Of a DNA stretch of 25,000 bases, positions 1-25,000 are shown one piece after another. Source of the DNA: a virus. Where the stretch lies: positions 1-25,000 of IMG/VR virus record IMGVR_UViG_3300025889_000888, one strand, 5' to 3'. Each line of letters starts with the position of its first letter. Position 1 is the stretch's first letter. Below the pieces are notes generated by a model. The model was given only the letters and a program-made list of their open reading frames with translations. It did no database searches and had not been told where the DNA came from. The translations under genes were made by a program, and so were the position numbers.

Positions 1-1704
1 TTGCCCTATCAATACATTCCCACCCGAGTCTATGCGCAGGCGTTCGGTGTTGTTAGTACCAAACATAACTGGAGCATTTTCATAATTCCAAATTAAAGCT
101 GTTCCGTCTGAATCAAGATTGCCTATTATAAGTCCATCTGCTGAACCTTGTCCTGTCGTATTATTTGTTATTTTTAAATAATTTGTTCCTGCTTTATGTA
201 AATGCAAAGTTTCATCAGGACTCGTAGTACCTATTCCTACGTTGCCACTTGAGTCGATACGCATTCGTTCGGTGATATTTGTCATAAACTTAATACCCCC
301 TGCTTGTGCATTCAAGAAAAGCCCATTACTTGAAGCAGTACCAGTAGAAATTGCACCTGCATCTTGCCAAGCACCCACCGTTGAATATGTTGAACTAAAA
401 GCAGCTATGTCTATCCTTGCTGAATCGCTTTCTAAATACATCCTTGCATTGGCAGCATTACCTGCATTTGTATTTACAATTCTTATAGCATTATTGCCAT
501 CAATAGCTTTTTGGAGTTCCAATGTTTCTGAAGGACTCGTAGTACCTATTCCTACGTTGCCACTTGAGTCTATGGTCATTTTTGGAGAACCATCTAAAAC
601 AAATACTAAATCTGAATCTGCTTGTACGTTTCCTGCATCTACTTTAAACTGAACTTCACCAGTAGCTGTGCCTATTATTTCGTGATACAATCCTGAAACA
701 TCGCTATCTTCTAATCTTATAGCTGGGACAGAATCTTTAACGTGAATAATTCTTTGCGGACTCGTAGTCCCTATACCTAAACTCGCAGCACTCGCATCCC
801 AGTAAAATGCTTCGTTGTTAGAAGTATCTCTAAAGGATACATCGCCTCCGCTTGTAATACGCATTCGTTCATCTCCTGAATGTGTACCAAATCTTATAAT
901 GTCAGCAACACCACCATCATCTCCATAAGTACCAATAAAAGTACCATTTGTAAAATGACCAATATGTAATCTTCCATCGCCTGCCGTTCCTGTTTCTATT
1001 GATATTTGATTAGTGTTTGAATCAATTTGTAGTTTTCCATTAGTAGGATTCGTAGTGCCTATTCCCACTCGATTGTCAGCACTATCAACGTATAAAGTGT
1101 TAGTGTCTACTGTAAGGTCGCCGACTATATTTAAACTATCACTTAAATCCCAACGTGAATCGCCGTAGGTATATAGAAATGACTGGTTTGTTGTCCCAGT
1201 TACTTCAACTTCAATCCCTGCATTTGTGGTGTTGTATTGGGTGTCCGCACTTGCGCGGTTCAACAATAAAATATTATCTTCAAACTGTACCGTTTCGGTG
1301 TTTAGCGTTACCGTAGTACCTTGTATAGTTAAATCACCCGTAACGATTAAACTTCCGTCAATAGTCCCCCCACTTGTTGTAAATACCGTTTTCCAACCAC
1401 CGTCATAAAATTCAATCTTGCCAATAGTCGAATTATAACGCAATAAACCGTTTGTTGGGGTCGGGCGGTTTGCCGTAGTTCCAACGGGTAGGGCAACACC
1501 GTCGGTGCGACTTGAAACATCCAAAGAATAACTTGGTGCGCTTCCAATACCAAAAACCCCGTCCGTGTCTATATAAACGCCAAAGTCGTTGCCGTTACCA
1601 TCCGATAGAAGTTTGGCGGTTGCACTTGCTTCGGTTGAATCGCTTGTTTTAATTAGCGATTTGTAGGTGTTTTTTATCTGTTTTCCCGTTAATGAAGTCC
1701 CCAT
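1..1704 (-). CDS. Tail fibre / receptor-binding-type protein, C-terminus cut by window edge
   Basis: The frame stays open from an ATG at 1702-1704 to base 1, giving about 568 residues without a stop, so the C-terminus lies outside the window. The N-terminus (MGTSLTGKQIKNTYKSL) reads like a phage particle-attachment segment. The rest is a repetitive beta-rich shaft in which the motif (N/D)VGIGTTSP recurs about every 60-110 residues, usually after a variant of ERMRIDSSG. This pattern is typical of trimeric tail fibres that end in an intramolecular chaperone (peptidase S74) domain, which would lie beyond the edge; that domain is inferred, not seen. The distal half uses noticeably more A/T-ending and AGA codons than the first 200 or so residues, which suggests a mosaic gene. 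Tail fibre or side-fibre identity is fairly sure; the receptor is unknown. Confidence 0.85.
   Translation of the reverse strand, partial: MGTSLTGKQIKNTYKSLIKTSDSTEASATAKLLSDGNGNDFGVYIDTDGVFGIGSAPSYSLDVSSRTDGVALPVGTTANRPTPTNGLLRYNSTIGKIEFYDGGWKTVFTTSGGTIDGSLIVTGDLTIQGTTVTLNTETVQFEDNILLLNRASADTQYNTTNAGIEVEVTGTTNQSFLYTYGDSRWDLSDSLNIVGDLTVDTNTLYVDSADNRVGIGTTNPTNGKLQIDSNTNQISIETGTAGDGRLHIGHFTNGTFIGTYGDDGGVADIIRFGTHSGDERMRITSGGDVSFRDTSNNEAFYWDASAASLGIGTTSPQRIIHVKDSVPAIRLEDSDVSGLYHEIIGTATGEVQFKVDAGNVQADSDLVFVLDGSPKMTIDSSGNVGIGTTSPSETLELQKAIDGNNAIRIVNTNAGNAANARMYLESDSARIDIAAFSSTYSTVGAWQDAGAISTGTASSNGLFLNAQAGGIKFMTNITERMRIDSSGNVGIGTTSPDETLHLHKAGTNYLKITNNTTGQGSADGLIIGNLDSDGTALIWNYENAPVMFGTNNTERLRIDSGGNVLIGQ
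217..570 (-). repeat. Direct repeats coding the VGIGTTSP shaft motif
   Basis: An identical 39-bp sequence occurs at 217-255 and 532-570. Degenerate copies lie near 758 and 1047. Each encodes the D-S-S-G-N-V-G-I-G-T-T-S-P type repeat of the fibre. Exact DNA identity between two copies about 315 bp apart, inside otherwise diverged code, suggests recent duplication or gene conversion within the gene. Confidence 0.8.
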
Positions 1705-1718
1705 TTATTTATTTTTTA

Positions 1719-1748
1719 CAAATTTAATCATTTTCGTAGGTACGCAAC
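1719..1748 (-). promoter_or_regulatory. Candidate Bacteroidota-type promoter for the tail fibre gene
   Basis: On the minus strand TAAATTTG (1719-1726) matches the TAnnTTTG -7 box of Bacteroidota promoters. GTTG (1745-1748) lies 18 bases upstream and can serve as the -33 TTG element. The predicted start would leave a short leader before the fibre ATG at 1704. The boxes overlap the 3' end of the preceding 94-aa gene. AT-rich DNA produces such matches by chance, so this is only a candidate. Confidence 0.4.
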
Positions 1749-2012
1749 GCATTGTCCAGCCGTAACCGTTATATTTGTGATATTACCGCGTATCGAATGA
1801 AAGTCTTTTAAAGTTAAGTCAGTTACCGTAGTGTCACCGCCTTCGGTTAAATTAGTGAAACTTAAAGTGGTGTTACCAAGTGATTCAATAAGCCCATAAA
1901 TTTCACCTTCTGGCGATGTATTTGTACCACCTGAATCTAAATACCTAAAGCCGTAGTCGCCAAAAGTTAGACGATAAAACTTGTTTGCCGAATATAAATC
2001 CCTTGTTGCCAT
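1728..2012 (-). CDS. Small phage protein of unknown function, probably virion-associated
   Basis: This 94-residue protein (MATRDLYSANKFYRLTFGDY...) has no signal peptide or membrane segment. It is rich in Thr, Gly, Asn and hydrophobic residues that alternate as in beta strands. It starts two bases after the stop of the small basic protein upstream and ends 23 bases before the tail fibre ATG, so it belongs to the same late transcript. Beta-rich composition and position directly before the fibre suggest a small structural or fibre-attachment role, but I do not recognise a family. The gene itself is well supported by tight spacing and full coding of the interval. Confidence 0.75.
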   Translation of the reverse strand: MATRDLYSANKFYRLTFGDYGFRYLDSGGTNTSPEGEIYGLIESLGNTTLSFTNLTEGGDTTVTDLTLKDFHSIRGNITNITVTAGQCVAYLRK

Positions 2013-2014
2013 AT

Positions 2015-2140
2015 CTATTTACCTTGTCCTTTATATTTTTTTTTGTACCCCGTTTGACCGATCGAAGCATTTTTTGAATGCACTCCCGGACGTTTGGTTG
2101 TACTTTTTTTTCTATAAGTGTTTACCGGTGCTTTTGCCAT
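2015..2140 (-). CDS. Small basic conserved phage protein (41 aa)
   Basis: A complete short frame from ATG 2138-2140 to TAG 2015-2017 fills the gap between holin and the 94-aa gene. The product begins MAKAPVNTYRKKSTTKRPGV and ends GYKKKYKGQGK. It is strongly basic, has no hydrophobic segment and contains an RPGVHSKNAS core. From memory, similar 35-45 residue proteins with a (K/R)RPGVHxKxxxS core and a terminal Y(K/R)GQG(K/R) occur in many phages of marine and Bacteroidota hosts, with no known function. The charge suggests nucleic-acid or virion association; this is inference. Confidence 0.7.
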   Translation of the reverse strand: MAKAPVNTYRKKSTTKRPGVHSKNASIGQTGYKKKYKGQGK

Positions 2141-2147
2141 TGTTGGT

Positions 2148-2522
2148 TTATTTTGTTTTATCTTTTAGCTTTTCGTAGGTTCTTAAACCACCAAGGCCTA
2201 ACATTCCCATCAAAACGGTAAACAAACTATTGGTGTCAAATTCGATCGGATTCATATCGGTGTAAGCCATCAAAAGCGGCATTGCAATATAATGAAAACC
2301 AAACGCAAAGGCGCAAATCCATCCAACCATTGGTCGCCATCCCGAAACAAATATTGATCGGTGTTGCGCTTCGACTTTGTTAATTTCCGATTGCAATTCA
2401 ATAATCGTTTTAGGGTCAAGTTCTTTTCCCTTTATTGCTTCTCGGATTTCCCAAGCAAGTCCACCAATTGGCGATTTATCCTTTTTACCGCCCCCTAAAA
2501 GACCCAATAACAATTTAAGCAT
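2148..2522 (-). CDS. Holin, 3TM (GTA-type) family
   Basis: This 124-residue protein has a short hydrophobic N-terminus (LKLLLGLLGGG), a charged helical stretch (about 22-56), the motif GWRPMVGW (61-68) leading into a membrane helix (about 66-88), a polar loop and a last hydrophobic segment (97-113) before a Lys-rich tail. The WRPxxGW motif before the first long helix is typical of the phage 3TM holin family. It would make membrane lesions that release the endolysin. Its start overlaps the end of the M15 peptidase gene by 8 bases, which fits an endolysin-holin pair. Family assignment rests on motif and topology. Confidence 0.82.
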   Translation of the reverse strand: MLKLLLGLLGGGKKDKSPIGGLAWEIREAIKGKELDPKTIIELQSEINKVEAQHRSIFVSGWRPMVGWICAFAFGFHYIAMPLLMAYTDMNPIEFDTNSLFTVLMGMLGLGGLRTYEKLKDKTK

Positions 2523-2976
2523 ATAATTCGTAGTTTGTTTTTTTGCCTTTCTTAAAAGCCTTTAAAATGCGGTTACGGTTGCCATTTGGACTAACATAAG
2601 AAACGTGAACCCAATCGGGGTTTTCGTCATCGCCAAATTCCCAAATTAGTTGGTCGAAATTTAAGTTGTCTTTTATGTAGTTAAATAAATCCGCGTTGGT
2701 TTTTTCACCCAATGCGTCAATATCAATGGCTTGTCCTTTTGTGTGTTGGCTTGTTGGTTTTGACCCTATGGCTTCACAAAGTTCTGCGCTGCGGTAAAAA
2801 CTATTGACCCGAATCGGTTCGCCCGCCCATTCGCGTAATGGCTCAAATATTTCTTTTGCCAATTTTTTCATCGCAACAATTTCTTGTTGTCCGGGTTCAT
2901 TGGCGATTTCCTTTTTTTTAGCGGTTGCCGAATGGGTTGCTTCGGCCCAACTTATATGTTTGCTTATATACGCCAT
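2515..2976 (-). CDS. Endolysin, peptidase M15 (D-Ala-D-Ala carboxypeptidase / L,D-endopeptidase type)
   Basis: This 153-residue protein shows the zinc ligands of family M15: His78 and Asp85 in SQHTKGQAID and His124 in DWVHVSY, with Glu113 in QLIWEF as a possible catalytic base. An upstream segment VNSFYRS (about 57-63) is also characteristic. Family M15 enzymes cut peptide cross-links of peptidoglycan; here the enzyme would lyse the host. There is no signal peptide, so export depends on the adjacent holin, whose gene overlaps the 3' end. There is no separate cell-wall-binding domain, which is normal for phages of Gram-negative hosts. Confidence 0.9.
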   Translation of the reverse strand: MAYISKHISWAEATHSATAKKKEIANEPGQQEIVAMKKLAKEIFEPLREWAGEPIRVNSFYRSAELCEAIGSKPTSQHTKGQAIDIDALGEKTNADLFNYIKDNLNFDQLIWEFGDDENPDWVHVSYVSPNGNRNRILKAFKKGKKTNYELYA

Positions 2977-2977
2977 A

Positions 2978-3103
2978 CTAATTGAATAAAACTACTAATC
3001 CGGTAAATACAATTAAAATAACAGCCAACAAAACAAATTTGTCAAACGGGTTGCCATTCCATTTTTTTATCGCCCAATTTTTTACAATGTTTAAATATTT
3101 CAT
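2978..3103 (-). CDS. Small single-pass membrane protein (41 aa) of the lysis cluster
   Basis: A short complete frame runs from ATG 3101-3103 to TAG 2978-2980, one base before the endolysin ATG at 2976. The product starts MKYLNIVKNWAIKKWNGN and ends in a single hydrophobic helix (about residues 23-40, KFVLLAVILIVFTGLVVLF). The N-terminal half is basic, so it may stay in the cytoplasm. It has no lipobox. Position in a run of three small membrane proteins before endolysin and holin suggests a lysis or membrane-modulating role, for example a second holin or antiholin. No family recognised. Confidence 0.65.
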   Translation of the reverse strand: MKYLNIVKNWAIKKWNGNPFDKFVLLAVILIVFTGLVVLFN

Positions 3104-3104
3104 A

Positions 3105-3401
3105 TTATTTACGTTTTTTATTATCGTTTTCGCGTTGAATCCATTCCAAATCCTTCATAAAATCGCGCATTTCAAGTTTTATTTCTTGGAAATCCGATTC
3201 AAGTTTTCTTTGCGCGGGCCAAGTGTATTTTTGTTCGTTTTCTTTTAGTTTTTTAATAGCCGTATCGTTTGATTCAATTTTGGCGCTTAATGTATAATAA
3301 GAACCCACAATTGACGCAAACATAGCCAAGAAACTAATTATTTGCATAGGCGACACCGAAAAGTCCGCTTTGCCGTCGCCGTTAATATCTATTTTGCTCA
3401 T
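3105..3401 (-). CDS. Membrane-anchored coiled-coil protein with N-terminal Ca-binding-like loop
   Basis: This 98-residue protein has three parts. Residues 5-13 (DINGDGKAD) match the DxNxDGxxD calcium loop seen in FG-GAP, dockerin and EF-hand-like motifs. A membrane helix follows (about 18-40). The rest (about 41-98) is a highly charged heptad-like coiled coil ending DNKKRK. Its ATG overlaps the TGA of the upstream 55-aa gene (ATGA), so translation is probably coupled. The layout of one helix plus a long charged coiled coil recalls spanin-like or holin-accessory proteins, but no signal or lipobox supports a spanin, and the function remains open. Confidence 0.75.
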   Translation of the reverse strand: MSKIDINGDGKADFSVSPMQIISFLAMFASIVGSYYTLSAKIESNDTAIKKLKENEQKYTWPAQRKLESDFQEIKLEMRDFMKDLEWIQRENDNKKRK

Positions 3402-3565
3402 TGTTTTGTATTGTTTTTTATATCTTTTAAATCTTTAAAAACCCTAATAACAAGGGTCACAATTGTAAGGACAAGCATAATTGTTTTTAGTATTGGATTT
3501 ATTTGTTCTAAACTTGTAAAAAACAAACTAAAAATTGCTAATCCATAAGTTTTAAAATCGTCCAT
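3398..3565 (-). CDS. Small membrane protein (55 aa) of the lysis cluster
   Basis: A frame from ATG 3563-3565 to TGA 3398-3400 exactly fills the interval between the DUF3168-like gene (stop at 3568) and the coiled-coil gene, with which it shares ATGA. The product (MDDFKTYGLAIFSLFFTSLE...) has one hydrophobic stretch at about 8-20 and a stronger one at about 25-43, then a charged tail (KDLKDIKNNTKQ). Two-helix small membrane proteins at this spot are common in flavobacterial phages and may be holin-like. Coding is supported by the tight overlaps at both ends. Confidence 0.65.
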   Translation of the reverse strand: MDDFKTYGLAIFSLFFTSLEQINPILKTIMLVLTIVTLVIRVFKDLKDIKNNTKQ

Positions 3566-3567
3566 CG

Positions 3568-3999
3568 TTATATTTTTTGTACACGGTTTGATATTTCAAT
3601 TATTGCTCTAAAATAGGTGTCAAATTCTTCGTAGTCTTCCAAATAACGCACACGATCCATTGTCGTTGTATAAACATTAAATCCTTCGGCCGATAAATCT
3701 TCGTTGGTTCTTGTTCGTATAATATCCAAAACTTGATCGACAACAAGATTTAATTGATATTCACCACCTTCGTCGCCCTGAAAAGAAGTAACGCATTCAA
3801 TTTTTGTAATTAGTTCCGTTGTATAGCTTGTATTGTTTTGGTCAATTTCATTGCCTTCGTGGCTATAAATACGGATAAAAGGCGTCGATGCGTCCGAAGG
3901 TACACGATTGTAAATTGGAACGCTTGCGGCGTTTAAAGTGACGTTTCCATTTAGGGCGTCAATGTATTTTTTTCTTATATGGTGAAACGCTTCGCGCAT
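3568..3999 (-). CDS. Tail terminator / completion protein, DUF3168-like
   Basis: This 143-residue protein opens with a helical segment (MREAFHHIRKKYIDALNG), followed by beta-rich sequence with IPIYNRVPSDASTPFIRIYS (about 28-46) and a C-terminal strand-rich part with the AEGFNV and RAIIEIS motifs. Length and layout match the DUF3168 / gp17-like tail-to-head joining proteins that end the tail tube. It is the last gene of the ordered series connector, head closure, gp10-like, terminator, which supports the call. Its ATG overlaps the preceding TAA by one base (TAATG). Confidence 0.72.
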   Translation of the reverse strand: MREAFHHIRKKYIDALNGNVTLNAASVPIYNRVPSDASTPFIRIYSHEGNEIDQNNTSYTTELITKIECVTSFQGDEGGEYQLNLVVDQVLDIIRTRTNEDLSAEGFNVYTTTMDRVRYLEDYEEFDTYFRAIIEISNRVQKI

Positions 4000-4439
4000 T
4001 ATATTATCTTTTTAAGTTTTGTGTCAATATTTTTTAAAAGAATTTTTAATTGTCGTCTTATGCTATTAAAAAAATAAGGTCGCGCCGGTAAATTTACCTT
4101 TTTGACTCCTTTGCCTTTAAATTGCATTGCATAGCTTTCCGGAATTCCCAATTGCTTTAATTGTTCTAAATCTACAAAACGACCAGTTCCAAATTCAACA
4201 TATGGGGCATAGTGCTTACCGGCTTCAAAAACCACTTGTTTATTTTGGGCGCTTACGTCTATGCTTTTTTGTAGGTCACCTTCTTTAAATGGTACAATGG
4301 CCCGCATTTCCTTTTGGGTTTTATGTGCAAAGTCGCCAAGCATATCCGACAATTCCTGTTTGTCAAGATTTCGAAGTTGTTTCATTTTGTTTTGCAACTT
4401 CGCCAAATCCGCTTTGTTTATATATGCACCCCCCGCCAT
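3999..4439 (-). CDS. HK97 gp10-like head-tail protein
   Basis: This 146-residue protein has an N-terminal helix (about 8-48), then VPFKEGDLQKSI (about 60-70) and YAPYVEFGTGRF (about 87-98), the hallmark of the HK97 gp10 / minor tail family, in which a promise of K-x-G-x-L-x-x-S is followed by Y-x-x-x-x-E-x-G-T. A PARPYFFNS motif near the end is also usual. It acts at the head-tail interface or tail completion. It is translationally coupled on both sides: one base from the head-closure stop and TAATG into the DUF3168-like gene. Confidence 0.87.
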   Translation of the reverse strand: MAGGAYINKADLAKLQNKMKQLRNLDKQELSDMLGDFAHKTQKEMRAIVPFKEGDLQKSIDVSAQNKQVVFEAGKHYAPYVEFGTGRFVDLEQLKQLGIPESYAMQFKGKGVKKVNLPARPYFFNSIRRQLKILLKNIDTKLKKII

Positions 4440-4440
4440 A

Positions 4441-4770
4441 TTAATCCAATTTTAACGCTTCAATTTGTGTGAATTGATCCAATTGTGATTCAAATATTCC
4501 AGTCACACGGTATTCGCCGGTTTTACCTTCGATCGTTAACAAACGGTCAATTGAAATATATTCGTCCGCCGTCTTTTTACGCACAATAATTCTTATTTCC
4601 AATTGTCTTTGGCGTTTATACCCGTCAACTTCAACGTCGCCTTTCTTTTCAACTACCCGCCCCCATATTGTGGCCAAGGTTGATTTTATCGAAGTAGTCC
4701 CACCGTAACCGTCCGAAGTTTTGGTTAATTGTTTTATTGAAATGCGTTTGTTTAGGCGTCCGGAATCCAT
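4441..4770 (-). CDS. Head-tail adaptor / head closure protein (SPP1 gp16-like)
   Basis: This 109-residue beta-rich protein begins MDSGRLNKRISIKQLTK and contains DGYGG (about 20-24), WGRVVEKKGDVEVDG (about 36-50) and a central strand with IRIIVRKK. The pattern of GxLxxRIxIxxxxxxxDxxGG then tWaxvxxxxG is that of the phage head-tail joining family (SPP1 gp16, HK97 gp7 type), which plugs the portal after packaging. It shares one base with the upstream connector gene stop, and neighbours are in the expected order. Confidence 0.87.
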   Translation of the reverse strand: MDSGRLNKRISIKQLTKTSDGYGGTTSIKSTLATIWGRVVEKKGDVEVDGYKRQRQLEIRIIVRKKTADEYISIDRLLTIEGKTGEYRVTGIFESQLDQFTQIEALKLD

Positions 4771-5333
4771 TATATAAACATATTTTTATAAGACGATAAA
4801 ATTGTTTTTACGTTTGAAGGTACTTCGACAAAATTTACACCTTGCATAACGGAAAAATCCGCACGGTTGTCATAATACGTTGAAGTCAATTGTAAAATGG
4901 CCTGTATTAACAAACTGTCATTCATTCCGGCGGTTACATAGGTAACTTGTATTTCTTTTGCCGGTAATTGATTTAGTTCGATAATTTCATTATCAAGACC
5001 GCGACCGGTATAACTTGCCGTTGATCCTTCAACCGTTACGGTCGAAATAGATGCTACCGGCGCAAATGGTAAATTGATTCTTGTCGATGCAAATGGCAAA
5101 TAATAAGTGCGGTTTTTTGCGACAATATCTTTTCCAATATAGTTTTCGCACCAAATACGCGCTTGGGTTATCATTCGCCCAATGATTGTATCGTCGTCCG
5201 AAGTGTCAATTCTTGCAAAATCTTTTACGTCTGAAGTAGTCACGATTTCGCTTCCGGTCGTTGAATTAATTTTAACTTGACTATGAAAATCATTCGGTGG
5301 TTCGCTATAATATAAACTTTGATAGTAGGCCAT
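4770..5333 (-). CDS. Head-tail connector protein, gp6 / phage_connect family
   Basis: This 187-residue protein has the family's helix TTSDVKDFARIDTSDDDTII (about 32-51) followed by a second helix ARIWCENYIGKDI, a beta segment (LPFAPVASISTVTVEG) and a C-terminal helix QAILQLTSTYYDNR. The motif D-x-K-x-(F/H)-x-R-(I/V)-D-x-x-D-D-x-x-I is typical of HK97 gp6-like adaptors that form a ring under the portal. It overlaps the 70-aa gene upstream and the head-closure gene downstream by one base each, the usual order of connector genes. Confidence 0.88.
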   Translation of the reverse strand: MAYYQSLYYSEPPNDFHSQVKINSTTGSEIVTTSDVKDFARIDTSDDDTIIGRMITQARIWCENYIGKDIVAKNRTYYLPFASTRINLPFAPVASISTVTVEGSTASYTGRGLDNEIIELNQLPAKEIQVTYVTAGMNDSLLIQAILQLTSTYYDNRADFSVMQGVNFVEVPSNVKTILSSYKNMFI

Positions 5334-5545
5334 TATTTAGACTTTTTAGTTGTACGTTTTCTTGGCGCTTTTGCTTCTTTGGTTTCTTTAGCGGCCTTTT
5401 CTTCTTTGACCACCGGGGTTTCGTAAACAACGCCAATTCCCTTTTGTATATAATGACGACCAAGTTTATCGTCCAAATCGTGAATTTCGCCTTCTTTACG
5501 CCATCCGCCCTGACTAATAACGTCCTTTTTAATAAGTATTTTCAT
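5333..5545 (-). CDS. Small protein with basic Lys/Ala-rich tail before the connector
   Basis: This 70-residue protein has an N-terminal beta-like domain (MKILIKKDVISQGGWRKEGE, then a GRHYIQKGIGVVYE segment at about 29-43) and a disordered, highly charged C-terminus (about 46-70) rich in Lys, Glu and Ala ending RKRTTKKSK. Short proteins with a VxxxGxxxxxGxxxxxxxxxAxxLIxxGxA layout often sit between capsid and connector genes in HK97-like phages; function is not established. It is the first gene after a terminator and a TAnnTTTG box, so it probably starts the connector transcript. Confidence 0.75.
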   Translation of the reverse strand: MKILIKKDVISQGGWRKEGEIHDLDDKLGRHYIQKGIGVVYETPVVKEEKAAKETKEAKAPRKRTTKKSK

Positions 5546-5561
5546 AGGATTGTATTTAGTA

Positions 5562-5569
5562 CAAAGATA
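5562..5569 (-). promoter_or_regulatory. Candidate -7 box for the connector operon
   Basis: TATCTTTG on the minus strand is a full match to the TAnnTTTG box of Bacteroidota promoters. It overlaps the U-tract side of the terminator at 5569-5598 and sits 16 bases before the ATG at 5543-5545. No convincing TTTG -33 element is visible at the right distance, so the site is tentative. Confidence 0.4.
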
Positions 5570-5598
5570 AAAAAAAGCGCCGTAATGATTTACGACGC
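5569..5598 (-). terminator. Rho-independent terminator after the PD-(D/E)XK gene
   Basis: Minus-strand stem of 9 pairs (5590-5598 with 5577-5585, one G-U) with a 4-base loop, followed by eight U (5576-5569). It lies 38 bases beyond the stop of the nuclease gene and separates the island from the connector genes. Confidence 0.85.
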
Positions 5599-5635
5599 CC
5601 CATCGAACATAAAACTATTGAATGAAAGTAACCTT

Positions 5636-6010
5636 TTACAGATCAAAAGCAAAGTTATTAAAAAAATCTTTATGTTTTCCTACCGGCGACAAACGCACCG
5701 ATTGCATTTCGCCAATGTTTGGAAACACAAAAAAACCTTTGTAGTATTCAACCCACACGGCAAAGAAATCCACCTTGTCAATGCTATAATCACTTTTTGA
5801 ATTTTGAAGGCGACAATGGACGGTTGTGTGGTGTTTGTCCGGTAATTTAGTCGTCGATTTTATTTGCACACGAATAAGACGATCGCCGGTGTCAACAATA
5901 CAGTCATAAATTGAAGAATCCATTAATGGAAAAGAAACTTCGTGACCGTGGCGCATACATTCGACGGCAAACATATATTCAGCGACGCATCCGCGTTTGT
6001 TATTGTCCAC
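5636..6010 (-). CDS. PD-(D/E)XK family nuclease, stand-alone
   Basis: This 124-residue protein begins at GTG 6008-6010 (no in-frame ATG precedes it after the stop). KRGCVAEYMFAVEC (about 5-18) supplies the Glu11 of motif I, SIYDCIVD holds Asp36, and IRVQIKST holds Gln49 and Lys51. The G-x-x-A-E ... Y-D ... (E/Q)-x-K layout matches small PD-(D/E)XK endonucleases and Holliday-junction-resolvase-like proteins; Gln in place of Glu in the E-x-K motif is seen in relatives. It lies inside an accessory island bounded by terminators on both sides, between capsid and connector genes. Resolvase, restriction-like or defence-related roles are all possible. Confidence 0.75.
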   Translation of the reverse strand: MDNNKRGCVAEYMFAVECMRHGHEVSFPLMDSSIYDCIVDTGDRLIRVQIKSTTKLPDKHHTTVHCRLQNSKSDYSIDKVDFFAVWVEYYKGFFVFPNIGEMQSVRLSPVGKHKDFFNNFAFDL

Positions 6011-6058
6011 GTTTAATTCAATTTGTTGCTTTTTTTAATTTGGTTCATATAAAGTTAT

Positions 6059-6090
6059 AAAAAAAACGCCGAATAATTAAATCCGACGTT
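6059..6090 (-). terminator. Rho-independent terminator inside the accessory island
   Basis: Minus-strand stem of 9 pairs (6081-6089 with 6066-6074, two G-U) with a 6-base loop, followed by eight U (6066-6059). It ends the small-gene run after the 38-aa gene. The nuclease gene begins about 50 bases downstream and so needs read-through or its own promoter. Confidence 0.8.
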
Positions 6091-6115
6091 TTCTAACCAA
6101 GTGAATGAAAAAAAG

Positions 6116-6232
6116 CTATTTATTAGCTATCCGTTTTAGATAGTTGTCCCAATATACAATTTTTTTATAAGATTTGTCAATTCTTTTCATAGAATCTTCA
6201 AATGTGTCTTTGTTTTGTTTTTGTTTTTCCAT
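6116..6232 (-). CDS. Small charged protein (38 aa), unknown
   Basis: A short frame from ATG 6230-6232 to TAG 6116-6118. The product (MEKQKQNKDTFEDSMKRI...) is Lys-rich, helical and lacks hydrophobic segments. It begins two bases after the stop of the upstream 51-aa membrane protein gene and is followed by a strong terminator 26 bases on, which supports its being the last gene of a transcript. No family recognised. Confidence 0.5.
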   Translation of the reverse strand: MEKQKQNKDTFEDSMKRIDKSYKKIVYWDNYLKRIANK

Positions 6233-6234
6233 TT

Positions 6235-6390
6235 TTAGTGATTTTTAGAACGGTAAATTAAAAGTGAAAATAATAACATTAATATCGCGTCTATATGCGC
6301 CTCAAATTTATAAACTAATCTAAACGCCCATAGTATAAATAAAACTACAAGAAACGCCCGGACAATGCCTTGTATTTGTTCTTTTTCCAT
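6235..6390 (-). CDS. Small two-helix membrane protein (51 aa), unknown
   Basis: A frame from ATG 6388-6390 to TAA 6235-6237. The product begins MEKEQIQGIVRAFLVVLFIL and has two hydrophobic segments, about 10-27 and 34-46, separated by a polar turn (YKFEAHID), with a short basic end (YRSKNH). Its ATG shares a base with the TAA of the preceding small membrane protein (TAATG), so the two are probably translated together. Size and topology recall holins or superinfection-exclusion proteins, but no family is recognised. Confidence 0.6.
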   Translation of the reverse strand: MEKEQIQGIVRAFLVVLFILWAFRLVYKFEAHIDAILMLLFSLLIYRSKNH

Positions 6391-6527
6391 TATGTCCAAG
6401 CTAAAATTGAAATTGTTGTTGCGATTGCCAAGGCGACCAAAAAGGCCGCAACTTCTTTAAGTAGTGCTTTCATATTTTTACGGTTTTGTTTTTTAGTGAT
6501 TTTCTTTACTATATAATGATTTTTCAT
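6390..6527 (-). CDS. Tiny membrane protein with two possible starts (45 or 27 aa)
   Basis: The longest frame starts at ATG 6525-6527 and gives 45 residues. An internal in-frame ATG at 6471-6473 gives 27 residues (MKALLKEVAAFLVALAIATT...). The hydrophobic helix lies in the shared C-terminal part. The extra 18 residues of the long form are very basic (KKITKKQNRKN). The upstream ATG is preceded by AAATCAAACATT, like the leaders of the neighbouring genes, which favours it. The stop overlaps the next ATG (TAATG). Function is unknown. Confidence 0.5.
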   Translation of the reverse strand: MKNHYIVKKITKKQNRKNMKALLKEVAAFLVALAIATTISILAWT

Positions 6528-6537
6528 AATGTTTGAT

Positions 6538-6756
6538 TTAAAATACTGATTCGTTTTCGTATAAATTGTCTTCGATTTTATCGTGAATCCAATCGTTGTA
6601 AAATTCCATTGAAACTTCTTCGCCGTTTACCTCTACATAGTAAGGTTCAATTTCTAAATAAGAAGGCGTATCATAATCGCCACGATCATAATAAACTTTG
6701 TACTCAACTAAAATCGTGTAGTCGTTTCCTTTGAATGTGTAAGTGTTTGTTTCCAT
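6538..6756 (-). CDS. Small acidic protein (72 aa), unknown
   Basis: The product (METNTYTFKGNDYTILVEYK...) is rich in Tyr, Asp and Glu, with alternating beta-like segments in the first 50 residues and an acidic helical end. It has no membrane segment or known motif. It starts after the shared leader TTAAAAACAAAACATT and ends 10 bases before the next start. Small, strongly acidic early proteins of phages are often host-takeover or anti-defence factors (DNA mimics among them); that is only a possibility here. Confidence 0.7.
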   Translation of the reverse strand: METNTYTFKGNDYTILVEYKVYYDRGDYDTPSYLEIEPYYVEVNGEEVSMEFYNDWIHDKIEDNLYENESVF

Positions 6757-6768
6757 AATGTTTTGTTT

Positions 6769-6909
6769 TTAATCTAATAACATTTTTAATGCCTTTGGTC
6801 TATTGCCAACGATTTTTGCAATTTCATCGCGTGCGTCTAATGCGTGAGATGCTTCGCATTCAATAATTAATGATTTTGGGGAATTGTGAAAGTGTACTTT
6901 GAATTTCAT
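6769..6909 (-). CDS. Small protein (46 aa), first gene of the accessory island
   Basis: A frame from ATG 6907-6909 to TAA 6769-6771, directly behind the duplicated promoter and leader. The product begins MKFKVHFHNSPKSLIIECEA and continues with a DARDEIAKIVG helix. It looks like a small soluble alpha/beta protein; the strand-then-helix pattern with DA..EI recalls short phage proteins of unknown role. The stop lies 12 bases before the next ATG, within that gene's A-rich leader. Confidence 0.65.
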   Translation of the reverse strand: MKFKVHFHNSPKSLIIECEASHALDARDEIAKIVGNRPKALKMLLD

Positions 6910-6977
6910 AATGTTTTGTTTTTAATTATACCGCAATATATAAAAAATTATATATATACAACAAATTTTATATAAAA
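6907..6977 (-). promoter_or_regulatory. Promoter and leader copy 1 (accessory island)
   Basis: This stretch aligns with 21433-21503 at most positions with one small gap, including the leader TAATTAAAAACAAAACATTATG and the promoter region. On the minus strand TTTG (6962-6965) lies 21 bases before TATATTGC (6933-6940), a weak form of TAnnTTTG, so this copy may be less active than the other. It lies just after the capsid gene's terminator and begins the small-gene island. Confidence 0.6.
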
Positions 6978-6990
6978 TATTTTTTAAAAT

Positions 6991-7024
6991 AAAAAAAGGG
7001 GTAACCGTAAGGCCCCCCCCTTTA
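6991..7024 (-). terminator. Terminator after the major capsid gene
   Basis: Minus-strand hairpin AAAGGGG (7023-7017) pairing with CCCCTTT (7001-6995), with an inner GG/CC step, followed by a run of U to 6991. It lies 22 bases past the capsid stop and separates head genes from the island. Confidence 0.8.
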
Positions 7025-7045
7025 ATTACAAAACAACCGTTAGAA

Positions 7046-8251
7046 TTAAGCGGTTTCAAGTGCAGCTTTCGCGGTGCTAAATGTACCTTGAACAATTGCA
7101 TTTGGTGCGTAGTTTGTAAGCGCAACGCGTTCTTGAGCGCGTACAGTAACAAACCCGTCACGGAAGTTGGTGGAATCTTCGCGTGAAAATTCGATACCAA
7201 GACCGTCACGAATCCAAAGTTGTGTCGCCAATGACAAGTTTCCTACAAGGAATTTTCCGGCCGTTACGGCAGTTGAAAGTACAATTGGCACACCCATAAT
7301 TGCGGGTTGAACACCTTGGATAATTTGGTTTCTAAGGTATTCGTTCGCAGTTGACTTCAACAATACGATTTTGTGGAAATCGGTTGGGTTCAAAAGGATT
7401 GTATCCGCTTGGTAGTTAGACAAATTAAGTTGATTCAAAGCAACAGTCAAAACGTCAAATTCATTTGCGCTTTCGATTGCTAATGCAAATGATCCCGCAG
7501 AAAATGCCGCACCGTCAGTAAATAAACCGTCAAGATTTGGCGAAGAACCGTCACCGTTAAGGATTTCGTTGTCTTCGGCTGAAAGTACTTTTCCGGGTAC
7601 GCGTGCAGACAAATAAGAAGTAAGTTGTGGGGTATCCGCCAACATTTCTTCTGTCAAACGCATATAAGTACCGATTTTTTCAACATTTACGCTTGTTGCG
7701 GTAATGTCGAAATCACTTTGTCCAAGTGTTGAACCTTGGGCAGTTGCAGCCGCGTTGTCAGCATATCCGCTTTCTTTAGGGAAACGAATAGTTTGCGCGT
7801 CAGTTGAACCGATAGGCAATAAAGTACGAATGTGAGTACTTCTTGAAGGGTCAAACTTAATGTTTGGAACCACAGTTTCACCGGCAACAACACCCGTGTA
7901 ATCCGCGGCCATTGTCATATCCGCTTTTACTTCAAAACGTGCGGCGTTGCTATTTCCTTTAAGCATTGCATCAATAGAACCGTTTTTCAATGATTCTTCG
8001 ATTGCGGCTTTAAAAGATTTTGTAGTTGCGCCACTAAATGTTTTTTTAGACTCCATTTCGATCGCGTCCATTCTTTTTGTAGCCGCTTCGAATTTTTCGT
8101 TGTAAGAATTAGTCAAGTTGGAAATTTCGCTTTTCAAAGACGCTTCGATTTCGCCGTTGGCGTTATCTTTAGCCGCGTGAAACGCTTTTTCAATCTTTGA
8201 ATCTACAAGATCACCAATTTGATCCAATTGTTTTTTTAGATTTTCGTCCAT
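7046..8251 (-). CDS. Major capsid protein, HK97 fold
   Basis: This 401-residue protein has a charged coiled-coil N-terminus (about 1-75, the scaffold-like delta domain normally removed by the prohead protease), then the shell domain. The start of the shell, around VVAGETVVPNIKF (about 121-133), and later RVPGKVLSAEDNEILNGDGS (about 218-237) and the final VRAQERVALTNYAPNA fit the HK97 capsid family. It follows portal, Mu F-like and protease genes, starting 4 bases after the protease stop. The product would assemble the icosahedral head. Cleavage probably falls near residues 75-110, but the exact site cannot be read from sequence alone. Confidence 0.93.
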   Translation of the reverse strand: MDENLKKQLDQIGDLVDSKIEKAFHAAKDNANGEIEASLKSEISNLTNSYNEKFEAATKRMDAIEMESKKTFSGATTKSFKAAIEESLKNGSIDAMLKGNSNAARFEVKADMTMAADYTGVVAGETVVPNIKFDPSRSTHIRTLLPIGSTDAQTIRFPKESGYADNAAATAQGSTLGQSDFDITATSVNVEKIGTYMRLTEEMLADTPQLTSYLSARVPGKVLSAEDNEILNGDGSSPNLDGLFTDGAAFSAGSFALAIESANEFDVLTVALNQLNLSNYQADTILLNPTDFHKIVLLKSTANEYLRNQIIQGVQPAIMGVPIVLSTAVTAGKFLVGNLSLATQLWIRDGLGIEFSREDSTNFRDGFVTVRAQERVALTNYAPNAIVQGTFSTAKAALETA

Positions 8252-8255
8252 TTCT

Positions 8256-8948
8256 TTATTTTTTTAGAACGTTAAACAAATATTGATAGATTTCTGAATT
8301 GTCAGCTTTTACGACTTGCGGCTTCGTGACTTCAATATCGTTCGGCGAAGTGCTTAATTGTGCAAAAATTGACTTTAGTTTTAAAATTTCAGCTTCCAAG
8401 GCATAACCAAGGTCATCCGAAATTTCGCCTTTGCGAATTAGTTTCGCAATATTGTCAAACCTTTTTAAAAGTTTGGTTTGGTCAACGTTTCCTTTTACGT
8501 CCAAAATCATTGCTTGGTCGTTTGCCGCTAATGTAACGGCGGAAACTTCAAACAATTTAACTTCGGTAATATTTCGGATACCGTCAACCATTTCTTTTTG
8601 TAGTGGTAAAATTCCAACGCTATTTTCGGTAATGACCCCCGCCTTTATTAATTCAATGACGTCTTCACCTAAACGGGTCTTCGCAATTTGTGCTTCGAAA
8701 ACCAATCCTTTGGCGTCTTCTTCTAAATGTACCATTTTTCCAAGTGGTTTGTCCATATCGTGTTGGTATAAATACTTCACACGGCGACCGTTTTCTTGGA
8801 TAGTTTTAGAATAAGCGCCTTTTCGAATTATATCGTTATCGGAATCTTTATTGTCAAACACCGAAGCGTAGCCTTTCACAATTCCGGCTTTCTTGTCGGC
8901 GTCTATGACTTCGCCCATTGGCGATTGTTTATAGATAATTGTATTCAT
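8256..8948 (-). CDS. Prohead protease (peptidase S78, HK97 family)
   Basis: This 230-residue protein carries the S78 elements: KGYASVFDNKDSDNDII (about 25-41), His63 in YLYQHD, Ser110 in ENSVGI and Glu134 in KLFEVSAVTL, with AAND following where PA is more usual. It cleaves the capsid N-terminal delta domain and itself during maturation. The C-terminal third (about 150-230) is Lys-rich and helical, a probable scaffolding or self-cleavage region. It sits directly before the capsid gene, as expected. Confidence 0.92.
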   Translation of the reverse strand: MNTIIYKQSPMGEVIDADKKAGIVKGYASVFDNKDSDNDIIRKGAYSKTIQENGRRVKYLYQHDMDKPLGKMVHLEEDAKGLVFEAQIAKTRLGEDVIELIKAGVITENSVGILPLQKEMVDGIRNITEVKLFEVSAVTLAANDQAMILDVKGNVDQTKLLKRFDNIAKLIRKGEISDDLGYALEAEILKLKSIFAQLSTSPNDIEVTKPQVVKADNSEIYQYLFNVLKK

Positions 8949-8952
8949 ATTG

Positions 8953-8960
8953 CAAAGATA
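8953..8960 (-). promoter_or_regulatory. TAnnTTTG box just before the protease gene
   Basis: TATCTTTG on the minus strand is a full -7 box match, but it ends only 4 bases before the ATG at 8946-8948, so a transcript would be leaderless or start inside the gene. No good -33 element is present. Reported as a weak candidate. Confidence 0.2.
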
Positions 8961-8976
8961 TTAATTTTCAATTTGT

Positions 8977-9972
8977 TTAAATTTCATCGCCGTCAATCAA
9001 TTCTTCAATAATTGCTTGCGTTGCCAGTCCAAAACCAATACCGGTCAAATCCGTAATGGCTTGGGCGTCGGGTTTACGTTCAAACGTCAAATAACAATTA
9101 CAATTGATTCGATTCGATGCGCTTGACCTTGGATCGCCGGGCATACTTAAAGGTTCGCCGTCAACAACAAAATTTTCCTTAAATCCTACTTTTTGTGTGT
9201 GTGCGGAAATATGCCAATCGCGTGAATTTCTAAAATTGCAATTCCAAACTTTATTTGTCCCGTCTTCACCAAAAAATGTTTTTGCACTTTGGGCGGTTCC
9301 TAAATTAGCGACATAATTCCCTTCGGTTTTAACTATTCGAAGCGCTTGCCATTCTGATAACGTCGCAAAACGCTTTTTTAAAATACGCGCCTTTACAACA
9401 CTATTTTGGTTTGTAAATTCCGGGTCGGTCAATAGTTTCTTCAGGTTCTTTTGAAATTCGTTTTTTGCGGTTCCTTGGACAATTGGTGCAAGTGCAGCGC
9501 TTAATTTTGTCCCTTCGTTGGCAAATACTTCGTTCCAAATTTCTTCGTAGGCTTTTATGTTAGTGTTTTTTTGAATATACTTTTCGTAATTTTTAGAATA
9601 CCAAATGGCGAATCTTGTCCCAATATTTTGGTAAATGCTTTTGTATTGTTCTTTTATTTCGCCTAATCTAAAAACGCCGTCTAAATTATCATATTGACCG
9701 CTTTGTAAATATTGATCGGTCGCTTTTTTATATTGACCTTCAAAATATTTTCGAAGTTTTAGCGTTTCTAAATTTACCGCAATTGATAATTGGCGCAAAT
9801 AATCCTTTTCATATTTCGCAACCGACTTTTGTTCTCGGCGGTCATATATGTCATAACAAACCGCAACGCGTTGTTCTACGTCGTCAAAGTCCCGAACAAT
9901 TTCCGGGTCAATGACACACCGTTGAATAAAGTTGTCTTCTTCTTCGTTACGATAAGGCTTTGGTAACGGCAT
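8977..9972 (-). CDS. Mu F-like minor head protein (phage head morphogenesis)
   Basis: This 331-residue protein has two parts. The first 45 residues (NFIQRC near 14-19, RVAVCYDIYDRR near 35-46) match a short Cys-containing domain often found in phage structural genes. The long helical body and C-terminal block carry the SPP1 gp7 / Mu F signature: RIVKTEGNYVANLGT (about 212-226), DWHISAHTQKVGF (about 252-264), GEPLSMPGDPRS (about 272-283) and INCNCYLTFE (about 288-297). Such proteins are minor head components needed for assembly and sometimes ejected. It lies between portal and protease, the standard place. Confidence 0.9.
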   Translation of the reverse strand: MPLPKPYRNEEEDNFIQRCVIDPEIVRDFDDVEQRVAVCYDIYDRREQKSVAKYEKDYLRQLSIAVNLETLKLRKYFEGQYKKATDQYLQSGQYDNLDGVFRLGEIKEQYKSIYQNIGTRFAIWYSKNYEKYIQKNTNIKAYEEIWNEVFANEGTKLSAALAPIVQGTAKNEFQKNLKKLLTDPEFTNQNSVVKARILKKRFATLSEWQALRIVKTEGNYVANLGTAQSAKTFFGEDGTNKVWNCNFRNSRDWHISAHTQKVGFKENFVVDGEPLSMPGDPRSSASNRINCNCYLTFERKPDAQAITDLTGIGFGLATQAIIEELIDGDEI

Positions 9973-10002
9973 ACCTATTTATTTTTTTTGGCAACGCAAT
10001 AC

Positions 10003-11967
10003 CTACTCATTTTCCGATATACGCTTGGCCCATTCGACCATTGCAGACCCCCCCCATAGGTTATAAGCAACATATCCGCGATCCTTCCACGGTTCGTCTT
10101 TGTATTGCGGGTCAATTTGTGCATTGTCTTTGTGGCGGCTTAAAAAACTATGTACGCGCTTTACGGTTGACAATGACAAGGCTTCGCGTTTTGCCAATTG
10201 ATTTGCGCGTGTCCAACCAACTTCGGTTCCGCCTTTTACAACATCACGGCCGTATTTTTCGCGCCATTCCAACATTCTTTTTGCGTTGTTGGTTGCGCCT
10301 TGTGGGTAATTGTCAAAACTTTCTTCTTTTTGAATCGGTTCGTTGTATTCTTCGGCTTCGTCGTCGTTTTGGTGTTCGGCGCTTTCTTGAATTTCACGGT
10401 CTTGATAATATTCGGCCAAACGATTTGCAAGTGCGGCTTCATATTCTTCGTGCGTTTCAAAAGGCATAAAAACCGTGTTTCCATTATGAAGGTGAACGTG
10501 ATATTCACCGGTTCCACCCATTTCAATACATCTTTGACGTGCTTCGGCGATCGTCGTGTACATATTCAACATTCCGGCAACCAAACGCTTTTCAGTTGGT
10601 TCGTCGGCGGGAATCGTTGGAAGTTCAAAGTCGGGTAAATCAGTATTTTTTACCGGAAGCAAATTTGACGGTATATAATAGTCGTCCATTGCGGGCGTGT
10701 CTTCGTCTTTTCCGTAATTCATAGCTTGGCGCTTTTCGTTAGGCGTAAGCCACCAAGCGGCGGTCATTTGATTAACCACCTTTTCGGTTTCTTCTTGTAG
10801 TTCGGGAATTACCGACGTGTCGAAGTCAATAAATAAATTGTCACCAAATTTAGGCGCCAACCAACGGTTTAATTCGTCGCGGATTTTAAGAAGTTCAGGA
10901 ATTACCGCGTTGGTGTACATCATTTTTCGCGCTTCTTTGACGTTGTTATATGTTGCGCTTTCGACGTTGTTTAATAAAACCGCCGGAATATTGTAAATAT
11001 TACAAAGGTCTTTTATCGTGGTGTTATATTGTTCTATAAGCGACAAATCAGACGCGTTCAATCCGAAATTTACCCAAGATAGTTTTTTAGGTGTAATGAT
11101 AACGTCACCGGCGTTGTTTGAACCTTGGTATTGTTGTTTAAATTTTTCTTTTAGTTGTCGCGCTTGTACTTCGTTAAGGTCGCCTTCTTCGGACATTAGC
11201 ACACCACGGGCCGTTTGATTTTGTAAATATCTAACGCCGGTTGTAAGTGCTTCATTGTTTGCGTCCATTGATCGAAGTCCGGCTTTAAGCGGTGACATTC
11301 CGTACATTGATTGACCACTTCCATCGTAATCCGGATTAAAATCTTTGATATGACAAACATCGTCGGCTTCCATTCTATAAGTGCCATTGTATTCCATTGT
11401 ATAGAAATTAACGGGGCGCATTAAACCGCCGGAATGTATTTCAATGGCTTGTGAAGGCAAAACATAAAGTTCACCGTATTTCGATGCGTTTGCACCCGTG
11501 TCGGGGCCAATTCCGTAGATATAACGGTTTCCCGTAAGTTTTCCGAATGCAATTAATTCGGTGATAAAAGACGCATAACTTTGGGCCGGATTTGGTCGTT
11601 CTAAAAGTTCGTGAAGTTCGGTATCTTGTAATTCAACAAGGGCATTTTTTAAACTTATTTGTGCTTTGTACTGACTATTTCCGTCAAATGATCCCGAAGT
11701 AAGTGCTTTATATCTTTTTAATTCGTTTGAATTTTGTACTTCATAAACTTGAAAAGGAACCGTTGAAGCGGCTTTTGTGATTAAATTAATAATCGCGTAA
11801 ACCGTTGAATTGAATCTATACCCTTTATCAATGTAAGTATTATCATTTTCGGCGCTTGTCACTAAAGTTTCGCCAAGGAAATTGTATATCGCCCTATTGA
11901 AAGCGGCGTTGGTTTGTTGTGAATTTTTACCGACCAAACCTTTTAATCTATCGAAAAAAGATGCCAT
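10003..11967 (-). CDS. Portal protein with long C-terminal extension
   Basis: Residues 1 to about 440 are an HK97-type portal: VYAIINLITKAASTVPFQVY (about 57-76), LGRPNP-like LLERPNPAQS (121-130), a MYGMSPL (221-227) turn and a stem/crown region. The portal is the dodecameric channel through which DNA enters the head. The protein is 654 residues, about 200 longer than usual. Two segments follow: about 470-512 (TTIAEARQRCIEMGGTG, then MPFETHEEYE) and about 550-650 (NYPQGATNNAKRMLEW, VGWTRANQLAKREALS, YNLWGGSAMVEWAK). Both resemble modules appended to other phage head proteins, without known function. An acidic linker (about 525-550) joins them. Confidence 0.9.
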   Translation of the reverse strand: MASFFDRLKGLVGKNSQQTNAAFNRAIYNFLGETLVTSAENDNTYIDKGYRFNSTVYAIINLITKAASTVPFQVYEVQNSNELKRYKALTSGSFDGNSQYKAQISLKNALVELQDTELHELLERPNPAQSYASFITELIAFGKLTGNRYIYGIGPDTGANASKYGELYVLPSQAIEIHSGGLMRPVNFYTMEYNGTYRMEADDVCHIKDFNPDYDGSGQSMYGMSPLKAGLRSMDANNEALTTGVRYLQNQTARGVLMSEEGDLNEVQARQLKEKFKQQYQGSNNAGDVIITPKKLSWVNFGLNASDLSLIEQYNTTIKDLCNIYNIPAVLLNNVESATYNNVKEARKMMYTNAVIPELLKIRDELNRWLAPKFGDNLFIDFDTSVIPELQEETEKVVNQMTAAWWLTPNEKRQAMNYGKDEDTPAMDDYYIPSNLLPVKNTDLPDFELPTIPADEPTEKRLVAGMLNMYTTIAEARQRCIEMGGTGEYHVHLHNGNTVFMPFETHEEYEAALANRLAEYYQDREIQESAEHQNDDEAEEYNEPIQKEESFDNYPQGATNNAKRMLEWREKYGRDVVKGGTEVGWTRANQLAKREALSLSTVKRVHSFLSRHKDNAQIDPQYKDEPWKDRGYVAYNLWGGSAMVEWAKRISENE

Positions 11968-11984
11968 TAAGTTGAAAGTTTTTA

Positions 11985-11992
11985 CAAAAATA
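11985..11992 (-). promoter_or_regulatory. TAnnTTTG box before the portal gene
   Basis: TATTTTTG on the minus strand lies 17 bases upstream of the portal ATG (11965-11967) in the short gap after the terminase stop. A -33 element is not convincing. Possibly an internal promoter; AT richness makes chance likely. Confidence 0.22.
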
Positions 11993-11996
11993 CTAA

Positions 11997-13187
11997 TTAT
12001 ATAACAAAGAAATCCGCTCGCTTCGAATATTGCGAATAAACCGCATATCTTATCGCGTCCATCAAGTGGTTGTTTTTGTCAACCGGTTTATTTATGATTG
12101 TCCCGTCTTTTAATTCTTCCCAATAATATCCCGAATATTCTTTTTGCAAATTCAGCGATTCGCGACTAACATAAATTTCAAATTCTTTTAATAACGAAAT
12201 CCCAGCGTTGACCGAACCTTGTCCTTTTGTCGCCGCTTTTATCAAAACGCTTTGTCGTCGTAATTCTTCGATTGATTTGGGTTCGCTACTATCCGCATAG
12301 GTCAAAACTTGACCATACCCCCCCGCCTTAAAGAAATGCGCCAAATCTTGGTTTGTCATTGCGGTTTTGTAAAGTATTTCGTGAACATAAATCTTGTCAT
12401 TTTTACGAAAAACCAAAACACCCGCCGAAGGATCGTTTGAAAATCCAAAATCAAGTCCAATTACGGCTTCAGTTTGAATATCAAATTCGGGAAAATCTTT
12501 GTGGGGGATAAAATTCCAATTACTGAAAATTTGACGCTTTGAATAAAACGCACGTTGTCCTTCGCCATAAACACGGAAATAATCCGGGTCACGTTCGCGC
12601 ATCCTTTCAATTTCAAATATCAATTCGGGCGACAAAAATTTATTGTCTTTGTAGGTTGTTATCCAAGTGTCGGAATCTTCGCGCGGAATAACTTCGTCGT
12701 AAATCCACGAATTGACATCTGACGGGTTGAAGTCCAAAATCATTTTATCGGTGCAACGCATATTGATTTGGCGAAAATCTTCAATATCTAATTCGTTGGC
12801 TTCGTTTAGAAATGCAATTGAACGCTTTCTTCCGCGTATTTTTTGGGGTTGATCGATCGAAATAAACGAAACGACGCTTTTGTTGTATTCAAACGTCGAT
12901 TCGGCTTTGTTGTGGTTACCTTGCCAATAAATTCCCGTTGCTTCGGCGATTTGGAAAAAGTCGCGCATTACAGAACCTTTTAACGCCGGCAAAGTTTTTC
13001 GAACAATGTCAATTGATATTGGTTTGTCGGTTGTAGTAAGTAAATAACACAAATATTGACAAACGGCGTAGGTTTTTCCCGAGCGGGTTCCACCCTGCAA
13101 AACCGCATATCTTTTATCCGATTCTAAAAGGTCGTAAAATTGTTTGTTGCAAAATTGCTCTACTTCTTGTCTTCGGCCGGTTTCCAT
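11997..13187 (-). CDS. terL: Terminase large subunit
   Basis: This 396-residue protein is the DNA-packaging motor. The ATPase half has Walker A GGTRSGKT (32-39) and Walker B SIAFLNEA (123-130, catalytic Glu129), with an FNPS coupling motif (153-156). The nuclease half has the RNase-H-like acidic residues Asp246 (GLDFG), Asp299 (YADSS) and Asp377 (LMDAIRYA). Motifs agree with the PBSX/Terminase_3 group. It overlaps the 3' end of the small subunit gene by 28 bases and is followed by the portal gene, the canonical order. Confidence 0.96.
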   Translation of the reverse strand: METGRRQEVEQFCNKQFYDLLESDKRYAVLQGGTRSGKTYAVCQYLCYLLTTTDKPISIDIVRKTLPALKGSVMRDFFQIAEATGIYWQGNHNKAESTFEYNKSVVSFISIDQPQKIRGRKRSIAFLNEANELDIEDFRQINMRCTDKMILDFNPSDVNSWIYDEVIPREDSDTWITTYKDNKFLSPELIFEIERMRERDPDYFRVYGEGQRAFYSKRQIFSNWNFIPHKDFPEFDIQTEAVIGLDFGFSNDPSAGVLVFRKNDKIYVHEILYKTAMTNQDLAHFFKAGGYGQVLTYADSSEPKSIEELRRQSVLIKAATKGQGSVNAGISLLKEFEIYVSRESLNLQKEYSGYYWEELKDGTIINKPVDKNNHLMDAIRYAVYSQYSKRADFFVI

Positions 13188-13522
13188 TTTATAACCGTTG
13201 ATTTAATTCCGCCTTCGTGTTTGATTTCTTGGCGCGTTCCATTTAGTCGATGCGCTTCGTGTTCTTCACTAATCATTTTCATTGCCGCGATTTGCAAACT
13301 TGGGACTTCGGAATCAATCCATCCGGACAATAATTTGGTTTTCTTTGATACGCGTTTTTCTTCGACGGCCTTTTTAATAGGGTCGGATTCGTGTAATTTA
13401 TGATTGTAAAAAGTTTCTTTTGAACAAGGCAAAAACGCCACAATATGTTCAATAAACATCAAATTGTGTTCTTCAATCGCCTTCAGCGCTTTTTTTTCAA
13501 GTTCTTTACTATCGTAGGCCAT
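13160..13522 (-). CDS. terS: Terminase small subunit
   Basis: The open frame extends up to 13567, but the ATG at 13520-13522 is preferred because it follows the typical leader AAAAACAAAACT and clears the upstream 43-aa gene. It gives 120 residues starting MAYDSKELEKKAL. Residues about 17-40 (LMFIEHIVAFLPCSKETFYNHKL) look like a helix-turn-helix for binding the packaging site, followed by an oligomerisation region and a basic C-terminus. Position directly before the large subunit, with an overlap, makes the assignment likely even though small subunits diverge fast. Confidence 0.82.
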   Translation of the reverse strand: MAYDSKELEKKALKAIEEHNLMFIEHIVAFLPCSKETFYNHKLHESDPIKKAVEEKRVSKKTKLLSGWIDSEVPSLQIAAMKMISEEHEAHRLNGTRQEIKHEGGIKSTVIKWKPAEDKK

Positions 13523-13544
13523 AGTTTTGTTTTTACAAATGGAA

Positions 13545-13676
13545 TTACCAACGTAATGAAATACCAATTATCCCAACATAAATATCGACGGACTTCATTG
13601 AATCGTCTTCAAATGCGTCTAAATATTCAAAGCCAAAACAAAGTCCGATTAATGGATAAATTTGGATTTCCGTCAC
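13545..13676 (-). CDS. Small hypothetical protein (43 aa), GTG start
   Basis: A frame starting at GTG 13674-13676 overlaps the TGA of the upstream 71-aa gene (GTGA) and runs to TAA 13545-13547, filling the gap before the small terminase. The product begins VTEIQIYPLIGLCFGFEYLD and ends GIIGISLRW. It has two hydrophobic strands around an acidic turn. Short phage proteins with a PLIGxxFGFEY-like opening and a terminal LG(I/L)xxxxW pattern seem familiar from Bacteroidota phages. The overlap and full use of the interval support it. Confidence 0.55.
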   Translation of the reverse strand: MTEIQIYPLIGLCFGFEYLDAFEDDSMKSVDIYVGIIGISLRW

Positions 13677-13888
13677 TTTTTATATTTTTTGTAAAGGTAA
13701 ATATAAAATTCGTAAATCTTTTGTTGGTATTCATTCTTGGAATGTACCTTTCCGGTGGTTTGTGCGAAACCGTCGATTTCATAAACCAATATATACCCCC
13801 CCGGTCTTATTTTAGGATAAATCCGAATATTGTTGTTTGTACACCAAATAAACGCCTTGTAAAATTGTGGTAAAATATTGTAGTCCAT
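13673..13888 (-). CDS. Small hypothetical protein (71 aa)
   Basis: The product (MDYNILPQFYKAFIWCTNNN...) has a helical start, a beta hairpin around IRPGGYILVYEIDG (about 27-40) and a Lys/Tyr-rich helical end (YEFYIYLYKKYKK). It lies two bases after the primase-helicase stop and overlaps the next gene by GTGA, so it belongs to the replication transcript. Its hairpin-then-basic-helix layout suggests nucleic-acid contact but no family is recognised. Confidence 0.7.
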   Translation of the reverse strand: MDYNILPQFYKAFIWCTNNNIRIYPKIRPGGYILVYEIDGFAQTTGKVHSKNEYQQKIYEFYIYLYKKYKK

Positions 13889-13890
13889 TT

Positions 13891-15561
13891 TTAAAAAGGT
13901 ATATGTTCAACGGTTTGTTTTATTGTTTGATTTTGGTTTATCGGAAAATAAGCGCCCCCCCTATTAAAGTCAGGTGCTATTGTAAAAACGCCTTGTTGAC
14001 CGTTTTCTTTGCGTTTCACCTTTTGAACGTGTACTTCTACCGCGTCGGATTTAAAGGTCGTTTTTTCGTTTAGTTTTCTATATACTGTCAAACAGTTGTA
14101 CGCCTTATTGAAGAAGTCCGAAGACCCGGAAATCGAATAAGGATCGGGGACTTTATAAATGCCGTTTTCCATTTCCATTTTTCTTGGGTGCGCTATTAAA
14201 AACAAATGCGTTCCGGTTTGTTGTACGAATTGCGTGATTTCAGAAAGTAAAGCGCCGACATAGGTGTAGTCACGTTGCGCCGAATGATCCAACATATTCC
14301 AAGGGTCAATACACAAAATATTTACGCCTTTTTGAAATACCAATTCCCGGAATTTTTGCAAAATGTTTTTTAGCGTTAGATTTTCCAAGTCAATCTTTAC
14401 AAAATAAAAATGGTCTTCAATAAACGATTTCGAAGCATTTAATTTATCCGCGTCACAATTGGATTCGTTTAATTTGTTTGCGATTCGTTTTATATGGCCT
14501 TCGTAGGGGAATGATTCCGGTGCAAAATACGCCGTTCTAAAGTTATATTTTAGCGCCAAATTGCAAGCGACTTGATCGAACACGTCGGATTTACCGGCGT
14601 TTGGTATTCCGGTGACAACTGACCATTCGCCCATTGAAATGTTAATGTAATCGTCACCATTGCCAAGACCAATGGAATAATTTTTGACGCCCTTTTCGTT
14701 GAACAAAATAACATTGTCCCAAATGTCGTTGATATTGATAACACCTTCAAGTGGGAACGATTTGGCGTTTTTAAGCAATTTTCGAAGCACTTCGGGGCCT
14801 TTTTGTACTAATGCTTCATTTGCGTCTTTATAGCCGTTAAAATCGACGTAGGTGCAACGATATTTTCCAAGGCGTCTTGCAAGTTCATTCCGAAGGGCCA
14901 AACCGGCATCGTCGTTGTCGGTGCAAAGTATTATTTTCTTTTTTTCTTTAAAGTATTCGAAGCAATTGTCAAGATATTCAAGACGTTGGTTTCCTTTTGA
15001 TGCGCCGTTAGGAACCGACACCACCGAATAAACCCCGGCTTCGTGTAAAGACAAAGCGTCCATTTCGCCTTCGACAATGTAGGCAATATCGGAATCTTTG
15101 ATATTATCAACGCCGTAAAATATTAATTCGGCCCCCCCTACCATTTTAAAATTCTTTTCGCCGTCACGATATTTGACGTTTATTAGTTTTCCGTCGCGAT
15201 AGTAGTTAAAATTTATGGCTTTTCGTCGTTTATCGACTTGCGGAAAATATTCGATTGATTCGCCAATTTTCCAGTTAGCCAAAGTCGCCTTTGATATTTT
15301 ACGTTTTTCAAAATATGAAATTGTACGATCGGATAGTTCAACTTTTATTTCGGGCGGCTTTACAAATTCTTTTTTTTCCGATAGGTTAACGTTTCCCGAC
15401 CAATTACAATGGTGGCAATTGTAAAGACCTTTTTCAAGATTTATAGAAAGTGATTTGTCACGTTTATTTTTACGCTGGTGACTACATTTTGGACAAGAAA
15501 GTTTTTGTTCAATAGCGTTGCCTTTTGGTATAATACCGACGGCGTGAAAATTTTCAATCAT
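13891..15561 (-). CDS. Primase-helicase (T7 gp4 / Twinkle-like)
   Basis: This 556-residue protein joins primase and replicative helicase. A zinc ribbon comes first (Cys23, Cys26, Cys49, Cys52). A TOPRIM domain has YIVEGEMDAL (161-170) and ILCTDNDDAG (211-220). The RecA-like helicase has Walker A GIPNAGKS (318-325), Walker B ILCIDPWN (415-422) and the later FLIAHPRK segment (454-461) typical of DnaB-type helicases. It unwinds the fork and primes lagging-strand synthesis. The ATG follows ACAATAAACT. It is next to the initiator gene, as in many phages. No DNA polymerase is seen in the window, so the host's may be used. Confidence 0.93.
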   Translation of the reverse strand: MIENFHAVGIIPKGNAIEQKLSCPKCSHQRKNKRDKSLSINLEKGLYNCHHCNWSGNVNLSEKKEFVKPPEIKVELSDRTISYFEKRKISKATLANWKIGESIEYFPQVDKRRKAINFNYYRDGKLINVKYRDGEKNFKMVGGAELIFYGVDNIKDSDIAYIVEGEMDALSLHEAGVYSVVSVPNGASKGNQRLEYLDNCFEYFKEKKKIILCTDNDDAGLALRNELARRLGKYRCTYVDFNGYKDANEALVQKGPEVLRKLLKNAKSFPLEGVININDIWDNVILFNEKGVKNYSIGLGNGDDYINISMGEWSVVTGIPNAGKSDVFDQVACNLALKYNFRTAYFAPESFPYEGHIKRIANKLNESNCDADKLNASKSFIEDHFYFVKIDLENLTLKNILQKFRELVFQKGVNILCIDPWNMLDHSAQRDYTYVGALLSEITQFVQQTGTHLFLIAHPRKMEMENGIYKVPDPYSISGSSDFFNKAYNCLTVYRKLNEKTTFKSDAVEVHVQKVKRKENGQQGVFTIAPDFNRGGAYFPINQNQTIKQTVEHIPF

Positions 15562-15579
15562 AGTTTATTGTTTTGTTCT

Positions 15580-16353
15580 TTAGTCAAAGTTCACATTTTT
15601 TAGATCATTTCCAAATTTTAAATCAAAAAAATCAATGTATTTTATCCCTTCTTTGTTTCTTCGGCGCAATTTTAATATGGTCAAGAATTGGTTTTTCCAA
15701 AATTCGTCTTTGCGCGCCTTTTGACAAAGCAAAAAAACCTTTCTTGGGTGGTATTTATCCAAACGCCATAAATCGTCGATTAAAGTCACCCATTTACGTT
15801 TTTCGTGGGTTGTTTTTGGTCTTGTTTCCGGTGGAAATAATTCCACAATGGCGAAATAACTTTTTTGAACAAGTGCGTGAAAATCCTTAAAAGATTTTTC
15901 GGTTTTTGGATTTTCAGGAACGGAATTTGGATTTTCAGGAATGTAATTTAATTTATTATTTATATTATTATTATTATATATATTATATATATTATTATCC
16001 GGGACATTTTTGTCCCCACCTATGGACAATTTTGTCCCTACCCCCCGGACAATTTTGTCCCCACCTACAAGGGTCAATTTTATAAGTCTTTGTTCAACTT
16101 CTTTGGTGTCTTTTTTATAGGTGTATTTGATTTCGATAAATCCAAGGGTTTCAAGTTGTTTTATCCAACGTGATATTGATTTATTTGACACGGCGTATAA
16201 TTTGGCAAAATAAGCGTTGGACGCAAAACAATATCCCTTTTCGTTAGTTAGTGCGGTTATTTCCGCAAACAATAATTTTGCGTTTGGCGTAAGTTCTAAA
16301 TGATAACGAACATTTGCCGGAAGAATTGCGTAATAGTTTTTTTGTTGTTTCAT
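15580..16353 (-). CDS. Replication initiator-like protein with winged helix-turn-helix
   Basis: This 257-residue protein has an N-terminal winged helix: LTPNAKLLFAEITALTNEKG (about 21-40), a recognition region YAVSNKSISRWIKQLETLG (about 53-71) and a wing FIEIKYTY. This is the HTH_36 / replisome-organiser type. A low-complexity linker (about 112-150, Asn- and Ile-rich, with PENP repeats) separates it from a helical C-terminus (about 155-257) that may contact the helicase. The linker is encoded by DNA that looks like a replication origin, as in lambda O. Its ATG overlaps the methyltransferase stop (ATGA) and the primase-helicase gene follows. Confidence 0.8.
   Translation of the reverse strand: MKQQKNYYAILPANVRYHLELTPNAKLLFAEITALTNEKGYCFASNAYFAKLYAVSNKSISRWIKQLETLGFIEIKYTYKKDTKEVEQRLIKLTLVGGDKIVRGVGTKLSIGGDKNVPDNNIYNIYNNNNINNKLNYIPENPNSVPENPKTEKSFKDFHALVQKSYFAIVELFPPETRPKTTHEKRKWVTLIDDLWRLDKYHPRKVFLLCQKARKDEFWKNQFLTILKLRRRNKEGIKYIDFFDLKFGNDLKNVNFD
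15905..15941. repeat. 21-bp-spaced direct repeat beside the A/T tract
   Basis: TTTGGATTTTCAGGAA occurs at 15905-15920 and again at 15926-15941, identical over 16 bp. It flanks the A/T-only tract on the side opposite the palindromic iterons and codes PENP twice. It may be part of the origin. Confidence 0.75.
15944..15998. other. Candidate DNA unwinding element, 55 bp of A/T only
   Basis: An unbroken run of 55 A/T bases lies inside the initiator gene between two sets of direct repeats. Such tracts next to iterons are the site of strand opening in phage and plasmid origins. The protein code here is only a run of Asn, Ile and Tyr, so coding constraint is weak. Origin function is inferred. Confidence 0.6.
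16001..16085. repeat. Palindromic iterons, candidate origin (initiator binding sites)
   Basis: GGACAATTTTGTCC, a near-perfect palindrome, is present at 16024-16037 and 16047-16060, with a variant GGACATTTTTGTCC at 16002-16015. A decayed half-copy (GGTCAATTTT) begins at 16072. Spacings are 22, 23 and 25 bases, about two helical turns, so proteins would bind on one face. Each full copy is followed by CCCCACC or CCCTACC. Location within the initiator gene next to an A/T-only tract fits a lambda-type origin. Confidence 0.75.
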
Positions 16354-16997
16354 TTTTTTACAGACGATAATATTTCAAAACACAATTCTTCGGGGATTTT
16401 ACTACGTTCATAGTTTCCTTTTAAGCCTTGGGTTCCGGTTTTACTTCCGCGTGGCGCTTCTTCGTGATGACATTTTAAGTTGCCATTAAAACATTTTTTT
16501 CGCGGTTTCCAACCGTATTCATTAAATAAATTTTGCAAGTTGTTTGTCCAAATATCCGTAGGTTTTGCACGGTGGTCGTTATACTGACAATACCAAACCG
16601 TCGCACGATCTAAACCGCGAACAACGTCTAATTTTCGCAATTTTCCGCGCGGATTTTCAATAAAATAAACAAGTTCGCCGTTTAATTTTAAAAAGTGTTT
16701 TATTATATTAATAGTTGCTTCAACGTATTTAACGCCAGTCATTGCGTTTTTTGATTTTGGCGTGTGATCTTTGTTCCAATGGGTTCCAATTGATGCAACA
16801 GAAAAATAAGTACAAGGTGGCGACGCCCAAATTATATCCGGAATAAAAGGCACATTTGAAACGTCAAAATTTAAAATATCAACAACGTAGTTAATGCCTT
16901 CAAAATTATTTACATCACTACTAAAAACATTGTAATTTAATTTTTCAGCAACCTTTCCAATTGACCTACTTCCGGCAAATAATTCCAAAACGTTCAT
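16350..16997 (-). CDS. C5-type DNA cytosine methyltransferase-like protein
   Basis: This 215-residue protein has the SAM-binding motif VLELFAGSRSIG (3-14), the second acidic motif FSSDVN (25-30), the catalytic PPC motif ASPPCTYFS (58-66, Cys62) and ENPRGKLR (114-121) where most C5 enzymes have ENV. It would methylate cytosine in phage DNA, perhaps to escape host restriction; no partner restriction gene is present. It is short for the family, so the target-recognition part is small. The stop overlaps the initiator start. It may act without sequence specificity or on another base position; the enzyme class is more certain than the product. Confidence 0.82.
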   Translation of the reverse strand: MNVLELFAGSRSIGKVAEKLNYNVFSSDVNNFEGINYVVDILNFDVSNVPFIPDIIWASPPCTYFSVASIGTHWNKDHTPKSKNAMTGVKYVEATINIIKHFLKLNGELVYFIENPRGKLRKLDVVRGLDRATVWYCQYNDHRAKPTDIWTNNLQNLFNEYGWKPRKKCFNGNLKCHHEEAPRGSKTGTQGLKGNYERSKIPEELCFEILSSVKK

Positions 16998-17017
16998 CTT
17001 AAAAGTGTTTCATAAGA

Positions 17018-17063
17018 AAACCCCGACTTGTTGGTGGTAAGGGACACCGCAAAACCGGGGTTT
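17018..17063 (-). other. Large imperfect hairpin upstream of the methyltransferase gene
   Basis: AAACCCCG (17018-17025) can pair with CGGGGTTT (17056-17063), and GGTG (17033-17036) with CACC (17045-17048) inside. The last arm on the minus strand is followed by TTTTCTTATG, a poor U-tract, so it may be a weak terminator, attenuator or RNA element. The rest of the gap 16998-17138 holds no convincing gene. Confidence 0.45.
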
Positions 17064-17138
17064 CTACTAAAAACAAAACAATTCTTTTGTCGCCCTTACA
17101 CAACATTTGCAAATATATGATTTTTAATTCTTTAGTCT

Positions 17139-17399
17139 TTAATTTTCTTCAATAATTTCTTTAATAATGTCACAAAACGTGCGAATATCCCCGAAAATAC
17201 GCTGAAAGTCTTCAAGTGGTATTCGATCGTCTTCGTATAGCATAAACAAAACTTCCAAAAGCAAACTAAATTCTACTTCGGTAGCTTGTCCGATATATTC
17301 GTATTTATAATGATTTTCAAAAGTAGTATTGGACTTAAATTTTATATGTTGGTCGTTTTCGTTCCAAAAGACCATTTTGCGTTTAATTGTTGGTTTCAT
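17139..17399 (-). CDS. Hypothetical protein (86 aa)
   Basis: The product begins MKPTIKRKMVFWNENDQHIK. A basic beta-like start (about 1-40) is followed by an acidic helical half (ATEVEFSLLLEVLFMLYEDD and IIKEIIEEN). There is no membrane segment. Its start overlaps the end of the VRR-NUC gene by 17 bases, so the two are probably co-translated. No family recognised. The acidic helices suggest a protein-binding role. Confidence 0.7.
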   Translation of the reverse strand: MKPTIKRKMVFWNENDQHIKFKSNTTFENHYKYEYIGQATEVEFSLLLEVLFMLYEDDRIPLEDFQRIFGDIRTFCDIIKEIIEEN

Positions 17400-17763
17400 T
17401 TTTTAAGTGTTGGTCTATGATTTTTTTTGCATCGTCAAAGTTGTTGACCCAATATGCCCCCCAATTCGCATTTTCAAGCGTTTTAAGACACTTTTGTTGG
17501 TTCGGTGTAGGTTTATTATACCCGACCTTTAATTCAAGCGCTAAACCGGCCTTAAAATCGTTTTTATGGAAAATAAGAATATCAGGCACACCGGACACCC
17601 CTCCAAGGTATTTAAACTTATAACGTTCAAACGGCGTTCTTCGCCCTTCGTTTGGGACGTGAATCGCAAATACATCCGGGTATTGTGTTTGGATATAAGT
17701 CATTACGGCGTTTTGAAGTCTATCTTCTTTTGTTAAGTATTTGTCGAAGGGGTTTTTGTGCAT
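17383..17763 (-). CDS. VRR-NUC domain nuclease
   Basis: This 126-residue protein is almost entirely a VRR-NUC fold of the PD-(D/E)XK group. HVPNEGRR (35-42), GGVSGVPDILIF (54-65, Asp61) and LALELKVGYNKPTPNQ (74-89, Glu77 and Lys79) give the family's active-site set. The family includes FAN1-type and phage structure-specific nucleases, proposed to cut branched DNA such as Holliday junctions. It lies in the replication/recombination module and probably resolves intermediates. Its start lies inside the 3' end of the DnaA-like gene (44-base overlap). Confidence 0.9.
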   Translation of the reverse strand: MHKNPFDKYLTKEDRLQNAVMTYIQTQYPDVFAIHVPNEGRRTPFERYKFKYLGGVSGVPDILIFHKNDFKAGLALELKVGYNKPTPNQQKCLKTLENANWGAYWVNNFDDAKKIIDQHLKNETNN

Positions 17764-18115
17764 ATCGTAAAAGATAAGGGTGTATTTTTTTAGGTTGGTT
17801 TATTATTGTTTTTTTATAGGGGTTGTCTTTTAATTCTTTGACTAATTTATCGATATTTTCAAACTTGATGCGAAATTTTTCGTCGTATTGGCATAAAGTT
17901 ATTGTTTGTGATGCGCCGTAAAGTATCGAAGAATGATCGCGTCCAACTAATTGACCGATTTCATTAAACGACGCCCTTGTATACTTTCTACATAGCGCCG
18001 AATAAATAAAACGCGCTTCTGCAATAGGTCGCAACCGTGTATTTTGACTTACTGAAAAACCAAAATAGGTTTCAACAATAATTTTAATTTGGTAAGGTTC
18101 AATTGTGTTTTTCAT
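17720..18115 (-). CDS. Stand-alone DnaA domain-IV-like DNA-binding protein
   Basis: The frame opens at 18226, but the ATG at 18113-18115 follows the usual A-rich leader and clears the upstream gene, giving 131 residues (MKNTIEPYQIKIIVETYFGF...). AEARFIYSALCRKYT (about 31-45), then FNEIGQLVGRDHSSILYGAS (about 49-68), matches the DnaA C-terminal helix-turn-helix and its GRDHSTV signature. There is no AAA+ ATPase, so it binds DNA but cannot act as full DnaA. It might bind phage or host DnaA boxes, to load replication proteins or to block host initiation. A basic tail ends the protein. Confidence 0.85.
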   Translation of the reverse strand: MKNTIEPYQIKIIVETYFGFSVSQNTRLRPIAEARFIYSALCRKYTRASFNEIGQLVGRDHSSILYGASQTITLCQYDEKFRIKFENIDKLVKELKDNPYKKTIINQPKKIHPYLLRYAQKPLRQILNKRR

Positions 18116-18134
18116 TTTATATTTTGTTTTGTTT

Positions 18135-18455
18135 TTAGAAGTTGTTTTTGTAGTTAGCACGTTCGACTTGCAACTTGTAAAATTCAAACGCACGAAAACC
18201 GGTAATATGCGAATCCGTAGGTACAAAATATTTCCAACCCTTTGACACCCCCCTATTTATGTAATAAAACAAAAAGGCGGCCAATTTACCCGTATCTTTT
18301 CTAAATATTACCGTGGCCGTGTGGTCACTTGTTGGAATTATTTCGCTAATAAAAAATTCTTCATTGTTAAAATTACCTTCACGATCCTTTTTTGAATACA
18401 TAGAACAAACCTTTTTAGCGTAGTTGTCTAATTCAATGGCGACATTTTTATTCAT
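18135..18455 (-). CDS. Hypothetical protein (106 aa)
   Basis: The product (MNKNVAIELDNYAKKVCSMY...) has a helical start, a central strand region with HTATVIFRKDTGKLAAFLFYYI (about 45-66) and a mixed end rich in aromatic residues. It lies between the exonuclease gene and the DnaA-like gene, each with a short A-rich leader, in the early module. It has the size of a conserved phage protein but I do not recognise the family. Confidence 0.72.
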   Translation of the reverse strand: MNKNVAIELDNYAKKVCSMYSKKDREGNFNNEEFFISEIIPTSDHTATVIFRKDTGKLAAFLFYYINRGVSKGWKYFVPTDSHITGFRAFEFYKLQVERANYKNNF

Positions 18456-18495
18456 ATAGTTTTGTTTGATTTTTAGTTTTTTTTATTTATTAATT

Positions 18496-19245
18496 TTATA
18501 AAATTAACGCACCGTCTTCGGCGGTTTCATTTGTTTTGTAACCCAATGCTATATTTGTGTCAAGATAGGTTTTCCAATCTCCAAGTGCTAATTTATACCC
18601 CATACGACCTTGTTCTATTTGATCTTGATTTAGACCATATACCGCAATGTTGAAAGGGTATTTTGTGCGTATAGCAATAAACCTAAAGTTTAGTGGATCA
18701 ATACCTAACACGTCAGAATAAAACGCCGCTTGTAAATGATAACCCCAAAAATAAACGTCTTTTCTAAACGCCTTTGGACTATTGTCTTGACAAGTTTTAA
18801 TGTCTGAAATCCAATTTTGACTTTTACAGTCGGGGCGAACCCGAACGTCAACACCATCAAATTTTGTATAGTGTGAAACTTCAACTTCACCCACACAATA
18901 TTTTTGAGCCAATTCGTTTTCGCGATAATTTTCGTAAATGGCATCAATAATATGTTTATCCAATAATATTTTATTTCCCGCCTTTTTTTGGTGTTCGGCC
19001 TTTAGTGCTTTTCCTTCTTTTGTTCGCCCGTCCCCAATATCCGGTAGTAAATAATATTTTTGTTCAAAAAGTTCCGGTTCTAAAATTAATTCGTGTATAG
19101 CCGTTCCAAGTTCTGTTGCCGCCGATCCTTTAAACTTTCGGGTCAAATAATTGGCAACCGATTCCTTCCAAATGTATTTCAGTCCCGAAGCGCTTATCGC
19201 TTTGCTTGAATGATATTCGGCGTTTGTGTCCCTTTTAATTATCAT
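18496..19245 (-). CDS. RecE/YqaJ-type exonuclease (PD-(D/E)XK, DUF3799-like)
   Basis: This 249-residue protein begins with YHSSKAISASGLKYI (11-25), typical of phage RecE-like nucleases. Motifs follow: GTAIHELIL (47-55, His51), EVEVSHY (120-126), VRPDCKS (137-142, Asp139), ISDIKT (146-151, Asp148 and Lys150) and YHLQAAFYSDVLG (169-181). These enzymes chew one strand of a DNA end to give 3' overhangs for an annealing protein, encoded nearby at 20593-21075. It is shorter than E. coli RecE but near the length of its catalytic part. Confidence 0.9.
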   Translation of the reverse strand: MIIKRDTNAEYHSSKAISASGLKYIWKESVANYLTRKFKGSAATELGTAIHELILEPELFEQKYYLLPDIGDGRTKEGKALKAEHQKKAGNKILLDKHIIDAIYENYRENELAQKYCVGEVEVSHYTKFDGVDVRVRPDCKSQNWISDIKTCQDNSPKAFRKDVYFWGYHLQAAFYSDVLGIDPLNFRFIAIRTKYPFNIAVYGLNQDQIEQGRMGYKLALGDWKTYLDTNIALGYKTNETAEDGALIL

Positions 19246-19246
19246 T

Positions 19247-19477
19247 TTAGTTGCTTGCTTTTAGTTGTTCAATTTCCTTTAAAATTTGCTTAAAGCGAAT
19301 TTTTATAACATCATATTTTGTTCGCCATTTGTCTTCCTGGGTTTTATGCCAAAAAACATATGCTTCCAATTCGTGAATTGTACGGTCTTTTTGTCTTAAT
19401 TCTTCGTTTAAGAAGTTGATGCGTTCAATCATAAAATTGGCATCTTGTTCGTGTGTGTCGTCGTAAATTGTTATCAT
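19247..19477 (-). CDS. Small coiled-coil protein (76 aa)
   Basis: The product (MITIYDDTHEQDANFMIERI...) is almost wholly helical with heptad spacing of Leu/Ile (FLNEELRQKDRTIHELEAYV) and a charged end. It starts after a terminator and lies one base before the exonuclease start, so it shares that transcript. Function is unknown; an accessory or dimerisation role with the exonuclease is possible. Confidence 0.7.
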   Translation of the reverse strand: MITIYDDTHEQDANFMIERINFLNEELRQKDRTIHELEAYVFWHKTQEDKWRTKYDVIKIRFKQILKEIEQLKASN

Positions 19478-19487
19478 AGCGGTAAAT

Positions 19488-19516
19488 ATAAAAGGGGGAC
19501 AATAATGCCCCCCGGT
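19488..19516 (-). terminator. Terminator after the ParB-like gene
   Basis: Minus-strand GGGGG (19513-19509) pairs with CCCCC (19498-19494) around a CATTATTG loop stem, followed by TTTTATATTT. It lies 6 bases beyond the ParB-like stop and before the coiled-coil gene. Confidence 0.75.
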
Positions 19517-19521
19517 GGTTG

Positions 19522-20229
19522 TTAAATTCTATTCTTTTTTGAAATACCATAGTTGTAAACTTCTAAAATCCCTTCGCGGGTATCTTTTTCATTTAGATAC
19601 GCCCGAAGTTTCTTTTTATTTGCGTTGTGTATCAACCTTTTAATATCAAAGTTGTGCGCTATATATAAACCTTTTATTACGCGTACAAAACGGGCGTCAA
19701 ACGCGCTATCAAACTCTTTTGACAACGTCAACATATCGGACAATATTTTATTGCCCAAATTATAATTGAATTTATATTTTCCGTTTTTTACGTCTTTTTG
19801 GGCGGTTTGTGTAGTGGTAAAACAATTTACAATTGTCGATAATGACGCCTTGTTAATCCATATATCTATTTGATCTGACAAGTCTTTATAGTCCTGCAAA
19901 CCTTCAGTTTTCCAATAATGAATATAATCGGATATTTTCCAACCATATCGAACACTATTCATTGTGATAATATGTTCTTTTTTTAGGTTGTTGTTTATAA
20001 TGTAAGGGACATCAATATTTAGATTCTTACAAACGGCGAATCTATGTTGTCCTTCCATTACTTCAAAATTTTTAGTAACTACAATCGGAATTAATAAACC
20101 GTCTTTTTTTACCGACTGAATCATTTTTTTGATTTTACCACGATTAAGGTCGCGGTTTGATTTTACTATTCGAAATTTTTTGTAATCTTTTGTAGTTCCG
20201 AATTTGAATTGATTTGTTAGTGTAAACAT
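19522..20229 (-). CDS. ParB/Srx-fold domain protein
   Basis: This 235-residue protein has the ParB-like nuclease fold in its first 85 residues: a strand (FRIVKSNRDLN), helix GKIKKMIQSVKKDGLLIPIVV (31-51) and the motif VMEGQHRFAVCKNL (57-70), where GQHR is the conserved centre. The rest (about 90-235) is helical, Lys- and Asn-rich and not recognised. Phages use such proteins as regulators, DNA-binding factors or modifiers rather than for partitioning. It is bounded by a terminator downstream and a hairpin upstream, so it may form a separate unit. It lacks the classical HTH seen after this domain in true ParB. Confidence 0.82.
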   Translation of the reverse strand: MFTLTNQFKFGTTKDYKKFRIVKSNRDLNRGKIKKMIQSVKKDGLLIPIVVTKNFEVMEGQHRFAVCKNLNIDVPYIINNNLKKEHIITMNSVRYGWKISDYIHYWKTEGLQDYKDLSDQIDIWINKASLSTIVNCFTTTQTAQKDVKNGKYKFNYNLGNKILSDMLTLSKEFDSAFDARFVRVIKGLYIAHNFDIKRLIHNANKKKLRAYLNEKDTREGILEVYNYGISKKNRI

Positions 20230-20243
20230 AGTTTTGAATTTAT

Positions 20244-20264
20244 GGGCGACCCGAAAGCCGCCCG
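20244..20264 (-). terminator. Hairpin after the SSB-like gene
   Basis: GGGCG (20244-20248) pairs with CGCCC (20259-20263) 7 bases past the SSB-like stop. On the minus strand it is followed by ATAAATTC rather than a U-run, so it would be a weak terminator or 3'-end stabiliser. Confidence 0.45.
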
Positions 20265-20270
20265 TGGTTA

Positions 20271-20588
20271 TTAAAATGGTAAATCGTCTTCAACATCAAC
20301 CGGTGTTTTTAAACTTGCGGTTTTTGTTGGTATTGAATCTTCGCGTTGAACATCAACGTTTGACCCATCCGTCCAAACAACTTTTCCGTTGCCTAAATAC
20401 GTTTTGGGCGCCTTTGATTCGCGTTCTTCTTTGGTCTGCGAAATAAAGATTGAAACGTTGTTTCCAAATTGATCCACTTCGTTATTGACCGAAAATGTCA
20501 ATGGTAGATACTTTCCTTTTTTACCGTCAATTAATTTTGATTTGTCGATTTTCGTCACATCAATTGACGCGCTTGCAAGTGTTGCCAT
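20271..20588 (-). CDS. SSB-like single-stranded DNA-binding protein
   Basis: This 105-residue protein has strand-rich sequence (IDVTKIDKSKLIDGKKGKYL, then LTFSVNNEVDQFGNNVSIFIS) fitting an OB fold, and a disordered, acidic end with DDLPF, the tip that in bacterial SSB recruits partner proteins. It begins 5 bases after the annealing protein stop. It would protect ssDNA during replication and recombination. It is shorter than cellular SSB, and the OB fold is inferred from pattern and context. Confidence 0.78.
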   Translation of the reverse strand: MATLASASIDVTKIDKSKLIDGKKGKYLPLTFSVNNEVDQFGNNVSIFISQTKEERESKAPKTYLGNGKVVWTDGSNVDVQREDSIPTKTASLKTPVDVEDDLPF

Positions 20589-20592
20589 AGTT

Positions 20593-21075
20593 TTAAATAT
20601 TAAATTTTTGAATAATTTGTTCTTTGTACTTCGTATCTATTTCAAAGCGCCGAAGTACACTTTGCGCTTGTTCTTTAGTACCTTGTAAGGTTGCTTTAAG
20701 TTGTGATTCAGTTAATTTAGGAAGGTTTTGTTTAGCAATGGCCATTTCGACTTCGTCCGCCGAACCAATTGACGTGTCAATACCAATACCTAAAAATCCA
20801 AGTGCGCGACCAACGGCCGACGTTTCGCAATTTTCAATGTGACTTGTTTTATTGATATAAGACGAAGTTTGGTCTTCCATAGCCGTACCGGTTGACAAAA
20901 TAGCGCCTTCCGGGTTCGTTATTGTTGCTTTCATAATAACAACCGAATAGTCGTCATTATGTGATATTATTTCGGTATTTACGCCGTAATTTTCAAATTG
21001 TGGGTTCGATCTAAAATGCTTAACCCGTTCATTGACTTCAATGTAGTCTTTGCCTTTGATTTTGGTTACTTTCAT
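20593..21075 (-). CDS. Single-strand annealing protein (ERF/Sak-like)
   Basis: This 160-residue protein has a central block DQTSSYINKTSHIENCETSAVGRALGFLGIG (residues about 67-97) followed by SADEVEMAIAK, typical of phage recombinases of the ERF/Rad52-like group, which carry xINKxSxxExxETSAxGRALxxLGIG. With the exonuclease at 18496-19245 and the SSB-like protein it forms a recombination set that repairs and circularises DNA. Its ATG overlaps the HTH gene stop by 4 bases. It is short, with a helical C-terminus, for the family. Confidence 0.85.
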   Translation of the reverse strand: MKVTKIKGKDYIEVNERVKHFRSNPQFENYGVNTEIISHNDDYSVVIMKATITNPEGAILSTGTAMEDQTSSYINKTSHIENCETSAVGRALGFLGIGIDTSIGSADEVEMAIAKQNLPKLTESQLKATLQGTKEQAQSVLRRFEIDTKYKEQIIQKFNI

Positions 21076-21266
21076 AGTTCTAAAATATTAATGTTGAATT
21101 TCGATTTAATTTTTTCCGCTTCGGCGATCGTGAACGTTTTTGGGTTGTTTAAACGACGGTCAAGCGTCATTTGGTGAACGCCCAAACATTCGTAAACATC
21201 TTTTTTCTTGATGCCTTTGTCAATTAGCGCTTTTTTAAATTTTTCTTTGAATTGCGTCATAGTCAT
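21072..21266 (-). CDS. Small HTH DNA-binding protein (Cro/C1 type)
   Basis: This 64-residue protein is one helix-turn-helix: FKKALIDKGIKKKDVYECLG (about 10-29), then VHQMTLDRRLNNPKTFTIAEAEKI (30-53), with the V-x-x-x-T-L-x-R-R-L recognition helix. It can start at ATG 21264-21266 or two codons later. It overlaps the annealing gene (ATGA), and a strong hairpin precedes it, so expression depends on read-through from the promoter at 21460. It may regulate that promoter. It is not a full CI repressor (no dimerisation domain). Confidence 0.82.
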   Translation of the reverse strand: MTMTQFKEKFKKALIDKGIKKKDVYECLGVHQMTLDRRLNNPKTFTIAEAEKIKSKFNINILEL

Positions 21267-21267
21267 A

Positions 21268-21296
21268 TATAAAGGGGGCCGTGGCCCCCGGTTTTT
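21268..21296. terminator. Strong hairpin between leader gene and HTH gene, possibly bidirectional
   Basis: GGGGGCC (21274-21280) pairs perfectly with GGCCCCC (21283-21289). On the minus strand it is followed by TTTATATAT, and on the plus strand by GGTTTTTATT. It lies between the 45-aa gene and the HTH gene, so it could attenuate the early transcript. Confidence 0.7.
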
Positions 21297-21297
21297 A

Positions 21298-21435
21298 TTA
21301 TTTAAACAAAATACCCATAAGGATTAATTTATTAACGTTAAGGGATGCTTTTGTTGGATTTCCGTAGCTTCTACTGTAATAGGTAATTAAGTTTGCTCTT
21401 AAATTGATTTTTTGATTAATTGTTAATGTGTTCAT
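21298..21435 (-). CDS. Small leader protein (45 aa) of the early operon
   Basis: A frame from ATG 21433-21435 to TAA 21298-21300, directly behind the strongest promoter candidate of the window and its A-rich leader. The product (MNTLTINQKINLRANLITYY...) is basic and mixed in structure, ending in a short hydrophobic stretch (KLILMGILFK). The stop is immediately followed by a hairpin. No family recognised; a role in host takeover or regulation is open. Confidence 0.6.
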   Translation of the reverse strand: MNTLTINQKINLRANLITYYSRSYGNPTKASLNVNKLILMGILFK

Positions 21436-21503
21436 AATGTTTCGTTTTTAATTATATCCCAAATATAACAAAAATTATATATACCAAACAAATATTATAT
21501 AAA
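21433..21503 (-). promoter_or_regulatory. Promoter and leader copy 2 (early operon)
   Basis: The minus strand has TATATTTG (21460-21467), a full match to TAnnTTTG, with TTTG at 21485-21488 (spacing 17) and 21489-21492 (spacing 21). The transcript would start near 21453 and give an 18-base leader before the ATG at 21435. The whole stretch is matched by 6907-6977, copy 1. This copy has the better -7 box. Confidence 0.7.
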
Positions 21504-21554
21504 AAAAATTAAAAAAAAGTGAAAAAAAATTTTTACCGGGTGACATATATACAC

Positions 21555-21588
21555 AAAAAACCCCCGTCAAACCGAAGTTATTGGGGGG
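21555..21588 (-). terminator. Terminator after the tail gene pair
   Basis: Minus-strand CCCCC (21588-21584 region) pairs with GGGGG (21565-21561) around a loop of about 17-18 bases, followed by six U (21560-21555). It lies 29 bases beyond the stop of the 431-aa gene. The rest of 21504-21616 is A/T-rich and holds no gene. Confidence 0.75.
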
Positions 21589-21616
21589 TCAAGCAAACAA
21601 AAAAAGGATCGTTTGT

Positions 21617-22912
21617 TTACTCTACAATGACATTGTAAGTCGAACCAACGTCATCGTCTTGGTTTGGGACGTGCATTCTAATAGAATATTCGCTTGCCTT
21701 TACGTCGTATTTCATAGCGTCTAAATAACACGAAACCGGTTCTTGTAATAAGTCGGCGCCAAAATCAATCCAAAGTTTATTGTGCAAACTTAAATGTCCA
21801 TCACGGCCACCGCGAAAAGTACCTTCGTATTTTGTCATATAATCACGCGAATCATTAATGATTTCTTGCGTTATAATTTGCTCAAGTGTTTTGTCCGCCG
21901 TATCCCTTTTGCGTCTAAAATAGCCGTTTATTTTACCAATAAAATAGTCGGTTGTTTGCGCTTCATTTGACAAAATGTTTTTTTCGGATTTATATTCGCC
22001 GGTATATGTGCGCCCATTATAGTCGTATTGTTTACGGCGCGATACAATAGTGTTTTCGACATCGTAATATTCGGAAATCCTAACGTTGTCAATAAATATG
22101 TTTTGGAATCCGCCGGTTGATACGTTAGTTGACCTCGGAAAACAAATAACAATTTGCGCGTAAAGTTGCTCAAGTGGAATGTCATCTTCTGCTTCGGTGG
22201 GTTGATAACCATCTATTGTGAAACTTGCCTTTCCCCAAGAATTTACGGTTTTAGTATTTATTTTGCCAATTACATCCCTTTCGTTGCTACTATAAGCAAT
22301 AAATTCGTTGTTTTGAAAGTCGTACATATAGTCCGGCGTACCGGCCGCATACGTTTTTTGAATATAAAATTTAACCGGTATTAACCAATTTTCATTGCTT
22401 CCGGTAGTTTCAATATAATAGTCAAACTGTATTTGTAATTTTTGGCGAACCTTTACAATACATTGTTCGCGGTCGTTTGCTATCATTTGAACACCATCGA
22501 CGTCGGTATTAATTACATTTGAACGCATATATTTATTGCCTGAAATGGCTTTTGCAACTTTATCGTCGTCACTTATAATTTCCACAACATTTCCGGTGAT
22601 ATATGAATTTCCTTCGCCTCCTGATACTATTGAAGTAGGATAACCCCAATGTCGATCGCCGTATAAAAAATGCGCGTTTTCGTTTATGAAATAATTTCCC
22701 GTTAAATCGGTAATAAATTCCACTTTTTTAAGTGGGCGATCAAAACTTTTAACAAGGTCTTTATTTAATGGCGTTAAATCTTTTGGACATTCATATAAAA
22801 TATCTTCATTAATTGTTTCAATAAATACGCCTTCCGAATCATAGCGTTCGTACGTTATCGGTTCGCTGCCTTGTCTTAAATAGTCCGTTTGGTAGTTTCT
22901 TATTTGTCCCAT
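21617..22912 (-). CDS. Tail-associated structural protein, unknown family
   Basis: This 431-residue protein is soluble, beta-rich and acidic. Its middle (about 150-300) looks like a jelly-roll carbohydrate-binding or receptor-binding domain: QLQIQFDYYIETTGSNENW-like strands, WGKASFTIDGYQ and QNIFIDNVRISEYY, the last being typical of CBM-like strands. The end (about 320-431) has EQIITQEIINDSRDYMTKYEG and a beta strand set. Its ATG shares a base with the TAA of the large tail protein upstream (TAATG), and a terminator follows. It is probably a baseplate or tail-tip component. Exact family is not recognised. Confidence 0.72.
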   Translation of the reverse strand: MGQIRNYQTDYLRQGSEPITYERYDSEGVFIETINEDILYECPKDLTPLNKDLVKSFDRPLKKVEFITDLTGNYFINENAHFLYGDRHWGYPTSIVSGGEGNSYITGNVVEIISDDDKVAKAISGNKYMRSNVINTDVDGVQMIANDREQCIVKVRQKLQIQFDYYIETTGSNENWLIPVKFYIQKTYAAGTPDYMYDFQNNEFIAYSSNERDVIGKINTKTVNSWGKASFTIDGYQPTEAEDDIPLEQLYAQIVICFPRSTNVSTGGFQNIFIDNVRISEYYDVENTIVSRRKQYDYNGRTYTGEYKSEKNILSNEAQTTDYFIGKINGYFRRKRDTADKTLEQIITQEIINDSRDYMTKYEGTFRGGRDGHLSLHNKLWIDFGADLLQEPVSCYLDAMKYDVKASEYSIRMHVPNQDDDVGSTYNVIVE

Positions 22913-25000
22913 TATCCTGCTTGTAAATTAGATGCTTGGTCAAACCTTAATGTTGTGAGCGCTGATAAACTTCCCGTTGGGTAAAATACCACCGTTCCAA
23001 TCCTTGCGTTTGGCGTATTATTAGGGTCAACATAAACCCGTATTGTTGTTGTATCCGGCGCGCCAAATGTTGTATCTGCTTCAAACCAATCAAAAGTAGT
23101 TACAACCGTAAAAGCACCGTCAACACTTAATATCGTAATATCAAAATAACCGCCACCAGGACTAAAGTCAAAACGTGCGCTTGGACTTATACTTATTGAA
23201 GTTGCCGGGTTTGCGTAAATAGCCGCGCCGTTAATTGTAAGCGTTGCCGCTTGGTCTGTAATACCCAAAGTCCCCGTAATTGTAACGACCAAAGTTGTAG
23301 CGTTTGTTATTTGCGTTGTAATTTGCTGTCCTACGTCCGCAGAAGATAAAATTTGAATGTTACCCAAACCAGTCCATTCATATCCACTTGCCGCCGTATA
23401 GGTTATCGTCATTGAATACGGATTTCCAGTCCCCCCCGTTGCGCTTAAATCTCCGGGATTTAAAGAATAGGAAGCGTTTGAAACCGTTCCGGCCCTTGTG
23501 AATGTAGTCGTGAATTGTTGAACGTCTGAAGCACCCGCCAAAGTCAAAGTTTCCGATCCACCGCCACTTGGCAAATTGCCCGTAATGGTTACGCGTATAA
23601 AATCACCGACTAAAGCCGTTGCTATATTATAAGAACCCGTGTTTGACGATAAAACCGCACTTGTCAATTGTGATGCGCTTGTAAATTCGCCCGTAAGTGA
23701 TACCACGTTAAAGACCATAGTAAAGGCGTCACCTACTTCACCGGCAACATAATCAATTGTGCCTTTTAATGGCGAAACATAAGCGCCCGTAACACTATTA
23801 ACAACGTTTATGTTGAATGAATAATTTGTGTCACTTGTTTCCCCTTCCGGTGGATCCGGCGGTGGGTCTGGTCGCGTTTCCGTTACACTTAAAGTGAATG
23901 AATCCGAATCGGTGTCACCTTCGGCATCGTAAGCGACCACGCTATAAACATCGCCGTCATTTTCTATTTGAACAACGCCAATTGATAATTGTGGACTTGT
24001 TTGGGTTACCGTTGAAAAATCCGGCAACGTCCATTGATAGCTTACCGGTTGTGAACCGCTATTTTCTACCGTCAAGAAATACGAATTGTTTGTGTACATC
24101 GTAGCTTGACCTTGTATTTCAATAACGGGATTTGTGTAAACATCGCCTGGTTGTGGTTCTTGTGGGTCATCTGTATTGTCGTCACCACTTGGGCCAATGC
24201 CGTCAATAACGCCACCAACGTCAATTCGGTTGTCAATCAAACTTGAATTGTTTACAACGTACCAACGCCCATACGATTGAAATATACGCGAATTTGTTAT
24301 CTGAAGTATTTGTTCTAATACATCCTTTGCAGTTCGCAAAGTCATATTTTTATTAAACAAACCGTATTCGTTGACTTCAATATCGTGAAAAATAGTTTCA
24401 TCCGCCGGTGGACTTGTTGCTTTTCTAATTGTGTTTGCTATGTACAAGTCAAAATTGTGACCGGTTAATTTTAGTATTTCTTTTAGGTAGTAAAATAAGT
24501 TTTCGGTGTTTGAAGTGTCGCTTGTGTTTATAGGCGCATCAAAACCTTGTAGGGTTCCAAGTCCGTCGATCGCTTCAAGATTGACTTCATAGGGCGCCGT
24601 TATGACCGCTTCTTGATAACGGTCAACAACCAAAAAACCTTCCCAAATGGGTTGATAGTAAAATTCTTCACCAATTTCGGCGTTCCAAATTACGTCCATA
24701 CCATCCCACGTTCCAACTTCGTCTTCCCAATTACCTCCGTAAGAATTGTAATATAGAATTTTGACTTTGTACTGGCGTTCGTCCGATTTATAAAATTCGT
24801 CGTATTGTACGGCGTCGGTGACGAAAAAGGACAATTTACAACGTGACCCAATAATAGGCGAATAAACATCATCGTCGGCGTCCCATTCTATTATTGCCGG
24901 ACGGCCCGTTCCGATAATAGGTGAAGTTTCACCGGTGTAGTCCTTTTCTAAAATTTCGATTTTTAGCTTTCTTTTTACAACATCGCTAAAAAACAATTCG
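22912..25000 (-). CDS. Tail/baseplate protein with Ig-like and BACON-like domains, start beyond window
   Basis: The frame is open to the right edge. The first possible start here is TTG 24994-24996, but a codon (GAA) precedes it, so the true start is probably outside. Counting from the TTG, residues 1 to about 265 form a phage-specific module (EFYYQPIWEGFLVVDRYQEA), reminiscent of tail-tip hub proteins. A Ig/PKD-like domain follows (about 288-373, with VSYQWTLPD and YSVVAYDAEGD), then a Pro-rich linker (374-388). Two related repeats follow (about 422-490 and 525-592). The end (about 600-690) resembles BACON: ISISPSARFDFSPGGGYFDI, then IGTVVFYPTG. It is likely a host-surface binding tail component. 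Confidence 0.75.
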   Translation of the reverse strand, partial: ELFFSDVVKRKLKIEILEKDYTGETSPIIGTGRPAIIEWDADDDVYSPIIGSRCKLSFFVTDAVQYDEFYKSDERQYKVKILYYNSYGGNWEDEVGTWDGMDVIWNAEIGEEFYYQPIWEGFLVVDRYQEAVITAPYEVNLEAIDGLGTLQGFDAPINTSDTSNTENLFYYLKEILKLTGHNFDLYIANTIRKATSPPADETIFHDIEVNEYGLFNKNMTLRTAKDVLEQILQITNSRIFQSYGRWYVVNNSSLIDNRIDVGGVIDGIGPSGDDNTDDPQEPQPGDVYTNPVIEIQGQATMYTNNSYFLTVENSGSQPVSYQWTLPDFSTVTQTSPQLSIGVVQIENDGDVYSVVAYDAEGDTDSDSFTLSVTETRPDPPPDPPEGETSDTNYSFNINVVNSVTGAYVSPLKGTIDYVAGEVGDAFTMVFNVVSLTGEFTSASQLTSAVLSSNTGSYNIATALVGDFIRVTITGNLPSGGGSETLTLAGASDVQQFTTTFTRAGTVSNASYSLNPGDLSATGGTGNPYSMTITYTAASGYEWTGLGNIQILSSADVGQQITTQITNATTLVVTITGTLGITDQAATLTINGAAIYANPATSISISPSARFDFSPGGGYFDITILSVDGAFTVVTTFDWFEADTTFGAPDTTTIRVYVDPNNTPNARIGTVVFYPTGSLSALTTLRFDQASNLQAG

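Follow-up and report, generated by a model that had tools for sequence, protein, structure and literature searches.

Exchangeable small genes between the capsid and connector genes of a phage probably occupy one of two co-regulated early-type slots

Background

Why should a phage interrupt its head genes with a string of tiny genes that carry a promoter of their own? The window analysed here, that is, the whole 25,000-base stretch of a virus record, has its main phage genes on the minus strand, where they are transcribed in the order tail proteins, early region, terminase, portal, protease, capsid, island, connector, and finally lysis and fibre genes. The early region contains a small gene, an HTH gene, genes for an ERF-like annealing protein and for SSB-like, ParB-like and exonuclease-like proteins, and replication genes; several of the gene names used for the window reflect resemblance and gene order only. 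An earlier note on this DNA had described the stretch between capsid and connector as an accessory island driven by a copy of the early promoter, which could be expressed early and apart from its late neighbours. We ask here how much of this description survives a comparison with relatives, and what kind of locus the island may be.

The capsid protein as bait retrieved 80 viral loci, a second capsid bait gave 31 matches, and early loci were read from the relatives' contigs in pieces. The ERF protein, used as bait for further early loci, retrieved mostly other phages. Megablast of the window against known phage genomes gave no match, the matching capsids of isolates are all less than 60% identical to the window capsid, and no integrase, repressor system or lysogeny genes were recognised in the 25,000-base window, which is part of an incomplete genome. 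The family consists of uncultured phages, probably of Bacteroidota. A search of species genomes returned a single capsid relative, L263 (PBPJ01000031.1, capsid 54% identical), on a contig that is probably a misplaced phage contig; since it is binned in a Woesearchaeota MAG, and thus as archaeal, it gives no host information.

Architecture of the island

The layout set out in the earlier note, with a terminator, a promoter, five tiny genes, a second terminator, a nuclease and a third terminator between capsid and connector, was recovered almost to the base (Table 1). In order, the five tiny ORFs encode proteins of 46, 72, 45, 51 and 38 aa. We refer to the island as slot B and to the corresponding part of the early region as slot A.

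Table 1. Features of the island (slot B), its flanks and the early slot (slot A) in the window
Feature	Position	Strand	Basis
Early promoter and leader (slot A), paralogue of the island promoter	21431..21504	-	sequence match
Slot A cargo gene, 45 aa, homologue of the first island gene of L018/L021	21298..21435	-	
GC hairpin separating the slot A cargo gene from the HTH gene	21267..21297	-	
HTH protein (PF13443), candidate regulator of both promoters	21072..21266	-	
Major capsid protein (MCP), left flank	7046..8251	-	PF05065, E 3e-36
T1, terminator-like hairpin and T run 3' of the capsid gene	~6991..7027	-	sequence; relatives
Slot B promoter and A-rich leader	6905..6977	-	match to 21431-21504
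Cargo gene 1, 46 aa, orphan	6769..6909	-	92-aa gene instead in L004
Leader repeat, family D3, copies one and two	6903..6924; 6750..6771	-	repeat search
Cargo gene 2, 72 aa, very acidic	6538..6756	-	modelled beta-beta-beta-alpha
Fixed block, basic 45-aa protein, single hydrophobic segment	6390..6527	-	cluster 1, 42 proteins
Fixed block, 51-aa hydrophobic, probably membrane protein	6235..6390	-	cluster 0, 43 proteins
Fixed block, 38-aa basic soluble protein	6116..6232	-	cluster 2, 38 proteins
T2, terminator-like hairpin 5' of the nuclease	~6059..6090	-	sequence; relatives
PD-(D/E)XK nuclease, 124 aa, GTG start	5636..6010	-	PF11645, E 3e-13
T3, terminator-like hairpin	5574..5601	-	scan; relatives
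-7 box TATCTTTG, putative connector-gene promoter	5562..5569	-	kept in 67/67 relatives
70-aa gene, right island flank	5333..5545	-	ORF
Head-tail connector, right flank	4770..5333	-	PF05135

Generic scans for sigma-70 promoters and for terminators gave no excess over shuffles in the AT-rich DNA of the window, and the case for these elements therefore rests on conservation. Hairpins like T1 occur in 46 of 75 relatives, those like T2 in 54 of 75, and those like T3 in 64 of 67, and a TAnnTTTG -7 box lies 5' of the 70-aa gene in every one of 67 relatives, against 13.2 expected from shuffles. The gaps before the portal, protease, 70-aa and fibre genes each contain such a -7-like box and no TTTG at the matching distance. 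The four boxes stand at 11992, 8960, 5569 and 1726, respectively, and are candidates for a late promoter class. Conservation thus supports a slot B that would be fenced in by terminators, after which transcription of the connector genes would restart from a promoter of another, -7-only kind. Because of this arrangement we read slot B as early and separate from the structural genes, the island being probably shielded from late transcription.

Conservation of the frame and nature of the nuclease

The nuclease lies between capsid and connector in 75 of the 77 loci for which both flanks are available, some of which are near-copies of one another, and this position is kept down to capsid identities of about 50-60%. 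Small membrane-type genes are likewise present in the islands of most relatives. A recent one-off insertion of the island was rejected, because nearly all of these relatives carry the frame. The island can thus be called accessory as regards the cargo next to its promoter, and the term does not suit the frame, which nearly all relatives have; gene order, whose fixation in all relatives the earlier note would have taken as evidence against its reading, is indeed fixed for the frame but not for the cargo. The two loci without the nuclease are L066 and L192. In the first of these, a terminator and a -7-like box lead directly from the capsid to the 70-aa gene, and since L066 nests within a supported clade of carriers (100/99), loss of the island is the more likely explanation there, unless the capsid gene was acquired.

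The nuclease matches PF11645 with 50.3 bits (curated cut-off 26.1), and its best solved relative is I-Ssp6803I (2OST), both in sequence (E 1e-4) and in the Foldseek comparison of folds (E 4e-8, TM 0.77), where archaeal Hjc resolvases follow. Residues E11, D36, Q49 and K51, which we take to be those of the active site from their roles in I-Ssp6803I, are invariant in 76 of 76 nucleases and stand in the same register as in that enzyme. As starts were placed, 63 of the 76 genes begin with TTG or GTG, which suggests that translation is kept low. Pairwise nuclease distances correlate with those of the capsid and the connector (0.69 and 0.68, compared with 0.76 between capsid and connector). Neither the intron location nor the patchy distribution of a homing endonuclease was found, and a group I intron around the gene was rejected, there being no Rfam match in the window. 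Judged from these comparisons, the nuclease looks like a separate, mainly vertically inherited unit, which is probably not part of the early unit, and we interpret it as a fixed gene of the phage that may be expressed weakly, rather than as a selfish element. Our guess is that it resolves or debranches DNA before packaging; a part in the exchange of cargo is possible.

Two promoters that vary together

The proposal that the island promoter is a relative of the early promoter is borne out by an identity of 86% over 74 nt (E 5e-19), and the stretches 6905-6977 and 21431-21504 have no other counterpart anywhere in the window. Their local alignment score is 87. Shuffling the early region 5000 times with dinucleotides preserved gave scores of up to 55, alignments elsewhere in the window reach no more than 34, and other promoter-like gaps in the same phage score 14-21. 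The core promoters without the leader still score 56 (shuffle maximum 47). Base composition alone was rejected as the source of the likeness, none of the 5000 shuffles being as good. Read by sequence, the island promoter has TTTG at 6965-6962, a 21-nt spacer and TATATTG at 6940-6934, and the early promoter has TTTG at 21492-21489, a 21-nt spacer and TATATTTG at 21467-21460, a layout that in both we take to be the Bacteroidota -33/-7 type. The two stretches are alike well past these boxes.

Among the relatives, the two core promoters of one genome resemble each other more closely than those of different genomes do (permutation p = 5e-5 for 13 genomes, which are not independent and whose core sequences were cut by eye); eight representatives give the same result, and with the leaders included p is 3e-4. 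G014 and G020 do not show this pairing, and G002, G009 and G011 show it only weakly. The palindrome TTTGGAAWTTCCAAA of G016 spans the -33 box at each of the two loci, where it is kept despite divergent flanks, and it is found nowhere else in the 23-kb contig. The same palindrome lies about 105 nt past the capsid end in nine loci. G011 and G013, which are related to G016, have another spacer at both loci. The simplest cause of this pairing would be one regulator that acts on both promoters, although gene conversion would also explain it. A candidate for such a regulator is the HTH protein of Table 1, whose gene lies 3' of the early slot in the relatives read. The two promoters lie 14.5 kb from each other and stay matched while lineages diverge, which makes them a testable case. 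Given the kinship of the promoters, their pairing within genomes and the conserved fencing, the best reading is that slot B would be transcribed early, apart from its late neighbours.

In the early locus of G016 (L260), the HTH gene reads into the ERF-like gene as a single ORF. The phage with this fused ORF has a different operator-like palindrome at both promoters.

Turnover of the cargo and its presence in two slots

Clustering of the island ORFs separates a largely fixed block before the nuclease from a variable set of 0-3 genes right behind the promoter. The fixed block comprises a protein with a hydrophobic segment (cluster 1, 6, 7 or 21), the hydrophobic cluster 0 and the soluble cluster 2/3. 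The cargo, on the other hand, differs in 17 of 31 locus pairs, which are not independent and were compared over up to 6 kb on either side, even though their capsid genes are 97-99.95% identical. In most of the pairs listed, the sole unaligned stretch of at least 60 nt starts either 130-200 nt past the end of the capsid gene or else at the second gene of the cargo; a few show one or two further gaps. The comparison of L004 with the window is an example: identity is 99.7% until the leader, an unrelated 92-aa gene then replaces the 46-aa gene, and identity resumes at the next copy of the leader, TTAAAAACAAAACATTATG, so that 6750-6771 marks where the swapped segment ends on its 3' side. In other cases the swap begins near a start codon and often ends just 5' of a GC hairpin, and the swapped segments end well short of the nuclease. 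The breakpoints thus fall at leaders and hairpins.

GC hairpins stand 3' of many early genes and are nearly the same within a phage, differing between lineages. Examples of their sequences are GGGGGCAGAAATGCCCCC and GGGAGCCGAAAGGCTCCC. Such hairpins were seen in the early slots of L278 and L272, in the island of L174 and, in the window, at 21267-21297, 20230-20270 and 19478-19521.

The early locus of the relatives consists of a terminator, a promoter, variable small genes, often a hairpin, the HTH gene and recombination genes. When all island ORFs were compared with the relatives' contigs, matches outside the island occurred solely 3' of the tail gene, behind the early promoter. Seven cargo families are found in both slots, with amino acid identities of 35-100%: clusters 13 (35-37%), 18 (61%), 19, 23 (66%), 25 (100%), 34 (43%) and 56 (79%). 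In cluster 19, the early cargo gene of the window itself is 46% identical over 37 aa (E 6e-7) to the first island gene of L018/L021, and an early gene of L278 is 95.6% identical to an island gene of L021. In cluster 25, the match includes leader, gene and hairpin, with 94.8% identity over 387 nt between the island of G006 and the early slot of G008. Most cargo families were seen in one slot only. In clustering only, a slot gene of L044 was also weakly related to a G003 gene that lies farther along the early operon.

A two-slot model and its alternatives

We propose that this phage family has two early-type slots and that the island is one of them, slot A running from 21504 downwards, 3' of the tail genes, and slot B from 6977 downwards. 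Each slot would consist of a promoter, a leader, a few small genes that can be exchanged and have leader repeats or GC hairpins at their borders, and a fixed block, made up in slot A of the HTH and recombination genes and in slot B of two small membrane-type proteins and one small soluble protein. Both promoters would probably be controlled by one phage factor, most likely the HTH protein, and cargo would be swapped between phages, and over time between the slots, through recombination wherever promoter, leader and hairpin sequences are repeated, for which the phage's own ERF-like annealing protein and exonuclease are plausible agents. As a whole, this model of co-regulated early slots that share one pool of small genes is probably correct in our judgement. 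A stronger version, in which paired docking sites, co-evolving promoters and lineage-specific boundaries form a dedicated cassette-exchange system that trades early counter-host genes between genomes and slots, with the annealing recombinase and perhaps the nuclease as drivers, strikes us as unlikely.

The likeness of the two promoters within a genome could also have arisen through gene conversion between duplicates, with no shared regulator and with co-regulation merely incidental. The near-identity of the G006 island and the G008 early slot implies that sequence moves between slots, and the likeness of the window pair well beyond the promoter boxes is what conversion would produce. However, the two loci of G011 and G013 are distinct from each other while each is nearly the same in both phages, so that conversion would not be constant, and the G016 palindrome has been retained at both loci amid divergent flanks; we therefore consider conversion a rather unlikely account of the pairing. 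If both promoters were instead strong host-type -33/-7 promoters, slot B would be constitutive or late, and its genes might be small, fast-evolving helpers of assembly or lysis. The arrangement TTTG-N21-TATATTTG is the host layout, and the positions of the fixed block and the nuclease are as conserved as those of the structural genes. Yet the likeness spans the spacer and the leader and lies above all shuffles, other promoter-like gaps of the phage do not come near it, the pairing is specific to each genome, and the cargo is common to the early slot, all of which makes this alternative improbable.

One may also build an explanation on the nuclease, since it shares family, active site and fold with a homing endonuclease, I-Ssp6803I, and since SegB, a homing endonuclease of T6, drives the amplification of anti-defence loci (PMC13096335). 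The island nuclease, however, occupies the same place in almost all loci and has never lost its catalytic residues, its distances track those of capsid and connector, it has its own terminators, and the swaps stop well short of it. We regard an explanation of this kind as very unlikely, and retain the two co-regulated slots as the preferred model.

Relation to known systems

The acr-aca operons of Pseudomonas phages such as JBD30 are placed among the head genes. In JBD30, the anti-CRISPR protein AcrF1 is gp35 (PMC11445458). The island resembles these operons in its small variable genes, which have their own promoter in the structural region and which we read as early counter-host genes, and in the presence of an HTH regulator in the phage. 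Unlike them, it has no HTH gene of its own, the HTH gene sitting in the early operon; moreover, no Acr or defence family is recognised, a second slot shares the cargo, and the island also contains a fixed nuclease and membrane-type genes. In lambdoid and other phages, morons are extra genes with their own promoter and terminator that lie between conserved genes, and short conserved sequences mark the edges of swaps. The island likewise has its own promoter and terminator and short conserved sequences at the edges of swaps (for the terms moron and boundary sequence, see PMC3029335). Presence in one phage and absence from the same place in close relatives holds for its cargo and not for its frame, which is kept in 75 of 77 loci. 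The island differs from morons in that the slot is nearly always occupied, that its promoter, a paralogue of the early one, varies jointly with it, and that its cargo is common to two slots.

In cluster K mycobacteriophages, SAS and ESAS sequences are attached to numerous genes, and their conservation follows the gene families (PMC3203893). The repeats described here similarly stand directly 5' of start codons, some with inverted repeats, and are lineage-specific, but they delimit exchangeable genes at two loci. The hotspots of antiviral systems in P2 and P4 (PMC9122126) also combine a fixed address with variable cargo; here, however, we see single small early-type genes, two slots and paired promoters, with no recognised lysogeny genes in the window. 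The nuclease resembles I-Ssp6803I (PF11645) in sequence family, fold and the four residues named above, and differs in that it is not in an intron but belongs, as a fixed gene, to the structural region of the phage, where most copies start with TTG or GTG. The acr loci, morons, SAS/ESAS sequences and P2/P4 hotspots each share some features with the island. Its most striking aspect, two probably co-regulated slots with a shared pool, goes beyond what the earlier note described; no description of a two-slot or paired-slot arrangement was found in the literature searched, which lay mostly outside subscription journals.

Possible functions of the cargo

The five small proteins of the window have nothing significant in Pfam, PHROGs, PADLOC or NCBIfam, and the cargo matches no Acr or known anti-defence family. 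The 72-aa protein (pI 4.1, charge about -14) is modelled fairly confidently as beta-beta-beta-alpha, a fold with no significant match in PDB or BFVD, so that a role as a DNA mimic would be a guess from its charge only. Across the relatives the cargo is almost all orphan, the named exceptions coming from one distant relative, L183. Its 4.4-kb island (capsid end 4431 to nuclease 8837) encodes ThyA, MazG-type and dNTP-diphosphohydrolase-like proteins, which are kinds of genes that are usually expressed early. These genes, the rapid turnover of the cargo and its connection with the early slot make early counter-host functions the best guess, and most likely the cargo acts early on the host, in anti-defence, exclusion or takeover. 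We attach no meaning to a Cas10-like PADLOC match (E 0.0017) that came from the pooled relatives.

The two slots are a predictable address, at which small early-type genes that turn over rapidly can be read off from any phage of the family as a pair of short lists, and hence a good hunting ground for new genes that act against the host. Approaches based on such addresses have yielded anti-CRISPR and other counter-defence genes, and the phages of Bacteroidota are poorly covered. The slots also make it possible to test whether promoters, leaders and hairpins serve as boundaries of gene exchange.

Other features of the window

In a 141-nt gap at 16998-17138, before the gene at 16350-16997, GC-rich inverted repeats accompany a TATATTTG box at 17117; the gap has no match in Rfam. 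Within the gene of an HTH replication-type protein (15580-16353), three direct repeats of 22-24 nt at 15999-16067 each contain the palindrome GGACAAWWTTGTCC, or a version with one mismatch. These repeats are iteron-like and possibly mark a replication origin.

Follow-up and report, generated by a model that had tools for sequence, protein, structure and literature searches.

Within the gene for its replication initiator, the phage sequence analysed here (the window, a stretch of 25 kb) carries three palindromic iterons followed by an A/T-only tract. We consider positions 15944-16061, extending to about 16084 with a degenerate further site, very probably to be the phage's theta-replication origin, lying inside its own initiator gene. 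The original prediction had placed an origin within this gene, and it is supported by in-gene iterons beyond null expectations, an A/T tract that follows them, and co-variation between the iterons and the recognition helix of the encoded protein.

The initiator and its genomic neighbourhood

The replication initiator gene (15580..16353, minus strand) encodes a 257-aa protein and was assigned from PF13730, PHROG matches and an AlphaFold model. The domain order is an N-terminal HTH_36 winged helix, a disordered linker and a C-terminal helical domain. We found PF13730 (HTH_36) at the N-terminus with E=2.6e-15 (56.4 bits against a gathering cut-off of 25), in agreement with the winged-helix initiator gene first proposed. 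PHROG matches (phrog_19658 at 2.3e-26, phrog_270, phrog_186, phrog_678 and phrog_2514) comprise replication initiators and DnaD-like helicase loaders; the class label used below, HTH_36 phage replication initiator, stands for PF13730 and PHROG 19658/270/428. In the AlphaFold model, built with 15 aligned relatives, a confident winged helix occupies about residues 10-93, with wing strands at 73-79 and 86-93. C-terminal helices at residues 160-252 were modelled with moderate to low confidence, and this domain appears DnaD-like and helicase-loader-like on the basis of PHROG matches and the model. Solved structures gave no sequence match to the initiator, and among its best PDB fold matches by Foldseek are the initiator N-terminal structures 4pql, 4pt7 and 5kbj, which would fit the winged-helix fold of the RepA N-terminal domain but match weakly (E 0.01-0.03). 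The recognition helix, residues 57-69 (NKSISRWIKQLET), is encoded at 16147..16185 (minus strand) and was located from the model and mutual information. Linker residues 97-150 are predicted to be disordered (pLDDT about 30), and the segment encoding them (15904..16065, minus strand) contains the putative origin. Comparison of the window with its closest relative, L027 (70% identical), reveals a gap-rich, poorly conserved linker between two conserved flanking domains.

Downstream of the initiator lies a primase-helicase gene with Toprim and RecA-like domains (13891..15561, minus strand; PF13155 at 3e-14, phrog_239 at 1.8e-86), whose product is the initiator's probable partner. Its matches include Cellulophaga, Tenacibaculum and Flavobacterium phages and those of the terminase are Bacteroides-group phages, suggesting a Bacteroidota-type host. 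On the other side, a weakly C5-methylase-like ORF (16350-16997, minus strand), which could not be placed confidently in any family, overlaps the initiator start by 4 nt. The replication module also encodes a protein of 168 aa whose DNA-binding domain resembles DnaA domain IV (17720-18226, minus strand; PF08299, 5.9e-13), although there are no DnaA boxes near the origin. A ParB_N-like protein (19522-20229, minus strand; phrog_12305) is encoded in the early region. Beside its gene, in a short gap between two ORFs, we observed a two-mismatch iteron palindrome at 19497-19510 (GGACAATAATGCCC), which may have a regulatory function or be a second site bound by the protein.

Iterons and A/T tract in the window

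Each iteron is a 16-bp palindrome made of 5-bp arms and a 6-bp A-rich centre (GGGAC-AAAATT-GTCCC). On the minus strand, iteron 1 (CGGACAATTTTGTCCC; coding strand GGGACAAAATTGTCCG) occupies 16046..16061, iteron 2 (TGGACAATTTTGTCCC; coding strand GGGACAAAATTGTCCA) 16023..16038, and iteron 3 (GGGACATTTTTGTCCC; coding strand GGGACAAAAATGTCCC) 16001..16016, with spacings of 22 and 23 bp. At 16069..16084 (minus strand), again at 23 bp spacing, a degenerate fourth iteron keeps only a recognisable right half-site, with GACCC for GTCCC. Thus, from the three to four palindromic iterons announced earlier, three stand (16001-16061, spacing 22/23) and the fourth is reduced to a degenerate half-site. They lie about 290-350 nt into the initiator coding sequence, within codons of the disordered linker, and all repeats as well as the A/T tract fall within ORF 15580-16353 (minus strand), between winged-helix residues 19-93 and the C-terminal helices.

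A search of the 25 kb for GGACAAWWTTGTCC with at most two mismatches returned 4 sites where 0.41 are expected, and 3 of the 4 are in the initiator gene; a count of 4 was reached by none of 100 shuffles. We further scored genes for repeated palindromes at iteron-like spacing, relaxing the G/C requirement (3 per 16-mer) because its strict form misses A/T-rich iterons such as those of phage c5. The window gene scored 38, compared with 12 for the best of its 40 synonymous recodings. A score of at least 28 was found in 0 of 942 codon-shuffled family linkers and 0 of 664 neighbouring or other ORFs. As neither synonymous recoding nor shuffling reproduces the repeats, the peptide does not account for them, and these tests support the earlier view of a linker shaped by the DNA.

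The A/T-only tract (15944..15998, minus strand), our proposed DNA unwinding element, is exactly 55 bp long, as first described; an independent-base estimate (A/T about 0.64) puts the expected number of runs this long at about 2e-7 per 25 kb. Within it, at 15988..15996 (minus strand), AATAATATA, a variant of the conserved element AATAATACA described below, starts 4 nt past the last iteron, which is the family consensus distance. Two 21-bp direct repeats coding for PENP (15900..15941, minus strand; copies 15900-15920 and 15921-15941, about 90% identical) follow. The repeat exists as predicted, but its reading as a conserved origin part does not hold: no copy was found in L027, and it is therefore probably a local duplication and no part of the origin. 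GC skew is monotone, without inflection, and supports the origin neither way. A search of the 25-kb window for a second origin yielded only the two-mismatch palindrome described above.

Iterons and a conserved A/T element across the family

Relatives were gathered by tblastn of phage records, by A1-profile scans of IMG/VR and GTDB genomes and by further IMG/VR scans. This gave 494 sequences with the gene, the IMG/VR set being redundant although clustered, and 314 genes distinct over the first 140 residues, from phages and prophages of Bacillota, Bacteroidota, Spirochaetota, Fusobacteriota and others. In-gene iterons scoring at least 16 were found in 192/314 distinct genes compared with 24/313 after synonymous recoding; at a score of at least 28, the counts were 108/314 and 2/313. 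These prevalences are lower bounds, short A/T-rich half-sites being hard to detect. Family iterons mostly begin near gene nt 270-310, with a spacing of 22, 23 or 24, and L027 possesses degenerate half-sites at the same place with a changed linker peptide.

The 70 nt past the iterons were above the whole-gene A/T level in 97% of genes (p=5e-18), and G+C-rich genes, L173 among them, show the excess too. This region contains the element AATAATACA. A relaxed form of it occurs in 276 of 307 genes of adequate length. In an analysis of 87 genes carrying a relaxed form, the distance from the last iteron to its start was 4 nt in 50, and the form recurs every 12-15 nt, mostly at 12 or 15 nt. The strict form is found at 14.8 per kb in the tract, compared with 0.026 per kb in the remainder of these loci. 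With protein and codon usage kept the same, 20.5 copies would be expected; we counted 109. Codon bias at the element favours AAT over AAC (odds ratio 11) and ACA over ACT (3), and in four genes the element stands in another reading frame (Ile-Ile), two of these retaining the exact 4-nt distance to the last iteron. Judged from these sequence comparisons, AATAATACA is selected at the DNA level.

About a third of the relatives fell under the iteron threshold; among the 118 of those scorable by length, 106 have the A/T element. Neither feature was detected in 12 genes below the threshold, of which L002 is truncated and L126 has palindromes discernible by eye. L147, L161 and L334 may be among the relatives that truly have neither. 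Together with L103, these genes keep the winged helix but show neither iterons nor A/T element in the gene, and their origin may have moved elsewhere.

In position, the phage AATAATACA element resembles DnaA-trios and also the 13-mers beside iterons that plasmid Rep proteins bind single-stranded (PMC8287927, PMC4081077); DnaD binds the strand opposite DnaA-trios (PMC10201434). No DnaA box (TTWTNCACA) was found near the origin. As to repeated trinucleotides with a conserved middle adenine, TAN triplets make up 54% in phase and 7-9% out of phase, in a tract that is coding. Spacings of 13 and 16 nt break the phase and weaken the case for a continuous DnaA-trio register. The A/T-rich region of lambda (L185, 720-900) has ACTATTACA, two mismatches from AATAATACA, which may be chance. 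Searches of an open-access library retrieved no description of the element, which appears undescribed there.

Recognition helix and iterons change together

The original prediction came with a proposed check, whether the repeats change in step with the recognition helix, and the outcome of this check is strongly positive. Half-sites were called blind to arm-base identity, with arms defined by complementarity and the centre by A content, and mutual information between 73 positions of the protein and the 5 of the half-site was calculated for 99 genes whose identity outside the helix was below 80%. Co-variation was strongest (z 17.4) between residue 62 and position 5; next came residue 58, paired with position 3 at z 14.0, and residue 61, paired with position 1 at z 12.4. 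No protein position outside the recognition helix exceeded z 5.3. C5 occurs with R62 in 45 of 50 genes and with other residues in 1 of 49 (p=3e-21). K, R or E58 goes with G3, V58 with A3 and D58 with C3. In phylogenetically independent pair contrasts, R62/C5 was concordant in all 21 switches (0 discordant), K,R,E58/G3 in 20 against 1, V58/A3 in 13 against 1, and S61/T1 in 11 against 0. The coding sequences of helix and iterons are separated by about 100 nt and do not overlap, so the link between the two is not a coding artefact.

Since these residue-base pairings were read from the same data, rules were trained on GTDB loci and tested on other loci. Position 5 was predicted from residue 62 in 52/62 cases, compared with a baseline of 25/62; gains for residue 58 (46/61 versus 37/61) and residue 61 (48/66 versus 40/66) were modest. 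The whole half-site was predicted correctly for 28/99 genes from the most similar helix (proteins of less than 60% identity) and for 5/99 from the phylogenetically nearest gene. In the window, N57, K58, S61 and R62 correspond to the half-site GGGAC, and distant proteins with K58 and R62 have GGGAC, TGGAC, GTGAC and, once, TTGAC. Residue 61 is the window's weak point: S61 usually goes with T1, yet the window has G1, like other K58/R62 genes. The same open-access library searches found no description of this helix-iteron rule, and it appears undescribed in that library.

Discussion

Could these repeats serve something other than replication? Transcriptional autoregulation, with the palindromes as operators for the same protein instead of an origin, is the strongest competitor, and multi-copy palindromes that co-vary with a recognition helix would suit any winged-helix regulator. 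Still, the sites are found some 290-350 nt into the coding sequence, they precede an A/T-rich tract that has a conserved element of its own, and in-gene sites of this kind are origins in lambda O, SPP1 gp38 and pSK41/pPR9 Rep (PMC7466680, PMC6316719, PMC5703833). We therefore regard autoregulation in place of an origin as very improbable; as an extra role of the iterons, it could apply. It is more improbable still that selection acts on the linker peptide and leaves the DNA repeats as a by-product. Asn-rich NNT peptides do recur in most relatives, and a single reading frame accounts for nearly all occurrences of the A/T element. Against this, spacings of 22, 23 and 24 place iteron copies in different frames, synonymous recoding removes the iterons (108 versus 2 genes) and most AATAATACA copies (109 versus 20.5), and the AAT/AAC and ACA/ACT bias is joined by four genes with a frame-shifted AATAATACA. 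Just as improbable is control of translation or stability by RNA hairpins in the initiator mRNA, into which GGGACAAAATTGTCCC could fold and whose stems would also be palindromic, because hairpins would not tie the half-site to recognition-helix residues 58, 61 and 62 and the 22-24 bp spacing is typical of protein-bound iterons.

For the in-gene origin that we favour, the family and the lambda, SPP1 and pSK41 systems suggest how it may work. Winged-helix dimers would bind double-stranded DNA at the three palindromic iterons, with the GGGAC half-sites read by the recognition helix and the A-rich centre giving spacing or bend. The assembled protein complex would then strain and open the adjoining A/T tract, and the AATAATAYA element, 4 nt from the last iteron, may be held single-stranded. 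The C-terminal domain would recruit the phage's own primase-helicase, encoded next door (13891-15561).

The in-gene origin arrangement is already known, and the window adds another probable HTH_36 case. The HTH_36 'replisome organizers' of Lactobacillus phage c5 (ORF38), Staphylococcus phage 77 (ORF016), Cellulophaga phi39:1 (gp41) and Lactococcus BK5-T (ORF49) have winged helices 35-54% identical to that of the window and in-gene iterons at the same place; in BK5-T, a repeat region is annotated inside the initiator gene. Phage phi39:1, the nearest named Bacteroidota phage, has the same core as the window, GACAAAATTGTC, three times at 21-22 bp, and a nearly identical recognition helix (SNRSISRW, compared with SNKSISRW). 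These initiators differ from the window's in that each half-site follows its own recognition helix, in having another C-terminal domain, and in a downstream DnaC or DnaB where the window has a primase-helicase.

Rep of plasmid pSK41 is a RepA_N initiator with its origin in the gene, and pPR9 has an HTH_36 N-terminus and the matching origin in place of the RepA_N ones, an exchange that gave a compatible, autonomous replicon (PMC5703833). Like the window protein, these Reps combine an N-terminal winged helix, origin boxes in the linker region and a separate C-terminal domain, and their linker is dispensable. They belong to staphylococcal plasmids, whereas the window is a phage, and a search of its initiator for RepA_N (PF06970) gave no match at E up to 10. 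SPP1 gp38 binds direct repeats in its own gene (oriL), beside an A/T-rich unwinding element (PMC6316719). Compared by its published description, SPP1 resembles the window in these in-gene repeats and A/T-rich element, but it has a second origin, oriR, where the window offers a single weak extra palindrome (19497-19510).

In lambda O, the central part of the initiator gene holds iterons and then an A/T-rich region (PMC7466680). As in the window, iterons with an A-rich centre precede an A/T-rich region after the DNA-binding domain, and the two initiators have PHROG profiles 678, 345, 391 and 2514 in common; C-terminal similarity is weak (27% over 64 aa, pairwise BLAST E=0.002), and phrog_2514, which matches the C-terminal domain of the window protein, is a DnaD-like profile. 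However, the half-sites are GGGAC around a 6-bp centre in the window and TCCCTC around a 5-bp centre in lambda, and the adjacent P-type helicase loader gene of lambda is replaced in the window by the primase-helicase, without a P-type loader. PF04492 (Phage_rep_O) was not detected in the window protein at E up to 10, compared with 5.7e-36 for lambda O itself, and lambda O was not matched when the family's N-terminal profile was compared with it directly. The likeness to lambda O originally put forward is retained for the in-gene iteron-A/T architecture, while the protein family is HTH_36 without PF04492. The window initiator most likely functions like lambda O, SPP1 gp38 and pSK41-type Rep, and lacking a PF04492 match, it is not filed as lambda O. 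Being HTH_36 and not Phage_rep_O, it has closer models in the HTH_36 replisome organizers and the pSK41/pPR9-type initiators.

On balance, we lean towards a broader proposal: that GATAATAATACA is a sequence-specific melting signal common to HTH_36 initiator genes of several phyla, whatever their iteron sequence; that it would be read by the initiator, DnaA or the helicase machinery, probably as single-stranded DNA; and that helix and iterons co-switch by a simple residue-to-base code, making the gene a self-contained, specificity-switching origin cassette. With reader (the recognition helix) and text (the iterons) in one gene, the family is a natural data set of protein-DNA specificity. The helix-iteron rule predicts, from sequence alone, the replication start and the initiator target in phages of the HTH_36 family, and gives a hint as to replicon compatibility. 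For studying how phage initiators melt DNA, a step that is poorly understood, the conserved A/T element provides a precise target.
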